From the NCBI GenBank assembly GCA_017992605.1, contig JAGOOG010000011.1, positions 1 through 64,000 on the forward strand: a DNA stretch of 64,000 nucleotides. Direction: 5' to 3'. Positions 1 to 64,000 of this stretch are shown here, piece by piece (the first letter of the stretch is position 1; each line of letters opens with the position of its first letter). The notes beneath the pieces were generated by a model, which was not told where the DNA came from, made no database searches, and saw only the letters and a program-made list of their open reading frames with translations. Source of the stretch: Deltaproteobacteria bacterium (GTDB lineage: Bacteria > Desulfobacterota > Desulfomonilia > UBA1062). A program made the position numbers and the translations under genes.

Positions 1-150
1 CACGATCCTCTCCCAGGCCGGCATACCGGGCAGCACCACCTCGCGCGCGGCGCGGTCGGCATCCACGATGAAGGCACCCAGGTCCTTCATGATGGTCGAG
101 ACCGTCGATTTCCCCGTCGCTATCGAGCCTGTAAGCCCGGCAATGAGCAT
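1..150 (-). CDS. coaE: Dephospho-CoA kinase, N-terminal part (cut by window edge)
   Basis: Phosphorylates dephospho-CoA with ATP, the last step of coenzyme A synthesis, in the cytoplasm. The first 50 residues are visible: [16 protein letters not shown] opens with the family's Walker A loop (GSIATGKS), followed by an FIVDAD stretch that matches the conserved DAD motif of CoaE. The rest lies beyond the left edge. Its ATG (148-150) sits inside the end of pgeF, giving a 31-base overlap in the same direction, so translation of the two is probably coupled. coaBC, which makes the upstream precursor, is also in this window (31379-32593). Confidence 0.85.
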
Positions 151-836
151 GAGCGTCCCCCTATCACCGAGATGTTCCTGCCCGTGGACTCGCCCTCCCG
201 CCGGAAGGAATAGAACGACCCGCCGTTGCAGCAGGTGCAGGCCTGTACCTGATGGATGCGGTCGGGCTCGATGCCCGCACCGAGCGACTGGTCCCGGGCC
301 ACCCGCTGGAGATCCACAAAGAGGCTGCCCTCGGCGGAACGGTCGGGCACCGTCCGGAGGGCATCGATCACCTCGCGACCGACGGCATAGCAGCACGGAC
401 CGATGGAGGGCCCCGTGCTCACGTGGATCTGCCGGGCACCACATCCCCTCATGAGCTCGACGGCCCTGGGGATGATCTTGAGGGCCAGGCCCCGCCACCC
501 CGCGTGAACGGCGGCGATCACCGGTGAATCGTCGGCCCACATGAGCACCGGGATGCAGTCGGCGGTCCTCACGCACAGGACCACCGACGGATCCAGCGAT
601 ACGGCACCGTCCGCCTCGGGGAACATGCCGTCAGGCACGTCCTCGGCCCTGACGATCCGGTCCCCGTGGACCTGGTTCAGGCAGACGACCCTGGACCCCG
701 GCAGCAGCTCGCCGAGACGCTTCCAGGCGGTCTCGGGCCCCCGGTGGAGTCCTTCGGTCACGTCCCTCGTGCAGAATGTCCCCGGCATACGGAAAGCTAT
801 AACGCACAGCAGCGACGGATGACAAGGAAAAGCCAT
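120..836 (-). CDS. pgeF: Peptidoglycan editing factor / multicopper polyphenol oxidase family (YfiH)
   Basis: 238 residues, typical for the PgeF/YlmD/YfiH family, which in E. coli removes misincorporated amino acids from peptidoglycan precursors; other members act on adenosine. Metal-site motifs are all visible: CLNQVHGD near residue 55, [11 protein letters not shown] near 90, AAVHAGWRG near 110 and [12 protein letters not shown] near 145. I chose the ATG at 834-836 because a strong AGGAGG ribosome site precedes it; the frame is open further upstream but without support. It overlaps coaE by 31 bases. The divergent rpmH promoter lies about 45 bases upstream. Confidence 0.85.
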
Positions 837-880
837 CGTCCCTCCTGTCGTGAAAACTGCCTGCCGAAGGGTTTTGCCGC

Positions 881-909
881 TTGACAATGGACTACCCCGC
901 ATGTAAATA
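881..909 (+). promoter_or_regulatory. Probable sigma-70 promoter of the rpmH operon
   Basis: A perfect -35 hexamer TTGACA (881-886) is followed after 17 bases by TAAATA (904-909), a weak -10. The implied start near 915 gives a leader of about 30 bases before rpmH. The position, directly ahead of rpmH and inside the gap to the divergent pgeF, supports it; no DnaA box is seen in this gap. Confidence 0.5.
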
Positions 910-945
910 CTTACCGCTCGAAACTACTTGAATTTGAGGTAACTC

Positions 946-1080
946 ATGAAGCGCACATTTCAACCGCACAACACCAGGCGCAAACGCACGCACGGCTTCC
1001 TGGTCCGTATGCGCACCAAAGGCGGAAGGCTGGTCATCAACCGGAGGAGAGCCAAGGGACGGAAACGCCTGTCTGTCTGA
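946..1080 (+). CDS. rpmH: 50S ribosomal protein L34
   Basis: 44 residues beginning [19 protein letters not shown] and ending in a basic [12 protein letters not shown] tail: this is L34 over its whole length, the small very basic protein of the large ribosomal subunit. GAGG lies upstream at a usable distance. Its TGA shares one base with the ATG of rnpA, the usual rpmH-rnpA arrangement. It is the first gene of the rpmH-rnpA-yidD-yidC-jag-mnmE-rsmG block. Confidence 0.97.
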
Positions 1081-1442
1081 TGCCGGATGAGAGATTCTCC
1101 CCAGGGGAGCGACTGCGGAAGCGGATCGATTTCAAACGGGCTGAGAAGACCAAGGTTGCTCGTCTCGTAACCAAACACCTCATCATCGTGGCCGCCCCCA
1201 ACGAGTGCCACCACACCCGGATCGGTATCACGGCGAGCAGAAAGATCGGGGGCGCTGTCAGGCGGAACAGGGTGAAAAGGCTCCTGCGAGAGATCTACAG
1301 GACAAACAAGACGGCGTTTCCAGGGGGCCACGATCTCGTTCTCATAGCAAAGAACGACATGACGGATATCGCCTATCATGACCTCGCCGACGAGATCATA
1401 AAGGCCGTTGGATCACACACATGGGAAAAACAGTCCTCATAG
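1080..1442 (+). CDS. rnpA: Ribonuclease P protein component
   Basis: 120 residues. The protein subunit assists the RNase P RNA in 5' maturation of tRNAs. The diagnostic RNR motif is present ([16 protein letters not shown], about residues 60-75), preceded by the F-x-R core ([15 protein letters not shown]). It starts one base inside the rpmH stop and runs 22 bases into yidD, so the three genes are tightly coupled. The RNase P RNA gene itself is not in the window. Confidence 0.93.
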
Positions 1443-1630
1443 CGCTCATACGCCTCTACCAGAAAGCGCTGTCTCCCCTGTTGCGGCCTGCGTGCAGATT
1501 CCACCCCACATGCTCCGAGTATGCCGTCGAGGCCATCCGCACCTACGGACCGCTGCGCGGTCTGGCGAAGGCGGCATGGAGGATTCTGCGCTGCAATCCG
1601 TATTCCAGGGGCGGGTTCGATCCCGTGTAA
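1421..1630 (+). CDS. yidD: Membrane protein insertion efficiency factor YidD
   Basis: 69 residues: [20 protein letters not shown], then [15 protein letters not shown], and finally [12 protein letters not shown]. These are the signature blocks of YidD (conserved Cys in RFHPTCS and the final C-x-P-x-x-x-G-G-x-D-P-V). It is a small inner-membrane-associated protein thought to help YidC-mediated insertion. It lies between rnpA and yidC as in most bacteria and overlaps rnpA by 22 bases. Confidence 0.93.
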
Positions 1631-1652
1631 CCATTTCCGGAGAGACACGACA

Positions 1653-3257
1653 ATGGACGAGAAACAGAGAACGATGCTCGCGCTCGGGCTGACCGCGGTC
1701 ATCCTGATTGCATGGTTCGCACTCTTCGACAGGATGAAGGTGGAAGACGAGACGCCCGGGCCTGCCCCCCAGAAGACTCAGAGCGCGCAGAAGCCCGCAC
1801 CCGCTCCGGCGGCACCTCCCCTCGATGCGCCCTCCACCGTCGCCCCTCATGCCCCTGCCGGAGAAAGCCGCGATATCGTGGTCGAAACACCGCTCTACAC
1901 GGCGACCTTCTCCACACGGGGCGGAAGGCTCACCTCCTTCAAGCTCAGGAACTACATGACCACCATGGGCAGGGACGCCAAGCCCGTCGAGATCCTCAAG
2001 ACCCCCATGCCCACCCTGGTGCTCTCCGGAGGCTCCGACGACGCCGAACTCACCTACGAGTCAACCAGGCAGGGCACCGTCACCATCGACAAGACCGGTG
2101 AGGTCATCGCATTCTCTGCCACGGCATCCCCGGGGGTCGTCCTGAAGAAACTCTACACCATTGACCCCCGGTCCTATGTCCTGGGATACCAGACCGTCAT
2201 CGAGAACAGGACCACCGAACCGTTACCGGCATCGGGAGAGATCCTCTTCAACAACCTCTATCCTCTCGACGAGAAGCTCAAGGGGTACGCCTTCCAGGGG
2301 CCCGTCCTCCTGAACGGCAAGCACCTCGAGGAGTTCAAGATAGACAAGGTCAAGAAGGTGGACAGCTACCGGGATTTCACCGGGGAGATCAAGTGGTTCG
2401 GGTACGAGGACAAGTATTTCCTCCATGCCGTCATCAACACGAGTGCACCCGAGTCCACGCTCACCATCAAGAGGGTGGACGACAGGACCGTAGAGCTCCA
2501 TTACGGCCTGCCTCCCGCCACCATCCAGCCCGGCTCGTCGCTCACCAGGGAGAACCTCATCTTCATCGGGCCCAAGGAGATAAAGACGCTCAAGTCCGTG
2601 GGTCACAATCTGATCAAGGCGCTCGATTTCGGCTTTTTCGACATCATCGCAAAGCCGCTGCTCACTTCCATGAACTGGATCTACCGCTACACCATGAGCT
2701 ACGGGTGGGCCATCATCGTGCTGACCATCATCATCAAGCTCCTGCTCTACCCCCTCACGCTCAAGAGCTTCACCTCCATGAAGGAGCTCCAGAAGATCCA
2801 GCCCCTGATGAAAGAGATCCAGCAGCAGTACAAGGACGACAAGCAGAAAATGAACCAGGAGCTCATGCGGCTCTACCAGGAGCACAAGATCAATCCCATG
2901 GGGGGCTGCCTGCCCATGCTCCTGCAGATCCCCATCCTGTTCGCGCTCTACAAGGTCTTCTATCAGGCCATCGAGCTCAGGCATACCCCGTTCCATATCG
3001 TGGGCACCTGGCTGCCCGACCTGTCTGCGGCCGATCCCTACTACATTACCCCCATTCTCATGGGCGCAAGCCAGTTCGTCATGCAGAAGATGACTCCCAC
3101 TGCCGGCGACCCGACCCAGCAGAAGATCATGCTCTTCATGCCGGTGCTCTTTACCTTCCTGTTCCTGAACTTCCCCTCCGGCCTGGTCATCTACTGGCTG
3201 ATAAGCAACATACTCTCGATCATCCAGCAGGCCTACATAAACAGGAAACACACATAG
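1653..3257 (+). CDS. yidC: Membrane protein insertase YidC
   Basis: 534 residues. Inserts proteins into the inner membrane with or without SecYEG. The ATG at 1653 (MDEKQRTMLALGLT) is chosen over an upstream in-frame codon because it places the first transmembrane helix (about residues 7-24) at the N-terminus and has a GGAGAG site. A Pro/Ala-rich linker (about 30-65) precedes the large periplasmic beta domain of the Gram-negative type. The conserved C-terminal helices follow from about residue 340, including the charged hairpin MKELQKIQPLMKEIQQQYKD and the GGCLPMLLQIPILFALY helix. The tail ends in NRKHT. Confidence 0.95.
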   Translation: MDEKQRTMLALGLTAVILIAWFALFDRMKVEDETPGPAPQKTQSAQKPAPAPAAPPLDAPSTVAPHAPAGESRDIVVETPLYTATFSTRGGRLTSFKLRNYMTTMGRDAKPVEILKTPMPTLVLSGGSDDAELTYESTRQGTVTIDKTGEVIAFSATASPGVVLKKLYTIDPRSYVLGYQTVIENRTTEPLPASGEILFNNLYPLDEKLKGYAFQGPVLLNGKHLEEFKIDKVKKVDSYRDFTGEIKWFGYEDKYFLHAVINTSAPESTLTIKRVDDRTVELHYGLPPATIQPGSSLTRENLIFIGPKEIKTLKSVGHNLIKALDFGFFDIIAKPLLTSMNWIYRYTMSYGWAIIVLTIIIKLLLYPLTLKSFTSMKELQKIQPLMKEIQQQYKDDKQKMNQELMRLYQEHKINPMGGCLPMLLQIPILFALYKVFYQAIELRHTPFHIVGTWLPDLSAADPYYITPILMGASQFVMQKMTPTAGDPTQQKIMLFMPVLFTFLFLNFPSGLVIYWLISNILSIIQQAYINRKHT

Positions 3258-3266
3258 GAGAGATCC

Positions 3267-3995
3267 ATGGAAGAGGACTACAGAGAATTCGAAGCCAAGA
3301 GCGTGGATGAAGCCATCATCCTCGCCTTGAAGGCTTTCCATGCGGACTTCGAGGACCTTGACATAAAGGTGGTCTCCGAGGGATCCAAGGGGCTCTTCGG
3401 ACTGGTGGGGTCGAGGACGGCCAAGATCATGGCCCGGCGGAACCAGGCCTCTGGAGGCCACCGGGAAATGCTTCGGCAGGAAGAAGACGTGCAGCCTGCA
3501 CCCGGGAACCCTCTGCCCGAACCGCAGGGCACGGCGGCACCTTCGCGGGAGTCGCTCGAGGAGGCCAGGGGTGTCGTCGGCGAAATCCTGGGGCTCATGG
3601 GCATGCCCTCCGAGGTCAAAGTCAGCGGTGAGGGCTCCCTGGAGATCGTGGGCGACGGTTCGGGCCTCATCATCGGCAAACGCGGCCAGACGCTGGATGC
3701 ACTCCAGTTCGTCGTCAACCGCATCATGAACAAGGCGAGAAAGGAACCTGTCTACATCACCCTGGACACCGAGGGGTACCGCCAGCGTCACGTGAACCAC
3801 CTCAAGGCCATGGCGCTGAAGATGGGGCAGAAGGCAAGGCGGACGGGTCAGTCCGTGTCTCTGGAAAAGATGAATCCCTATGACCGCCGGATCATCCACC
3901 TCGCCCTGAAGGACGAGAGCGGACTGAACACCAGGAGCATCGGCGAGGGGGTGTACAAGAAGGTGGTCATCGTACCGAGGAAGGCATCGCGATAG
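3267..3995 (+). CDS. jag: Jag/KhpB RNA-binding protein
   Basis: 242 residues with the three Jag domains: an N-terminal Jag_N domain (EFEAKSVDEAIILALKAF, to about residue 52), a variable linker rich in Pro/Glu, a KH domain (IIGKRGQTLDALQFVVNR, near 140) and an R3H domain (MNPYDRRIIHLALKD near 205). KhpB binds RNA broadly and is linked to cell elongation and division. The AGGAGAG site gives the start at 3267. Its UAG stop (3993-3995) overlaps the proposed AUA start of mnmE (3992-3994) in an ATAG quartet, the same geometry as an ATGA coupling. Confidence 0.92.
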   Translation: MEEDYREFEAKSVDEAIILALKAFHADFEDLDIKVVSEGSKGLFGLVGSRTAKIMARRNQASGGHREMLRQEEDVQPAPGNPLPEPQGTAAPSRESLEEARGVVGEILGLMGMPSEVKVSGEGSLEIVGDGSGLIIGKRGQTLDALQFVVNRIMNKARKEPVYITLDTEGYRQRHVNHLKAMALKMGQKARRTGQSVSLEKMNPYDRRIIHLALKDESGLNTRSIGEGVYKKVVIVPRKASR

Positions 3996-5308
3996 TCGAA
4001 GATACCATCTATGCCGAATCGACCCCGCGGGGAAAGGGCGGTATCAGCATCATCCGCATCAGCGGACCGCACACCCTCGACATCATCGCCCGCATAAGCT
4101 CGAGATCGTCTTTTGAACCCCGACGGCAGCACCTTGCCGTGATCAGGGAACCCCGGGGCGGTGTCGTGGATCAGGCCATGATCGTGTTCCATCCCGGCCC
4201 GGGCTCATACACGGGCGAGGACCTCGCGGAGATAGGCTGCCACGGCAACCCCCTCGTCGTGGACCGCATACTGGGTCTCCTTTCCTCGACAGGCCTTTGC
4301 AGGCCGGCCCAGAAAGGGGAGTTCACCAGACGGGCCTTCCTCCATGGAAAGATGGACCTCATGCAGGCCGAAGCGGTGGCCGCGCTCATCGACGCCACGA
4401 GCGCCGCAGGTTGTGAAATGGCGCGATCTCTCCTGCAGGGAGGTCTCTCGGGACACGTGAGGTCCCTGCAGGATGCCATAACCGGCATCATTGCCGACAT
4501 CGAGGCATCGTTCATCACCGAAGACGAGAGCCTGGAGCCGGCCGGGGTGACGGGCAGGATCCTGCCCCTGTGCACGGCCGTCCACGGCCTCCTGGGAGAT
4601 GCGCGGGCACGTGCAAGGATCTACGAGGGAATCGTCACCACCATTGCCGGCCTGCCCAACGCGGGAAAGTCGTCGCTGTTCAACGCCATCCTCGGGTACG
4701 ACCGGGCCATTGTACACCACGAGGAGGGTACCACGCGGGACGTGCTCAGGGAGCACCTGCGCCTCGACGGTGTCGATTTCATATTCCACGACACCGCCGG
4801 TATCCGCCAGAGCGCCTCGGGCCCCGAGCAGCTCGGGGTCGAAAAGACCCTGCACGCCCTGCGATCCTCGGACCTCCTCCTCTATGTCGTGGATGCCAGG
4901 CAGGGCATGCAACCCCACGAGCACAGGTGGCTGGACCTCGCAGGGAAGACCATCGTGGTGATGAACAAGATCGATCTTGTGGCAGGCGGTGCAGCACCAG
5001 ACACCGATCACACCACGGTGCCCGTCTCGGCGAAGCACGGAACCGGTATCAGCGACCTGATGTCGGCCATGACCCGGGCCTTTCCCCACGACGACACCCC
5101 GGTGTTCATGGAAAGGCACGCATCGCTGCTCGAAAAGACAGGTGGGAGCCTCGACTCGTGCAGGAAGGCCATTGAAGAGGGCCTCACCCTGGACGCCATC
5201 GCCATTGATCTGAGGCAGGCGGCAGGGTATCTTTCCCGGATGACCGGGGAATCCGCCGAGGAAGACATCCTCGAGAAGGTCTTCTCCCGCTTCTGTATAG
5301 GAAAATGA
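3992..5308 (+). CDS. mnmE: tRNA modification GTPase MnmE (apparent AUA start)
   Basis: 438 residues from 3992. With MnmG it modifies U34 of tRNAs to cmnm5U. The family N-terminus is unmistakable just after 3992 (VEDTIYAESTPRGKGGISI, then IRISGP), yet the frame has no ATG, GTG or TTG before GTG 4139, which would delete about 49 conserved residues. An AUA codon at 3992-3994 sits seven bases behind GAGGAAGG, so I use it as the start. The G domain shows GLPNAGKSSLFNAI, TTRD, DTAGIR and NKID; the C-terminus ends in the catalytic FCIGK. It overlaps rsmG by four bases. Confidence 0.85.
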   Translation: MVEDTIYAESTPRGKGGISIIRISGPHTLDIIARISSRSSFEPRRQHLAVIREPRGGVVDQAMIVFHPGPGSYTGEDLAEIGCHGNPLVVDRILGLLSSTGLCRPAQKGEFTRRAFLHGKMDLMQAEAVAALIDATSAAGCEMARSLLQGGLSGHVRSLQDAITGIIADIEASFITEDESLEPAGVTGRILPLCTAVHGLLGDARARARIYEGIVTTIAGLPNAGKSSLFNAILGYDRAIVHHEEGTTRDVLREHLRLDGVDFIFHDTAGIRQSASGPEQLGVEKTLHALRSSDLLLYVVDARQGMQPHEHRWLDLAGKTIVVMNKIDLVAGGAAPDTDHTTVPVSAKHGTGISDLMSAMTRAFPHDDTPVFMERHASLLEKTGGSLDSCRKAIEEGLTLDAIAIDLRQAAGYLSRMTGESAEEDILEKVFSRFCIGK

Positions 5309-5847
5309 TGGACGAGACCATCGCACTGTGGATCAGGGAGCTGAGACGGTTCAACCCCCGCCTCCACCTCATGGGGCCGGCCATGCTCGAGGGCATCGAG
5401 GGGGAGCTGCAGGCCATGCTTCCCCTGCTCGGCTCCATCCGGGAACCGGAGATCGCGGATCTCGGTTCAGGCTCCGGGCTGCCGGCCATACCGTACAAGG
5501 CCCTCCACCCCCAGGCAAAGGTCTTCCTCATAGAACGGAGCGTCAGGAAGTGCACCTTTCTCAGACATGCCGTTGAAACCCTCGGCCTGTCAGGCGTGGA
5601 GATCATTTCCCAGGACCCCTTGTACGCCGACCACCCCGGCTTCGGCGCGGTGCTTGCCCGGTCGTTCTCGCCGATATCGACCCTGGAAAAGGTATGCACG
5701 AGGATACTGCGGAACGAAGGCAGGCTCTACTACCTGTTCACCGGAAAGCCTCCCGCCCTCGGCGCGGGTTTTCGCCTCGACGGGACGACGTCGAACGACG
5801 TTCAGGCTCACCGTGTGAGCCTCGCGGTCTTCACTCGCCTTCCCTGA
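5305..5847 (+). CDS. rsmG: 16S rRNA (guanine-N7) methyltransferase RsmG
   Basis: 180 residues, somewhat shorter than the usual 200 or so. Methylates G527 of 16S rRNA using S-adenosylmethionine. The SAM-binding core is clear: EIADLGSGSGLPAIPYKALH (about residues 49-68), followed by the acidic loop FLIERSVRKCTFLRHA. It starts in an ATGATGG overlap with the mnmE stop; the second ATG (5308) is an alternative. The 3' end overlaps the convergent hsp20 gene by 17 bases, and the C-terminus is shortened relative to relatives. parA/parB, which often follow rsmG, are not here. Confidence 0.9.
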   Translation: MMDETIALWIRELRRFNPRLHLMGPAMLEGIEGELQAMLPLLGSIREPEIADLGSGSGLPAIPYKALHPQAKVFLIERSVRKCTFLRHAVETLGLSGVEIISQDPLYADHPGFGAVLARSFSPISTLEKVCTRILRNEGRLYYLFTGKPPALGAGFRLDGTTSNDVQAHRVSLAVFTRLP

Positions 5848-6277
5848 TGATGGGGACCTTCCTCGACCCCCCCACGGCCGTCTTGGGGAGGACCACCTCC
5901 AGAACCCCTGCATGGTAATTCGCCTCGATACCTTCGAGATCGAGGTCCGCGGTCAGATTGAATGACCGCCTGAAGAACCCGTACTGCCGTTCGACCACAT
6001 GAAAATTCTCGGCGGCACCCTCGTGCTCGAAGGGCTTCCTGCCGCTGATGGTAAGGACACCGTCCGTGATGTCCAAGGCGATATCGTCGCGCCTGACGCC
6101 CGGGAGCTCGATCTTCATGGTGAGGGATGCATCGTCCTCGAAGATGTCGACATACGGCACGAACTGGCCGGGATTCCTGGACAGGCCGCTGTCCCGGAGG
6201 CTCTCCTCGAATACCCTGTTCATCCGGTCCTGAAGCAGCAGCAGATCCCCTTCGGGTGACCTTTTACGGATCGCCAT
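5831..6277 (-). CDS. Small heat-shock protein, Hsp20/alpha-crystallin family
   Basis: 148 residues. An ATP-independent chaperone that holds unfolding proteins. The alpha-crystallin domain runs from about residue 40 (FVPYVDIFEDDASLTMKIE) to the signature GVLEVVLPK near 128, with the family's ELPGVRRDDI and FFRRSFNL segments between; a short C-terminal tail carries the IxI-type VPII anchor. It lies only 19 bases downstream of the heat-shock sigma factor gene on the same strand, so both are likely one transcript. It overlaps the end of rsmG by 17 bases. Confidence 0.92.
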   Translation of the reverse strand: MAIRKRSPEGDLLLLQDRMNRVFEESLRDSGLSRNPGQFVPYVDIFEDDASLTMKIELPGVRRDDIALDITDGVLTISGRKPFEHEGAAENFHVVERQYGFFRRSFNLTADLDLEGIEANYHAGVLEVVLPKTAVGGSRKVPIIREGE

Positions 6278-6296
6278 GGCCCTTTGCCCGGAGCCC

Positions 6297-7154
6297 CTAC
6301 GGCAGCATGAGGTCGAGGTGGCCTGCCAGGGCCTTCCTGAGCTTGACCTTCACGTTGTTCTCGATCTGCCGCACCCGCTCCTTGGATATGGCATACTGCC
6401 TCCCAAGATCTTCCAGGGTGAGAGGGTTTTCGGCCATGAGCCGGTGCTGCGCGATGTCGCGTTCCCTGGGCGTGAGTCTTTCCAGGGCGGATTCGATCTG
6501 CTTCTTGACAAAGGAAGACCGCTGCGACTCCATCACCCTGTCTTCAGGGGTCATCCTCGTGTCTGCCAGGAAGTCGAGGAAACTGGTATCGCTTCCGTCG
6601 GTCATGGGGCTGTCCAGGGACTGATCCCTGTTGGTGAGTCTCGAGATGATCTCCTCGATCTGCTGAGGATCGGCATCGAGCCGCGCAGAGAGTGCGTGGG
6701 ACTGCTCGGTGATATGTTCGTCCATGACATCCGCTTCTGCGGACAGCCGGTTGAGCCCGTAGAAGAGTCTCTTCTGGAGTTTCGTCGTACCCAGCTTGAC
6801 CTGGGAGAAGAACCTGAGGATGTGGTCGTGGATCATGGCCTTGATCCACCACACCGCATAGGTCATGAGCCGGTAACCCTTGTGCGGATCGAACCTCTTC
6901 ACGGCAATCATGAGGCCTATGGTCCCTTCCTGTACGATATCCTCCAGGGGCAGCCCGTATCCTGCGTAGTCCATAGCGATACGGACGACGTTCCGAAGAT
7001 TTGCAGTGATGAGCCTGTGGGCCGCGTCAACATCTCCATCTTCCCTCAGGCGCACCGCGAGGTCGAACTCCTCCTCCTTGGTGAGGCCGGGAACCTGATC
7101 GAATTTCGCGACGAGATCTGCTACGGCACTGTTATGTAGAACTGGAAGTTGCAT
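6297..7154 (-). CDS. rpoH: RNA polymerase sigma-32 (heat-shock) factor RpoH
   Basis: 285 residues. Directs RNA polymerase to heat-shock promoters. Region 2 (GLPLEDIVQEGTIGLMIAVK, then YAVWWIKAMIHDHIL, about residues 70-120) is followed by an RpoH-box-like KLQKRLFYGLNRLSAE segment and region 4 with LTPRERDIAQHR and the HTH ISKERVRQIEN at the C-terminus. The ATG at 7152-7154 has an AAGGAGAAGG site; an in-frame TTG two codons earlier is less likely. The RpoH box distinguishes it from RpoD/RpoS. It is followed closely by hsp20, so the regulator and a probable target share a transcript. Confidence 0.88.
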   Translation of the reverse strand: MQLPVLHNSAVADLVAKFDQVPGLTKEEEFDLAVRLREDGDVDAAHRLITANLRNVVRIAMDYAGYGLPLEDIVQEGTIGLMIAVKRFDPHKGYRLMTYAVWWIKAMIHDHILRFFSQVKLGTTKLQKRLFYGLNRLSAEADVMDEHITEQSHALSARLDADPQQIEEIISRLTNRDQSLDSPMTDGSDTSFLDFLADTRMTPEDRVMESQRSSFVKKQIESALERLTPRERDIAQHRLMAENPLTLEDLGRQYAISKERVRQIENNVKVKLRKALAGHLDLMLP

Positions 7155-7300
7155 CGTCAACCTTCTCCTTTATCGTCTGGGCTTCTTGAAAATCCAGTAA
7201 AAACCTATCGGTACCAACAATCCGTTATTTTAGATGAAAAAAAGGGTTGAAGGTTTCATCATATCCGGGTAAAAGAACGACTCATTCGGGGATGGATGTG

Positions 7301-8743
7301 ATGATATCGATTAGGGCGATCGCGTTGTGCACCCTTGCACTGGTCTTACTGGGATGCTCGCACACGCTCCACTACAACTATCCGCCGCCACATCCGCCAG
7401 GTGAGGTCCTGGACCTGAGCTCCGTCCAGGAACCGAAGACATTGCCGGAGCAGCCCGCCGTTGAAGCAACCCCGTCCCAGAAACAGGAAAAACCCCGAGA
7501 ACCCCAGCAGGATGTATCCCACACCGAGCAGACTGCCCCGGACGATGCCGTTCCACGCGCATCCGTGCAGCAGGATCCTCCAGGAACCCGGGGCCCGGAC
7601 GGCATCCCGCTCAGCGAGCTCAGGCCCCGGGTGAAATACTGGGTCGAGCGCCTCTCGGGGAGGGAGAAAAGAACCTTCCAGAGTCAGCTGGCAAGGCTCG
7701 ACAAGATACGGCCCGCGATCGAAGAGATCCTCGTCCGGCACGAATTGCCCGCAGACCTCTCCTACCTGTGTCTCGTGGAAAGCGGTGCGAATCCCCATGC
7801 GGTCTCCTGTTCGGGGGCCGCGGGCTACTGGCAGTTCATACCGGACACCGCGAGGAGATACGGCCTGCAGATCAACAAGTATGTCGACGAACGCAAGAAC
7901 CTCGAGAAATCGACGTACGCGGCGGCGCAGTATCTGAAAAACCTCTATGCCATCTTCGGCGACTGGTATCTCGCCCTTGCCGCCTACAATGCCGGCGAGG
8001 GCACCGTGACGAGGCTCATGAAGAGTCATGGCATCGACAGCTTCTGGGACATCGATCGCTCGATGCCCATCAAGACCGAGACCATCGAATACGTGCCGAA
8101 ATACATGGCCACCCTCATCATCGCAAAGAACCGTGAGGCCTTCGGGCTGCCGTCGTCGGGGAATCCTCCCTTCGGGGTCCCGAGGACCATCGATGCCGGG
8201 GGGTATCTCGACGACATCGTACGGGCCGACGACAGCGCCCCATCGATCCGACACACCATCCGCAAGGGCGACACCCTTTACTCGCTGGCGAGAAGACATT
8301 CCACCACCGTGCAGGCCATCGCCAGGGCGAACCGCATGTCGGAACGCGACGGCCTGCGTACGGGCAAGACCATCGTGATCCCTGCGGGTAAGGGTGGCAA
8401 GGCGAAGGGACTTGACCAGCAGGAGGAGGTCCACAGGGTGGTCAAGGGCGAGACCGTCAGGAGCATCTCGAGGAAGTACGGGGTCTCCGTAGCAGAGATC
8501 GTCCAGGCGAACAACATCAAGAACCCCCGCACCATCCAGCCCAGCACGGTCCTCGTGATCCCCCGGTCCCAGGGGGGAGCATCGAAGGTCAGCGCCACGA
8601 AATACACCGTGAAGAAGGGCGACACCCTCTGGGCGATATCCCGGCAGCACGATGTCTCTTCGGCAGAGCTCATGAAATGGAACAAGATCACCTCCACGGC
8701 GCAGATCAAACCGGGCGACGAGCTGACCATCTACCAGCGGTGA
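7301..8743 (+). CDS. mltD: Membrane-bound lytic murein transglycosylase, MltD-like lipoprotein with three LysM domains
   Basis: 480 residues. Cleaves the MurNAc-GlcNAc bond of peptidoglycan with 1,6-anhydro ring formation. The ATG at 7301 has GGGGA eight bases upstream; ATG 7292 is an alternative. A lipoprotein signal ends in VLLGC (Cys19). After a Pro/Gln-rich linker comes the SLT domain with the catalytic Glu in CLVESGANPHAVS, GAAGYWQFIPDTA and LAAYNAGEG. Three LysM peptidoglycan-binding repeats follow: HTIRKGDTLYSLARRH, HRVVKGETVRSISRKYG and YTVKKGDTLWAISRQH. The architecture matches MltD. It diverges from rpoH across about 145 bases. Confidence 0.9.
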   Translation: MISIRAIALCTLALVLLGCSHTLHYNYPPPHPPGEVLDLSSVQEPKTLPEQPAVEATPSQKQEKPREPQQDVSHTEQTAPDDAVPRASVQQDPPGTRGPDGIPLSELRPRVKYWVERLSGREKRTFQSQLARLDKIRPAIEEILVRHELPADLSYLCLVESGANPHAVSCSGAAGYWQFIPDTARRYGLQINKYVDERKNLEKSTYAAAQYLKNLYAIFGDWYLALAAYNAGEGTVTRLMKSHGIDSFWDIDRSMPIKTETIEYVPKYMATLIIAKNREAFGLPSSGNPPFGVPRTIDAGGYLDDIVRADDSAPSIRHTIRKGDTLYSLARRHSTTVQAIARANRMSERDGLRTGKTIVIPAGKGGKAKGLDQQEEVHRVVKGETVRSISRKYGVSVAEIVQANNIKNPRTIQPSTVLVIPRSQGGASKVSATKYTVKKGDTLWAISRQHDVSSAELMKWNKITSTAQIKPGDELTIYQR

Positions 8744-8805
8744 CACCCAATCCAGGCGAAATATCCTGCATTATCGAGTTGTTCACTATATTCCCACGCG
8801 ACAGA

Positions 8806-8834
8806 TTGAAAGCATGCATGGTCGTGTTTATTAT
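8806..8834 (+). promoter_or_regulatory. Probable sigma-70 promoter of the propeller protein gene
   Basis: TTGAAA (8806-8811), a spacer of exactly 17 bases and TATTAT (8829-8834) match the sigma-70 consensus at five of six positions in each hexamer. It lies in the only gap of the region, 54 bases ahead of the gene at 8888, which has its own AAGGAGG ribosome site, so the gene appears to be an independent transcription unit. Confidence 0.6.
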
Positions 8835-8887
8835 TGGACTGAAAGCCATACGTCTGTGTTCACCCGTCGACAGGGAAAGGAGGTCCC

Positions 8888-10243
8888 ATGAAGTCCCGAT
8901 ACAGCATACCTCTCTGCACGTTGGCCTTGGTGCTGGTAATCCATGCCTCCACAGGCACCGCCGCCGTGAGCTGGCAGATCATGGACACCGGCTACGTAAC
9001 GAATGACCTCTACGCCGTCTGGGGCATCGCCGACGACGATATCCTCTCGGCAGGCGAGGACGGCATCATCCTCTACTGCAATGACGGCACATCGTGGGGA
9101 GAGTACGACAGCGGGACCATCCAGCACCTCTACGCCATCTGGGGAGACATCTCCGGAATCGTCATAGCCGCCGGCGAAGCAGGCAGGATCGTCTCCCTCG
9201 AGGGACCGGTCTTCTCTCCCATGCAGAGCCCCACCAGTGCCTTCGACATCTACGGGCTGTGGGGGGCCTCCGATTCGGAGGTCTTCGGCGTCGGCCAGAA
9301 CGGTTATGCCCTGTTCTTCGACGGCACATCGTGGGAGACCCTGAGCAGCCCCATGGGATTCAATCTCACGGGTGTCTGGGGCAGCGACGCGGAGAACGTC
9401 TTCGCGGTGGGCGAGGCCGGAACCATCCTCCACTATGACGGATACATGTGGGAAGAGGTTGCCGGCGTGCCGACCATCAGCGATCTCAACGCCATCTGGG
9501 GCTCATCGGCATCAGACATCTACGCAGTCGGCGAGGCCGGGACCATCCTCCACTATGACGGCAGCACCTGGGAATCCATGGCAGGTCCCACCGTTCTCGA
9601 CCTCACCTGCCTCTGGGGAAGCGCTGATGACGATATATTTGCCGCCGGGGAACTCAATACCCTCATCCACTATGATGGCGACACTTGGGAAACGATCGGC
9701 ATTCCGCTGGCCGTTCTGACGGACATCCATGCGATCTGGGGGAGCTCTTCAGGAAGGCTCTATCTCGCAGGGGATACCGGCATCACCCTCCTCTACGAGC
9801 GCGATGACCATATCCAGCCCGAGGTCATTGCCACGGATCCGGAACAGGGAGAAACAGGTGTTCCCACGAGCACCCAGATCAGATTTCTCCTCCCGGAAAC
9901 CATGGACCGCGAGACGATCAATACCTCCACCCTCACCCTGACAAGCGGGGCCGCCGCGGTGCCGGGCGAGGTGACGTACAGTGGACGGGTCGCGACCTTC
10001 ACCCCTGATGACAATCTGGATTATGCCACCCAGTACACGGCAACGGTCAGTACCGGCGCCCGGGACCTGTCGGGCAATGCATTGAGACAGGCCTTTTCGG
10101 TCACCTTCACCACCGAGGCAACCCCGGGGGAGGACGACGACTCAGGGGGCGGATGCTTCCTGCAGTCGGCACGTCATGGAAGGGACGATCACCAGAGAAG
10201 CAGGGTCAACCCCGAGGCCGCCAGGTACCCTTCGACCTCCTGA
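8888..10243 (+). CDS. Exported seven-repeat beta-propeller protein with Ig-like domain
   Basis: 451 residues with a signal peptide (MKSRYSIPLCTLALVLVIHA, cut near GTAA). Residues about 40-310 contain seven repeats of about 40 residues with the pattern [LI]xxxWGxxxxxxxAxGExGxILxYDGxxW; seven copies suggest a seven-bladed propeller. A SbsA/Big_5-type Ig-like domain follows (VIATDPEQGETGVPTSTQI to SVTFTTEA). After an Asp/Gly linker, GGGCFLQSARHG resembles the CFIATAAYG C-terminal motif of exported delta-proteobacterial proteins, but the frame ends 21 residues later. Repeats four and five are nearly identical as DNA, suggesting recent duplication. The 3' end overlaps the convergent LysM gene by 55 bases. 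Function unknown. Confidence 0.7.
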   Translation: MKSRYSIPLCTLALVLVIHASTGTAAVSWQIMDTGYVTNDLYAVWGIADDDILSAGEDGIILYCNDGTSWGEYDSGTIQHLYAIWGDISGIVIAAGEAGRIVSLEGPVFSPMQSPTSAFDIYGLWGASDSEVFGVGQNGYALFFDGTSWETLSSPMGFNLTGVWGSDAENVFAVGEAGTILHYDGYMWEEVAGVPTISDLNAIWGSSASDIYAVGEAGTILHYDGSTWESMAGPTVLDLTCLWGSADDDIFAAGELNTLIHYDGDTWETIGIPLAVLTDIHAIWGSSSGRLYLAGDTGITLLYERDDHIQPEVIATDPEQGETGVPTSTQIRFLLPETMDRETINTSTLTLTSGAAAVPGEVTYSGRVATFTPDDNLDYATQYTATVSTGARDLSGNALRQAFSVTFTTEATPGEDDDSGGGCFLQSARHGRDDHQRSRVNPEAARYPSTS

Positions 10244-11910
10244 TCGACCTTCTTCTTGAGGATTATGGAGTCACCGATCCTGATGCCGGGGATCTCCAGT
10301 TCGGTCCTGCCCCTTGCCACGACTATCTTTACCGGGGGACCTTCGAAATCCATGCCGAGGACGGCAAGCACCTCCTCCAGCAGCAGTTCCTTCGTGTCGA
10401 CGATATCGTAGGACTTCCCCCGAAGCATGGCGACCATCTCCGGATCGGGCACCGAATCGGTCAGGATGATCCTGTCCACGAGCACGGGGGCTTTGTATGC
10501 GACCCGTATGGGACCGCTCTCCATGAGCACCAGCTCTCTGGCAGTCTCGTGGGGCACCTTGAAGCGCGCCAGAAGCTCGGGGTAAGAACGTTTCAGGTTC
10601 ACCGGCGGCCCGGAGCCCTTCTTCGCAGCTTCCGCATCCTTCCCGCCGATCTCTATGAGATCTATCCCGAATATCCCGGCATAGCGACGGATGGGCTGGG
10701 GAGTCTTCCTTTCGTGATCCGCCAGGAGGTTGACCACGAACACATTGCGCCGTGAAAAATCCTTGTACACTATCCACTTGCCGAAAAACCGGAGCTTCTC
10801 TTCCGACCCCACGAGCAGCGGGCTGGGATCCTTGTTGATGGAAAAGTACCCTGACACGCTGAGGACCTTGTCCATCAGGCCTTCAAGGTCTCCCGGGGCA
10901 CCCGTGATCACGGTGAAGGAGGGAAAGGCCTTCTCGATGAAATCCTTCATCTCCGGTGTGATCGTGCCGTTCACGTCGAAGATGATCTTCTTGCCGGTAT
11001 CGAGTTCCATGACCGGGATCTCGGACGTGTTGATGGACAGGCTGGTCCCCCCTGCCACAGGCATGAAATAGGTGCCCGAGTCCCTCTGCGTCCCGCCCAT
11101 GGACTTCAATGCAGGCAGGATGGAACGCTTCACCGATGCAGTATCAGGGGCCTTGGCCGTGGTGTCCCCGATGCCTCCGCCTTTGCCGGCAGGAGGGGCG
11201 TCAAGGGGCTGAGGGGATGCCCTTGGAGGTTCTGCGCCCCTGGGCCCGGCGGGTGGGTCGACCGCCTGCGCGAGGACAGGGGGCTGCCCTCTCTTTTCCT
11301 GGACCCGCACCCCGGCAGAGGCGGCTGTCGCGGGAGGGCCCGCCTCGGCCCGGGTCTCCTTCGCAGCGCTGAGCACCTCCCTGAAATCAGGAAGCCTGAG
11401 CTTCTGGCCTACCATGATGTGATCCGGGTCAGTTATCTGGGGATTGTGTTCCTGAATGAGCTCGATGTACCGCCGGTAGATGAGTTCATCCGGGATTCCG
11501 TAGACCTCCCTGAGGATCTTGGCCAGGTGCTCCCCCTGCTTGATGATGTACTCGTCGGTCGCGACCCTTCTCACCTCGATGCCGGCCTGTCTCTTCTTCT
11601 CCTCGGAGACCGCCAGGACCGACGCCACGAGAGGTATCCTGACCTTTGTCCCCGCATGAATGTTGTCCAGGCTCGACACCTTCGGATTCAGAAGCCTGAA
11701 CTGCCTGTAGAGGTACGGGAGGTCCTGTTCCTTGGCGCCGTACCTCTCCGTCAGGATCCTCCGGAGGGAGTCTCCTGCCTGCACGACATACTCGCTGGTC
11801 TCGGGGGTCTTGATCCTCCGGGCGTGCTTGACCAGGGTTATGTCCGCGGCACCGATGCACAACGAGCAGGCGATGACGGCCACCAGCACCATTCTCGCCC
11901 GGGAACGCAT
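10189..11910 (-). CDS. Exported protein with two LysM domains, envelope-associated, function unknown
   Basis: 573 residues, beginning with a signal-like segment (RMVLVAVIACSLCIGAADI). Two LysM-type peptidoglycan-binding modules follow (YVVQAGDSLRRILTERYG near residue 42 and EYIIKQGEHLAKILREVYG near 118), each unusually long. A Pro/Ala-rich linker (about 195-265) separates them from a C-terminal half of about 290 residues with no motif I recognise (KIIFDVNGTITPEMKDFIEK and GKSYDIVDTKELLLEEVL lie in it). Its ATG overlaps the stop of the upstream PBP gene (TGATG), so it is translated with the PBP and probably serves cell-wall synthesis or attachment. Confidence 0.75.
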   Translation of the reverse strand: MRSRARMVLVAVIACSLCIGAADITLVKHARRIKTPETSEYVVQAGDSLRRILTERYGAKEQDLPYLYRQFRLLNPKVSSLDNIHAGTKVRIPLVASVLAVSEEKKRQAGIEVRRVATDEYIIKQGEHLAKILREVYGIPDELIYRRYIELIQEHNPQITDPDHIMVGQKLRLPDFREVLSAAKETRAEAGPPATAASAGVRVQEKRGQPPVLAQAVDPPAGPRGAEPPRASPQPLDAPPAGKGGGIGDTTAKAPDTASVKRSILPALKSMGGTQRDSGTYFMPVAGGTSLSINTSEIPVMELDTGKKIIFDVNGTITPEMKDFIEKAFPSFTVITGAPGDLEGLMDKVLSVSGYFSINKDPSPLLVGSEEKLRFFGKWIVYKDFSRRNVFVVNLLADHERKTPQPIRRYAGIFGIDLIEIGGKDAEAAKKGSGPPVNLKRSYPELLARFKVPHETARELVLMESGPIRVAYKAPVLVDRIILTDSVPDPEMVAMLRGKSYDIVDTKELLLEEVLAVLGMDFEGPPVKIVVARGRTELEIPGIRIGDSIILKKKVDQEVEGYLAASGLTLLLW

Positions 11911-14234
11911 CAGAAGACCTCCTTGAGCAGCTGGTCATCGTCTTGCCCCGTCTCAGGGGCTGGCACCGTTCCCTCCTTGAAGACCTCGAAGCGCATCTCG
12001 GGGGAGTCCGCCTCCGTGACCTGGCCCGTCTCAGCGTCGACCCTGGCGAAGACGACACCCTCGGGCACCTTGAAATCCCGCACCGGCCTGTCACGAAGGG
12101 CGGTCGTCATGAAGTCGACGAATATGGGGCAGGCCGTCTTGCCGCCGGTCTCGCCCTCGCCCAGTGATGTCATGTTGTCGTACCCGACCCACACGCCACA
12201 CAGCACGTCAGGCGTATATCCCACGAACCAGGTATCCCTGCTGTCATCGCTGGTGCCGGTCTTTCCCGCAACAGGCCTCGAGAGTGCCTTGGCCCGCCAG
12301 CCCGTCCCTGCCTGGACGACTTCCTTGAGTATGTTGGTAATGATGAAGGCCGTCTGCGCCGAGATGACCCGCGTCTCCTGCAGGGGCCCCTGGTCGTCCG
12401 AGATGACCGGTTCCACGATGGGGGGCGGAGGACGGAAGATCGTTCCCCTTCCGCTCTGAACGACGCTCTCTATAAGGTGCGGTTCGAATTTCAGCCCATA
12501 GACGGCAAACACCGCATATCCCTTGAAGAGATTCAGGGGTGAGACGTCACCGGACCCCAGGGCAAGGGAGAGATTGCGGGGCAGTTTGGCCTTCATGTCG
12601 AAGTGGTTGAGGTAGGAGATGGCATAGTCCATCCCTATTTCGCTGAGTATCTTGATGGTCACCACGTTTCGGGACAGCACGAGACCCGTCCTCAGGGAGG
12701 TGGCCCCATAGAACCTGTTTTCGTAATTCTTGGGTTGCCAGGTCTCCTCGTCGGCGCCTGCGCGGTACGTCACCGGGGCATCGAAGATGACGGTCGCCGG
12801 GGTCATGCCCTTGTCCAGGGCCGCCGCATAGATAAACGGCTTGATGGCGCTGCCGCTCTGCCTCCTGGCTGATATGGCCCGGTTGAACTGGCTCTGGGAA
12901 TAGTCGAGCCCCCCCACCATGGCGAGGATTCCACCTTTCTCCAGGTCAAACGCCATGAGCACACCCTGGACGGCTGGCTGCTGGGATAGCTCGAATCCCC
13001 GGGCGGTGTGGCACAGCATGACCATGTCGCCCTGTTTCAGGTGGCCCGATGGTTTCCACTTACCCTTGGGATTGATCCACGCATAGCTCTCCGGCCCGAG
13101 CTCAAGCCTCCTCGTCCCCATCTTCACGGTCAACGGGTCGAGATCCAGGACCTCGGCCCAGTACAGCTCATAGGGCTCGTAGCCCTTCCACTCGGTCTGG
13201 TTCGACTGGTATGCAAAAATGCGGTCCTTATCCGATCTGCTGAAGGGGGCGGCGGTCCCGTCAGGCTGGGTTGTCCCCCTGATCGGTCCGCGGTACCTGC
13301 CCTGGCGCATCTCCAGTTCGATGACCCCCTTCCGCACCGCGAGTGCGGCCGAACGCTGGAGCTCGGGTATGATGGAGGTACGGACGATGATCCCCGTGCC
13401 GAAGATCTCGTCTCCGAATCTCTCGGCCACCAGGCTCTTGACGTGATCGGTAACGTAAGGCTGGTCGGAGAACAACGCCGCGTCCCGGGCCACGATCCTC
13501 AACGGCTCCCGGTACGCCTCCTTGGCCTCGGCCTCGGTGATGTACCCCTCGTCGACCATCCGGTTGAGCACGTACCACTGCCTGCGCTTGCAGGCGGTGA
13601 AATCGTTCAGGGGGGAGTACCTGGTCGGTGCAGGCGCCAGGCCCGCAAGCATGGCCATCTCCGAAAGTTCGAGCTCCCTGCTTTCCTTGCCGAAATAGCG
13701 GAGACTTGCCGCCTGGACCCCGTAGGCCCCGCTTCCAAGATAGATCCGGTCGAGGTAGAGGTTCAGGATCTGATCCTTTGTGAGGGCCCGTTCGATGCGC
13801 AGGGCCAGCACGATCTCCCTGAGTTTGCGGGTTATGGTCTTTTCGCGGGTGAGCAGGTAGGACCTGACCACCTGCTGCGTGATGGTGGAGGCCCCCTGGA
13901 CATAGGAGTTTGCCTTGATGTCTGCTATGAGGGCGCTCAGGATCCTGCGCGGCTCGAGGCCGACGTGATCGTAGAACGTCGCGTCCTCGGCCGACACGAT
14001 GGCCTGCTTGAGGGTGATGGGAATGTTGTGCCCGTTCATCACGATCCTGCCCTCCGGCGGGAAATACCCTATGGGTGTCCCGTCGGCTGCCGTGACCTTG
14101 CTGAGCCTGGTGGTTTCATCTCCCCTGAGCTCCTCGATCGAGGGGAGCCCCCTGAAGACGAGCAGATAGGTCCACACACCCGCGAAGATGACTGCGATCG
14201 CACAGGCGAGAAGCATGAATTTGAGCCATCTCAT
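11910..14234 (-). CDS. mrcA: Class A penicillin-binding protein 1A (bifunctional transglycosylase/transpeptidase)
   Basis: 774 residues. Polymerises glycan strands and cross-links them in the periplasm. One N-terminal membrane helix (about 5-27) is followed by the GT51 domain with EDATFYDHVG, GASTITQQVVRSYLL, REIVLALRIER and LYLDRIYLGSGAYG. The transpeptidase domain has the SxxK serine in QSGSAIKPFIYAAAL, SRN as the SxN motif (LVLSRNVVTIKI) and KTGTSDDSRDTWFVGY. An OB-like insert lies between them. The next gene, a LysM protein, overlaps by one base. leuS is divergent across 134 bases. Confidence 0.92.
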   Translation of the reverse strand: MRWLKFMLLACAIAVIFAGVWTYLLVFRGLPSIEELRGDETTRLSKVTAADGTPIGYFPPEGRIVMNGHNIPITLKQAIVSAEDATFYDHVGLEPRRILSALIADIKANSYVQGASTITQQVVRSYLLTREKTITRKLREIVLALRIERALTKDQILNLYLDRIYLGSGAYGVQAASLRYFGKESRELELSEMAMLAGLAPAPTRYSPLNDFTACKRRQWYVLNRMVDEGYITEAEAKEAYREPLRIVARDAALFSDQPYVTDHVKSLVAERFGDEIFGTGIIVRTSIIPELQRSAALAVRKGVIELEMRQGRYRGPIRGTTQPDGTAAPFSRSDKDRIFAYQSNQTEWKGYEPYELYWAEVLDLDPLTVKMGTRRLELGPESYAWINPKGKWKPSGHLKQGDMVMLCHTARGFELSQQPAVQGVLMAFDLEKGGILAMVGGLDYSQSQFNRAISARRQSGSAIKPFIYAAALDKGMTPATVIFDAPVTYRAGADEETWQPKNYENRFYGATSLRTGLVLSRNVVTIKILSEIGMDYAISYLNHFDMKAKLPRNLSLALGSGDVSPLNLFKGYAVFAVYGLKFEPHLIESVVQSGRGTIFRPPPPIVEPVISDDQGPLQETRVISAQTAFIITNILKEVVQAGTGWRAKALSRPVAGKTGTSDDSRDTWFVGYTPDVLCGVWVGYDNMTSLGEGETGGKTACPIFVDFMTTALRDRPVRDFKVPEGVVFARVDAETGQVTEADSPEMRFEVFKEGTVPAPETGQDDDQLLKEVF

Positions 14235-14368
14235 AGTCTTTCCTTACATATCAGTATGCACGTGAAATGCAAGCGAAAATACCCCGAACACGTACCGACG
14301 GGCGGCACTGGACGAATCATGAAATGATGTGTTAAGGAAGCAACAATCATTGCTCAGGAGGCTGATGC

Positions 14369-16849
14369 ATGCCGGGCGACTACAACCCTCAAGCGATAGA
14401 GACCAAGTGGCAGAAGATCTGGGAGGACACCGGGCTTTTCAAGGTGGACGTCGACCCGGGGAGACAGAAGTACTATCTCCTCGAGATGTTTCCCTATCCT
14501 TCCGGGCGGATCCACATGGGCCATGTGAGAAACTACACCATCGGCGATGTCGTGGCTCGCTACAAGAAGATGAAAGGATTCAACGTGCTCCATCCCATGG
14601 GCTGGGACGCCTTCGGCATGCCCGCCGAGAACGCGGCCATCGCGGGCGGCGTGCACCCGAAGAAATGGACCTACGAGAATGTGGAGTACATGAAGACCCA
14701 GCTCAAACGCATGGGTTTCAGTTATGACTGGAGTCGCGAGTTCGCCACCTGCGACCCTGATTATTACCGGTGGGAACAGCTCTTCTTCATTCGGATGTAC
14801 GAGAAGGGCCTCGTGTACAAGGACAGGACCTTTTTGAACTGGTGCGACAGCTGCAAGACCGTGCTCGCCAACGAGCAGGTGGAGGACGGACAGTGCTGGC
14901 GCTGCGGGACCCAGGTCTTCCTGCGCGAGTACGACCAGTGGTTCTTCAGGATCACCAAGTATGCCCAGGAGCTCCTGGACAACATCGAGCGTTTGAGAGA
15001 AGGGTGGCCGGAGCGCGTGCTCATCATGCAGCGCAACTGGATCGGCAGGAGCACGGGCTCGCTGATCCGCTTCCGGATAGAAGGGACCGACGAGGACATA
15101 GAGGTCTTCACCACCCGGCCCGACACCCTCTACGGCGCCACCTTCATGAGCATCGCCCCGGAGCATCCCCTCGTCAAGACCCTGCCGAAGGGAACCGGCC
15201 AGGAGGCTGCGGTAAAGACCTTCGTGGACAAGACCCTGAAAGAGGACAAGATCACCCGCACATCGGACTCCTATGAGAAAGAGGGTGCATTCACCGGTAG
15301 ATACTGCATCAATCCCCTCACCGGTTTCAGGATGCCTATCTATGTCGCCAATTTCGTGCTCTACGACTACGGTACAGGGGCGGTCATGGCGGTGCCGTCG
15401 CATGACCAGCGCGACTTCGAGTTCGCCCGAAAGTACGGGCTCACCATCATCGTGGTCATCCAGCCCGAGGGCGGGGATCTCACGGCGGAAACCATGGATT
15501 GCGCCTACGAGGGCGAGGGCACCCTCGTCAACTCGAAACAGTTCAACGGCCTGAAGAACACCGACGCCATGAAAGGGATCACTGAATACCTGCAGTCCAT
15601 GGGAAGGGGCGAGGCCACGGTGAACTTCAAGCTGCGTGACTGGGGCATCTCCCGCCAGCGCTACTGGGGGGCGCCCATCCCGGTGGTACACTGCGAAAAG
15701 TGCGGTACTGTCCCGGTCAGGGTGGAAGACCTGCCCATTCTCCTGCCCGAGGATGTCAAGCTCACGGGCACGGGGGTATCGCCCATCGCGCAGGCGGAGG
15801 CCTTCGTGAACACCACCTGTCCGAAATGCTCGGGCAGGGCGAAACGGGAGACCGATACCATGGACACCTTTGTGGAATCGTCCTGGTATTTCATACGCTA
15901 CTGCAGCCCCAACCACCCCGACAAGGCCTTCGACCAGGATGAAGTGGCCTACTGGATGCCGGTTGACCAGTACATCGGGGGGATCGAACACGCCATACTG
16001 CACCTCATGTACTCGCGCTTCTACACCATGGTCCTGAGAGACCTTGGATACGTGCACCTCGACGAACCCTTCGAAAGACTGCTCACCCAGGGCATGGTCA
16101 TCAAGGACGGGGCTAAGATGTCGAAGTCCAAGGGCAACGTGGTTGATCCCGAAGACATGATCAACCGCTACGGAGCGGACGCGACGCGGCTCTTCACCCT
16201 GTTCGCGGCACCCCCTGAAAAGGACATGGACTGGAGTGACCTGGGCATCGAGGGGACCTACCGTTTTCTCGCCAGGCTCTGGCGTCTGGTGACCGAGGTC
16301 AGAGAAATGCCTGGATCGTCGTCCCTGCAGGAAGTGCCTGCATCCGTGGTGCCGGTCATGCGGAAGACCCACCAGACCATCCGGAAGGTGACCGAGGACG
16401 TGGACAAACGGTTCCGCTTCAATACGGCCATTGCCGCCATGATGGAACTGGTCAACGACCTCTACAGGGCCAAGGATGCCGCCGTCGGTCAGCCCGAGGC
16501 GTCCGTGCTCAAGTATTCGGTGGAGCAGCTGCTTGTCATGCTCTCTCCCTTCGTCCCCCATGTCGCGGATGAACTCTGGGAGTGCATGGGCAAGAGCGGC
16601 AGGCTTCTCGAACACCCCTGGCCTGAATACGACCCGGCATGGGCGCAGGGCTCGGACACCGTTGTTGCGGTACAGGTGGGAGGCAAGCTGAGGGCGACCA
16701 TCGAGGTGCCCAAGGACGCCGAGCAGTCTCTCGTGGAAGGCAAGGCCCTTGAAGACGCCAACGTCAAGCGTTTTCTCGAGGGGACATCCATCCGCAAGGT
16801 CATCTATGTCCCTAACAAGATTATTAATTTTATCGTGTCTGCTCGCTAG
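14369..16849 (+). CDS. leuS: Leucyl-tRNA synthetase
   Basis: 826 residues, usual bacterial length. Charges tRNA(Leu). Class I signatures: HMGH in [15 protein letters not shown] near residue 49, and KMSKS in [18 protein letters not shown] near 580. The CP1 editing domain shows the threonine-rich [13 protein letters not shown] and the conserved [19 protein letters not shown] stretch. Two CxxC pairs (CDSCKT...CWRCG near 156-176 and CEKCG...CPKCSG) are zinc-site-like. A good AGGAGG site precedes the ATG. lptE starts within its last 44 bases, the enterobacterial leuS-lptE-holA order. Confidence 0.97.
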
Positions 16850-17279
16850 CCTGCTCTCCTGCAGATACGGCTTTGTGCCCGAGGGGTCTCTGGCCGGCAA
16901 GGCCATCGAGCTGGAACCCACGGTCAACAGGACCTACCTGGGCGAGGCCGGTCTGGTGCTGGATTCCCAGCTGGAGCGTGCTTTCTCCGATCTGGGATTA
17001 CTCGCACGGAAGGAAGCGCAGCAGCGGCTCTCCTGTTCCATCGTGTCCGCCGGCAGCGAAAGGACCACCGTGGGCTCCACCACATCCCTTGACCGCTACC
17101 GGCTCACCATACGCGTCCATGTCCGGCTCAGCGACACGTCCGGCAGGATCGTATGGCAGGAAACCTTCTCTGACCGGGGTGCGTTCTCCGAGGGGAACCA
17201 GGACGAGGACGCACTGGACGAGGCGTGCAGGAAGATCTCCCTGCAGATCGCCCGGGCCGTTGCGGCACTGACGCCATGA
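16806..17279 (+). CDS. lptE: LptE-type lipopolysaccharide-assembly lipoprotein
   Basis: 157 residues. LptE plugs the LptD barrel that places LPS in the outer membrane. From the ATG at 16806 the protein has a lipoprotein signal ([19 protein letters not shown]; Cys19) followed by the family's [17 protein letters not shown] start and a beta-rich body ([32 protein letters not shown]). Sequence identity in this family is low, so the call rests on the lipobox, size and its position between leuS and holA, both of which it overlaps. It implies an LPS-bearing outer membrane. Confidence 0.8.
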
Positions 17280-18277
17280 GTGCACCGAAGACGACAACGG
17301 GATTCGAGAACGCGGTGTTCGTCGGTCTCGAGAGCTTTCTCGTGGATGAGGAACTCTCGAGACTCAAGGGCAGCTTCAAGGGGGACGCGTCCATGAACTG
17401 GTCCGTCTTCAATGCAGAAGACGACCCCACCATGGACGAGATCATGAGCCTCTGCAACACCCTCCCCTTCTTCGCAGAAAGAAGGGTCGTCATCATCCGG
17501 AACGGACACAAGCTCTCGGCGCTGCAGATGGACCAGGTCGCATCCTACCTCGAGGACCCCTGTGACGCCACCACCCTGATCCTCGTCCTCGAGGGCGAGA
17601 AAGCGGACCGCGATCTCCAGAAGCTCCTCAGAAAATTCGACGGCAGGGCAAAGATCACGCGATTCGAGCCACTCAGGAACAGGAACGATCGTATCCGCTG
17701 GATCATGGACAGGACCGCGTTCCACGGGAAGAAGATGGACAAGGACGCGGCGGTGCTCCTCGCCGACATGACCGGGAGCAGCATGTGGTACCTGGACAGC
17801 GAGATCTTGAAGCTCTGCCTGTATGCCGGCACCAGGCCCGCCATCTCCATCGACGATGTGCATGAGGTGGTCATGCGAACGGCCGAACCCGCGATCTTTT
17901 CCTTCCTGGACTCCCTGTTCGATCGGAAAAGGGATGCCCTGTCGCGTCTTTACGAGATGGAACTGGCGGGGATCAGCGACCTCGAGATTGTCAGCAGGAT
18001 AGAGAACCTCGTCATCGCACACTATGTGGTCGTTGCGGGCAGAGACTGGAAAAAATTGAAGATTCACGACTACGTGGCGGAAAAGGCCGCCAGGAGAAAA
18101 TCCCTGTGGACCGTATCCCAGCTCGTTTCCCTCTTGAGGGATGTCCGGGGGATCGAGCAGAAAATCAAGTCTAGTTCAGTGGTTGACGGGTACACATCGC
18201 TTGCCGAGGTGATCGGTCGCCTCGTTCCGATCTCGAGGACCGATTCACGCGGCGGCGGGAGAGCCCCCCGGGCATGA
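17276..18277 (+). CDS. holA: DNA polymerase III delta subunit
   Basis: 333 residues. The delta subunit opens the beta clamp in the clamp-loader complex. Family features include the N-terminal segment FVGLESFLVDEELSRLKG, the hydrophobic core FFAERRVVIIRNGHKL, and the AAA+-like LADMTGSSMWYLDSEILKLCLY helix region; the C-terminal collar domain includes LVIAHYVVVAGRDWKKLKIHDYV. The ATGA overlap with lptE fixes the start. Its stop codon abuts the stop of the convergent rpsT (TGATCA at 18275-18280), with no spacer for a terminator. Confidence 0.88.
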   Translation: MSAPKTTTGFENAVFVGLESFLVDEELSRLKGSFKGDASMNWSVFNAEDDPTMDEIMSLCNTLPFFAERRVVIIRNGHKLSALQMDQVASYLEDPCDATTLILVLEGEKADRDLQKLLRKFDGRAKITRFEPLRNRNDRIRWIMDRTAFHGKKMDKDAAVLLADMTGSSMWYLDSEILKLCLYAGTRPAISIDDVHEVVMRTAEPAIFSFLDSLFDRKRDALSRLYEMELAGISDLEIVSRIENLVIAHYVVVAGRDWKKLKIHDYVAEKAARRKSLWTVSQLVSLLRDVRGIEQKIKSSSVVDGYTSLAEVIGRLVPISRTDSRGGGRAPRA

Positions 18278-18544
18278 TCAGGAGATCTGGGCCCTGATCT
18301 TCTTTGTCAGCCTGGATATCCTCCGGGATGCGGTCTTCCGGTGCAGTGCGCCCTTGGTAACGGCGCTGTCCAGGCACGAAACCGCCTCCTTGTAGAACTC
18401 CTTCGCCTTATCGGTGTCCTTCTCGGAAAGAGAAGTGAATATCTTCTTGACAGTGGTGCTGATGGTGGACCTGCGGCCCTTGTTCCTCAGGCGCCGCTTC
18501 TCGGTCTGACGCTGCCTCTTCAGGGCCGATGCATGATTGGCCAT
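18278..18544 (-). CDS. rpsT: 30S ribosomal protein S20
   Basis: 88 residues. MANHASALKRQRQTEKRRL is the S20 N-terminus; the rest is the three-helix basic bundle (STISTTVKKIFTSL, GALHRKTASRRISRLTKKI). It binds 16S rRNA early in assembly. A GGAGG-like site lies in the short gap to the upstream oppF end. It is convergent with holA with adjacent stop codons. Confidence 0.97.
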   Translation of the reverse strand: MANHASALKRQRQTEKRRLRNKGRRSTISTTVKKIFTSLSEKDTDKAKEFYKEAVSCLDSAVTKGALHRKTASRRISRLTKKIRAQIS

Positions 18545-18643
18545 GGACTCGAATTCCTCCTTTTTCTTACAGCTGCGAGGTGAATCTTACTATATGGTCG
18601 CGGTCCTCCTGTCAAGCCTTTTGTGGCACTGTTCCATGCCGGC

Positions 18644-19606
18644 CTACGACAGGTGGCAGGCCACGAAGTGGCCTTCGCTGATCTCCCGTAAAACGGGCTT
18701 CGTCCCGAGGCATTCATCGGTGCCCATGGAGCAGGAATCGCGAAATGCGCACCCCGGCACCGACGACGCCTCCCTGCTCACCGATCCTTTCAGCATCCGG
18801 CCGGGAGACCCTGCCTTCACGGAAACCTCGGGGACCGCATCCATGAGGCACCGGGTATAGGGGTGCAGCGGTTCGGTGAAGATGGCCCCGGTCGGAGCGA
18901 GTTCCACGATCCTCCCGCGGTACATGACCGCCGTGCGGTGAGACAGGTACCCGACCACGGCGAGGTCGTGGGAGATGAACAGGTAGGTGAGGTGAAGGCG
19001 GTCCTGAAGGTCGGTGAGAAGATTGATGACCTGTGCCTGGATGGAGACATCGAGGGCCGAAACCGGTTCGTCGCATATCATGATGCGTGGATTGATGGCC
19101 AGTGCGCGGGCTATGCAGATCCTCTGCCTCTGGCCGCCCGAGAATTCATGGGGGTACCGCTTCATCATGTCGGGGCTGAGCCCCACCATCTCTGCCAGTT
19201 CTCCCGCCCTCTCCCTGATCTCCCTGCCGGAGCCGGTCCTGTGAACCACCATGGGTTCCTCAATGATGGTCCGTACCCTCTTCCTCGGATTGAGTGAGCC
19301 GAAGGGATCCTGGAAAACCACCTGCATGCCCCTGCGGACCCTCTTGAGGGTTTCGCCCGTGGCATGGGTGATGTCCTCGCCGTCGAAGACTATCTTCCCC
19401 TGGTCCGGCTTCTCAAGCCGCAGGATGAGCTTACCGAGCGTCGTCTTGCCGCAGCCGGACTCGCCGACGAGGCCCACGGTCTCGTTCGGCATCAGGTCGA
19501 GATCCACGCCGTCCACTGCATGGATCTGCCCCGAAGACCTGCCAAAGGCACCCGATCGGATGACATAGGACTTCATGAGGCCCCGCACCGAGAGGAGAGG
19601 ATTCAT
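18644..19606 (-). CDS. oppF: Peptide ABC transporter ATP-binding protein, OppF/DppF family
   Basis: 320 residues. One of the two ATPases that power peptide (or nickel) import permeases. Walker A is [13 protein letters not shown], the signature is EFSGGQRQRICIARAL, Walker B is PRIMICDEPVSALDVS and the switch histidine is FISHDLAVV. The C-terminal oligopeptide-transporter extension is present (PLHPYTRCLMDAVPE and the Cys cluster CAFRDSCSMGTDEC). The start at 19606 overlaps the oppD stop by four bases. No permease or binding protein is encoded nearby. Confidence 0.9.
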   Translation of the reverse strand: MNPLLSVRGLMKSYVIRSGAFGRSSGQIHAVDGVDLDLMPNETVGLVGESGCGKTTLGKLILRLEKPDQGKIVFDGEDITHATGETLKRVRRGMQVVFQDPFGSLNPRKRVRTIIEEPMVVHRTGSGREIRERAGELAEMVGLSPDMMKRYPHEFSGGQRQRICIARALAINPRIMICDEPVSALDVSIQAQVINLLTDLQDRLHLTYLFISHDLAVVGYLSHRTAVMYRGRIVELAPTGAIFTEPLHPYTRCLMDAVPEVSVKAGSPGRMLKGSVSREASSVPGCAFRDSCSMGTDECLGTKPVLREISEGHFVACHLS

Positions 19607-20643
19607 GTCCCGGCATACCTCCAGCACCTGACACGGTGGCCCGGATACGGGTCGAAGTCCTTCGGACATTCCCGGCGGCATATGTCCATGACCTCCGGGC
19701 ACCGCGGATGGAAGGTGCATCCCTGCGGCATGTCCCTGGGAGTGGGTACCGCCCCGGGAATCGCGTAGAGCCGTTCCCCCCTGGACCCTGCACTGAGCCT
19801 GGGCACGGAGCGCATCAGACCTTTGGTGTAGGGATGCAGGGGATCTGAAAACAGGGACTCGGCAGAGGAGTGCTCCACCACATGCCCCGTATACATGACC
19901 GCCACATCCTGGCATACTTGGGCGACGACCCCCAGGTCATGGGTCACCAGGATTACCGATGTGCCGATCTCTTCCTTCAGGCCACTCATGAGCCCGAGGA
20001 TCTGCGCCTGGGTCGTCACATCGAGCGCGGTTGTCGGCTCGTCGGCGATGAGGAGGTCAGGTCTGCACGCCATGGCCATGGCTATCATCACCCTCTGGCA
20101 CATGCCCCCGCTCAACTGGTGGGGATAGTCGTGTATCCTCTTTTCCGGCTGGGATATGCCGACCATTCGAAGCATGTCCTCGGCGACGGACAAGGCCTCC
20201 CTGAAATGTGCTGCCCGTTCCCGCTGGTGGAGGAGGATCACCTCGGCGATCTGAGAACCGATCGTGAATACCGGGTTCAGGGAGGTCATGGGTTCCTGGA
20301 AGATCATGGAGATCTTGTTGCCGCGTATGGAACGCATGGACTCACCATCAAGGGAGAGGAGATCGATGCCCTGAAAGAGGATGCTTCCGCCCACGATCCT
20401 GCCCGGGGGTTCGGGGACGAGTCGCAGGATGGACAACGCGAGCACGGTCTTCCCGCAGCCAGACTCACCGACAATGCCCAGGGTATGCCTTTCTCCGAGG
20501 GTCAGGTCGACTCCATCCACGGCCTTGACCTCTCCCTCGGGGGTGAAGAAGCGGGTCTGCAGACCCCGGATCTCCAGAATAGTTCGTGCTCCCGCCGGGA
20601 CAGCTTGTCCGCTCGTCTCGGCTGCGTGGTGAGGAGTGTTCAT
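19603..20643 (-). CDS. oppD: Peptide ABC transporter ATP-binding protein, OppD/DppD family
   Basis: 346 residues. Walker [18 protein letters not shown], signature [17 protein letters not shown], Walker [19 protein letters not shown], switch LVTHDLGVV, and the C-terminal Opp extension with [16 protein letters not shown] and a Cys cluster ([19 protein letters not shown]) like that of iron-sulfur-binding DppD. The ATG at 20643 follows a weak ribosome site. It overlaps oppF. The pair lacks membrane subunits here, so it either serves permeases encoded elsewhere or is a remnant of a five-gene operon. Confidence 0.9.
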
Positions 20644-20718
20644 ACGAATCCGTTTATACCAGATATTTCCATCACAGCACCGAGAAAAAACTCGGCCTCG
20701 ATCCAAGGAGCCCAACGG

Positions 20719-21069
20719 TCAGAAGACCACGCTTCGCTGCCCATCCTCACGAAGAAACTGCACCTGTCCCACACCCTCGCGCGACTTGACCGTGCGGGCG
20801 ACCTCATGCTGACGCGCCTCGGGAACGGGATCAAGTATCGAAACCCCTGGGTCTTCTCCATGCCCGGCGTGGCGCAGCGAAACGATATACCCGGCCACCA
20901 CCGCATAGCCGCACCCGGCAGGGCCGCAGCATGACCTGTCTGCCACGGCGCATCCCACGAGGTACAGTATCCTTCCCGAATCATGCTCGAGGATCTCCTC
21001 CTTGGTGAAGAGGTAGTATCCGCCTATGGCCTCGATCTCTTCCCCTATCCGGGGGTGCCTGAATTCCAT
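20719..21069 (-). CDS. Small Cys-rich conserved hypothetical protein
   Basis: 116 residues from an ATG (21067-21069) with GGGAG five bases upstream; a GTG two codons earlier is possible. It starts MEFRHPRIGEEIEAIGGYYL, contains a Cys-rich block (GCAVADRSCCGPAGCGYAVV, about residues 39-58, four Cys), and then a beta-rich segment. No transmembrane helix or signal peptide is seen. It lies 75 bases upstream of oppD in the same direction. I do not recognise a family; the Cys cluster could bind a metal or Fe-S centre, which is inference. Confidence 0.6.
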   Translation of the reverse strand: MEFRHPRIGEEIEAIGGYYLFTKEEILEHDSGRILYLVGCAVADRSCCGPAGCGYAVVAGYIVSLRHAGHGEDPGVSILDPVPEARQHEVARTVKSREGVGQVQFLREDGQRSVVF

Positions 21070-21249
21070 CTCCACTCCCGTTCTTGAAAAGTATATGCCT
21101 CGCCGGGTTGTTCGTCCAGTGTCGGTGGGGATTCCCTATCTTGTATTTACGGCGGAATCCAGTTAAAGTTTGTATACCTGTCCTCCGATGAACCATATAT
21201 CATGGCCTATGACCGGTGTTGTACTACCCTCAGAAAGGTTTACTAAGAG

Positions 21250-22284
21250 ATGAGCCTATTCGACAAATTCTTCGGTCGCAATAAGGCATCCAAGGAGATT
21301 GCCGCCTGCGAAGGGGCCCTGGAGAAGCGACCGAATGATACGATGATCCTCAAGAAACTGGGCGACCTCTACCTGAAGGCGGAGAATTTCAAGAATGCCT
21401 CCGATGTCTATGTCCGGCTCGGGGAGATCTACAGTGACAAGGGGTTCTATCCGAAGGCCATAGCCCTGTACAAACAGGCCATCAAGATCAACCCCACGTG
21501 GGAAGGTCCCTACGAGAAACTCGCCGAGCTCTACCAGGTGCAGGGTTTCTCGCGGGAGGCTGCCACGCAGTACGTCAAGCTCTCAGAGATCCTCGAGCAG
21601 AGCGGCGACAGCGTGGAGGCCACCATGTACATGCAGAAGGCCGCCGAGCTCGATCCTGCCATCAACCAGGTGAGCAGGAAGGTCCACTCCTTCAAGGTGA
21701 AGGAAAAGGCCATGACCGAGCCCGTCCCGAAGACCGCACCGAAGCCCGAGGTAGAGCGTACGGATTTCTACGATCTCACCAAGGAGCTGGACACCCAGCT
21801 GGAAAAAGAGCTCGAGGAATTCTCCATCGATGAAACCTATGACGACACCGTCGACACGACCGGTGTGGAATCGGTCTTCAAGGCGATCCAGGAGAATGCT
21901 GCACAGGAGGTCAAGGACGATCCCCTTTTCCAGTACAACATGGGGCTCGCCTACCGGGAGACAGGGCTCCTCGACGAGGCCATCGATGCCTTCAGGAAAG
22001 TTGTGGGGACGGGAGAAAAGCTCTACGACGCCTTTGTCATGCTCGGCATTACATACCGTGAACGGGGCCTCTTCCATGAATCTCTCGATTCGCTGCGCCA
22101 GGCGGTCTCCCTTGAGGAGGCATCGACGGACATGAAGGTCGGGATCCTCTACGAGATCGCACAGACATACAAGGCGCTGGGGGACAACAGCAACGCCTTG
22201 TCCATCTTCCGTGAGATACAGAAGGATCATAAAGACTTCAAAGATGTTGAGCTTGAAATAGTCCGGCTCGCCGGTGGAGGATAA
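21250..22284 (+). CDS. TPR-repeat protein, first gene of an MglA-GTPase module
   Basis: 344 residues, cytoplasmic by absence of signal or membrane segments. MSLFDKFFGRNKASKEIAAC opens, followed by tetratricopeptide repeats (DTMILKKLGDLYLKAENFKNA, GFYPKAIALYKQAIKINP, GPYEKLAELYQVQGFSREA and more) to about residue 145. A charged linker (about 150-220) separates a second TPR block in the C-terminal half (LFQYNMGLAYRETGLLDEAI, VMLGITYRERGLFHESLDSL). TPRs bind partner proteins; position ahead of the mglA-like gene suggests it binds the GTPase or its partners. The stop lies one base before the next ATG. Confidence 0.8.
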   Translation: MSLFDKFFGRNKASKEIAACEGALEKRPNDTMILKKLGDLYLKAENFKNASDVYVRLGEIYSDKGFYPKAIALYKQAIKINPTWEGPYEKLAELYQVQGFSREAATQYVKLSEILEQSGDSVEATMYMQKAAELDPAINQVSRKVHSFKVKEKAMTEPVPKTAPKPEVERTDFYDLTKELDTQLEKELEEFSIDETYDDTVDTTGVESVFKAIQENAAQEVKDDPLFQYNMGLAYRETGLLDEAIDAFRKVVGTGEKLYDAFVMLGITYRERGLFHESLDSLRQAVSLEEASTDMKVGILYEIAQTYKALGDNSNALSIFREIQKDHKDFKDVELEIVRLAGGG

Positions 22285-22285
22285 C

Positions 22286-23347
22286 ATGGCTGTCATCAAC
22301 TACTCCAAGAAGGAGATCTCGGCAAAGATCGTCTACTACGGGCCTTCCCTGTGCGGAAAGACCACGAACATCCAGTCCATCTACGCGAGCATAAAGCCGG
22401 ATCAGAAGGGCAAACTCGTATCCCTTGCGACGGAGGCCGACCGCACGCTCTTCTTCGATTTTCTGCCCATCGAGATCGCCAACATCAGGGGATTCAAGAC
22501 CAGGCTCCATTTCTACACGGTACCCGGCCAGGTGTACTACAACTCCACACGCAGGGCCGTGCTCACGGGTGTGGATGGACTCGTGTTTGTTGCGGACTCC
22601 CAGCGTGACAAGATGGAAGAGAACATCGAGAGCCTGGGCAACCTGGAAGAGAACCTGAATTATTACGGGAAAAGCATGAAGACGATCCCCCTGGTAATTC
22701 AGTACAACAAGCGCGACCTGCCGGATGTTACGCCTGTCGCGGAGATGGAACAGATCCTCAACCCCAACGGCTACCCCTCCTTCGAGACCATTGCCACCAC
22801 CGGAGAAGGCGTTCTGGAGACCCTGACCAAGGTCACCAAGATGGTGCTCCAGCACATCGAGATGGGGACGAGCGGCAAGCAGCAGCGGCCCTCGACGCCC
22901 ACCCCGTCCGGGCCCATGGGATCGGCGGATCTCTCCGGGACATTCATGCAGCAGCCCACGCCGCCCGCCGGCCCCGCCGGGGAAGAACCTGAACCTCCCC
23001 GGGTCCACGATGCGAGGTCAGGACGGACCACCTACGACGAACCGTCACCGCTCAATCTATCCGAGCCCGCACACCCCGGTCCCGCCATGTCATCCTACGA
23101 GGAACCGTCGCCTGCCGGCAGGATCGAGCCCGAGCCTGAAACGGTCGTGCATGAAGAACCCGAGCGCATGACGGGGGTCGGTACGGGGGGCACCGTCGGG
23201 AGAATCCAGATAGTGGGCACGGATAATGCAGAAATAATATCGGCAAATGCATTGAGCATACCAGTAATGGTAAAGATCGAGGGCGACTCGAGGGTTTACA
23301 GAATGGACCTGGCCATCAAACTTGACGGATTCAAACCGGAGGGATGA
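22286..23347 (+). CDS. MglA-type small Ras-like GTPase with long C-terminal extension
   Basis: 353 residues. MglA GTPases set cell polarity in Myxococcus. The GTPase domain fills about 1-195: P-loop YYGPSLCGKTTNIQSI, switch II FYTVPGQVYYNSTRR (Thr in place of the Ras Asp, as in MglA), VDGLVFVADSQ, and the base motif QYNKRDLP. About 160 more residues follow, a Pro/Glu-rich linker with repeated YEEPSP/YDEPSP segments and a compact end (VGRIQIVGTDNAEIISANAL to LAIKLDGFKPEG) that may be a small beta domain. GGAGG precedes the ATG at 22286. Its stop almost touches the next gene. Confidence 0.88.
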   Translation: MAVINYSKKEISAKIVYYGPSLCGKTTNIQSIYASIKPDQKGKLVSLATEADRTLFFDFLPIEIANIRGFKTRLHFYTVPGQVYYNSTRRAVLTGVDGLVFVADSQRDKMEENIESLGNLEENLNYYGKSMKTIPLVIQYNKRDLPDVTPVAEMEQILNPNGYPSFETIATTGEGVLETLTKVTKMVLQHIEMGTSGKQQRPSTPTPSGPMGSADLSGTFMQQPTPPAGPAGEEPEPPRVHDARSGRTTYDEPSPLNLSEPAHPGPAMSSYEEPSPAGRIEPEPETVVHEEPERMTGVGTGGTVGRIQIVGTDNAEIISANALSIPVMVKIEGDSRVYRMDLAIKLDGFKPEG

Positions 23348-23351
23348 ACGT

Positions 23352-24848
23352 TTGCAGGGCGCTTCACTAATCACCGGACTCCTCCCCATGGTGCGTGTTC
23401 TTGACGTACCCCTCTCCTGGCCGGTCATAAGCACCATCCTCGGCAACAGTTACCTTTTTGTCATGGCAACCACGCTCTTGTCCCTCTTCCTGGCGGGTGC
23501 CTGCCTCGTTTTCAAGTACGCACCCCTCATGCTCAATGACATGAGAAACATCACCAACAACGATCTCCCGGACAGCGGGCTCATCGCCTGGATGCTGTTC
23601 TTTTTCGCCGTCCCCCTGTTCTTCAACGTGGGTCCCATGATGCTGCTGCTCTGGTGGTTTCTCCTGTTGTGGGGCTACATGATACCCTCAGAAAAACGCA
23701 TCACATACTTCTTCTTCTTCCTCATCATCATTTCCGGCTGGATCTCCCACGTCGGGGCCGGGTTCATAACCTACACGGAAAACCATCTCAACCGTCAGAT
23801 CTACACCGCAGAGCACGGCCTCGGCGACGACGACGACATCCTGGCCATAAACTCGTGGACCAGAACCCATACCGCCGACGCGGAGCCGATGAACACCCTG
23901 GCCGTGTGCGAGATGAAGCGGTCCAATTACGGGGAGGCCATCAGCCTCCTCACCCGCAGCATCGATCTCGAGCCTAACAATGCGAGGTATTACAACCATC
24001 TCGCCATTGCCTTGCTGGGTTCCGGAAAGGGCAAGGAGGCTCTCAATGCCTTCGAGAACGCCATCACGCTCACGCCGGGCACTATGGTCTACCATTACAA
24101 TGTCAGCAGGATCTACCAGTCGACGTACAATTTCTACGAAGGGGAAAAGGCGATCGCAGCCGCGAGCGGTATTGATGCGGAGGGCGTGAGGAACCTCCTC
24201 GACAGGGAGAACGCCCTGGGCAAGACCCGCTATATCCTGGAGACCACACCACTGGTCCGTCAGCTTTCCCGGCAGATGAGACCCTCGGACACCCTCAGGT
24301 CAGCCGCCGATGCCCTGTGGTCCATGGCCTTCGGGCTGATACCCAGAAAGGTGTCGCTCTATTTCGGCCTGGGACTCTTTGTCGTGCTCATCATCCTGAG
24401 CTACCTGCCGGAAGAGAAATTTTCCAAGCAATGCTGCCGATGCGGCAAGCTCTACTATTCCGGGACCAGCACGAAGACGGGCAATCCCATGTGCCTGCAG
24501 TGCTCGTGGATCGACACCAGGGTGAAGAAACAGGAAAACAACATCCTGCACCACAAGACCGAGGAGATCAGAAGGCACAAGGCATCAAGCTACCCCAGGC
24601 TGCTCCATCTCGAGATGGCACTGCCGGGCCTCGGTTCCTTCCTCACCCACAGGACCGGCAGGGCGATGACGCGCATCGTGGTGCTGAGCGCTTCCCTCAT
24701 GGCAATCATCACGGGCGGCACCTTCATCATCTCGTTCATTCCCGTTGACACGAACATTGAACTCATCATCCGCGTCATGGGTCTGGTCTGCCTGGGGCTC
24801 CTCGTGATGAGGGCCTACAAGGCGCCTCCAATCAGATACGGGGTATAA
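23352..24848 (+). CDS. Multi-span membrane protein with TPR region and zinc ribbon
   Basis: 498 residues from a TTG start at 23352, chosen because GGAGGG lies seven bases ahead and it directly follows the mglA-like stop. Three hydrophobic segments lie in the first 130 residues (SYLFVMATTLLSLFLAGACL; GLIAWMLFFFAVPLFF onwards; ITYFFFFLIIISGWISHVG). A TPR-like region follows (PMNTLAVCEMKRSNYGEAIS, YNHLAIALLGSGKGKEAL). Then a helix (YFGLGLFVVLIILSYL), a zinc ribbon with two CxxC pairs (CCRCGKLYY ... CLQCSW), and two final helices. I do not recognise the combination as a named family. It sits inside the GTPase module and could be its membrane scaffold. Confidence 0.7.
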   Translation: MQGASLITGLLPMVRVLDVPLSWPVISTILGNSYLFVMATTLLSLFLAGACLVFKYAPLMLNDMRNITNNDLPDSGLIAWMLFFFAVPLFFNVGPMMLLLWWFLLLWGYMIPSEKRITYFFFFLIIISGWISHVGAGFITYTENHLNRQIYTAEHGLGDDDDILAINSWTRTHTADAEPMNTLAVCEMKRSNYGEAISLLTRSIDLEPNNARYYNHLAIALLGSGKGKEALNAFENAITLTPGTMVYHYNVSRIYQSTYNFYEGEKAIAAASGIDAEGVRNLLDRENALGKTRYILETTPLVRQLSRQMRPSDTLRSAADALWSMAFGLIPRKVSLYFGLGLFVVLIILSYLPEEKFSKQCCRCGKLYYSGTSTKTGNPMCLQCSWIDTRVKKQENNILHHKTEEIRRHKASSYPRLLHLEMALPGLGSFLTHRTGRAMTRIVVLSASLMAIITGGTFIISFIPVDTNIELIIRVMGLVCLGLLVMRAYKAPPIRYGV

Positions 24849-24852
24849 CGAC

Positions 24853-25818
24853 ATGGCTCTACTCGGGACACTCAAGGGATTCGGGGTTACGGAGATATTC
24901 CAGCTCATCTCCCAGCAGATGAAGACCGGTGCCCTTGTCCTGTCGTCATCCAAGGCCAACATCACCATCAACTTCGAGAACGGAATCATCGTCGGCATAG
25001 CATCCGACCAATGGGAGCGGGACCCGAGAGCCGACGTGCTCATCAAGGCGGGCTGCATCAGCGAAAAGGAGCTCAAGGCCGCACTGGAGACCGAGAAGAA
25101 GAACTCCCAGAGCTGGCATGAGATCCTCATCTCCAAGGGCCAGCTGAAAAAGGCCTTCCTCGAGCGGTCATCGAATGTCGTCATCAAGCAGACCCTGCTC
25201 GAGGTGTTCCAGTGGAGAGAAGGCGGCTATAAATTCGAGGACTGGAATACCGAGCATCAGAGCATGCTGTTGTGCCACATACCGACCGAGGGGGCGATAC
25301 TGGATACCCTTCGCATCATCGATGAATGGCCCATGATAAAACAGCGGATCCCTCCGGTGGATTACTGCCCGGTGACCATTATCCCCATAACCGAGGAACT
25401 CGTCCGCCACCATGGCCTGTCCGAGGTTGACCTGCACATCTATGACCTCATCGACGACAGGCGGAATGTGGAGAGGATCGTCCGCGAATCACTGGAACCG
25501 CCCTTCGAAGCACTGAGCTCGCTTGTCCGGCTCATCGACAACGGTCTCGTGGAGGTCTTCCCCGAGGGCGCCACCGACATACGGGACACCTCGATAGCGC
25601 GCAATCTCTTCATGTCGAGGGTCAGGAAGGTGGCGCTGTACGCCGTACTCGTGCTGTGTGTAGTCGGCCTCGCGGTGATCGGCCAGCCGAGGATGCTCAC
25701 GGAAATCGTACCGGCAGAAATCAAGAACCAGATCCAGCACCAGAAGGTTCTCGCCGAGCGGTTCAGCGGGAAGCTGCCAGGGCTTTCAACGACAGGTACA
25801 GGTAGTCATGCCCATTGA
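24853..25818 (+). CDS. PATAN/DUF4388-domain protein with C-terminal membrane helix
   Basis: 321 residues. The N-terminus (MALLGTLKGFGVTEIFQLIS, then TGALVLSSSKANITINFENG) matches the PATAN (DUF4388) domain found with two-component and MglA-type systems; ASDQWERDPRADVLIKAGCI continues into a second helical domain typical of these proteins (type IV pilus/GspE N-terminal-like, ELKAALETEKKNSQSWHEIL). A single transmembrane helix lies near residue 265 (VALYAVLVLCVVGLAVIG). It is the last gene of the 21250-25818 module. Its 3' end overlaps the convergent recJ by 56 bases. Confidence 0.78.
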   Translation: MALLGTLKGFGVTEIFQLISQQMKTGALVLSSSKANITINFENGIIVGIASDQWERDPRADVLIKAGCISEKELKAALETEKKNSQSWHEILISKGQLKKAFLERSSNVVIKQTLLEVFQWREGGYKFEDWNTEHQSMLLCHIPTEGAILDTLRIIDEWPMIKQRIPPVDYCPVTIIPITEELVRHHGLSEVDLHIYDLIDDRRNVERIVRESLEPPFEALSSLVRLIDNGLVEVFPEGATDIRDTSIARNLFMSRVRKVALYAVLVLCVVGLAVIGQPRMLTEIVPAEIKNQIQHQKVLAERFSGKLPGLSTTGTGSHAH

Positions 25819-27454
25819 GGCGCATCTTTACCGGCGTGAAGGCCACGTCCAGGTAACTCCCCGTTTCGCATAACCCATTTCCCACCGGGCTTCTGAGCGT
25901 GTGGAACAGCCTGTTTGAATGTCTCAGGACGAGCTTCGTCTGCCCGTTGTCGAAGACCTTGCTCCCCACGATCTCCATGGAGGGTATGAGGAAGACTGGC
26001 TCCGGGTTGCCTTCGCCGAAAGGCGCAAGGAGCTCGAGTTCATCGAGCAGCGTCGGGGTGAGGTCGTACGGGGAGATCTTCAGGTCAACCTCAAAAGGAC
26101 TCTCCTTTACGTGAACCTGAGATCCTATGATCTCGTCCATGGCAGTCGGCAGCAGGGGTATCCTCTCTTCGGCGATGCTCAGGCCGACGGCCATCTTGTG
26201 CCCGCCAAAGGTGTTCAGCAGCGATGATGCCCGGGCCAGGGCGCCATGGAGGTCCACCCCGGGAATCGACCGGCCTGACCCGATACCGATGCCGTCCATG
26301 ACGGATATGACCAGGGCGGGCCGGGAATAGAGGCTCGCCAGTCTCGACGCCACGATGCCCAGGACCCCGATGTGCCAGTCCCTGCCCCACGCCACGATCA
26401 CGTTGGCAGGAGGAGAACTGTTTCTCAACTGCCCAAGGGCCAATCCCAGGACGCGCTGTTCGTGGACCTGTCTCTGCCTGTTGAGGCTGTCGAGTTCCTG
26501 AGCCAGCAGGTGCGCGCGCCCGGCATCATCGGTCGTGAGCAGGTCAAAGGCCTTCCTGGCATCCGCAATACGGCCTGCGGCATTGATCCTGGGGCCGAGG
26601 ATATAGCCGAGATCCCGCGATATGAGTTCCTTTCGAATGCCTGCCACCTTGACCAGGGCTGCGAGCCCCACCCGCAGCGTCGAATTCAGGACGGCAAGTC
26701 CCTCCTTGACCAGCACACGGTTCAATCCGGAGAGTGCCACTGCATCGGCGACCGTTGCCATGGCGACGATATCGAGTTCCTCCTTCAGGTTTGGGAGGTT
26801 CGCAATGCCGCGCTCCCGCAGGTGCGCCCGAAGGGCGACGATGAGGTGGAATACGACCCCGGCACCGCAGAGATCTTCGCCGAAGAAAAGACAGTCGGAC
26901 TGCTTCGGGTTTATGACGGAGCAGGCATCTGGGACCTGCTGGTCCACTTCGTGGTGGTCGGTGACGATGACATCCATGCCCAGGGAGTTTGCGTAGCCCA
27001 CCTCTTCCCGTGCCGTGATGCCGCAGTCGGCTGTCAGCATCAGGGTGACACCGAGGCCGTGCAACTCGTCGATGCCGCGTGTGTTCAGCCCGTATCCGTC
27101 ACTGGTCCGGTCCGGTATGAAGATGACCGGGGGTTTGCAGCCGACTCCCACCAGGAAACGGTGTATGAGTGCCGCGGAGCAGACCCCGTCCACATCGTAA
27201 TCGGAGAACACGCCGATCGTCTCAGCGGTGTCTATCGCCTTCATGATGCGCTGGCATGCCTCGTCCATGCCTTTCATGACCCGGGGGTCCTTGAGCTGGC
27301 CGAGGTTCGGCGAGAGAAAGCTCATCACCTCATCGGGATCACGCATCCCCCTGCATCTCATGAGGGAACGGAAGGCAGGCGTGAAGTCCAGGGAGGGGAG
27401 CGCATGGTCGTCCACGTGCCCGCGGATCACCCATTCAGGAGCAATGCATACCAT
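25763..27454 (-). CDS. recJ: Single-stranded-DNA-specific exonuclease RecJ
   Basis: 563 residues. A 5'-3' ssDNA exonuclease of RecF-pathway recombination and mismatch repair. DHH-family motifs: GVFSDYDVDGVCSAALI (motif I), LTADCGI (motif II) and VTDHHEVDQQ (DHH), all in the first 180 residues. The DHHA1 region shows GPRINAAGRIADARKAF and SGRSIPGVDLHGAL with FGGHKMAVGLSI; a C-terminal OB-like domain follows (LAPFGEGNPEPVFL). AAGGAGAG precedes the ATG. The end overlaps the convergent PATAN gene by 56 bases. Confidence 0.93.
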   Translation of the reverse strand: MVCIAPEWVIRGHVDDHALPSLDFTPAFRSLMRCRGMRDPDEVMSFLSPNLGQLKDPRVMKGMDEACQRIMKAIDTAETIGVFSDYDVDGVCSAALIHRFLVGVGCKPPVIFIPDRTSDGYGLNTRGIDELHGLGVTLMLTADCGITAREEVGYANSLGMDVIVTDHHEVDQQVPDACSVINPKQSDCLFFGEDLCGAGVVFHLIVALRAHLRERGIANLPNLKEELDIVAMATVADAVALSGLNRVLVKEGLAVLNSTLRVGLAALVKVAGIRKELISRDLGYILGPRINAAGRIADARKAFDLLTTDDAGRAHLLAQELDSLNRQRQVHEQRVLGLALGQLRNSSPPANVIVAWGRDWHIGVLGIVASRLASLYSRPALVISVMDGIGIGSGRSIPGVDLHGALARASSLLNTFGGHKMAVGLSIAEERIPLLPTAMDEIIGSQVHVKESPFEVDLKISPYDLTPTLLDELELLAPFGEGNPEPVFLIPSMEIVGSKVFDNGQTKLVLRHSNRLFHTLRSPVGNGLCETGSYLDVAFTPVKMRLNGHDYLYLSLKALAASR

Positions 27455-27540
27455 GGTTCTCTCCTTAACCCTGCATCACGATCAAGTCAAGGGATGCCGG
27501 TGCCCGACGTCCGCACGCAGTTCGACGTATCACGCCACGA

Positions 27541-28296
27541 TCATGTGTTCCTGTCCATGCAGCCACAGCGCATGATGGCCTCCATGGTTCGAGGCATGTC
27601 GGCGGGCTTCACCTCCATGGTCACGGTTGAGTCGTAGCCTCCCGCAACGAGTGCGGAGAGGATGGCCCGGTAATCGACCGCCCCCTCCCCGAGGGCAAGG
27701 TGGAGATCATCCCTGACGCTGGTCCCTCCATGGTTGTCATGCACGTGCACGTGCCCGATCCTGCTCATGCAGTGCTCGATGAACCGGTGCGAGGTGTTCT
27801 CCCTGGCCAAGAGCTGTGCATGGCCGATGTCCAGGGTCATCATGAGGTCCGGTATCATCTCGAAGGCCGGCTGGAAGCTGTCATGGCGCTCGCTCAGATT
27901 CTCGATGCACAGGACGACGCCCGCCTGCACGGCATAGGATACGATCTCCCGGAGCAGTTCGAGCTTCCGGGGAATGAGTCCCGCCGGAGCCCAGCGTCTG
28001 TCGATCCAGAAGTGCATGGTAGCCTTGCCGATCCCGAGGGTTTCAGAGAGATCGATCAGCGCCTTGATCCTGGGCAGGAACCGTTCCCTGAGCACGGCCA
28101 CGTCAAAGGGATTGTCCTCGTTGGGGTAATGGGCAAGGTACGATATTCCCCGGCCCCTTCTGACCTCGAGCAATTCCGGGATCTGTCCGGAAACTGCCTG
28201 CGGGTCGTCCAGGGACACCTCGACAAAGGGGTACCCCAGCCCGGCCACCTGGTGGACCTCCGGCATGGTGTGCGCCCTGCCGCCGATAGTGATCAT
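27541..28296 (-). CDS. Sugar phosphate isomerase/epimerase-like TIM-barrel protein
   Basis: 251 residues of the xylose-isomerase-like / AP-endonuclease family 2 fold. Likely metal ligands occupy the expected strand ends: Glu in LCIENLSERHDS (strand 4), Asp/His in LDIGHAQLL (strand 5-6), His in GHVHVHDNHGG and Glu in VTMEVKP. Such proteins are sugar isomerases, epimerases or endonuclease IV relatives; I cannot choose among them. It lies between recJ and mnmA on the same strand with short gaps. No signal peptide. Confidence 0.8.
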   Translation of the reverse strand: MITIGGRAHTMPEVHQVAGLGYPFVEVSLDDPQAVSGQIPELLEVRRGRGISYLAHYPNEDNPFDVAVLRERFLPRIKALIDLSETLGIGKATMHFWIDRRWAPAGLIPRKLELLREIVSYAVQAGVVLCIENLSERHDSFQPAFEMIPDLMMTLDIGHAQLLARENTSHRFIEHCMSRIGHVHVHDNHGGTSVRDDLHLALGEGAVDYRAILSALVAGGYDSTVTMEVKPADMPRTMEAIMRCGCMDRNT

Positions 28297-28354
28297 TGAT
28301 CCTTCACCTCTCTCTTACGGGATGAGCCAAGGATATGCGCCGGGATATCGCCGG

Positions 28355-29413
28355 TCAAGAAAGACATGACGCCCGTGCCCCGCAGTCCCCCTGCAGGAGC
28401 TCGATGGTGCCTGCACAGAGCACGGCACCATCGCTGTCATAGAAGACCGCGAGCTGACCAGGCGCAAAGAGGTCATCGAAATCGACCCGTGCGCCCGTTT
28501 TCCCTTCGGGGTGGAGGACTGCGGGCCGGGCATCCTGCTTGTAGCGCACCTTCACGTGGCAGGCCACTGAATGCTGAAGCCCGGGCATCTTCATGAAGTT
28601 GAGTTCCGGGACAAGAAAACCTTTGTGCCGCCAGTTCCCTGATTCGCCGACCGTGATCGTGTTTCGTGCAGCATCGACGGCGAGGACATAGACCCTTCTG
28701 CCGAGCCCGATGCCGAGCCCCTTGCGTTGTCCAACGGTATAACGCAGGGCCCCCCTGTGAAAACCGACGGTCCTGCCCCCTGCATCCAGGATGGTCCCTC
28801 GGTGAGGCCTGTATCCGGTGTGGGCCTCTATGAATGCGGCATACCCCCCCTGACCGATGAAGCACACGTCCTGAGAACCCCTCGTGGCCGGCACATCCAG
28901 GCCGGCGGGTGCCACAATCCGTCGTGCCTCGGTGCGCGAGAGCTCCCCGAGGGGGAAGATGGCCCTGGCCAGCGCTCGCTGCCCGACCAGGCCCAGGAAG
29001 TATTCCTGGGAGTTCGTCTCGCTTGCCCGCGCGACGTAACGCCTTCCGGCGTGGAAACCCGCCTTCACGTAATGGCCCGTGGCGATCCGATCCGCACCCA
29101 GCGCCATGGCTCGGTCGAGCAGCAGGCCGAATTTCATGTCCCGGTTGCAGACGACGCAGGGATTCGGCGTCCTGCCCGCGAGGTACTGCTGGCAGAAGTA
29201 GTCCTTCACCGCCTTGAACTCGCGGCCAACAGGCAGGACATGGTGGGGAACACCAAGATGGCGGCAGAGCATCCTCGCCCGGTCAACCTGCCGAGCGACG
29301 GGAGTCGTCTCATCCAGTGCAAGGGTCAGCCCGATGAGGTGCTGGCGCTGCTCATGGAGGAGTATGGCGGCAGCGGAGGAGTCGAGCCCCCCGGACAGTG
29401 CTACCGCGATCAT
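28355..29413 (-). CDS. mnmA: tRNA-specific 2-thiouridylase MnmA
   Basis: 352 residues. Thiolates U34 of tRNAs for Lys, Glu and Gln, using ATP. The ATP PP-loop is at the very start (MIAVALSGGLDSSAAAIL), the catalytic Cys in GRTPNPCVVCNRDMKFG and its partner Cys in GSQDVCFIGQGGYAAF. The later RYTVGQRKGLGIG motif and the C-terminal beta domain (PGQLAVFYDSDGAVLCAGTI) are typical. The ATG (29411-29413) overlaps the stop of the NfeD gene (ATGA). With MnmE (3992-5308) it modifies the same wobble base. Confidence 0.93.
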   Translation of the reverse strand: MIAVALSGGLDSSAAAILLHEQRQHLIGLTLALDETTPVARQVDRARMLCRHLGVPHHVLPVGREFKAVKDYFCQQYLAGRTPNPCVVCNRDMKFGLLLDRAMALGADRIATGHYVKAGFHAGRRYVARASETNSQEYFLGLVGQRALARAIFPLGELSRTEARRIVAPAGLDVPATRGSQDVCFIGQGGYAAFIEAHTGYRPHRGTILDAGGRTVGFHRGALRYTVGQRKGLGIGLGRRVYVLAVDAARNTITVGESGNWRHKGFLVPELNFMKMPGLQHSVACHVKVRYKQDARPAVLHPEGKTGARVDFDDLFAPGQLAVFYDSDGAVLCAGTIELLQGDCGARASCLS

Positions 29414-30768
29414 CCTTCCTGCTCGATCTTTTCCGGGATCGGCTTGACTACGAGATCCAGTCCGGTCAGGTCCGTCACCAAAACCTTTTCCCCCGGCTTC
29501 AGCGTGACCGGCCCCTTGGCGTTCCAGTATTCCCCATGGCAGAAGACCTTGCCCGTGCCGTCCTCGTTCCAGGCATAGACCTCGGCCGTCTCCCCGAGGA
29601 GACCGCCCGCCCCGACCCTGGATGTCGTTCTCTGGGCCTTGACTACCAGATAGATGGTCACGGCGAAGAATGCGGCGAAGAAGAGGGTGACCGGGAGAAT
29701 GACCCCGAGGGACACCTGGGCATAGAGCTCGGGAGTCCTGAAGAGCAGGATCGAACCCAGCACCATGGACACGATGCCGCCGACCGTGAGCAACCCATAG
29801 CTCGGCACCTTGATCTCCGCTATGAACATGATCACGGCCAGGAGAATGAGACCGAACCCGGCGTAGTTCACCGGCAGGGACTGGAAGGCGAAGAAGGCGA
29901 GGATCAGCGATATGGCCCCGATGACCCCCGGCAGGATGGCGCCGGGATTCGACAGCTCGAAGTAGATGCCCGCCAGCCCTATGAGCATGAGGATATAGGC
30001 GATGTTGGGATTCGACAGGGTCGCCAGCAACCGCTCCCTGAACCCCATGGATTTCTTCACGACATTGGCTTCCTTGGTCTTCAGGGTGAAGGTGGCCCCG
30101 CCCTTTTTTATCTTTCTCCCGTCGAGCTGGGCAAGGAGATCCTCCATGTCCTCGGCCACGATATCGATGACGCCCTTCTCCAGGGCCTCCTGGGCAGGGG
30201 TGGAGATGCTCTTGCGCACGATATCCTCGGCCCACTGTTCGCTCCTGCCACGCTCCCGGGCAATGCTGCGCGCATAGGCCACGGCATCGTTGGTCACCTT
30301 CTCCGCCATGGTGCTGTCCTTGCCCTCCGAGTCACCGGATCCACCGATGTTCACGGGGTGTGCCGCGCCGATGTTGGTTCCCGGGGCCATGGCGGCCACA
30401 TCGGAGGCGAGCACGATGAGAGCCCCTGCAGAGGCAGCCCGCGCCCCCTTCGGGGCGACGTAGACGATCACCGGGATATGGGCGTTCAGCTCCTTCTGGA
30501 TGATATCGCGCATGGCCGTGTCCAGGCCGCCCGGAGTGTCCAGCCTGATGATCATGGCCGACTTGTTGGTCTCCACCGCCTCATCGACATTCTCCACGAT
30601 ATAGGTTGCAATGGGCGGCGATATGGCGTCTTTCACCTCGATGACCAGGATGTCCGAGGCCATCAGCGGGACGGGCCCCAAGAGAAAGAATGCGGTCAGC
30701 GCCCGGAGGATTACGCGTGCTGCAGCGGCAGGCCGAGCACATCCATGACCTTCTTGATATCTTCCCAT
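29410..30768 (-). CDS. NfeD-family membrane-bound serine protease (ClpP class)
   Basis: 452 residues. After a signal segment (ARVILRALTAFFLLGPVPLMA) comes a ClpP-like protease domain (AMIIRLDTPGGLDTAMRDII; nucleophile Ser probably in GARAASAGALIVLASD). Several membrane helices follow in the middle (AYILMLIGLAGIYFELSNPG, LAFFAFQSLPVNYAGFG, IFL segments) and a C-terminal NfeD OB-fold (GETAEVYAWNEDGTGKVFCH). I use ATG 30768 because a GAGGG site precedes it and the signal segment would otherwise be lost; this makes it overlap udg by 58 bases. Stomatin partners, often adjacent, are absent here. Confidence 0.85.
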   Translation of the reverse strand: MGRYQEGHGCARPAAAARVILRALTAFFLLGPVPLMASDILVIEVKDAISPPIATYIVENVDEAVETNKSAMIIRLDTPGGLDTAMRDIIQKELNAHIPVIVYVAPKGARAASAGALIVLASDVAAMAPGTNIGAAHPVNIGGSGDSEGKDSTMAEKVTNDAVAYARSIARERGRSEQWAEDIVRKSISTPAQEALEKGVIDIVAEDMEDLLAQLDGRKIKKGGATFTLKTKEANVVKKSMGFRERLLATLSNPNIAYILMLIGLAGIYFELSNPGAILPGVIGAISLILAFFAFQSLPVNYAGFGLILLAVIMFIAEIKVPSYGLLTVGGIVSMVLGSILLFRTPELYAQVSLGVILPVTLFFAAFFAVTIYLVVKAQRTTSRVGAGGLLGETAEVYAWNEDGTGKVFCHGEYWNAKGPVTLKPGEKVLVTDLTGLDLVVKPIPEKIEQEG

Positions 30769-31382
30769 ACGTCCCTCTTTTTCGACGGGTTCTGGAGCAG
30801 ATAGCTCGGATGGTAGGTGGGCATCACCGCTATCCCCCGGTACTCCCGGAAGGCTCCCCGGAGCCTGCCGATGGGCGTGGCGTCCCCAAGGAGCGTCTGC
30901 GAGGCAATCCTGCCCAGGGTCACGATGACCTTCGGCGAAATGGCGTCGATCTGCGCGTGAAGGTACCCGATGCACGCCGCGATCTCCTCGGGGTGCGGGT
31001 CCCTGTTTCCCGGTGGCCTGCATTTCACGATGTTGGCGATGAACACGTCTTCACGCGTGAGACCCATTGCCCCTATTATCTTCGTGAGGAGTTCCCCCGC
31101 GGGGCCTACGAAGGGCCTGCCGGTTTCGTCCTCCACCGCACCGGGGCCCTCGCCGACGAACATGACGAGCGCCTCCGGATTGCCTTCCCCGAACACCATG
31201 TGCTTCCTGGTGATGCCCAGGGGACACGCCCTGCACTCCCTTATGCCCAGGTGCAACTGCTCCATCTCCGTGGTGCCATGCCGGGTTCTGGGGGCGGTCT
31301 CCGCCCGCACGCCCGGCATGATGAGAAGAGACCCAGCCCAGGCGACTTCATCTCTGAGGAGCTGGATGATCTGTTCCCTCAC
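30711..31382 (-). CDS. udg: Uracil-DNA glycosylase, family 4 (Fe-S type)
   Basis: 223 residues. Removes uracil from DNA. Motif A is GEGPGAVEDETGRPFVGPAG and motif B is MPTYHPSYLL, both diagnostic for family 4 (thermophile-type) enzymes. Four Cys for the iron-sulfur cluster are visible: CRAC, VKC in NIVKCRPPGNRDP and AAC in EEIAACIGYL. The start is GTG (31380-31382) overlapping the coaBC stop by four bases; its 3' end is overlapped by the NfeD gene. Confidence 0.92.
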   Translation of the reverse strand: MREQIIQLLRDEVAWAGSLLIMPGVRAETAPRTRHGTTEMEQLHLGIRECRACPLGITRKHMVFGEGNPEALVMFVGEGPGAVEDETGRPFVGPAGELLTKIIGAMGLTREDVFIANIVKCRPPGNRDPHPEEIAACIGYLHAQIDAISPKVIVTLGRIASQTLLGDATPIGRLRGAFREYRGIAVMPTYHPSYLLQNPSKKRDVWEDIKKVMDVLGLPLQHA

Positions 31383-32593
31383 AGTCTCTCTTTCACGAGA
31401 TCCAGGATCTTGTGGGCCAGAACGTCCTTTTCCATGTGCTCGAAGTCGTAGATCACACCCTCCGGCGAGAGGATGACCCCGCTGTTGGTATCAGAGGCGA
31501 ACCCGGTGCTCGTCTCGCCCACCCGGTTGGCCACGATCATGTCGAGCCCCTTTCTGACCATCTTGTCCTGGGCATAACTCTTGAGGTTCTCCGTCTCCGC
31601 GGCGAAACCGACGAAGATCTTCGATTCCTTCAGGGTCCGAATCGTCGCGAGGATGTCGGGGGTCGAGGTGAGTTCTATGTGCGCCGTCTTTTCGCCCTTC
31701 TTGATCTTGCTCTTGGAATAGGTGTGGGGGGTGTAGTCGGCCACCGCGGCAGCCATGATGAGCACATCGGTCTCCGGGAGATTCTCCTTCACGGACGAGA
31801 GCATGTCCTGGGCGGAACGCACGTCGAGGATCGTTGCCCAGGGTGCATAACCGGTCATGACCGGCCCGCTGACCACCTTGACCCGGGCTCCCCTAATACA
31901 TGCGGCCTCCACGAGGGCGGCCCCCATCTTCCCGGTGGACCGGTTGGTGATGAATCTCACCGGATCGATATCCTCGCAGGTTGGTCCCGACGTGATGAGA
32001 ATGTTGATGCCTGCAAGGTCATGCTCGCTGAGGAGCATCTTCACTTCCGCCACTATTCTCTCAGGCTCAGGCAGCCTGCCCGAGCCTTCCCATCCGCAGG
32101 CGAGTTCTCCCGAAACCGGGTCGAGGACGTGGATGCCTCGTGCCCTGACCCTGTCCAGGTTTTCCTGGGTTGCCCTGTTCTGCAGCATGTTCACGTTCAT
32201 GGACGGGCAGATGAGCACCGGCGCCCCGGTGGCCAGGACAGTGCAGGACAGGAGGTCGTCTGCAATGCCCTGCGCGAGTTTGGCGATGAAGTTGGCCGTG
32301 GCTGGTGCCACGAGGAAGAGGTCCGCCCTGTCGGCGAGGGCGATATGATCTATGTCGTAGGCCTGATGCGACGGACCGGGAAACATCTCCGTGTGGACAG
32401 GGCGTCCTGTCAGCGTCTGGAGAACCATGGGAGTAACAAAGTGGTGAGCGGCCTCGGTCAGGACCGCATGCACATCGAGACCGATCTTCTTGAGACCCCT
32501 GACGAGAAGCGGGGCCTTGTATGCAGCAATACCGCCTGTTATGCCGAAGACGACGGTCTTGCCTTCTAGATCTTCTCCTGCGGTACCACCCAT
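31379..32593 (-). CDS. coaBC: Bifunctional phosphopantothenoylcysteine decarboxylase / phosphopantothenate-cysteine ligase
   Basis: 404 residues. Performs two steps of CoA synthesis. The N-terminal FMN decarboxylase domain shows FGITGGIAAYKAPLLVRGL, the PATANFIAKLAQGIADDLL segment and catalytic-Cys PVSGELACGWEGSGRLPEP. The CoaB half has NRSTGKMGAALVEAA and MAAAVADYTP. The start overlaps the upstream lipoprotein gene by 28 bases and the stop overlaps udg, so it is part of the MBL-lipoprotein-coaBC-udg-nfeD-mnmA run. Confidence 0.94.
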   Translation of the reverse strand: MGGTAGEDLEGKTVVFGITGGIAAYKAPLLVRGLKKIGLDVHAVLTEAAHHFVTPMVLQTLTGRPVHTEMFPGPSHQAYDIDHIALADRADLFLVAPATANFIAKLAQGIADDLLSCTVLATGAPVLICPSMNVNMLQNRATQENLDRVRARGIHVLDPVSGELACGWEGSGRLPEPERIVAEVKMLLSEHDLAGINILITSGPTCEDIDPVRFITNRSTGKMGAALVEAACIRGARVKVVSGPVMTGYAPWATILDVRSAQDMLSSVKENLPETDVLIMAAAVADYTPHTYSKSKIKKGEKTAHIELTSTPDILATIRTLKESKIFVGFAAETENLKSYAQDKMVRKGLDMIVANRVGETSTGFASDTNSGVILSPEGVIYDFEHMEKDVLAHKILDLVKERL

Positions 32594-32985
32594 AACTCCA
32601 CCCTTGTCGAGAGAGGATCTTCAGCGATGAGGATAGATGCGAACTTATCCTGCTTCTTGAAGAAGAGCTTGACGGACCCCTGATACTTGTACTGGTTCAG
32701 GGCTATCCATCCTTCAGAATTCATTGAGGTAATAAAGAACTGGGCCAGGGATTCGCTCTGAACCCGTCCAGAGACGACGAGCCTTCCGAACCCGTTCGTG
32801 ATGAAGCACTCCTTGGATACCCGTTCCAGTTCTCCGGGGATGAGGATGTCGGGGAACTCGAGGTACCTGGGTGCAGGCCGGGTCTCCTCGGCGGACGTGG
32901 CGTCTGCGCCGGCGCCTTTCAGCTGGGCGCAACCGGAAAGCAACAGCAGGACAGCTAGGCTTATCAGTACGGCTCTTCTCATCAT
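32566..32985 (-). CDS. Small lipoprotein of unknown function
   Basis: 139 residues. A lipoprotein signal (ISLAVLLLLSGCAQ; Cys at about 19) after a good GGGAGG site, an Ala/Thr-rich linker, then a compact domain of about 95 residues (YLEFPDILIPGELERVSKEC, RLVVSGRVQSESLAQFF, ITSMNSEGWIALNQYKYQG, WVVPQEKI). The domain looks like a small alpha/beta fold, similar in pattern to uncharacterised lipoproteins in delta-proteobacteria. It sits between the MBL hydrolase and coaBC in one transcript. No function can be assigned. Confidence 0.75.
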   Translation of the reverse strand: MMRRAVLISLAVLLLLSGCAQLKGAGADATSAEETRPAPRYLEFPDILIPGELERVSKECFITNGFGRLVVSGRVQSESLAQFFITSMNSEGWIALNQYKYQGSVKLFFKKQDKFASILIAEDPLSTRVELWVVPQEKI

Positions 32986-32993
32986 GGGCCTCC

Positions 32994-33620
32994 CTAAAGG
33001 AATGGATTATACCTGCGCTCGGTCCCCAGGGTCGTCGCCGGACCGTGACCGGGCAGCACTCTGACGTCGTCTCCCAGTGGAAGCAGCTTGGTCTTGATGG
33101 AGGTGATGAGGGTGTGGTAGTCCCCCCCCGGCAGGTCGGTCCTGCCGATGGACCCTGCAAAGAGGGTGTCGCCCGCGAAGCACAGATCACCCCCTGATGT
33201 CACCAGGGCGATACCGCCCGGAGAATGGCCCGGGGTTTCGATAACTTTCAGGGAAAGGCCATTGCCGAGAGAAACCTCGTCGCCCTCTTCGAGGAAACGG
33301 TCCGGGTCGGGCGGCTGCTCGACATGGATTCCGAAAATCCTGCCCATGCGCGACGCCGACTGCAGGAGCGGCAGCTCAAGGCGGTGCATCATGATCTGGG
33401 CGCCCGTGGCATCCCTTATCTCGCGGATCGCTCCGATGTGGTCCACGTGGGCATGGGTGTTCACGATGGCGACTATCTCGAGCCCGAGGGACTCTATCTG
33501 GTGGAGGATCTTTTCCGCCTCCCCTCCAGGATCTACCACAAAGGCCTTCTTCGTCTGCTCGTCACCCAGAATGAAGCAGTTGGTCATGAACTCCGTAACG
33601 ACGACAGTCTTCAGCAGCAT
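32994..33620 (-). CDS. MBL-fold metallo-hydrolase (glyoxalase II-like)
   Basis: 208 residues. The metal motif THAHVDHIGAI (HxHxDH, about residue 55) with later His/Asp ligands (ETPGHSPGG, CFAGDTLFAGSIGRTDLPGG, LPGHGPATT) places it among hydroxyacylglutathione-hydrolase-like enzymes, the short family without the C-terminal glyoxalase II domain. Substrate unknown; many such proteins hydrolyse thioesters. It is the first gene of the minus-strand run; the TTGTAAC palindrome region at 33738-33773 separates it from the divergent NtrC-type gene. Confidence 0.85.
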   Translation of the reverse strand: MLLKTVVVTEFMTNCFILGDEQTKKAFVVDPGGEAEKILHQIESLGLEIVAIVNTHAHVDHIGAIREIRDATGAQIMMHRLELPLLQSASRMGRIFGIHVEQPPDPDRFLEEGDEVSLGNGLSLKVIETPGHSPGGIALVTSGGDLCFAGDTLFAGSIGRTDLPGGDYHTLITSIKTKLLPLGDDVRVLPGHGPATTLGTERRYNPFL

Positions 33621-33737
33621 CTATGTACCCCGCTTTTCCCACGCTCACACCGCGATGTCGACTCCCACCACGATATGGACCCGCACACACCATAGTATAC
33701 CGGTCCGTTCAGGTCAACTCCATCTCTACCGGACGGA

Positions 33738-33755
33738 TTGTAACCAGGGTTACAA
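33738..33755. promoter_or_regulatory. Perfect 18-bp palindrome, candidate operator for the NtrC-type regulator
   Basis: TTGTAACC-AG-GGTTACAA is an uninterrupted inverted repeat with eight-base arms; a third TTGTAAC half-site lies at 33767-33773. It is in the divergent gap between the MBL gene and the response regulator at 33799. A possible promoter (TTGTAA, 16 bases, TAAAGT at 33760-33765) overlaps it, which would suit an autoregulated gene. The protein that binds is not known. Confidence 0.45.
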
Positions 33756-33798
33756 AAAGTAAAGTTTTGTAACTGCAAAACCGATCAAGTCAGCATCT

Positions 33799-35190
33799 AT
33801 GGCACATATCCTTATAGTAGAAGACGATATCAACCTAGGCCAGGTGATCTTCCAGGAGCTGAAGCGGCACAACCACGAGGTCGAACTCGTGGAAAACGCC
33901 GAAGCGGCGCTTGTGCGGGTGAACAAGTACATTTATGATATCATGCTCACCGACCTCAAGCTGCCGGGAATAGACGGCATCGAGCTCCTCAAGCGGGTAA
34001 AGGCGATAAACCAGACCACGATCGTGCTCGTCATGACCGGCTATGCATCGGTGGACACCGCCGTGGTGGCCATGAAGAACGGTGCCCAGGACTTTATCCA
34101 GAAGCCTTTCGGCCTGCATGAGCTGGTTCAGAAGATCGACGATGCTCTGTCCATCAAGCGCATGAAGAACGAGATCGATTACCTGAGGCATACCCAGGAG
34201 GACATCATCTACCGAACAAGCGACATCATCGGGGTAAGCTCTGCCCTCAAGAAGGTCCTGAAGATGGTGGAGAAGGTTGCAAAGGCCGACTCCACACTCC
34301 TCATAACCGGTGAAACGGGTGTCGGCAAGGGGCTCATCGCCGGTGCGATCCACCACAACTCCGGCAGGTCCGCCAACAACTTCGTGCAGGTCAACTGCGC
34401 CGCGCTTCCCCAGAACATACTGGAGAGCGAGCTCTTCGGACACGAAAAGGGCGCCTTCACCGGTGCTGTCCGCACGAGGATCGGCAGGGTCGAGCAGGCG
34501 AATATGGGGACCATCTTCCTTGACGAGATCGGAGACATGGATATCGGCCTGCAGTCGAAGATCCTCAGGGTGCTTGAAGACCGTGAATTCGAGAGGGTCG
34601 GCGGTGAACGCACCATCAAGGTCGATGTCCGGGTCATCACGGCAACCAACCAGGACCTCTATACGCTCGTCGAGCGGAACAGGTTCAGGGAAGACCTTTT
34701 CTACCGCATCAACGTGGTCAATATCCACATACCGCCCATCCGCCAGCGCAAGGAGGACATCGAACCGCTGGTGACCTACTTCATCAGGAAGTACTGCAGG
34801 GAGTTCAACAAGCCCCAGATGGGCATCGACCCCCAGGCCCTCCAGTCGATCGTCGACTATGACTGGCCGGGCAATGTCCGCGAGATCAGGAACTGCATCG
34901 AGCGTGCCGTGCTGCTTGCAGACGGCGAACTGGTGAAACCACAGGACATCTCCATCCTCCATGCGAGCCCCGCCCAGGGACAGCCGGCCACGCCCGACGA
35001 CGACGGTGATCACAAAAAGTCCATGTCCTCGCTGGCACTGTCCGAGCGTGAAATGATCCTCGACGCGCTGCGCAAGAACGACTGGATACAGAAGGAAGCA
35101 GCATCCATGCTGGGGATCAGCAAGCGGGTCATCCACTACAAGATCAGGAAGTACGGTATCACGCACCCGAGGTGGATCAAGAACCGATAA
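33799..35190 (+). CDS. NtrC-family sigma-54-dependent response regulator
   Basis: 463 residues. Receiver domain at 1-115 with DD at 9-10, phosphoacceptor Asp52 (MLTDLKLPG) and the Lys in FIQKPFG. The AAA+ domain has Walker A GETGVGKG, the sigma-54-contacting GAFTGA, Walker B IFLDEIGDM and the sensor arginine region RFREDLFYRINVV. A Fis-type HTH ends it (KEAASMLGISKRVIHYKIRKYG). No histidine kinase is adjacent; the neighbouring GAF/HD-GYP gene on the other strand overlaps its end by 14 bases. No clear ribosome site precedes the ATG. Confidence 0.93.
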   Translation: MAHILIVEDDINLGQVIFQELKRHNHEVELVENAEAALVRVNKYIYDIMLTDLKLPGIDGIELLKRVKAINQTTIVLVMTGYASVDTAVVAMKNGAQDFIQKPFGLHELVQKIDDALSIKRMKNEIDYLRHTQEDIIYRTSDIIGVSSALKKVLKMVEKVAKADSTLLITGETGVGKGLIAGAIHHNSGRSANNFVQVNCAALPQNILESELFGHEKGAFTGAVRTRIGRVEQANMGTIFLDEIGDMDIGLQSKILRVLEDREFERVGGERTIKVDVRVITATNQDLYTLVERNRFREDLFYRINVVNIHIPPIRQRKEDIEPLVTYFIRKYCREFNKPQMGIDPQALQSIVDYDWPGNVREIRNCIERAVLLADGELVKPQDISILHASPAQGQPATPDDDGDHKKSMSSLALSEREMILDALRKNDWIQKEAASMLGISKRVIHYKIRKYGITHPRWIKNR

Positions 35191-37033
35191 GGTCCACGTA
35201 AAGGGATGTTATCTCCGGGTCAAGCCCCTTACCCGACATGGCACACAACTCCCTGAGCGCGTCCTTGTGCTTCATGTGCGGGCGATAGAGTCTCGGGCTC
35301 GTGATGGCATTGTACGTGTCCACTACCCTCATGGCCCGTGCCGAGATGGGAATGTCCTGCCCGCTGAGACCACGCGGGTAGCCGGTGCCGTCGAAGTTCT
35401 CATGATGGAAGCTCAGAAGGTCGTCATCGAGGTCGATCACCGCTACATCCTTCAGGATACGCGTGGTGATGATGGGGTGTGTATTGATCTTTTTCTTGTC
35501 GAACGGGGTCAGGTCACCCTTGGTGAACAGGGTCGTGGGGATGCCGAGATACCCTATGTTGGCCACGAGTGACGATATCGCCCACTGGTTGGCCAGGACG
35601 TCACCCATGCCCATCTCCTTGGCGAGGGTATAGGTCTGGTCGGATACCTTGAGGGAATAGCCCATGGGGTACCCGGCGCGAAGGTCACTCATGATGGACA
35701 GCGTGTTGAGGACCCCCATGTACCAGTCGTGGATATCCGAATCGAAGCCTGCGGCCACCGCCCATGCCGGGGTTATGTAGGAGGAAATCCACTCGAAGAT
35801 ATCCTGGGGGAGGCCATCCTGACGGAGGTACCCGAGTTCGTGTCCATCCCAGCATATCTGGTTTCCCGGCGCGTCGTACCGGATCGAAATATCGTCGGCC
35901 TGGCACTGGATCTTGACGAGGTGGAGCAGTTCTGCGAGGGCCTTCATGCAGGGTCCTGCCTGGAGCAGTTTTCGTATGCCGAGCTCCAGGGACAGGTTGA
36001 CCTTCTTCATGGCCCCTGCCTGGGAATATGTTGCCAGGCGTATTCCCTTCTTTCTCGCGTGGGAGAGGGTCTGGTGGACGTCATGGATGATGCCCTTGGC
36101 ATCCTGGGCATCGTCGGGCAGGGTTGCCACCCCTATGGTCATGGTGTCGGCAAGATCAGCCCCGAGGCTCTGCGTGGCCTTGTGCAGCGCCGTGACGGCA
36201 TCTCCAGAGGAACAGCCGGGCAGTATCACAAAGAAGCTGAGCTCCTCGTACCGGAGGACCTTGTCGTAGCAGCGCAGGCATCCCTGGATCCTCTTCGCGA
36301 GGGATTTGAGGGTCCTGATTCCTTCGGGAATGTGCTGGTAGAGGCCGAACTTGTCACGGTCTTCAATCTCGATGATGGCGACGGAAAGCGGGAAGCCCAG
36401 GCGCTTTGCGAGCTCCTCGTACTGGTGCAGGACGTCCAGGAGGATGTGTCTCTGGGGAACGTCGATGCGTACATCCAGCGCATCATCGAAGTCCCTTTCC
36501 GGAGAAAGGACCTCCCTGAGAACCTTTTCAGAGCTCAGCAGAAGGTGCTTGGTCAGAACGAGGTCATCGATAGAGAAGGATTTGTCCTTCTTCCGGAAGA
36601 GTTCGAGGCACCCGATGACCTTGGTGTCCCTGTATATGGGGAGCCCGATCATCGAGGAGCAGTGAATCGGCAGCTCATCGGGCTTGATGCCCGCGAGATT
36701 CACGTCCGGGACGAGGATCGGCTTTGCCATATCACGTATGGCGCTCGTGAATATGTCCCCCTTTTCGATGTCTACCGGAATCTCTCCCTGCAGCCCCCTG
36801 CAGAACCACGTGTCCTGGGGATCCCAGATATAGACGAAGGCGACATCATACGGGGTCACATGACCGAGGAAGTTCAGGAAAAGATCCGATATCTTCTCGA
36901 TCCTGACCTCGACGTCGGACAGGAGCGACACCTGGAAAAGCAGCGGGATGATGTCTGCATTGCTCTTTATGAATTCCGGGGAGAGCTCCAGTGTTCGGTC
37001 GACTATGTATTCGTTCAATCGTTCAGGCCACAT
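35177..37033 (-). CDS. GAF domain protein with degenerate GGDEF and degenerate HD-GYP domains
   Basis: 618 residues, cytoplasmic. A GAF domain (about 30-180: HVTPYDVAFVYIWDPQD, PIHCSSMIGLPIYRDTKVIG), then a GGDEF-like domain in which the signature is replaced by RYEELSFFVILPG, so no cyclase activity is expected. The C-terminal third is HD-GYP: NIGYLGIP, HPIITTRILKDV, HHENFDGTGYPRGL. The HHE and GYP parts are kept but the HD pair reads AN (VANIGYLGIP instead of HDIGK...), so metal binding is compromised. It may sense cyclic di-GMP or act as a scaffold; that is inference. Confidence 0.83.
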   Translation of the reverse strand: MWPERLNEYIVDRTLELSPEFIKSNADIIPLLFQVSLLSDVEVRIEKISDLFLNFLGHVTPYDVAFVYIWDPQDTWFCRGLQGEIPVDIEKGDIFTSAIRDMAKPILVPDVNLAGIKPDELPIHCSSMIGLPIYRDTKVIGCLELFRKKDKSFSIDDLVLTKHLLLSSEKVLREVLSPERDFDDALDVRIDVPQRHILLDVLHQYEELAKRLGFPLSVAIIEIEDRDKFGLYQHIPEGIRTLKSLAKRIQGCLRCYDKVLRYEELSFFVILPGCSSGDAVTALHKATQSLGADLADTMTIGVATLPDDAQDAKGIIHDVHQTLSHARKKGIRLATYSQAGAMKKVNLSLELGIRKLLQAGPCMKALAELLHLVKIQCQADDISIRYDAPGNQICWDGHELGYLRQDGLPQDIFEWISSYITPAWAVAAGFDSDIHDWYMGVLNTLSIMSDLRAGYPMGYSLKVSDQTYTLAKEMGMGDVLANQWAISSLVANIGYLGIPTTLFTKGDLTPFDKKKINTHPIITTRILKDVAVIDLDDDLLSFHHENFDGTGYPRGLSGQDIPISARAMRVVDTYNAITSPRLYRPHMKHKDALRELCAMSGKGLDPEITSLYVDLIGS

Positions 37034-37094
37034 AACACATCCCGCTCACTCTCCCCACAAAACCATTCACTCACGGCAAAGAAAACCAAGGTGC

Positions 37095-37220
37095 CTACAT
37101 GCGCGCGCGCTGCGAATGCCAGTATGACTCGAACTCCCTGCAGGCCCTCTTCAGGTCGCGTAACGTCCTGATGCCAAGACGCCCCAGCTGTTCGAGTATC
37201 TCCCTTCTCGTGAGCCACAT
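37095..37220 (-). CDS. Putative 41-residue small protein
   Basis: An ATG at 37218-37220 has AGGGG eight bases upstream and opens a 41-codon frame ending in TAG at 37095. The peptide begins MWLTRREILEQLGRLGIRTL and continues RDLKRACREFESYW, with a short basic tail. It looks like a helix-turn-helix or similar two-helix unit with a Leu/Ile pattern, more regular than a chance frame. It lies between murJ and the GAF/HD-GYP gene, same strand as both. A longer frame on the same strand over this interval is probably spurious. Confidence 0.5.
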   Translation of the reverse strand: MWLTRREILEQLGRLGIRTLRDLKRACREFESYWHSQRARM

Positions 37221-37450
37221 GATGAAGACCCCTGCGCATGAAGCATGTATGCTGTCTCAAGGTAGCAAACATGGTGCCATCCACTGAATGCCGGTCAACA
37301 TTACGAAATCACGATATTATTTGGTATCCTGCGGAGATGAGTGCCGATTCACGAATAGAACTTTTCTTACTCTTTATAAGAAATATATTTCATACGGCAT
37401 TTCGGCTGTGCTGTCATAAGAAGCGAGCCACCACAGAGCTGTCGATGAAC

Positions 37451-38992
37451 TCAGCGAGGACGACGTCCAGTCAGGAATCCCCGCATCCCCAGGAGCCACA
37501 GGAGTGCGAAGTACAGAGCCCCTCCGAGAATGACGGCAGCAGCCAAGAGCCCGCCAGTGGCAGGACTCAGCCCCGACTCCCATACCTCCATGCGGGCAAA
37601 GGGCACCAGGACCACCCCCATTATCGCAGACGCGACGAGCATCTTGCCGACCTGCTTGCGGTGCTCTCCGGTCATGCGGATGCCCGATCTCAGGACATAG
37701 CGGTGCTGGATGAACAGCTGGACGAGGACGGAAAGGCTGCTGGCAAGGGCTATGCCCGCGTGCCGCAGGCACGGCATGAAGATGAGGCAGAACAGCACGT
37801 TCGCCGCCAGGGATACCCAGGATATGTTGACCACCACCTTTGCCTTCTGCATGGCGTAGAGGGCCTGCGTCTGTATCCGCGTGTAACCCACGGCCCAGAG
37901 GCTCAACCCGTACATCTGCAGCGCATACGCCGATGCGAGGGTATCTGCGTAGGTAAAGGCCCCCCGCATGAAAAGCACGGCGAATATGGGTTTTGCCAGA
38001 ACAACGGCGCCGACCGTGGCGGGTATGGTGAAGAGGAGCACGGAAAGCACGCCGCGCCCCATGAGAAAGGAAAAATGCCCTGTGTCCATACGTGCCGAGG
38101 CAGAGCTCATGGACGGCAGCATCACGTTCCCCACGGCAAAGGCGAAGACCCCCAGGGGGAGTTCGAGAATCCTGTTGGCATAGTAGAGGTAGGACACGCT
38201 CCCCTGGGCAAGGAGCGATGCGAGCAGGGTCCCCACGAGCACGTTGATCTGGTAGATGGACGCCCCGATGGCTGCGACACCGACCAGGCGCACCACCTTC
38301 CGGACACGGGTTGAACGGAATTTCCTGAGGAATCCGATGGGCACACCCCGCCTCTTCAGCGGAGGTATCTGCAGGAGAATCTGTGCGACTCCACCTGCGA
38401 CCACCCCCCATGCCAGGGCGTCTGCCGGCGACGGGATCAGGGGAAAGGCGACATGCAGGACAACAGGAACGCCGATCATGAAGACGTTCATGACGATGGG
38501 GGCTGCAGCAGGCATGGCGAAATGCCCCAGGGAGTTGAGGATCCCCATGAACAGGGCGGCTATCCCGATGAGCATGATGTAGGGGAACATGATGCGGGTC
38601 AGATGCACCGTGGTGTCAAAGACCGGGAGATGGAGGAAGCCCGGTGCGATAACCGTCACGAGGACCGGCGCTGCAATCTCGCCGATCAGCACGATGACGG
38701 TGAGCGCCACGAACATGAGGGTGAGGACCTCGCGGGCCATGCGGTATGCCTGCTCCACGCCCTCTCGTTCCTTTACCTCGCTGAAGACGGGTACAAAGGC
38801 CACGCTCACGGCACCCTCGGCCATGAACCGCCTCAGCAGGTTCGGAAGCCTGAAGGCGACGACAAAGGCATCGGCAAGGGGACCCGCGCCGAGCAGCCAG
38901 GCCATGACCATGTCACGGACAAAGCCGAGGACGCGGCTGATGGCGGTGAGGCCGCCGACCGTGGCAACGTTCTTCCGGAAGCCATCCCTCAT
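37451..38992 (-). CDS. murJ: Lipid II flippase MurJ
   Basis: 513 residues, about 14 transmembrane helices. Moves lipid II across the inner membrane for peptidoglycan synthesis. The N-terminus is typical (VATVGGLTAISRVLGFVRDM, then ADAFVVAFRLPNLLRRFMAEGA), and VAFVPVFSEVKEREG follows. The charged residues in helices 1, 2 and 8 of MurJ are in the expected blocks. It follows the DUF1573 gene by 44 bases, same strand, and may share its transcript. Confidence 0.93.
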   Translation of the reverse strand: MRDGFRKNVATVGGLTAISRVLGFVRDMVMAWLLGAGPLADAFVVAFRLPNLLRRFMAEGAVSVAFVPVFSEVKEREGVEQAYRMAREVLTLMFVALTVIVLIGEIAAPVLVTVIAPGFLHLPVFDTTVHLTRIMFPYIMLIGIAALFMGILNSLGHFAMPAAAPIVMNVFMIGVPVVLHVAFPLIPSPADALAWGVVAGGVAQILLQIPPLKRRGVPIGFLRKFRSTRVRKVVRLVGVAAIGASIYQINVLVGTLLASLLAQGSVSYLYYANRILELPLGVFAFAVGNVMLPSMSSASARMDTGHFSFLMGRGVLSVLLFTIPATVGAVVLAKPIFAVLFMRGAFTYADTLASAYALQMYGLSLWAVGYTRIQTQALYAMQKAKVVVNISWVSLAANVLFCLIFMPCLRHAGIALASSLSVLVQLFIQHRYVLRSGIRMTGEHRKQVGKMLVASAIMGVVLVPFARMEVWESGLSPATGGLLAAAVILGGALYFALLWLLGMRGFLTGRRPR

Positions 38993-39036
38993 GTCAGCAG
39001 AGGTTGTCAGAATCCAGCTCGGACAGAGTCACTCTG

Positions 39037-39771
39037 TCAATCACCCACGACCGATGCCCTCACCTGGACTGTTTTCACCTTGAGTCCTTCCAGGTTGGTT
39101 TCGAACTGCAAGAGCCCGAGGAACCGATCATCCTTGCGCAAGGGCTTAAAACTCACCGTAATCGATGTTGCTTTTCCTTTTTCGAGCATGATGTTCCCGT
39201 TGTGCGATATCGAGAGCAGCGTATCCGGGAAGGCGGAAACCTTCGACAGCATGATCGGCCCGTTACTTTTGTTCGTTATGGTCACCTCTCGGGTATTGAC
39301 TGAGCGGGGTCTCACCGTCCCGAAGTTTACCACCTGAGGGTCTATTCTGAGGATATCAACTACCTTAAGATTCACGGAAAGTCGGATGACCGCTGCATCA
39401 GGATCGTTCGTCTCGACCTCGACACTCTTCGTGAAGGGATCCCTGCCCCTGACATATTTCGTCGGAACGGTCACGACGACCTTCTGCGTCTTCCCCGGCT
39501 CAATCGATGTCCTTCCGTCCTCGATCTGCCGCCCCCCCGGGACGGTCACCTGCGCCCCTCAACAGGGTTTGGGCTTGATGAGGAGGTTCCTGTCTCCGAT
39601 ATTCCTGAACATGAATTCATGGGTGACATCCATGCCCTCGGGGACTGTCCCGGCATCGTACACGGTCTTCCCCACCTGCACCCTGGGAGATGCGTGGCAT
39701 GAGAGCTCCATGAGCACGATGATTGTCAGGCTCAGGATAAACATGCCTGTATACCTTGAGGTTTTCACCAT
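39037..39771 (-). CDS. DUF1573 exported protein, candidate selenoprotein (in-frame TGA)
   Basis: 244 codons read through a TGA at 39561-39559 (residue 71). GGAGG precedes the ATG; a signal or anchor follows (MFILSLTIIVLMELSCHA). The first half has the DUF1573 core YDAGTVPEGMDVTHEFMFRN and GDRNLLIKPKPC; directly after the TGA, in the same frame, GAQVTVPGG and SIEPGKTQKVVVTV continue the family. The TGA falls where relatives usually have the first Cys of their SCGCT motif. A GC-rich hairpin follows at SECIS distance. I therefore read it as selenocysteine; a nonsense mutation or sequence error is the alternative. Two Ig-like domains (residues 33-130 and 135-244) are seen. Confidence 0.6.
39529..39545 (-). 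promoter_or_regulatory. Candidate bacterial SECIS hairpin downstream of the in-frame TGA
   Basis: On the minus strand, counting from the base after TGA, positions 14-30 (CCGTCCCGGGGGGGCGG) fold as a stem of six or seven pairs (one G-U) with an apical loop of three to five G-rich bases starting at about 20. Bacterial SECIS elements sit within the coding region with the apical loop about 16-37 bases after UGA and a G in the loop, which this meets. Any GC-rich gene can form such hairpins by chance, so this is supportive only. Confidence 0.35.
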
Positions 39772-39883
39772 GAATCCACCTCCGTTTTCCGCTAGCATAA
39801 AATATTTCCCATTTCCAGAGGGTATTTGGCCATCTCTCTGCGAACCGGTTGACTTTTCAGGCTCCGCAGCATACATCTTACGC

Positions 39884-41023
39884 ATGCGCGGCAAACTTGA
39901 ACACCCCAGAGGACTTATCGAACTCATCTCAGTGGAAGTCGAGCGTATCGACACCGAATACCGAGAACTCTGGCTGAGCTTCGAGTATACCTGCCCGGGC
40001 GGCGAATACAAGTCTGCAATGGTGCTGCCCATAAGCAATTCCAAGGAAATGGCGAACTTCTTTTTCAAGGAACTCATCAGCGAGGCCAAGCATCTTTCCG
40101 AAATAGAGAAGAACGAGGCACTGAGCGTGGGCCTGTATGTGGCAAACAAGACCGACACCATGCTTCCCATCAAGAACCTGTGCCAGCGTGTCATCGATGC
40201 CCTCAATGCAGATGGCGACCTCCAGGAGAACAGGGAGTTCATCGACCTGTGCACCTCGGGTTTCCACTTCAAGGACGGCACAAGCAGCCTCAGCTCGAAG
40301 GGGTTCGAGGAGCGCTTCAAGATATTCATGAGCAGGGCCACTCAGAAGATGTCCCAGGGGTACTACACCATAGCGGCGGATGATCTCGAGAAGGCCAATG
40401 TCCTGTGCTCCACGAGCCCCCTGATCTCCAAGCTCATCGGCATCTGTCACCGGGAGCTGGGGCACCTCGACCTTGCCCTGGAGATGTTCAACCGGGCCAT
40501 GGACCTGGGCGACAAGGAGAAAGAGACCTACCTGTACCTCTCCGAAATACATTTCTTTCTCAACGACATGGAGCAGGCGTACGAGATCCTCGAAAAGATG
40601 CTCCATGAGCACAGGGATGACATCAGGGCCCTCGTCGAGCTTGCGAACATCAACTATCAGATGGACAGGGAGTACCTGCCCCTCCTGGACAGGGCATATG
40701 CCCTCGACACGGAGCAGACCCGGGACACCATCCTCCAGACCTTCGTGTTCAAGAAGGTCGGAGGGGGCAGAAGAACGAGGATATCCATCGGGGATGCGGC
40801 CGGTCTCCTCGGGATACCCGAGCAGAGTATCAGACAGCTGGTCCTCTCCAACAAGATCCCGGTGAGGGCCTTCCCCGACAACGAGGAACTGATACTGGAC
40901 GAAAACGAGCTCAAGGCCTGGGCTCATGTATACAGGAGATACAAGCTGCTGCAGGATGAGATCGAGAGAGTTAACACTCAGCAGGGAGGGGATAAAAATC
41001 AGGGCATGGCTCTACTTTCCTGA
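39884..41023 (+). CDS. Protein with TPR-like repeats and C-terminal MerR/excisionase-type HTH
   Basis: 379 residues from the ATG at 39884. The N-terminal 150 residues (MRGKLEHPRGLIELISVEVE..., SFEYTCPGGEYKSAMVLPIS) match no family I know. TPR-like repeats follow (ISKLIGICHRELGHLDLALE, LSEIHFFLNDMEQAYEIL, ALVELANINYQMDREYLPLL). The C-terminus carries an HTH of the excisionase/MerR type (RISIGDAAGLLGIPEQSIRQL, then NKIPVRAFPDNEELILDENE). There is no ribosome site; TTGACT 35 bases upstream with a weak -10 would put transcription near the ATG, so the message may be leaderless, but this is weak. The 3' end overlaps the hydrolase gene by 68 bases. Confidence 0.65.
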   Translation: MRGKLEHPRGLIELISVEVERIDTEYRELWLSFEYTCPGGEYKSAMVLPISNSKEMANFFFKELISEAKHLSEIEKNEALSVGLYVANKTDTMLPIKNLCQRVIDALNADGDLQENREFIDLCTSGFHFKDGTSSLSSKGFEERFKIFMSRATQKMSQGYYTIAADDLEKANVLCSTSPLISKLIGICHRELGHLDLALEMFNRAMDLGDKEKETYLYLSEIHFFLNDMEQAYEILEKMLHEHRDDIRALVELANINYQMDREYLPLLDRAYALDTEQTRDTILQTFVFKKVGGGRRTRISIGDAAGLLGIPEQSIRQLVLSNKIPVRAFPDNEELILDENELKAWAHVYRRYKLLQDEIERVNTQQGGDKNQGMALLS

Positions 41024-41714
41024 GCCGGCACCGACAAGACTCTTACCCGCCCTCATCTTCTGCCACGGTATTCCAGGCTCGAAACCAGACCCTCACGACA
41101 GGGGGTACATTCCCCTCTTTGAAGAATGTACAGGGCTTGGATTCGCCTGTGCTACGTTCAATTTCAGGGGGTGCGGTCTGTCCGGGGGGAACATCGACAT
41201 GAGGGGATGGCACCAGGACCTGGATGCCGTGATCGACGCAGTGCAGGGGCACCCCGGCATCGATCCGTCCTCCGTCCACTGCATAGGCTTCTCGGCGGGC
41301 GGGGCCATAGCGGCAAAGATCGTGTCCTACCAGAAGGAGGTGGCGAGCCTGCTCCTGGTGGCCTCGCCGCAGAACTTCTCCGATATCCTGCCTGCCGACC
41401 CCTCGATCCTGAAGGATCACTTCCTGTCCATCGGGCTCATCCGCGACGAGTCGTTTCCCCACGACCTCGAAGGGTGGTACCGTGATTTCCTGGGAGTGGA
41501 TCCCGCCCACTGGCTGCCGTTCATCCACCCCCGCCCCGTGGGCGTCGTACATGGGGACTGCGACGGGACCGTGCCTGTCAACCATGCCGAGAAGCTCTTC
41601 GATGCTGCGTGGGAGCCGAAGAAGCTGACCATCCTGAGAGGCGCCGGGCACCAGCTGAGAAAGGACCCCCGTATCATGCAGGTGCTCCGGGACTGGCTGA
41701 GCGCGGTCTGCTGA
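40956..41714 (+). CDS. Alpha/beta-fold hydrolase
   Basis: 252 residues. Oxyanion loop ALIFCHGIPGS, nucleophile in GFSAGGAIAA (GxSxG), acid in VVHGDCDGTVPVNHAEKLF and catalytic His in LRGAGHQLRKDP: a complete serine hydrolase triad of the dienelactone-hydrolase/serine-aminopeptidase type. The ATG at 40956 is chosen because ELTLSREGIKIRAWLYFP is needed for the first two strands. It overlaps the upstream gene by 68 bases and is followed at once by the tetrapyrrole operon. Substrate unknown. Confidence 0.8.
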   Translation: MRSRELTLSREGIKIRAWLYFPEPAPTRLLPALIFCHGIPGSKPDPHDRGYIPLFEECTGLGFACATFNFRGCGLSGGNIDMRGWHQDLDAVIDAVQGHPGIDPSSVHCIGFSAGGAIAAKIVSYQKEVASLLLVASPQNFSDILPADPSILKDHFLSIGLIRDESFPHDLEGWYRDFLGVDPAHWLPFIHPRPVGVVHGDCDGTVPVNHAEKLFDAAWEPKKLTILRGAGHQLRKDPRIMQVLRDWLSAVC

Positions 41715-42389
41715 ATGCACATGGACACCATGGAAAACAACTACATGCCGATCTTCATCGACCTCAGGGGCAAGCCCGTGGTGGTCGTAGGAGGCGGGAC
41801 CGTCGCCGCCCGCAAGATAGAGACCCTCCTGAAGGCGGGTGCACAGGTAAAGGTCATAGCCCCGGGGGTGACCGATGAGATCGCCTCGTTCGAGGGTCTC
41901 GAAATTGAGACGCGAGAATATGAAGAGGACGACCTCGAGAAGGCCTTCCTGGTCATCGCTGCGACCGACGACGAGAAGACCAATCGGGCAGTGAGCGAAG
42001 AGGCCCGGCAGAGGCGCATCTTCTGCAATGTGGTGGACAGGCCCGAGCTCTGTTCATTCATCGTGCCCTCGATCGTGGAGCGCGGGCCCATCAAGGTGGC
42101 CATCTCGACGGGGGGGCTTTCGCCGGCCCTCTCCAGGAGGCTTCGCCACGTCATCGGGAAGACAATCGGAGACGAGTACGTGGCACTGGCAGCCGTTCTC
42201 GGCAAGGTCCGCCCTCTTGTCCGTTCGCAGCCGGGAACCGCCGACGAGCACAAGAGGGTCTTCGAGCTTCTCATCGACTCGGAGCTCATCGAGGCGATCC
42301 GTGCAGGGAACCGGGGCATGGCCGAGGACATACTCTTCCAGGCGCTCGGTCAGCGCATCGACCTCTCGGAGGTCATCCCATGGGCATAG
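41715..42389 (+). CDS. sirC: Precorrin-2 dehydrogenase (sirohaem synthase N-terminal type)
   Basis: 224 residues. Oxidises precorrin-2 to sirohydrochlorin with NAD+. The Rossmann glycine motif is VVVVGGGTVAARKIETLL; CNVVDRPELCSFIVPSIVERGPIKVAISTGG and PALSRRLRHVIG are typical of Met8p/CysG N-terminal domains. Ferrochelatase activity, present in some homologues, cannot be judged from sequence. It is the first gene of the operon, with hemX starting ten bases before its stop. An in-frame ATG two codons later (41721) is an alternative start. Confidence 0.88.
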   Translation: MHMDTMENNYMPIFIDLRGKPVVVVGGGTVAARKIETLLKAGAQVKVIAPGVTDEIASFEGLEIETREYEEDDLEKAFLVIAATDDEKTNRAVSEEARQRRIFCNVVDRPELCSFIVPSIVERGPIKVAISTGGLSPALSRRLRHVIGKTIGDEYVALAAVLGKVRPLVRSQPGTADEHKRVFELLIDSELIEAIRAGNRGMAEDILFQALGQRIDLSEVIPWA

Positions 42390-43192
42390 CCGTTGCGTTC
42401 ATCCTCTACACCCTGACCGGCCTCGGTTTCATCGCCTATCTCTTTGTCAGGGCGAACGCCTTTCTGGTTGTTCTGAGGGCCCTCTACGGTCTGAGCGTCG
42501 CCGCCCATGCCGTATCGTTCATCTCCCTCTGGTGGGCATCCGGCCAGCTTCCCGTGGAGACCCCCATGGAATCCCTCAACATGCTCGTCCTCTTCTCGTC
42601 GCTTGCATTCATACCCTTCGTCCTCAAGAGGAAGACCGCCATCCTTGCCGCCTTCTTCCTGCCGGCCGCCTCCATCGTGCTGGCGTTCATCGCCCCGACC
42701 CTGCAGGCAGGCACCGAGGTCCTGAGCAACCCCCACAGGACCTGGCACGTGCTGCACACCCTGAGTGTCATCGCCGGAGAGGCGTTTTTCGTGGTCGCAG
42801 CCATTGCGTCCATCGTGTACCTCATCCATGAACGGATCATCCGGAAAGGCACCATCCACCTGAGCATCTCCCCCCTGCCACCTCTGGCCCTGCTCGACGG
42901 AATCCTCTACGGCTCGCTTGCCCTGGGCTTTTTCGCCATCACGGTCGGCATGATCCTGGGTGGTCTCTGGGCCTCTGCACTGGGAATAGCATTCTCCAGC
43001 ATCGCACCCAAGGTCGCGGCAGGGGCTTTGTTGTGGCTCGTCTTCGGGCTGAGCCTGCACCAGAGATTCGCCCTCGGATGGAAAGGGAAACGCACCGCCA
43101 TCATCACCCTCATAGGGTTCTTCCTCATGGTGCTGCTCTTCGTCGGGATCAACGTCGCCTTCCCCGAATCACACGGGATCAGGCTCATCTGA
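42380..43192 (+). CDS. hemX: HemX / CcsA-type cytochrome c assembly membrane protein
   Basis: 270 residues, eight or so hydrophobic segments. The haem-handling CcsA motifs are partly present: WWASGQLPVETPMESLNMLVLF (compare the WWD-type domain, here shorter), LSNPHRTWHVLHTLSVIAGEAFF with a conserved His, LHQRF with a second His near the end. HemX proteins next to hemA are thought to affect HemA level or to handle haem. It overlaps sirC and shares one base with the hemA start (TGATG). Confidence 0.8.
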   Translation: MGIAVAFILYTLTGLGFIAYLFVRANAFLVVLRALYGLSVAAHAVSFISLWWASGQLPVETPMESLNMLVLFSSLAFIPFVLKRKTAILAAFFLPAASIVLAFIAPTLQAGTEVLSNPHRTWHVLHTLSVIAGEAFFVVAAIASIVYLIHERIIRKGTIHLSISPLPPLALLDGILYGSLALGFFAITVGMILGGLWASALGIAFSSIAPKVAAGALLWLVFGLSLHQRFALGWKGKRTAIITLIGFFLMVLLFVGINVAFPESHGIRLI

Positions 43193-44427
43193 TGGAACGG
43201 ATCAACTGCATCAGCATAAACCACCGGACCGCACCGGTGGACATCCGGGAGCGGATCAGGGTGGATCACACCGACCTGAAGGACGTCGTTGCCGGGGGTG
43301 TCGAGGCCTTTGCGCTGAACACCTGCAACCGGACCGAGGTGTATTGGACGGTCCTCGACAGTGAACCGGTCTACCGCCTGCTCGAGAGGGTCTCCCCCTA
43401 CGAGGAGGACAGAATACGGGGGGCTTCCGAATTCCTCTCCGGGAGAGACGCCGTCCGCCATCTCTTCATGGTGGCATCCGGCCTTGACTCGCTGGTCCTC
43501 GGCGAGCCCCAGATCCTGGGCCAGATGAAGGACGCCTACCGGGACGCCCTGGCATCGGGCACCACGGACACCATCCTGAACAAGGCCCTGCACCGGGCCT
43601 TCAGGTCGGCGAAACGTATCCGCACCGAGACCGCCATCGGGTCGTATTCCGTGTCGGTGGCGTCGGAGGCCGTGGAGCTGGCGGAACATATCTTCGGGGA
43701 TATCGGCGAGAGCATCGTGCTCGTGGTGGGCGCGGGTGACATGGCAGGCATAGCGGCCAGGCGCCTGAAGGACAGGGGAGCACGGCACCTGCGCATCGTG
43801 AACAGAACCCACGCCGCCGCTTGCCAGCTCGCAGGAGACCTGGGCGGCATCGCGAGACCTTTCGAGAGCCTCGCCGAAGAGCTCATGACGAGCGACATCG
43901 TCATCACCTCCACGGGGTCCGCCCGTCCCATCATCACCAGGGAAATGGTCGTCGCTGCCATGAAGCGCAGGAAGAACAAGCCAATCATCATCATAGACAT
44001 CGCGGTGCCGCGTGATGTGGAAGAGGCCGCGGGCAAGTGCTACAACTGCTACCTCTATGACATCGACGCATTGAAGGCCATCGTGGACAGGCACTTCGCC
44101 CACCGCGAGGCCGAGGCACAAAAGGCGCTGTCCATCATCGAAGAGGAGGCGGACAAGTTCCAGACATGGCTGTCTTCGCTTTCCGCCCAGAACACCATCA
44201 AGGATCTCTTCTCCCTGATGGATTCACAGATCGCCGACCAGATCAGGGGGCAGTCCATGACCGAAGAGGAAAGAGCCCTTCTGGCGCAGCATCTGAGGTC
44301 GGCCTACAAACGCCTGCTCCACCGGCCCGTGAGCTTCCTGAAGGAACACCCGATGGCCAAGTACATCGAACACGTGAGGAGGATCTTCCAGCTCGATGAG
44401 GACTATCCGGATCGGCACAAGGGGTAG
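43192..44427 (+). CDS. hemA: Glutamyl-tRNA reductase
   Basis: 411 residues. Reduces glutamyl-tRNA to glutamate-1-semialdehyde, the committed step of C5 tetrapyrrole synthesis. N-terminal SINHRTAPVDIRERIRV, nucleophilic Cys in LNTCNRTEVYWTV, GEPQILGQMKDAYR, NADPH-binding VLVVGAGDMAGIAARRL and a dimerisation helix region at the C-terminus (AEAQKALSIIEEEADKFQTW). The C-terminus overlaps hemC by 32 bases. hemL and hemB are not in this window. Confidence 0.95.
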   Translation: MERINCISINHRTAPVDIRERIRVDHTDLKDVVAGGVEAFALNTCNRTEVYWTVLDSEPVYRLLERVSPYEEDRIRGASEFLSGRDAVRHLFMVASGLDSLVLGEPQILGQMKDAYRDALASGTTDTILNKALHRAFRSAKRIRTETAIGSYSVSVASEAVELAEHIFGDIGESIVLVVGAGDMAGIAARRLKDRGARHLRIVNRTHAAACQLAGDLGGIARPFESLAEELMTSDIVITSTGSARPIITREMVVAAMKRRKNKPIIIIDIAVPRDVEEAAGKCYNCYLYDIDALKAIVDRHFAHREAEAQKALSIIEEEADKFQTWLSSLSAQNTIKDLFSLMDSQIADQIRGQSMTEEERALLAQHLRSAYKRLLHRPVSFLKEHPMAKYIEHVRRIFQLDEDYPDRHKG

Positions 44428-45286
44428 CGCACTCGCCCTTGCCCAGACAGAGTCGGTCAGACAGGCGCTGCAGAGCGCCGTGCCGCAGATCGAGACCGAG
44501 GTCGTCACCATCAGGACCGCCGGCGACATCCTGGCCGACGCACCGCTGGATGCCATCGGCGGGAAGGGCGTCTTCGTCAAGGACATCGAGCGCCGCCTCC
44601 TTCAGGACCGTATCGACATGGCCGTTCACAGCCTCAAGGACATGCAGGCCGCCCTGCCCGAGGGTCTCGTGATCGGCGCATACCTGGAACGGGAAGACCC
44701 CCGCGACATGCTCTTTTCGGCCGGCGATTACAGCCTGGGGACGCTCCCGCAGGGCTGCCGCATCGGGACGTCGAGCATGCGTCGCCGCTGCCAGATCAGG
44801 GAGGCCAGGCCCGATCTGGAGGTGGTCAACATCAGGGGGAACGTGACCACCCGCCTGAACAAGGTGGGCTCCTCGGTGGACGCGGTCATCCTGGCCGCGG
44901 CCGGGGTCATGAGGCTCGGCCTTCCCGTCGGCGTTGCCATCGATACCGGTACAATGATACCGTCTCCGGGCCAGGGCATCATCGCCGTGGAGTGCAGGGA
45001 GACGGACCGGGAGATCCTGGAAATGCTCGATGCCCTCGATCATGCACCCACGAGGGCCTGTGCCGAGGCCGAACGCGCGTTCCTCGCCACGCTGGGCCAG
45101 GACTGCACCCTTCCGGCCGGTGCGCTGGCCGAGGTTTCCGGTGGGGAAATCTATATGGCGGGCATGCTGGGATCTACGGACGAGGCGACAAGTGTACGGA
45201 TGTCCCTGAGGGGACCCTCCCCGACCGTGGGGAGCACCCTGGCCAGAAAACTCCAGGAACACATGCACAGGGGGAGTGTCTCATGA
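44396..45286 (+). CDS. hemC: Hydroxymethylbilane synthase (porphobilinogen deaminase)
   Basis: 296 residues. Joins four porphobilinogens into hydroxymethylbilane. It begins IRIGTRGSALALAQTESV; DMAVHSLKDMQAALPEG and GTSSMRRRCQIREARPDLEV are catalytic blocks; the Cys that carries the dipyrromethane cofactor is in GQDCTLPAGALAE (near residue 239). It overlaps hemA by 32 bases and cobA-hemD by four, as expected for translational coupling. Confidence 0.95.
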   Translation: MRTIRIGTRGSALALAQTESVRQALQSAVPQIETEVVTIRTAGDILADAPLDAIGGKGVFVKDIERRLLQDRIDMAVHSLKDMQAALPEGLVIGAYLEREDPRDMLFSAGDYSLGTLPQGCRIGTSSMRRRCQIREARPDLEVVNIRGNVTTRLNKVGSSVDAVILAAAGVMRLGLPVGVAIDTGTMIPSPGQGIIAVECRETDREILEMLDALDHAPTRACAEAERAFLATLGQDCTLPAGALAEVSGGEIYMAGMLGSTDEATSVRMSLRGPSPTVGSTLARKLQEHMHRGSVS

Positions 45287-46764
45287 AAGTCTACCTCATC
45301 GGGGCGGGTCCCGGAGACCCGGAGCTCATCACGGTCAAGGCCCGGCGCATCCTTCAGGAATGCGACGCCGTGGTCTACGACGATCTCATACCCGTGGAGA
45401 TCCTCGGGCTCGCCCCCCCAAACGCCCGACGGCTCTATGTGGGCAAGCGCGGGGGCAAGGACTACATGAAGCAGCCCCAGATAAACGAGCTCCTGGTGAA
45501 TCTCGCCAGGGAAGGTCTCACCATAGCCAGGGTCAAGGGGGGCGACCCCTGCATCTTCGGACGTGGCGGCGAAGAGGCTCTTCATCTGCACGAGAACGGC
45601 ATCCCCTTCGAGATCGTACCGGGCATCTCCTCCGCCACGGCGGGGCCGGTCGCGGCCGGCATCCCCCCCACCCACCGCGGCATGGCGGCCTCGGTCACCT
45701 TTGTCACGGCCCACGAGGACCCGGCCAAGGAATCCGGGTTCCTCGACTGGTCCCTGCTCGCAAAAGAGCCCGGCACCATCGTTTTCCTCATGGGTGCAGG
45801 GCGCATCTCGGCCATAGCGGACAGGCTCATGGATCAGGGCATGTCCCCTGAGACCCCCTGCGCACTGGTTCAGGAAGCCACCACACCAAGGCAGCGCCAC
45901 GTCGTCTCCACGCTCTCGTCGGTGGGTGCTCAGGCGGAGAGAAACCGCATAGGTTCGCCGTGCATCGTGGTGGTGGGGCAGGTTGTGACCCTGAGCGAAC
46001 GACTCTACCGGGAGCCCGACCTCCCCCTGTCCGGCATGTCCGTGCTCATTACCCGGCCGGACCACCTGGCCGCGGAGACCTCCGCCCTCTTCGCCTCGAA
46101 GGGCGCCCGCGCCGTGGTCTATCCCCTCATCGAGATCTCGGCTGTGCCCTTCGAACTGCCCGACATGAGCACCTATGACATGCTCATCTTCACGTCCCAG
46201 AATGCGGTAGGCCTGTTCCTCGAGCGGTACTTCGCAGCCGGGAACGATGCCCGTTCACTGGCAGGAACCGAGATCTTCTGCATAGGACCCAAGACGAGGG
46301 CCGCCCTGCGGGGCTTCGGGATCGTCGCTGACGGCATGGCGGCCGAATTCCGGGCCGAGGGCATCGTGGATCTGCTCAAGGACAGGAACCTCGCCGGCAG
46401 CAGGGTGTGCCTTCCCCGGGCCAGGGGCGCACGCCCCGTGCTCGTGGAGGCGCTCGCGAACAAGGGTGCGACGGTGGACGAGGTCATAGTCTACGACACC
46501 GTCATCCCCGGGGAGGCGGACGCCGAATCGTTCGCTTCCGCACTGGATACGGTGGACACCGCCGTGTTCACGAGCCCGTCCGGGGTCAGGCATGCGGTGG
46601 CGCTGCTCAGCGGCACTACGGAGAGGCTCGCCGCCAAGAGGCTCGTGGCCATCGGCCCGGTCACGGCAAAGGCACTGGAAGACTGCGGACTGAAACCTGC
46701 CTTGGTGGCGGGAGAATACACCGATGAGGGCATCCTGAAGGCCCTCACAGGAGCATCGTCATGA
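45283..46764 (+). CDS. cobA-hemD: Uroporphyrinogen-III C-methyltransferase / uroporphyrinogen-III synthase fusion
   Basis: 493 residues. The N-terminal domain (about 1-240) is CobA/SUMT: LIGAGPGDPELITVKA, VKGGDPCIFGRGGEE, and VPGISSATAGPVAAGIPPTHR. The C-terminal domain (about 250-493) is HemD: SVLITRPDHLAAETSALF, FTSQNAVGLFLERY, GPKTRAALRGFGI and AVFTSPSGVRHAV. It makes uroporphyrinogen III and methylates it to precorrin-2, the SirC substrate. Such fusions occur in anaerobes and Firmicutes. It overlaps hemC and ahbC by four bases each. Confidence 0.94.
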   Translation: MKVYLIGAGPGDPELITVKARRILQECDAVVYDDLIPVEILGLAPPNARRLYVGKRGGKDYMKQPQINELLVNLAREGLTIARVKGGDPCIFGRGGEEALHLHENGIPFEIVPGISSATAGPVAAGIPPTHRGMAASVTFVTAHEDPAKESGFLDWSLLAKEPGTIVFLMGAGRISAIADRLMDQGMSPETPCALVQEATTPRQRHVVSTLSSVGAQAERNRIGSPCIVVVGQVVTLSERLYREPDLPLSGMSVLITRPDHLAAETSALFASKGARAVVYPLIEISAVPFELPDMSTYDMLIFTSQNAVGLFLERYFAAGNDARSLAGTEIFCIGPKTRAALRGFGIVADGMAAEFRAEGIVDLLKDRNLAGSRVCLPRARGARPVLVEALANKGATVDEVIVYDTVIPGEADAESFASALDTVDTAVFTSPSGVRHAVALLSGTTERLAAKRLVAIGPVTAKALEDCGLKPALVAGEYTDEGILKALTGASS

Positions 46765-47933
46765 TAGGCATATCAAAACTCTACTGCGGCACCGTGGAGG
46801 CGTCCGATCCCCTGCGCTATGGCCGCTCGTCGAAGGAGCTCCCCTCCCACCTGCTCCAGTTCTCGGCGGACAAGAAACCCGTGATCGTGTGGAACATCAC
46901 GAGCGCGTGCAACCTGCGCTGCGTGCACTGCTACGCCTCGGCGGGCAAGGCGTCCGGGGAGCTCTCGACCAGGCAGGGGATCGAGCTGATCGCAACGCTG
47001 GCCGGCTACGGGGCGCCCGTGGCCCTCTTCTCCGGCGGCGAACCCACCCTGCGCGAGGACCTCCCCACCCTCATCGACGCGGCGGTGAAGTCCGGCATGC
47101 GGGCGGTCATCTCCACCAACGGCACCCTCATCACGAGGGACATGGCCATGAGGTTCGCCGACCTCGGGCTGTCCTACATCGGGGTGAGCCTGGACGGCAT
47201 GGAAGAGGTCAACGACCGCTTCCGTGGTGTTGGCGGCGCCTTCGCTCAGGCGATGAACGGCATCTACAACGCCATGCGCGAGGGGATCAAGGTCGGCCTG
47301 CGCTTCACCATGAACCGCCGCAACGTCGACGAGATCCCCGAGATCTTCGACCTCATGGCGTCCGAGGGCATACCCCGTATCTGTTTCTATCACCTGGTCT
47401 ACACGGGCAGGGCACAGGAGCTCATGGCCGAGGACCTCTCCCATGACCAGACCCGGAGGACCCTGGACCTCATCATGGACCGGACCAGGGAGATGATCGA
47501 CGCCGGACGCGATGTCGAGGTGCTCACGGTGGACAATCACGCAGACGGTCCGTACGTGTACCTGCGCATGGTGAAGCAGGGCGACCCCCGGGCCGAGGAG
47601 GTGCTCGAACTCCTCAGGATGAATGCGGGCAACTCGAGTGGCCTGGGCATCGGGTGCATCAACTGGGATGGAGACGTCTACCCCGACCAGTTCTGGCGTC
47701 ACCGGGTGCTTGGCAACGTCCTGGAAAAACCCTTCCCCGCCATCTGGGACAACCCGGACAACGACTTCCTCATGAAGCTCAAGGGCAAGAAGCATCACGT
47801 GCAGGGCAGGTGCAGGACCTGCCGCTGGCTCGATGTCTGTGCGGGCAATTTCAGGGCCCGCGCCGAGGCGGCGACAGGAGATCCCTGGGCCGAGGACCCG
47901 GCATGCTACCTGAGCGAAGAGGAGATCTCGTGA
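46761..47933 (+). CDS. ahbC: Radical SAM protein AhbC (12,18-didecarboxysirohaem deacetylase)
   Basis: 390 residues. The N-terminus MIGISKLYCGTVEASDPLRY is characteristic of AhbC/NirJ-type enzymes. The radical SAM cluster is CNLRCVHC (CxxxCxxC), with GGEPT-like FSGGEPTLREDL. A second Cys set at the C-terminus (CINWDGDVY; CRTCRWLDVC; DPACYL) would hold an auxiliary cluster. In the alternative haem pathway it removes acetate side chains on the way from sirohaem to haem; NirJ does a similar reaction for haem d1. Operon context with sirC and cobA-hemD favours AhbC. ahbA/B/D are not here. Confidence 0.83.
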   Translation: MIGISKLYCGTVEASDPLRYGRSSKELPSHLLQFSADKKPVIVWNITSACNLRCVHCYASAGKASGELSTRQGIELIATLAGYGAPVALFSGGEPTLREDLPTLIDAAVKSGMRAVISTNGTLITRDMAMRFADLGLSYIGVSLDGMEEVNDRFRGVGGAFAQAMNGIYNAMREGIKVGLRFTMNRRNVDEIPEIFDLMASEGIPRICFYHLVYTGRAQELMAEDLSHDQTRRTLDLIMDRTREMIDAGRDVEVLTVDNHADGPYVYLRMVKQGDPRAEEVLELLRMNAGNSSGLGIGCINWDGDVYPDQFWRHRVLGNVLEKPFPAIWDNPDNDFLMKLKGKKHHVQGRCRTCRWLDVCAGNFRARAEAATGDPWAEDPACYLSEEEIS

Positions 47934-47946
47934 TGCCTCGCATCAC
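47930..47946. terminator. Hairpin across the convergent ahbC and tetR stop codons
   Basis: GTGATGC-CTC-GCATCAC is a perfect seven-base stem with a three-base loop that includes the stop codons of both convergent genes. It could act in both directions, but neither side has a run of T, so Rho-independent termination is uncertain. Confidence 0.35.
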
Positions 47947-48533
47947 AGGATCTCGATGATCCTCTGCTGGAATCGCCTGATCACCTCCTCGATGCCCAGC
48001 GATCCCGACGGGAATATGGTGGAGAACAGGGCCATGCCCTCCCAGAAGGCCACCATGGCGATGCTCATGTTCCGGGCAAAGTCCTTGTCGTCGATGTACC
48101 CCGAGATCATGGACCCCATCTCATCGATCCAACGCAGATAGGCCTCCCGGAGCTTCGCGCGGACCTCGCCGTTGTACAGCGAGATCTCCCAGATCTCCAC
48201 GAAGATCCTGGACAGGCCCCTGTTCAGGGTGATGCGGTTGTTGATGAACCCGAAGACCTCGTCGATGAAGCCGGTTTTCGTGTAGGTACTGAGATCCTTG
48301 CTGCCGAGCCACTCCCTGGCCTGTCCCTGGTAATCGGCTATCACGTAATCGATATAGTTCAGGAGGATGTCCTCCTTGCCGGTGAAGTAGTAGTGCAGCA
48401 CCCCGTGATTCACCCCGGCGACCCGGGCGATGTCCTTGATGGAGGTCTTCTCGAAGGACTTCTCCTGGAGGCATTCATCCAGGGCCTTCAGGATCTGCCG
48501 CTTCCTCTCTTCCTGCACCTTTTTCCGCGCCAT
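47943..48533 (-). CDS. TetR-family transcriptional regulator
   Basis: 196 residues. The N-terminal HTH is standard TetR: RKRQILKALDECLQEKSFEK, then TSIKDIARVAGVNHGVLHYYFTGKEDIL (about residues 25-52). The C-terminal ligand domain (DFARNMSIAMVAFWEGMAL) resembles BetI-like members. It lies 55 bases downstream of the aminotransferase pair on the same strand, so it is probably part of that operon and regulates it through the palindrome at 51415-51430. Its inducer is unknown. Confidence 0.88.
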   Translation of the reverse strand: MARKKVQEERKRQILKALDECLQEKSFEKTSIKDIARVAGVNHGVLHYYFTGKEDILLNYIDYVIADYQGQAREWLGSKDLSTYTKTGFIDEVFGFINNRITLNRGLSRIFVEIWEISLYNGEVRAKLREAYLRWIDEMGSMISGYIDDKDFARNMSIAMVAFWEGMALFSTIFPSGSLGIEEVIRRFQQRIIEIL

Positions 48534-48588
48534 GAGCGCCTGTCCCCTTGCGTGTGGATGACCCCCACATACCGTCGGGAATCGGTCA

Positions 48589-49833
48589 CTAGAGGGCCCC
48601 CAGGGTCGTCTCGACGATGCCGCCTATTCTGCCTGCATCCTCCTGGTCGATGAGGAGGCTCGGCCTGATGAGCACGGTCGTCCTGTCCATCCTGCCGGCG
48701 TCGACCAGCAGCCCTTCCCGTTGTGCCACCGCACAGAACCGCGTCGCCTGGTCTTCAGCCTTCAGCTTCATCGAGATGAGCAGCCCCTTTCCGGTGACAG
48801 AGACGACCTTTTTCGTGTGGCCGGCAGCAAGGGCACAGAGGTCTTTCATGAGTTTCCCTCCGAGGACCGCCGCATTCTCCCAGGGGGCGAGCCGGTCATA
48901 TTCGTCCAGGGCGGCCATGGCCACCAGGCAGCCGAGGTCGTGGCCGCCGAAGGTGCACAGGTGGATGAGGGGATGGGCGTCGAAGAATCTCTTGAGCTCA
49001 GAGGTGAAGACCATGGCGGTCATGGGGAACATGCCGGACGTGACCGCCTCGCCGACGATCAGGATATCGGGCTGCACCCCGAGCTGTTCGAAGAAGAACC
49101 TCGTCCCGGTCCTCCCGAAACCGCTCTGCGTCTCGTCGAAGATGAGCTTCGCCCCGTTCGAATCGCACAGGTCCCGTACCCGGCGGTAGTACCCCTCATC
49201 GGCCGTGCGGCAGTGGTTCTCGGCCTGGACGGGCTCCATGACGAACGCCGCGGTGCGCGACGTGACGGCCTTCCGGGCTGCCTCGACGTCACCGAAGGGC
49301 ACGGTCTTCACACCCGGGATGAGGCCTCCGAACTGCTCCCTGCCCGCCCTCTCCGAGAGCGACAGGGCGAAGCCGCACTCCCCGTAGAGCCCGCCGTCCA
49401 CCGTGACGAGCTCGGGCCTCGTGGTGAACCCCCTGGCCAGCTTGCACGCGGCATCCATGGACTCGCCCCGGGTCACCCCGAACAGGACGCAGTCCAGGAT
49501 GCCCGGCACGAACTCCGACAGCCTCCTGGCGAGCAGGGCCTTGTAATCGGACGGCATGACGAAGTTCCCCTGGTCGGTCTCGTCGATGGCTTTCCTGAAT
49601 CGGCCGGCAATGACCTCGTTTCTCCTTCCGAGGTTGAACGTCCCGCCCGATGTGTAGCAGTCGATACAGTCGTTCCCCGCAGCGTCGACGACCCGCGAAC
49701 CACGCCCCTCCTGCTCGACGAAATCATGCCCCTTTGCCCGGAGCATGTCCACGTAACTTCTGGAGAACACCTTTTCGGCGCCACGGAACACGTCGTCGAC
49801 CAGATTCTTTTTCGCTGACTTGGTTTTCTTCAT
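48589..49833 (-). CDS. Class III aminotransferase homologue lacking the PLP lysine
   Basis: 414 residues. Overall fold and motifs of class III (ornithine/omega) aminotransferases: GTFNLGRRNEVIAGRFRKAI, LIFDETQSGFGRTGTRFFFE, CTFGGHDLGC. The Schiff-base Lys is absent: PDILIVGEAVTSGMFPMTA has Glu where the neighbouring paralogue has AKSISGG. The phosphate loop is also altered (VTRGESMDAACK instead of SGADA) and the aromatic stacking segment reads LYGECG. It keeps Thr-Phe-Gly-Gly, which in these dimers reaches into the partner's site. I read it as a non-catalytic partner of the gene upstream. The start has a GGGGGGTGAAG site. Confidence 0.85.
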   Translation of the reverse strand: MKKTKSAKKNLVDDVFRGAEKVFSRSYVDMLRAKGHDFVEQEGRGSRVVDAAGNDCIDCYTSGGTFNLGRRNEVIAGRFRKAIDETDQGNFVMPSDYKALLARRLSEFVPGILDCVLFGVTRGESMDAACKLARGFTTRPELVTVDGGLYGECGFALSLSERAGREQFGGLIPGVKTVPFGDVEAARKAVTSRTAAFVMEPVQAENHCRTADEGYYRRVRDLCDSNGAKLIFDETQSGFGRTGTRFFFEQLGVQPDILIVGEAVTSGMFPMTAMVFTSELKRFFDAHPLIHLCTFGGHDLGCLVAMAALDEYDRLAPWENAAVLGGKLMKDLCALAAGHTKKVVSVTGKGLLISMKLKAEDQATRFCAVAQREGLLVDAGRMDRTTVLIRPSLLIDQEDAGRIGGIVETTLGAL

Positions 49834-49845
49834 GGCTTCACCCCC

Positions 49846-51249
49846 CTACTTCTTCGGCACGAACCGGAGAACGAGCTCTTCTATGTCTCGAACCAGATTG
49901 AAGGCGATGATCTGGACATGGATGTTGTCCAGGAGCATTCTGATCGGCGGCACCTTGGCCAGGGGCAGGAGCGGGAGCAGGTACCACCGCATCGTCTTCA
50001 CCGCGGCCCTGATGCGGCGCAGGAGCTCGTCGATCTCGCCCTCGCCGGCGGTGATGGGGATCTGGAACCGCATGACCTGGGGGGCATTGCCCGAGTACAC
50101 GGCCCACACCCCCTGCTTGGCGAGGCAGTCGGCCATGAGTGCACCTATGAACTCGTACTTGTACTCGATGCCGATCATGAGACCGAGGCCCCTGACCTCT
50201 TTGACGCAGTCTTCGTTCTCGCTCCAGATCCTCTCGAGGCCTTCCTTGAAGCGTTTCCCCGCCTTTGCAGCATTCTCCCAGATCCTGTTCTCCACGATAT
50301 AATCGAGCACCGCCGAGGAGACGATGCAGCCGAGGTCAGACCCGCCCCCGTGGGAGGTGTGAAACAGGGGATTGGCCTCCACGTAGCCGACGAGCGGCTC
50401 GATCTCCCTGTAGACCACCGCCCCATTGGGGTAGAGCCCCCCGCTGATGGACTTCGCCGTGAACATGATGTCCGGCGTGACACCGTAATGCTCCATGGCC
50501 CACAGGGTGCCCGTTCTTCCGAAGCCCGTCTGCACCTCGTCGAAGATGAGCATGATGCCATGCTCGTCGCAGATCTTCCGAAGGCCTCTGATGTACTCGG
50601 TGGTGGCCACGTGGATTCCACCCTCACCCTGTATGGGCTCCAGCACGATGGCGGCGATGTCCTTTGAGGCGAGGCGCCTGACCGCCTCCAGATCGTTGAA
50701 GTCCACGATGTGGAATCCCGGCATGAGCGGCAGGAAAAGTTCCTTGTAGTAGTCCTTGCCATTGGCAGACAGGCTGTACCCTTCATGACCATGGTATGCC
50801 TTGTTCATGGTGATGACGTCGTTCCTCCCCGTGGCGCCCTTTGCGAGCTTGATGGCCCCGGCGCAGGCATCCGCCCCGCTGGCACAGAGCACGACCTTGT
50901 TCAGATCCCCAGGGCAGAGCGACGACAGTTTCGTTGCGAACCGCACCTTGTGCTCGGACAGGAGCAGGTGGGAGCCCATGTCGTGCCCGTCCAGCGCACA
51001 TTTCAGGGCATCCCTGATGATCTCGTTCCCCCGGCCCACATTGAAACACCCTGCGGAACTGAAGCAGTCGAAGAACTGCCTGCCGCTCACCGCATCGGTG
51101 AAGGTGGCGCCCCTTCTTAAGCGCTCGTACACATCGAGGTGAGCACACCTGAGGTACCTCACCTGCCCGTGCGAGATGTGCTTGCCGAAGAGGTGCTGCA
51201 TGTAGTCCCGCTCTTGCCTGTCCATCCTGAAGCCTGAACCGTCTGTCAT
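49846..51249 (-). CDS. Class III pyridoxal-phosphate aminotransferase
   Basis: 467 residues. All active-site parts are present: LCASGADACAGAIKLAKGA (phosphate loop), AYHGHEGYSLSANG, MLIFDEVQTGFGRTG (Asp to the pyridine N) and PLP Lys in IMFTAKSISGGLYPNGA. The segment that normally supplies Thr to the partner reads HTSHGGGSDLGC, without the TF pair, while the downstream paralogue has it. A C-terminal extension of about 45 residues (LLPLLPLAKVPPIRMLLDNI...) is unusual. AGGAGG fixes the start at 51249. Substrate unknown; a pyruvate-dependent omega-transaminase fits the alanine dehydrogenase neighbour. Confidence 0.88.
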   Translation of the reverse strand: MTDGSGFRMDRQERDYMQHLFGKHISHGQVRYLRCAHLDVYERLRRGATFTDAVSGRQFFDCFSSAGCFNVGRGNEIIRDALKCALDGHDMGSHLLLSEHKVRFATKLSSLCPGDLNKVVLCASGADACAGAIKLAKGATGRNDVITMNKAYHGHEGYSLSANGKDYYKELFLPLMPGFHIVDFNDLEAVRRLASKDIAAIVLEPIQGEGGIHVATTEYIRGLRKICDEHGIMLIFDEVQTGFGRTGTLWAMEHYGVTPDIMFTAKSISGGLYPNGAVVYREIEPLVGYVEANPLFHTSHGGGSDLGCIVSSAVLDYIVENRIWENAAKAGKRFKEGLERIWSENEDCVKEVRGLGLMIGIEYKYEFIGALMADCLAKQGVWAVYSGNAPQVMRFQIPITAGEGEIDELLRRIRAAVKTMRWYLLPLLPLAKVPPIRMLLDNIHVQIIAFNLVRDIEELVLRFVPKK

Positions 51250-51411
51250 GTGCTCCTCCTTCATTGCATGAACTGGCCCATGCGCGGCATGTCCGTGCGA
51301 TCTCATGTCGGCACCCCGACACGTCATGGATGCGGGCCTCCAAGGACTCCCCCCTGCCGTTTCTTGGGCTGGCTGAGTGAGTTCACGCAGGGGGAGATCC
51401 CGTCGGCTGTT

Positions 51412-51440
51412 ATCTTAGACGATCGACTAATGAACTGCAA
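51412..51440 (-). promoter_or_regulatory. Promoter of the aminotransferase-tetR operon with embedded palindromic operator
   Basis: On the minus strand TTGCAG (51440-51435), 17 bases, TAAGAT (51417-51412) is a plausible sigma-70 promoter. The spacer and -10 hold TTAGTCGATCGTCTAA (51415-51430), symmetric at 14 of 16 positions. Position and symmetry fit a TetR repressor that blocks polymerase binding; the tetR gene at the end of the same operon is the likely source. Confidence 0.5.
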
Positions 51441-51482
51441 GGCCCTTTCCCGCCGGGACGGGAAAACCTGCGGGAAAGGGCC
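51441..51482. terminator. Long hairpin downstream of alanine dehydrogenase
   Basis: Thirteen-base perfect arms (GGCCCTTTCCCGC and GCGGGAAAGGGCC) flank a 16-base loop. It lies 36 bases beyond the ald stop and immediately before the -35 of the aminotransferase promoter, so it probably ends ald transcription. No T-run follows, so the mode of termination is unclear. Confidence 0.5.
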
Positions 51483-51518
51483 TGGGAAAGACCCTCCGGG
51501 AGACAGGATGGCGGGCCC

Positions 51519-52628
51519 TCAGTGCAGCACGTACTCGACGAAGTCCATGCCGAAGGCCTCGGCGACATGCTGATTCGTCAGCACCCCCCTGACCATGTTG
51601 AGGCCCTTGGACAGGGCGCGGTTGTCCCTCATGGCATGTTCCCAGCCCTTTTCGGCAAGCTCCAGCACGTAGGGGAACGTCGCGTTGGTGAGCGCATAGG
51701 TGGAGGTTCGCGGAACGGCGCCGGGCATGTTTGCAACGCAGTAGTGGACGATGCCTTCCTCGATGAAGGTCGGTGCGTCATGGGTCGTGGCCCTGCTCGT
51801 CTCAGCGCATCCGCCCTGGTCGATGGCGATGTCGACGAGCACAGAGCCCGGCTCCATCATGCGCAGCAGCTCCCGGTCGATGAGGTGGGGGGTCTGCCCC
51901 CCCGGAATAAGGACCGATCCGATGATGAGGTCGGCATCGATGACGCTCTGCCGGACATTCTCAGGACTTGCCAGGAGAACCTCGGCCCGGGGGTGGAAGA
52001 TGTTCTCGAGGTCCGCGAGCCGCCTCTTGTTGATGTCGAGGATAGTGACACGGGCACCGAGACCCACGGCAAGCTGGGCCGCATTCATCCCGGAGACCCC
52101 GGCACCGATGATGACGACCTTGCCCGGGCGCACGCCCGGTACACCTGCCAGGAGGGAACCCTTGCCGCCGTGGATGGTTTCCAGGCAGGTGCAGCCCACA
52201 TGGATGGCGAGCCTGCCCGCCACGGCGCTCATGGGCGCGAGCAGCGGCAGCGAGCCGTCTTCGAGCTGGATCGTCTCGTAGGCTATGCCGACGATCCCCC
52301 GGGCCAGGAGTTCCCTGGTCAGGGCCATGTCGGCCGCCAGATGGAGATAGGTGAAGACGATGAGGCCATCCCGCAGATGTCCGTATTCCGACTCCACGGG
52401 TTCCTTGACCTTCACGATCATCTCGGCTTCAGACCACACCCCGGCCGCGCCGTCTACCATGATCGCCCCTGCCTGCTCGAAGGCCCCATCGGTGATGCCC
52501 GAGCCGAGGCCTGCCCCCTTTTCCACCAGCACTTCGTGGCCGTGCTGAACCAGGGACTTCACCCCTGCAGGGGTCATGGAAACCCGGCCCTCCCGGGTCT
52601 TCACCTCTCGGGGAATACCTATCTTCAT
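51519..52628 (-). CDS. ald: Alanine dehydrogenase
   Basis: 369 residues. Converts alanine to pyruvate and ammonium with NAD+. KIGIPREVKTREGRVSMTP is the family N-terminus; substrate residues Lys in VKVKEPVESEY and His in TYLHLAADMAL; the NAD fold is VVIIGAGVSGMNAAQLAVGLG; IDQGGCAETSRATTHDAPTF is the C-terminal signature. AAGGAG precedes the ATG at 52628. Next to two aminotransferase genes it can recycle alanine formed by transamination with pyruvate, and would let amino groups leave as ammonium. Confidence 0.94.
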   Translation of the reverse strand: MKIGIPREVKTREGRVSMTPAGVKSLVQHGHEVLVEKGAGLGSGITDGAFEQAGAIMVDGAAGVWSEAEMIVKVKEPVESEYGHLRDGLIVFTYLHLAADMALTRELLARGIVGIAYETIQLEDGSLPLLAPMSAVAGRLAIHVGCTCLETIHGGKGSLLAGVPGVRPGKVVIIGAGVSGMNAAQLAVGLGARVTILDINKRRLADLENIFHPRAEVLLASPENVRQSVIDADLIIGSVLIPGGQTPHLIDRELLRMMEPGSVLVDIAIDQGGCAETSRATTHDAPTFIEEGIVHYCVANMPGAVPRTSTYALTNATFPYVLELAEKGWEHAMRDNRALSKGLNMVRGVLTNQHVAEAFGMDFVEYVLH

Positions 52629-52730
52629 GACACGCTCCTTTTTATGTGAAGTGATTAGCATTGAACCAGGCCCGCACTCGATGTCAAGGCTTATGTCAGG
52701 GATAGCGTGTGTGTCCGGAGCAAAGGAGCG

Positions 52731-52756
52731 AAAAGGCCCCGGGTGATCCGGGGCCT
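52731..52756 (-). terminator. Rho-independent terminator of the chemoreceptor gene
   Basis: AGGCCCCGG (52734-52742) and CCGGGGCCT (52748-52756) form a nine-base stem with a five-base loop; on the minus strand it is followed by TTTT. It lies 43 bases after the stop of the gene that ends at 52799. Confidence 0.7.
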
Positions 52757-52798
52757 CTGCGAAGGGCTCACGGGTCGATCAGATCGAGAAAGGGTGTG

Positions 52799-54448
52799 TC
52801 ATGCTCCCGTGCTCGATGTCTTGAACTTCTGGACATCGTCCGCGAGTACGGTGGCCATGGTCCTGAGATTCTCCAGGGTTCCTGCGAGTTCCTCCACTGT
52901 GGACGCGTTGTGCTGGGTGGAACCATCGATCTGGGAGATGGCCCTGCTCAGCTCCCCGATGTTCTGGGTCTGCTCGACGCTGGATGCGCTGATCACCTCC
53001 ATCATCCTGAAGAAGATCTCCATCTGGGACATGAGCTCCTCCAGGGATGCCGAGGTCTTCTTCATCATCTCGTCGCCGTTCTTGATGCCGCCGACCGTAC
53101 CATCGATCAGCGTCTTGATCTCGCTCGCCGCCGCTGCGGACCGCTGGGCCAGGGACCTCACCTCTCCGGCCACCACCGCGAATCCCTTGCCGTGTTCGCC
53201 GGCCCGGGCCGCTTCCACGGATGCGTTGAGCGCGAGCAGGTTCGTGTGGAAGGCCACCTCATTGACCGTCACCACGATATCCCCGATCCTCCTGGAGTTC
53301 ACCGATATCCCCTCGATGGCCCTGAGGAGGTCGGAAAAGACCTGCTTGCTCTGGGCAATGAGCTGCGTGATGGTGTTCGAGCTCTCTTGCCCCCCCCTGA
53401 TGAGGTCGCCATTGTGCCTGACCGTGCCGTTCATCTCCTCGATGGATGCCGAGATCTGTTCCACCGATGCCGCCTGTTCCTGGGTCGACTGCGAGAGCCC
53501 TATGGACCCGGCGCTCACGTCCTCGATGGCCAGGTGCAGCTGCATGGACGTCTCCCGGACATGCCCGATGATCCGCTCGATGTCGTCCATGAATCGATTG
53601 AACCAGTACGCCAGCTCTCCGACCTCGTTCAGACCAGTCACGTAAAGGCGCTTCGTCAGGTCACCCTGTCCCTTGGCCATGTCCTGGAACATCAAGGACA
53701 TCCTGCCCACGGACATGGACAGGCTCTTCATGAGCAAAAGACCGTTGATGAAGGTCAGGAGGGTGGTCTGAAGGAGCAGGATGACGAAGCCGAATTTCAT
53801 GGATACCAGGTTGAGCCCGGATACGACGGAGAGGTAAATGGTGCCGAGTATGAGCCCGATGGGCGGAATGGCGATGAGCAGAACGGTGGCCAGGAGCTTC
53901 TGGTTGAGGCTCAAGCGGAACAGCCTCTCTTTGCCGTCCAGAACCCCCTGCAGGCCGCACTTCTGGTAGAAGGGCACCAGGCTGTTCTCTGCGGCGAGGT
54001 AGAAGAACGGCATGGAGAGCAGGCCCGTCATGACGAGCGCATTGAGGCCGGCATAGGTCTCCGAGAGGGTGACATACCCTTTCAGGTACACGGGCATCAC
54101 TGCGATGAGATTCCCGAACAGGGCGAACCGCAGGAAGATCGTGATGGATTCCATCAGCGGGAGCAGGGAGACCGACCGCAGTGCGCGCTTGAGCTCGTGG
54201 GGCTCCCACGACTCCTTATCCATGAGGTCCCGGGCAGGCCTTACCAGCAGGTACTTGACGAGAAATCCCAGCGCCAGCCCCAGGTTCGCGGCATTCATGC
54301 CTCCCAGTGCCGTGGTGAGGAAGTGGTTCTTCACGCCCTCGGAAACATTGAGGAAGAAGAAGAGCAGCATGGGGACGACCACGAGCGCCGTGATCGTCTC
54401 CTGGAAGATGAACGGCCTGAGAAACAACGCCTTGGTGCTTTCTTTCAT
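52799..54448 (-). CDS. Methyl-accepting chemotaxis protein with multi-helix membrane N-terminus
   Basis: 549 residues. The N-terminal 235 residues contain about six hydrophobic segments (ITALVVVPMLLFFFL, SMPFFYLAAENSLVPFY, LLATVLLIAIPPIGLILG and others) but no large periplasmic loop. A HAMP-like segment (MSLMFQDMAKGQGDLTKRLY) leads to a long coiled coil with the MCP signalling tip (INEVAFHTNLLALNASVEAARAGEHGKGFAVVAGEVR, given here in part: AFHTNLLALNASVEAARAGE). It probably senses signals within or across the membrane. No che genes are adjacent. GGGGG precedes the ATG. Confidence 0.9.
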   Translation of the reverse strand: MKESTKALFLRPFIFQETITALVVVPMLLFFFLNVSEGVKNHFLTTALGGMNAANLGLALGFLVKYLLVRPARDLMDKESWEPHELKRALRSVSLLPLMESITIFLRFALFGNLIAVMPVYLKGYVTLSETYAGLNALVMTGLLSMPFFYLAAENSLVPFYQKCGLQGVLDGKERLFRLSLNQKLLATVLLIAIPPIGLILGTIYLSVVSGLNLVSMKFGFVILLLQTTLLTFINGLLLMKSLSMSVGRMSLMFQDMAKGQGDLTKRLYVTGLNEVGELAYWFNRFMDDIERIIGHVRETSMQLHLAIEDVSAGSIGLSQSTQEQAASVEQISASIEEMNGTVRHNGDLIRGGQESSNTITQLIAQSKQVFSDLLRAIEGISVNSRRIGDIVVTVNEVAFHTNLLALNASVEAARAGEHGKGFAVVAGEVRSLAQRSAAAASEIKTLIDGTVGGIKNGDEMMKKTSASLEELMSQMEIFFRMMEVISASSVEQTQNIGELSRAISQIDGSTQHNASTVEELAGTLENLRTMATVLADDVQKFKTSSTGA

Positions 54449-54586
54449 TGAATCCCCCTGTACATGGTGCGTTGGATCGTCCACGAGCGCACGCCAGTAT
54501 AATAACCTGAATGTGTATCGGAATTTCGGATCACTATCTTTACTATGCATGCATTCTTATTCGGGGCCTGCCTGCCGTGGAGTCGC

Positions 54587-55144
54587 TCATTCCAGCATGA
54601 TGCTGTATCTGCCGAGCTCTTTCCTCAGTGCCCGGGCATCCCCGACCAGCATGTCGAGCCTTTGCCAGAACTCCCTGCCGTGTCCCCTTACTCTGGTATG
54701 GAGGAGTTCATGGAGGATCACGTAATCCATCAGCTCGGACGGGAGCCTTGCAAGGTTGATGTTCAGACTGATCGACCCGTGCATGCCGCAGCTGCCCCAG
54801 CGGGTCCTCTGCCTGCGCACCGAAACCCGCCGGTAGGGCATGGCATAACGTTCAGAGAGCTCCTTCAGGCGTTTTATGATCTTCTGCCGGGCTGCCGCGG
54901 GGTCATCCAGCGATGGCAGTCCCGTCATCGTTTCCACCCACGTCCTGTGAAGTGATCCCATGCGTTCAAGGTGGCTGCGGATCCAGTCCCGCCTGGCCAG
55001 GGCGAATTCCCTTCCCAGGGAAAGCGGCATGGCTGAAGGCACGGCGACCCTCACCCGCGATGGCTGCACTGTGATGCTCATCCTGCGGGCCTTTGTGCTG
55101 TGCTCAACGATCACTTCCGTGATACCATCCAGGAAGACTGTCAC
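54587..55144 (-). CDS. YgjP/DUF45-type zinc metallopeptidase-like protein
   Basis: 185 residues. The zinc motif HELLHTRVRGHGREFW (HExxH and a further His) lies near residue 145, following RRQRTRWGSCGMHGSISLN, the RxxWGSC stretch that marks the DUF45/WLM family. The preceding 140 residues include RMSITVQPSRVRVAVPSAMP. Start: GTG at 55144 with AAGG six bases upstream is preferred to a GTG eight codons earlier. Some relatives are tied to type I restriction systems, but none is near; function unknown. Confidence 0.8.
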   Translation of the reverse strand: MTVFLDGITEVIVEHSTKARRMSITVQPSRVRVAVPSAMPLSLGREFALARRDWIRSHLERMGSLHRTWVETMTGLPSLDDPAAARQKIIKRLKELSERYAMPYRRVSVRRQRTRWGSCGMHGSISLNINLARLPSELMDYVILHELLHTRVRGHGREFWQRLDMLVGDARALRKELGRYSIMLE

Positions 55145-55200
55145 GGGAGACCTTGTACCAGCACACACCCGAGCGTTCCAGTGGAATGTGCATGATTCTT

Positions 55201-55211
55201 TGGTATATACT
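55201..55211 (+). promoter_or_regulatory. Possible extended -10 promoter ahead of the 55222 gene
   Basis: TGGTATATACT is an extended -10 with no good -35. It would place the transcript start within about six bases of the ATG at 55222, so the message would have almost no leader, and no ribosome site is visible. Weak support. Confidence 0.3.
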
Positions 55212-55221
55212 CACCTGACCC

Positions 55222-56184
55222 ATGCGTATCCTGAACTTCGCCTGCATACATTGGAGAGCGAACCTCTCCACGCACCGCCATGGCGTCTTCCTGATGCTGT
55301 TCCTCCTCGCCGCGGTAACGCCGTTGCCGTCTGCAGACGCACAAGAGCTGGCGTCGTTCAGGGGTACCGCTGTCGATGTCTACCACACCCGGACCCTGGC
55401 CGATGCGGCACGGGAGACAGCAGCGGTCTATCCGGCAGTGAAGGCCGAGCTCGAGGCGACGCTGGGCCTCCGGGCGGATTTCAGACCCGCCGTGATCCTC
55501 CTGGCAGACCGTGCGGCCTTCGAGCAGGTGACCGGCAGCCGGCTCATCGTGGCCTATGCCGTCCCTTCGAAGATGCTCATGGTGATCGACTTTCCCCGGG
55601 CCAGCAAGGAGCCCTTCAGCGCCCGGGGCATCCTGAAGCACGAGCTCTGCCACCTGATTCTCCACCGGCATGTCCCCTCCATACCCCGCTGGCTCGACGA
55701 GGGCATCTGCCAGTGGGCCAGCGACGGCCTCGCCGAGATCCTCTCGGGGAGCAGCGGGGCTTCCCTTTCCTGGTTGAGCGTGAGCGGCTCCGTGATGCCC
55801 CTGAAGTCCCTGGACATCTCCTTCCCCCAGGATGGCCGCGGCATGGCACTGGCCTATGAACAGAGCAGGAGCGTGGTCGACTTCATAACCTCGCGGTACG
55901 GGAGGAACAGCGTGCAGAACATTCTGACGTCACTGGGCCAGGGGCTGTCCGTTGATGAGGCCTTCCAGGTTTCCCTCCGGACATCCCTCCCGGCGCTCGA
56001 GCGGGACTGGCAGAGCAGCCTCGGGACCTGGCCCAGGCTGGTGGCTTATCTCATGGCCCATATCTACACCGTCCTCTTCGCCTTCGCCGCCCTGTCCACC
56101 GTGGCCGGCTACGTGCGATACCGCATCAGGAAGAGGCGCCTGCGGGAAGAGGACGAGGAGGGGATGTTTCCGGACCGGCCGTGA
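55222..56184 (+). CDS. Exported peptidase MA-like (gluzincin) protein with C-terminal membrane anchor
   Basis: 320 residues. A signal segment (GVFLMLFLLAAVTPLPSADA) precedes a domain of about 230 residues with the zinc motif KHELCHLILHRH (HExxH) and the downstream third ligand region RWLDEGICQWASDGLAEI, a gluzincin arrangement (peptidase MA family). A single membrane helix lies near residue 283 (AYLMAHIYTVLFAFAALSTV) followed by a basic/acidic tail. The active site is predicted in the periplasm. Substrate unknown. The gene is divergent from the 54587 gene. Confidence 0.8.
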   Translation: MRILNFACIHWRANLSTHRHGVFLMLFLLAAVTPLPSADAQELASFRGTAVDVYHTRTLADAARETAAVYPAVKAELEATLGLRADFRPAVILLADRAAFEQVTGSRLIVAYAVPSKMLMVIDFPRASKEPFSARGILKHELCHLILHRHVPSIPRWLDEGICQWASDGLAEILSGSSGASLSWLSVSGSVMPLKSLDISFPQDGRGMALAYEQSRSVVDFITSRYGRNSVQNILTSLGQGLSVDEAFQVSLRTSLPALERDWQSSLGTWPRLVAYLMAHIYTVLFAFAALSTVAGYVRYRIRKRRLREEDEEGMFPDRP

Positions 56185-56196
56185 CGGATCCGCCGC

Positions 56197-57120
56197 TCAG
56201 CTGAATCGCCGCCTTCTCCGGGGAAAAGGGACGGTCTGCCCGTCGAGGGCCACGATGACATCCTTGTGGAAGGCCGAGGCCTCCCTGATGAACTCTTCTG
56301 TTGACCCGTAGCGCTGCGAATAGTGCGTAAGCACGAGTCTCTTCACCCCCGCATCCCTGGCGATGCGTGCCGCCTGAGCGGCTGTGAGGTGCGCATATTC
56401 CCGGGCGGTCTGCTCCATCTCGGACAGGAAGGTGGCCTCCATCACGCACAGGTCCGTATCCCGCGCGAGCTCGACGGCTGCATCACACACGCCGGTATCC
56501 ATGACGAAGGCAAAGCGCTGGCCCCTTCGAAGAACGCCGAAGCTCTCGATGCGGAGCGTCTCGCCCCCCCGGGTGATCTTTCCCCTTGATTTGAGGACCC
56601 CCACATCGGTGGCCCTTATGCCGGCCTCCTGCAGTCTCTCCGGGTCGAGGGTGTAGGTGTCCTGCTCCACGATTCGATAACCGAAGGTGTCCACGGTGTG
56701 CTCGAGCTTCCTGGCCGTGATGACCATCCGGCCGTCCGTAAAGACGGTCCCGTCCTCGAACACCGGGCACTGCCTGAGGCGGGCCGCATGGTAGTACTGG
56801 CAGGAGTCCCGCAGGCGCTCGTAGTAGACCTGACCGGAGGCGGGATAGTACACCTCGATCTCGTGCGGCACCCGGTCGAGCGATATCCTCTGGATGATGC
56901 CCGCCAGGCCCAGGCAGTGGTCACCGTGAAAGTGGGTGATGAAGACCTTCGTGATCTCGCTCACGGATACCCCTGCCATGATCATCTGGCGCTGGGTCCC
57001 CTCGCCCGGGTCGAAGAGAAACCCCTCCCGGTCGAACCTGAGCATGTACCCGTTCTGGTTCCTGGTCCGGCCGGGAACCTGGCTTGCGGTCCCCAGCACG
57101 ATGAGTTTGCGCTCCGACAT
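56197..57120 (-). CDS. rnz: Ribonuclease Z
   Basis: 307 residues. Endonuclease that trims tRNA 3' ends. The zinc motif is THFHGDHCLGLAG (HxHxDH), with later ligands (MDTGVCDAAVELA, THYSQRYGSTEEFI); HTVDTFGYRIVEQ is the typical substrate-exit region. KLIVLGTASQVPGRTRNQNG starts the MBL fold. I use the ATG at 57120, though GGAAGG is 12 bases away; an upstream in-frame start would add 13 residues. Confidence 0.9.
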   Translation of the reverse strand: MSERKLIVLGTASQVPGRTRNQNGYMLRFDREGFLFDPGEGTQRQMIMAGVSVSEITKVFITHFHGDHCLGLAGIIQRISLDRVPHEIEVYYPASGQVYYERLRDSCQYYHAARLRQCPVFEDGTVFTDGRMVITARKLEHTVDTFGYRIVEQDTYTLDPERLQEAGIRATDVGVLKSRGKITRGGETLRIESFGVLRRGQRFAFVMDTGVCDAAVELARDTDLCVMEATFLSEMEQTAREYAHLTAAQAARIARDAGVKRLVLTHYSQRYGSTEEFIREASAFHKDVIVALDGQTVPFPRRRRRFS

Positions 57121-57299
57121 GGGAGGTTTCACCTTCCCACATATTCCACGAAAGAACAATCCTTTCCAGGCGCCCCGCGTCGCTTGACATCGGATGCAGT
57201 CATTGTAGAATCTGCTTGCAGTATCATGAGCCTGGATTCATGATAGACATCTGCGGGCTCGAGTCGATGACGAATCGCCCGCGCGAGGGGACAGACAGG

Positions 57300-57791
57300 A
57301 TGAACAACCCCATCCGGATCCATGCCATCAGAGGACTCAGGGAAGGGGACACGTTCAGCTACCGGCGTGTCTTCAGCAGGGAGGAAACGGAGACCTTCGG
57401 CGACCTGACGCGGGACTACAACCCTGTCCACTACGATCACCGCTGGGTACGGGGGAAGGGGTACAAGGACCTCATCTGCCACGGGCTGCTCGTCGGGTCC
57501 ATGATCTGCGAGTTCGGCGGCCAGGTGGGGTGGCTCGCCACGGGCATGAACTTCAAATTCACCAGAGCAGTGTACCCGGGGGACACCATCACGTGCTCCA
57601 TCCGCGTATTGAAGATCGAGGATTCGGGCCGTGCCGAGGCCGAGGCTTCCCTGACGAACCAGGATGGGCATCAGGTCTGCTCTGCCCTGGTTACGGGGAT
57701 ACTGCCGCTGGACGGTGAGCGGGAAATCCTCAGAACGATGGTGAGCGAGGGCGACCCGTCGAACAAGATCTCGGATGAAGAGTACCTCTGA
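57300..57791 (+). CDS. MaoC-like (R)-specific enoyl-CoA hydratase/dehydratase
   Basis: 163 residues, single hot-dog fold. The hydratase motif is FGDLTRDYNPVHYDHRWV (Asp and His in D-x-N-P-x-H), then CHGLLVGSMICEFGGQ. It resembles PhaJ/MaoC enzymes that hydrate enoyl-CoA or 3-hydroxyacyl-CoA. GAGGGG lies nine bases ahead of the ATG. It overlaps the GIY-YIG gene by 17 bases. An enoyl-CoA hydratase lies at 60436. Confidence 0.85.
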   Translation: MNNPIRIHAIRGLREGDTFSYRRVFSREETETFGDLTRDYNPVHYDHRWVRGKGYKDLICHGLLVGSMICEFGGQVGWLATGMNFKFTRAVYPGDTITCSIRVLKIEDSGRAEAEASLTNQDGHQVCSALVTGILPLDGEREILRTMVSEGDPSNKISDEEYL

Positions 57792-58194
57792 TCAAGAAGC
57801 GGCGCAGGGTCCCCCGGCGTGCTGGTACCTCTACGTCATCCGCACCGTCGACGGTTCCCTGTACACGGGCATTTCCACCGATGTCGCCAGGCGTTTCAGG
57901 GAGCATCTGGTCCAGGGCCGGAAAACCGCTCGTTACCTCCGCGCGCGCAAGCCTCTGCACGTTGCGTTCTCGCAGGCCATCGGAGACAGGCCCCTGGCGC
58001 TGAGGGTGGAGAACCGGTTCAAGAGGCTTCCGAAAGGAAGAAAGGAACAGGTCGTGGCTTCAGGCCGGCTCTGCTATGACCACGATACAGGGATCATCGT
58101 GTTCCCACAAGGGCGCAACGACGCCATTGCACCTGCACCGCATTTCAGGCATACTGCACCGAGACGAACCTTTGAGAAAAATCTACCGAGATGA
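57775..58194 (+). CDS. GIY-YIG domain protein (UPF0213/YhbQ-like)
   Basis: 139 residues. The nuclease domain starts at YLYVIRTVDGSLYTGISTDV (YVI and YTG as the GIY-YIG elements) with the catalytic Arg in RRFREHL, and ends at the Glu in RVENRFKRLPKGRK. A C-terminal extension of about 50 residues contains RHTAPRRTFEKN and is not typical. Small proteins of this type are probably DNA-acting, but their role is not settled. It overlaps the MaoC gene and precedes the K+ channel. Confidence 0.8.
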   Translation: MKSTSDQEAAQGPPACWYLYVIRTVDGSLYTGISTDVARRFREHLVQGRKTARYLRARKPLHVAFSQAIGDRPLALRVENRFKRLPKGRKEQVVASGRLCYDHDTGIIVFPQGRNDAIAPAPHFRHTAPRRTFEKNLPR

Positions 58195-58238
58195 AGTTCC
58201 TACCATCAATTCTCACAACCGTGGCCAAGGGCAGAGTC

Positions 58239-59888
58239 ATGAAGGCCAACATACGCCTGCTTCTGAAGTACCTGACCGCCCTCGTTCTCATGATAGTCAC
58301 GTACAGCACGGTCTTTCACTACATCATGGCCGCCGAGGGGCAGAAGCACTCCTGGATCACCGGTTTCTACTGGACCCTGGTGGTCATGTCCACCCTGGGC
58401 TTCGGAGACATCACCTTCACGAGTGACCTCGGACGGGCTTTCTCCATCCTCGTGCTCCTGTCCGGGGTCGTCTTTCTCCTCATCCTCCTCCCGTTCATCT
58501 TCATCAAATTCTTCTTCGCGCCCTGGATGGAGGCGGAGTCGAGGAACCGTGCCCCCCGTGAGCTGCCGCCGGAGACCCGAGAGCACGTCATCATAACGAA
58601 CTATGATGCGGTGACCGCATCGCTCATCGACAAGCTCCGCGGCTACAGGCGGGAATACGTGGTCATCGTCGAGGACCTTGTTCGGGCGCTGGAGCTCTAT
58701 GACATCGGAGTACGGGTGGCCATCGGCAGCATGGACGATCCCGAGACCTACCGCCGGATGCATGCCGACCAGGCGGCACTCGTGGTCGCCTCCAGCACGG
58801 ACCAGGTGAACACCAACATCGCCTTTACGGTCCGTGAGGTCAGCGACAGCGTGCCCATCATCACCACCGCGGATTCCCCCCACTCGCTTGACATACTCAT
58901 GATGGCGGGAAGCTCCCGGGTGCTGCAGATCTATGACCTCCTGGGGAGCTCCCTGGCAGGCTGGACCATAGCCGGCGACTGCAAGGCCAACATGATCGGG
59001 CATTATCAGGAGCTCGTCATCGTCCAGTCCCCCGCCTTGGGCACCCCCCTGGTGGGAAAGACCCTGGCCGAGAGCAGGCTGCGCGAAACCTTCGGGCTCA
59101 CGGTGGTCGGGATCTGGGACCGGGGCCGGTTCACCATCCCGGCACCCGACACCCTCATCGCCAGGACGAGCGTCCTCGTCCTGGCGGGTTCACAGAAGTC
59201 CGTGGCCGACTATGACGAGGTGTACTCCTTCTACCACATCTACAAGATCGCCGGAGACCCGGTCATCATCATCGGCGGGGGGCGCATCGGCAGGGCCATT
59301 GCCGAGCGTTTCGACGAGCGGGATATCCCCTATATGATCGTGGAGAAGACCCGCAAGAAGGGCCTGGGTGACGAACACTACGTGATCGGCGATGCGGCGG
59401 ACATCGAGACCCTCCAGAAGGCCTGGGTGGAAAAGGCGCCGGCAGCGCTCATCACCACCCGTGACGACGACATGAACATCTACCTCACCAAGTACCTGAG
59501 GAGCCTCAGGCAGGACCTGCAGATCCTGTCCCGGGCGAACCAGGACCGGAACGTGTCAACGCTGCACCGTGCAGGGGCTGATTTCGTGATGTCCTACGCA
59601 TCGCTGGGAGCCAATGCCATCTTCAACTTCCTCAGGAAGGAGGACACCCTGCTGCTGGCCGAGGGGCTGAACATCTTCCACCTGAAGACACCGCGTTCAC
59701 TGTCGGGAAAAACCCTCGCCGAATCCGGCATCAGACAGAGGTCGGGCTGCACCGTGATTGCCGTGCAGCGCAACGGCACCACCATTACCGACCCCGAGCC
59801 CGACAGGCCCCTGGACAGAACCGACGAGCTGATCCTCATCGGCACTTACGACGCGGAGCGGTCCTTCCTGCGCGAATTCGTAGCTTGA
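58239..59888 (+). CDS. Two-transmembrane K+ channel with tandem RCK (TrkA) domains
   Basis: 549 residues from ATG 58239 (AAGGG seven bases upstream; ATG 58191 is an alternative). Two helices (YLTALVLMIVTYSTVFHYIM and AFSILVLLSGVVFLLILLPF) flank a pore loop with the selectivity filter TLGFGD. Two cytosolic RCK units follow: the first RCK_N from HVIITNYDAVTASLID (the usual glycine motif lost), then RCK_C (GTPLVGKTLAESRLRETFGL); the second has an intact GGGRIGRAIAERFDERDI and C-terminal GKTLAESGIRQRSGCTVIAV. The layout resembles Geobacter GsuK. Stops 70 bases before convergent arfB. Confidence 0.9.
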   Translation: MKANIRLLLKYLTALVLMIVTYSTVFHYIMAAEGQKHSWITGFYWTLVVMSTLGFGDITFTSDLGRAFSILVLLSGVVFLLILLPFIFIKFFFAPWMEAESRNRAPRELPPETREHVIITNYDAVTASLIDKLRGYRREYVVIVEDLVRALELYDIGVRVAIGSMDDPETYRRMHADQAALVVASSTDQVNTNIAFTVREVSDSVPIITTADSPHSLDILMMAGSSRVLQIYDLLGSSLAGWTIAGDCKANMIGHYQELVIVQSPALGTPLVGKTLAESRLRETFGLTVVGIWDRGRFTIPAPDTLIARTSVLVLAGSQKSVADYDEVYSFYHIYKIAGDPVIIIGGGRIGRAIAERFDERDIPYMIVEKTRKKGLGDEHYVIGDAADIETLQKAWVEKAPAALITTRDDDMNIYLTKYLRSLRQDLQILSRANQDRNVSTLHRAGADFVMSYASLGANAIFNFLRKEDTLLLAEGLNIFHLKTPRSLSGKTLAESGIRQRSGCTVIAVQRNGTTITDPEPDRPLDRTDELILIGTYDAERSFLREFVA

Positions 59889-59958
59889 TCCCGGTTGCCA
59901 GGGATCATGCCCCCGTCTCGGGCCTCACCATGCGCCCCCGGTCTCTCCTGTCGCGGGA

Positions 59959-60381
59959 TCACTCATCGCCCTTCACGCCGTGCCGCATGCCCTTCTTGAG
60001 CGCCGCCCTGCGCTTCGATGCGAGCCGGGCGGCACGGGACGCCGCGGTGGGACGCGTCCTGACCCTTTTCCTCGGTTTCCGGAGCGCCTCCATGATGAGC
60101 TCCCGCAGGCGGGAAAGGGCATCCTCGCGATTGCGTTCCTGGGACCTGAAGCGCTGGGCCCTGATGACGATCACACCGTCGTCGGTCATGCGTGATCCCG
60201 CAAGCCTGGACAGGCGTTCCTTCACCTCCTGAGGCAGTGACGGGGAGCCCGTCACGTCGAACCTGAGCTGCACCGCTGTGGCGACCTTGTTGACGTTCTG
60301 GCCCCCGGGTCCGCCCGAACGGACGAAGTCCCACTGGAGCTCGCTGTCCTTCAGAGCGATGGTTTCCGTCACGGGTATCAT
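59959..60381 (-). CDS. arfB: Alternative ribosome-rescue factor / peptidyl-tRNA hydrolase ArfB
   Basis: 140 residues. Releases peptides from stalled ribosomes. The GGQ catalytic loop is FVRSGGPGGQNVNKVATAVQ, and the C-terminal tail is highly basic (RRAALKKGMRHGVKGDE), inserting into the mRNA tunnel, which separates it from class I release factors. The ATG at 60381 lacks a clear ribosome site. It is convergent with the K+ channel. Confidence 0.9.
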   Translation of the reverse strand: MIPVTETIALKDSELQWDFVRSGGPGGQNVNKVATAVQLRFDVTGSPSLPQEVKERLSRLAGSRMTDDGVIVIRAQRFRSQERNREDALSRLRELIMEALRKPRKRVRTRPTAASRAARLASKRRAALKKGMRHGVKGDE

Positions 60382-60435
60382 GGGTGAACAAAGGCGGGCC
60401 GGGACGAAAGCCCGCAACTTTTCTGCCGGTCTCTC

Positions 60436-61194
60436 CTACATCATCGACCTGACGAACTCCAGGGCGGCGCGGACATCCTCCTTGAAAAAGCAGTTCAGGG
60501 TGTCCTGCCAGTTCTCCGCCCTGATGCGTTCCCTGATCCTGTCGGCCACGGGCTTCTTCAGCCCTTCCTTGAGCTTGATGAAGGCCCGGCCGGGGTTGTC
60601 GATCCATGCCGCGATGACCTCCTTGGCACGGGGCATGAGCTGGTCCTCCTCCACGATCTCGTCCACGATGGCCAGATCCTTGGCTTCGTTGACATTGAGC
60701 ATCCTGCCGAAGTACATGAGGTCGGTGAACTTCTTGTCGCTGTCGTAGCCGAACCGCATGACACCCGACTGGGCCAGGGAAAGGGGCAGTCCGATCTTGA
60801 TCTCGGACATACCGATGGTGATCTTGGGGTGGTTCTTCACGATCCGGTAGTCCGCAGCCATGGCAAAGATGAGCCCCCCCGCGACGGCGGCTCCGTTCAA
60901 GGCGGAGATCACCGGCTTCCTGCACGTGAACAGCTCCAGGAGAATCTCCTCTTCCTCGTGAAAGAACGTCACGATCTCGTCGACATTCTTGAACCCCAGG
61001 AACATGGGGAGGTCGAACCCGCTGCAGAAGACCCTCCCTGCACCCGTGAGGATGATGCCCCTGATGCCGTCGTCCTCGTTGGCCTTCTTCACGATGTCCC
61101 TGAGCCTGCGAAGCGTCTCAAGGGTGATGGAGTTCGTCTTTCCGTGTTCAAACGTCGCAATGATGATCCCGTCCTCGATCCTCTCGTTCAGCAT
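60436..61194 (-). CDS. Enoyl-CoA hydratase/isomerase family protein
   Basis: 252 residues of the crotonase fold. RGIILTGAGRVFCSGFDLPMF is the oxyanion region; KPVISALNGAAVAGGLIFAM follows. At the two usual hydratase Glu positions, the second region reads EIKIGLPLS and the first lies in IFAMAADYRIV, so at least one catalytic acid may be different, and an isomerase or thioesterase activity is possible. AGGAGG precedes the ATG. It is the third gene of a minus-strand run with the MATE transporter and the ARH homologue. Confidence 0.85.
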   Translation of the reverse strand: MLNERIEDGIIIATFEHGKTNSITLETLRRLRDIVKKANEDDGIRGIILTGAGRVFCSGFDLPMFLGFKNVDEIVTFFHEEEEILLELFTCRKPVISALNGAAVAGGLIFAMAADYRIVKNHPKITIGMSEIKIGLPLSLAQSGVMRFGYDSDKKFTDLMYFGRMLNVNEAKDLAIVDEIVEEDQLMPRAKEVIAAWIDNPGRAFIKLKEGLKKPVADRIRERIRAENWQDTLNCFFKEDVRAALEFVRSMM

Positions 61195-61283
61195 GATTCC
61201 CTCCTGTTCTCGTGTGAATCGGCGAAGAGCCCGGGTCCAGGTTCCGGATACCGGCGGCACGGATCCATATACCTCATTTGGCC

Positions 61284-62666
61284 TCAGATGTCATGGTGCA
61301 ATCGGTCACGCCTGCCTGCCGGGTACAGGATCTTCCGGAGCCTGCCCCGCGTGTAGAGCACGGTCAGGGCGGCGGCGAACCAGTTGATGATGAATATCCC
61401 CCACCAGATCCCCTTGAGTTCGAGATGGAAGAACCGGGAGAGGAGCGGGAAGACCACCAGGGGCAGGACGATCTGCCTCAGCATGCCGATGGCAAGGCCG
61501 TACCCGGGCTCCTTCATCCCCTGGAGCGCGGCCACGTTCACGTACAGGATCACGTAGGAATACAGCAGGAACGCGGCAATACGCAGGTAATACGTCCCTA
61601 TCCCGACCACCGCGGCGTCATCGGTGAACAGGCCCATGAGGTGGCCTGCGCCGAGGAAGAGCACGATGGTCCCCGCGGCCATGACGAGGCCGCCGTACCG
61701 CAATGCAGCGCCGACAGTATCGAAGATCCTTTCGAACAGCCGGGCGCCGTTGTGCTGTGCCACGATGGTGAGCGTGGCGATGTTCAGACCGAGGACAGGC
61801 AGCAGGAGGATCTGCTCGATCCTGGTCGCCACGCCGTAGGCCGCCACTGCCTCCTTGCCGTAGCTGCTGATGAAATACGTGATCACGAAGATGCCGAGGC
61901 CCACGGTGATGAAGTTCATGCTCGTCGGAAGGCCCTGAGCGAAGATCTCCCTGAAGGCATGTGCCTTCGGGACAGCCTCCCTGATGCAGTCCCTGCACAT
62001 GAGGTCGGTGCGGTAGACGCGGTACCCGAGGTACAGGCAGCCGATGACCTGACAGACCACCGTGGCAAGCGCGATGCCCCTGATGCCCAAGGCGGGGAAA
62101 CCGAACCACCCGTAGATGAACCAGGGGTCCAGGAGGATGTTGAGAAAAAAGGTCGCTACGAGAACGTTGCGGAAGGACCGGGTGTCGCCGAGCGCATTGA
62201 GCACGGCATTGAGCATGTATGCCATGATGAAGAAGAAGGCGCCGTGGAAGATCGTTTCCATGTAGAGCAGGGCCGTCTCCATGTAGTTCCCCGATGCACC
62301 GAGGACCGAGAAGACCGGCTGCGAGGCGACCAGGCCGACGGCGGTGAGGATTATCGACAGGAGCCCCCCGAAGACGAAGCCCTGGACGGCGAACATCCTC
62401 GCCCTGTCGATCTCGCCGGCACCCAGGGCAGTGGCCATGAGCGCGGTCGTTCCGGTGGCGACACCGCTGCCGAGCGCGATGATGATGAAGAAGACCGGGA
62501 AGGAGAGTGACAGGGCGGCCAGCGCCTGGGTGGATATGACACCGGCGAAGTACGTGTCCACCACGTTGAACATGGTGTTGAAGAAGAACCCGACGCTCGC
62601 GGGCACGGCTATGGCGCCGATGACCCGGGGCACCGGGTCAGTGGTGATATTGACCGCCGTGTTCAT
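61284..62666 (-). CDS. MATE-family multidrug/Na+ efflux transporter
   Basis: 460 residues, twelve transmembrane helices. AIAVPASVGFFFNTMFNVVD (MATE helix 1), LSFPVFFIIIALGSGVATGT, and the two-fold repeat (LPTSMNFITVGLGIFVITYF) are family features. Exports cationic drugs or metabolites with Na+ or H+. It follows the ADP-ribosylglycohydrolase gene by nine bases. A GGGGTG site precedes the ATG. Confidence 0.9.
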   Translation of the reverse strand: MNTAVNITTDPVPRVIGAIAVPASVGFFFNTMFNVVDTYFAGVISTQALAALSLSFPVFFIIIALGSGVATGTTALMATALGAGEIDRARMFAVQGFVFGGLLSIILTAVGLVASQPVFSVLGASGNYMETALLYMETIFHGAFFFIMAYMLNAVLNALGDTRSFRNVLVATFFLNILLDPWFIYGWFGFPALGIRGIALATVVCQVIGCLYLGYRVYRTDLMCRDCIREAVPKAHAFREIFAQGLPTSMNFITVGLGIFVITYFISSYGKEAVAAYGVATRIEQILLLPVLGLNIATLTIVAQHNGARLFERIFDTVGAALRYGGLVMAAGTIVLFLGAGHLMGLFTDDAAVVGIGTYYLRIAAFLLYSYVILYVNVAALQGMKEPGYGLAIGMLRQIVLPLVVFPLLSRFFHLELKGIWWGIFIINWFAAALTVLYTRGRLRKILYPAGRRDRLHHDI

Positions 62667-62675
62667 GTCACCCCG

Positions 62676-63590
62676 TCAACTCCGGGCCGATATCCGATCA
62701 ACGAGCATCCCGATCTGACGGCCCTTCTTCAGCCCGGCGACCCACTCGGGGGGAATGGCATCCATGCCGCCACGGGCGCCCAGCACCATGCCGGCCATCA
62801 TGCCCCTGCCCGCGGAATCGCCGCCCGCCATGACGCACTGGACAAGGGCCTCCCTCAGGTCATCCTCGTACCTGCTGACAAGATGGATCACCCCGGGAAA
62901 GGCATCCGGGATGTGGCAGCTCTGCCCGTAGGCCTTGATCGTGGCCACCGAATCTCCTTGGGCCGCGGACATGCCCTTGCCGGTCCATTCCTCGAGCATG
63001 GATCCGCCGAAACGCTCCCGTGCTGTCTGTGCGGCAGCCATGGAAGGCCGTTCGCCCTGGAGAACACGGCATGTCACCCGGGCAAAGAACTCGGCCGCAT
63101 CGACGACCAGGGGGTCATCGTGGGTCATTGCCGTCTGTGTCCTGGCGGCCTCGACGAGCGTCTCCTCGTCGCCGTGGTACATGCACACGAGCGGGGCTAT
63201 GCGTGATGCGGCCGAAAGATCGGAAGACAAAGACCCGGCACGAAGGGGATTCAGGCCGGAAGCGAGGTTGGCAAGGGTGGCCCTGGTGGCCTGGTCGTAG
63301 TATCCCGGATAGTCCCTGAAAAGACTCTGCCATCGCCGGGAAAAGTCCTCGGGGTCGAACCTGCCCACGGCGGCGACGGATTCCAGGAGCACGAAGGTCT
63401 GGTCTCCGTAGTGGGTGAACTCGCCACTGTCCTTGGTGCCGTGGTAGGAGTCGGGTCCGGGCTTGAGATATCGCTCCACTCTGCCGTACTGCTCCGCGAT
63501 CTTCCTGGTGGAATAGATCCAGTGGACCCCGAGCGCCAGCGCGTCGCCGGCGAAGGATGCCAGGACCATGGCCTTGATCGTGTCGTTCAT
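62676..63590 (-). CDS. ADP-ribosylglycohydrolase homologue with altered metal site
   Basis: 304 residues. The N-terminus FAGDALALGVHWIYSTRKIAE is the ARH/J1-crystallin motif. The usual TDDT metal motif is YGDQTFVLLES, and the C-terminal GGDxDT motif is GGDSAGRGMMAGMVLG, so two or three of the five metal-binding acids are gone. Catalysis as an ADP-ribose hydrolase is doubtful; it may bind ADP-ribose or act on another substrate. The ATG at 63590 has GGGAGG upstream; a GTG two codons earlier is less likely. Confidence 0.8.
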   Translation of the reverse strand: MNDTIKAMVLASFAGDALALGVHWIYSTRKIAEQYGRVERYLKPGPDSYHGTKDSGEFTHYGDQTFVLLESVAAVGRFDPEDFSRRWQSLFRDYPGYYDQATRATLANLASGLNPLRAGSLSSDLSAASRIAPLVCMYHGDEETLVEAARTQTAMTHDDPLVVDAAEFFARVTCRVLQGERPSMAAAQTARERFGGSMLEEWTGKGMSAAQGDSVATIKAYGQSCHIPDAFPGVIHLVSRYEDDLREALVQCVMAGGDSAGRGMMAGMVLGARGGMDAIPPEWVAGLKKGRQIGMLVDRISARS

Positions 63591-63630
63591 ACGCACCTCC
63601 CGGATATGGGTTGGGACAATGAATAGGGCG

Positions 63631-64000
63631 TTACAGGGTCAGGGCCCTGTGCATGCCGCTCCAGGCGAACCAGCACGCGAGGGCGAGGAGGAAGGCCGCA
63701 CAGGACCCGATGATCACCCGGTAGGACCTGTCGCTCAGGAACTTCCTGCCCTTGCCGATGGCCAGCGAGATGGCGGAATACCAGACAAGGTCGCCGAGGA
63801 TGTGCCCGACAAAGAAGACCGCCACGCCCGCCGGACCGAGCCGTGCGCTGTACAGGATGTACCCGAGCCCTATGGTGGCCCACCACAGGGTCCAGTAGGG
63901 GGTGGACAGGCTGAGAACGGCACCGGTCACCATGAGGTTCGCCCCGGTCTGTTCCCGGACATCCGCATGTATGCTCAGGGAGGGGATCGACCGGAACATG
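63631..64000 (-). CDS. LysE/RhtB-family exporter, C-terminal part (cut by window edge)
   Basis: About 122 codons are visible. GAVLSLSTPYWTLWWATIGL, with the helix-breaking Pro of the LysE half-repeat, GVAVFFVGHILGDLVWYSAI and AAFLLALACWFAWSGMHRAL give three to four helices of the amino-acid exporter fold. The N-terminal half lies beyond the right edge, so the ATG at 63999 is not the true start. It precedes the ARH homologue by about 40 bases. Confidence 0.8.
   Translation of the reverse strand, partial: MFRSIPSLSIHADVREQTGANLMVTGAVLSLSTPYWTLWWATIGLGYILYSARLGPAGVAVFFVGHILGDLVWYSAISLAIGKGRKFLSDRSYRVIIGSCAAFLLALACWFAWSGMHRALTL

Follow-up and report, generated by a model that had tools for sequence, protein, structure and literature searches.

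The gene at positions 39037–39771 (minus strand) of the window, as the whole 64,000-nucleotide stretch of DNA analysed is named here, very probably encodes an exported selenoprotein of 244 amino acids with two Ig-like domains and a Cys70-Sec71 pair, as judged from sequence comparison. The in-frame TGA at positions 39559–39561 (minus strand), corresponding to residue 71 and placed just after Cys70, is, on comparative grounds, almost certainly a real selenocysteine codon. The C-U form of this protein, P-C-U-G-[A/V], appears to constitute a distinct new branch of a known selenocysteine-containing family and not a new family.

The genome containing the window (2.71 Mb, 63 contigs, 98.5% complete) was compared with those of 23 relatives from the same bacterial family. 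TGA occupies this codon in one or more homologues from each of the 24 genomes, 26 genes in total, with protein identities to the window protein from about 56% down to 27%. Decay or a sequencing error is unlikely because the TGA sits at the same codon in all these genes, and the selenocysteine reading proposed in the preliminary description was thus supported. The motif [P/G/R]-C-U-G-[A/V] was present in 24 of the 26 genes and H-T-U-G-V in two, L041 and L043 (genus g6, genomes G009 and G015), which retain Sec with neither Cys partner. The Cys-Sec pair is not universal in the family, Cys70 being Thr in these two genomes, and since they keep Sec without the neighbouring Cys, Sec itself seems to be the key residue.

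Gene product, domain organization and possible function

The gene starts with ATG at position 39771 (minus strand), 7 nt downstream of a Shine-Dalgarno sequence, GGAGG (39779–39783, minus strand), read from the sequence, and terminates with TGA at positions 39039–39037. A general reassignment of TGA to a sense codon was discounted, since neighbouring genes and this gene end in TGA. A good ribosome site, one reading frame on both sides of the internal TGA, a signal segment for export and the lack of other lesions had been claimed previously, and all four points held: GDRNLLIKPKPC, GAQVTVPGG and IEPGKTQKVVVTV lie in the same frame, the TGA at 39561–39559 is the single internal stop, with no other lesion, and a hydrophobic N-terminal segment ending in A/S-P is also present in relatives of the window protein. 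The signal segment comprises residues ~1–28 (39688–39771, minus strand), with a predicted cleavage near the HAS/PR junction, on the basis of the sequence and of a helix at residues 2–23 in the structural model. Judging from this segment, the protein would leave the cytoplasm by the general secretion route.

The read-through protein reached 60.6 bits against Pfam DUF1573 (PF07610; curated cut-off 26.1), which places it in this family, and 63.1 bits against the HYDIN/VesB Ig family. The Pfam match extends across residue 71, and a search at the genome level likewise listed a DUF1573 match that contains '1 TGA'. Ig-like domain 1, of the DUF1573/HYDIN type (39379–39687, minus strand), bears the Cys-Sec turn and is followed by Ig-like domain 2, of the ASH/HYDIN type (39094–39351, minus strand). 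The two AlphaFold models, of the C-U and U-G-C forms, had pLDDT values of 91 and 88, with Sec in a turn between equivalent strands. The product is thus predicted to consist of two Ig-like beta-sandwich domains, with Cys70-Sec71 located where a tight turn connects two strands of domain 1. Fold comparison yielded chiefly HYDIN/ASPM/ASH-type Ig repeats, among which no informative enzyme and no named reaction were found. Besides the motif, the columns invariant in the family are Gly, Pro, Asn, Leu and Thr.

Cys70 and Sec71 may cycle between the selenol/thiol form and a vicinal selenenylsulfide, which would make the product a thiol or peroxide redox protein of the periplasm, at work in the cell envelope; we give this function about an even chance. 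Alternatively, the Cys-Sec turn might bind a soft metal (Cu, Hg or Zn) or carry selenium, instead of taking part in redox catalysis. In its favour, soft metals are well coordinated by vicinal Cys-Sec on general chemical grounds, Ig/HYDIN-type folds act as scaffolds, and the fold comparison brought up no clear enzyme domain. However, no second conserved set of ligands was detected in the family, nor any metal-handling gene adjoining the DUF1573 selenoprotein gene in the neighbourhoods examined, and metal binding or selenium carriage is considered somewhat unlikely. The C-U branch is also a place to seek the function of DUF1573.

Relationship with OS_HP2 and other DUF1573 proteins

DUF1573 is a known predicted selenocysteine-containing family with the motif UGC (PMC9312934, PMC13188914), and it appears as OS_HP2, with the motif UxC, in PMC2398784. 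According to the citations in PMC9312934 and PMC13188914, this Sec form has been listed since 2007 (Zhang and Gladyshev). It is also covered by the NCBIfam model NF041425, 'OS_HP2 family (seleno)protein', with a curated cut-off of 100 bits. The preliminary description had regarded the gene as a candidate new selenoprotein; this claim of novelty was not sustained, as the U-G-C form was already established. It could be argued, further, that the window gene belongs to the established OS_HP2/DUF1573 selenoproteins and offers no novelty. Both groups share the Ig-like domain of DUF1573, carry Sec at the homologous turn and occur in Thermodesulfobacteriota, and NF041425 was the only Sec family model matched by the window protein. 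However, the window protein scored 49.6 bits with this model and a further two C-U members 56.4 and 67.4 bits, well below the cut-off, whereas three U-G-C proteins from the same phylum scored 110.2, 97.3 and 122.6 bits. The OS_HP2 motif is [S/G/T]-U-G-C, while that of the C-U branch is C-U-G-[A/V], followed by a hairpin of different sequence, at a locus fixed beside murJ; the U-x-C (UGC) motif was absent from all 26 genes of the C-U branch. Additionally, both C-U and U-G-C proteins are encoded in seven genomes of the family (G007, G012, G013, G014, G016, G020 and G023), which indicates that they represent paralogous lines. Plain membership of OS_HP2 is therefore unlikely, and a separate C-U branch is favoured.

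The profiles of the C-U and U-G-C proteins were aligned with the Sec, −1 and +2 columns masked; the probability was 99.9 and the Sec columns coincided. Therefore, the Sec residues are homologous, with the partner Cys at −1 in the C-U branch and at +2 in OS_HP2.

Cys homologues at the Sec position, which the preliminary description had suggested seeking, exist both as SCGCT proteins and as an ACCG paralogue. The Cys-containing DUF1573 proteins with SCGCT belong to the same domain family and have their first Cys at the Sec position, but they lack Sec and carry Cys at 0 and +2. The earlier proposal of a C-U pair in which Sec takes the place of the first Cys of an SCGCT-like motif was supported. 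The paralogue from the same genome as the window (G000:C23, L002, positions 1309–2097) has K-A-C-C-G, with Cys-Cys at the Cys70-Sec71 columns, but differs from the window protein in its identity of 26% over ~100 amino acids, its other locus and the absence of UGA. A Cys orthologue at the murJ locus itself was not found in the family genomes. A Cys-Cys-Gly DUF1573 paralogue, the Cys counterpart of C-U-G, was also detected in G003 (L081). Other DUF1573 paralogues of the family (L042, L051, L052 and L054) show CGCGG, CESCNG or CTCGG, without Sec.

Other selenoproteins with a CU motif are SaoL, KCU-star and MbdU (PMC13188914). They also possess adjacent Cys and Sec, but belong to other families, and the window protein did not match their NCBIfam models. 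No mention of the C-U branch was found in the literature searched, and no NCBIfam model covers these proteins. The NCBI family model now in use misses the branch, so annotation will probably split such genes in two. U-G-C, C-U-G, lone T-U-G, C-C-G and S-C-G-C are natural variants that share one fold and lend themselves to testing what the partner Cys does.

Distribution and genomic context

To assess the distribution of the C-U branch, 84,980 species genomes were scanned with an exact nucleotide pattern encoding PCUG[A/V]xxx[A/V]PGG. The scan yielded 29 matches, 17 of them real genes, all from the one family already sampled and assigned to Deltaproteobacteria, Thermodesulfobacteriota or Syntrophaceae (Syntrophales). 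The other 12 matches were due to chance and lay in unrelated frames. In these searches, the C-U branch turned up in a single family of Thermodesulfobacteriota (Syntrophales-like); its range may be wider because the strict pattern misses variants.

The next gene downstream, separated by a gap of 44 bp, is murJ (37451–38992, minus strand; TIGR01695, 387.7 bits), which comes immediately after the selenoprotein gene in 23 of the 24 genomes. Upstream lies a divergent TPR/helix-turn-helix gene (39866–41023, start approximate, plus strand), a conserved neighbour located there in nearly all genomes whose contig reaches far enough.

This arrangement could point to a partnership with MurJ in which the redox state of the protein influences the flipping of lipid II or a different step in assembling the envelope. 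The constancy of the pair, in genomes whose MurJ identities fall as low as 53%, and the predicted export of the protein are consistent with such a role. The argument is one of neighbourhood, however, and vertically inherited synteny can outlast a functional link; moreover, in genome G005 the gene occurs as a tandem pair that is not beside murJ. A functional partnership with MurJ is considered rather improbable. The same grade is assigned to a broader scenario, for which we see only a slim chance, that of a distinct envelope selenoprotein subfamily whose redox partner of Sec moved from +2 to −1 on the Ig-like scaffold, and which is retained beside murJ throughout a bacterial family and contributes to redox control of the envelope (cell wall).

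The tandem pair of C-U genes in G005 is at locus L050 (G005:C96), and a third, partial C-U copy was observed on another contig of this genome (L057, G005:C298).

SECIS hairpin and selenocysteine machinery

A bacterial SECIS hairpin, CCGUCC-CGGGG-GGGCGG, was identified at positions 39529–39545 (minus strand), on the basis of covariation, frozen synonymous sites and published constraints. It has a stem of 6 bp and a 5-nt loop. The spacing between the UGA and the stem is 13 nt, the stem starting at the 14th base and the loop, CGGGG, after 19 nt, in agreement with the hairpin previously noted 14 bases past the UGA. The published constraints for bacterial SECIS elements are a loop of 3–9 nt, a stem of 4–16 bp, a G at loop position 1–2 and a distance of 16–37 nt from the UGA (PMC13188914); the hairpin agrees with all of them, the G being at loop position 2. 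SelB bound to this hairpin would bring Sec-tRNA to the UGA.

Over the 26 sequences, 94% of the cells were paired, and changes on both sides were observed in four of the six pairs. The covariation score was 0.303 vs 0.144 in shuffles and was reached by none of 500. Sliding the partner strand by 1–3 columns destroyed the covariation, and RNAalifold recovered the same helix unprompted. The single-sequence fold of this region, which is very GC-rich, was no more stable than shuffles (z 0.52).

Synonymous sites are a cleaner test of the hairpin because the helix lies within coding sequence. Synonymous identity was 0.91, 1.00, 0.78 and 0.95 at codons +6, +7, +9 and +10, which cover the stem together with the conserved G of the loop, against 0.31 at codon +8, the third base of which lies unpaired in the loop, and 0.3–0.6 at most other nearby codons; the probabilities for these sites ignore relatedness, and the argument lies in the contrast between neighbouring codons. 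Pro +7 is encoded by CCG in 26 of 26 genes vs 33% CCG elsewhere in these genes.

The genome containing the window encodes SelB (329.4 bits, cut-off 242), tRNA-Sec (selC; 72.6 bits, cut-off 47, anticodon UCA) and SelD (373.2 bits). The expectation of sel genes in the same genome was thus confirmed for selB, selC and selD. As to selA, it was not found in three of the five congeners, namely the own genome (G000), G001 and G003, whereas G002, G004 and the majority of the family possess it. G000 likewise lacks the genes that flank selA in G002, although their occurrence differs among members of the genus. An assembly gap probably accounts for the missing selA, given the retention of selB, selC and several Sec genes and the lack of the G002 selA neighbourhood in G000.

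That the UGA is an ordinary stop in a pseudogene, a sequencing error or the boundary of two separate proteins is scarcely credible: UGA also terminates this gene and the downstream part has a GTG-started open reading frame, but 24 separate genomes share this stop at one and the same codon and show no further lesion, termination there would split an Ig domain, the synonymous sites downstream are frozen and the selenocysteine machinery is present.

Other in-frame TGA codons were observed in the same genome. Five formate-dehydrogenase-like (FdhA-like) genes each contain a single TGA at the customary position, and selD itself contains one in-frame TGA (loci L106–L109, L111 and L104 for these six genes). 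A hairpin with a GGUCU loop follows the TGA in four of the five FdhA-like genes at a distance of 18 nt, near that of the window hairpin.
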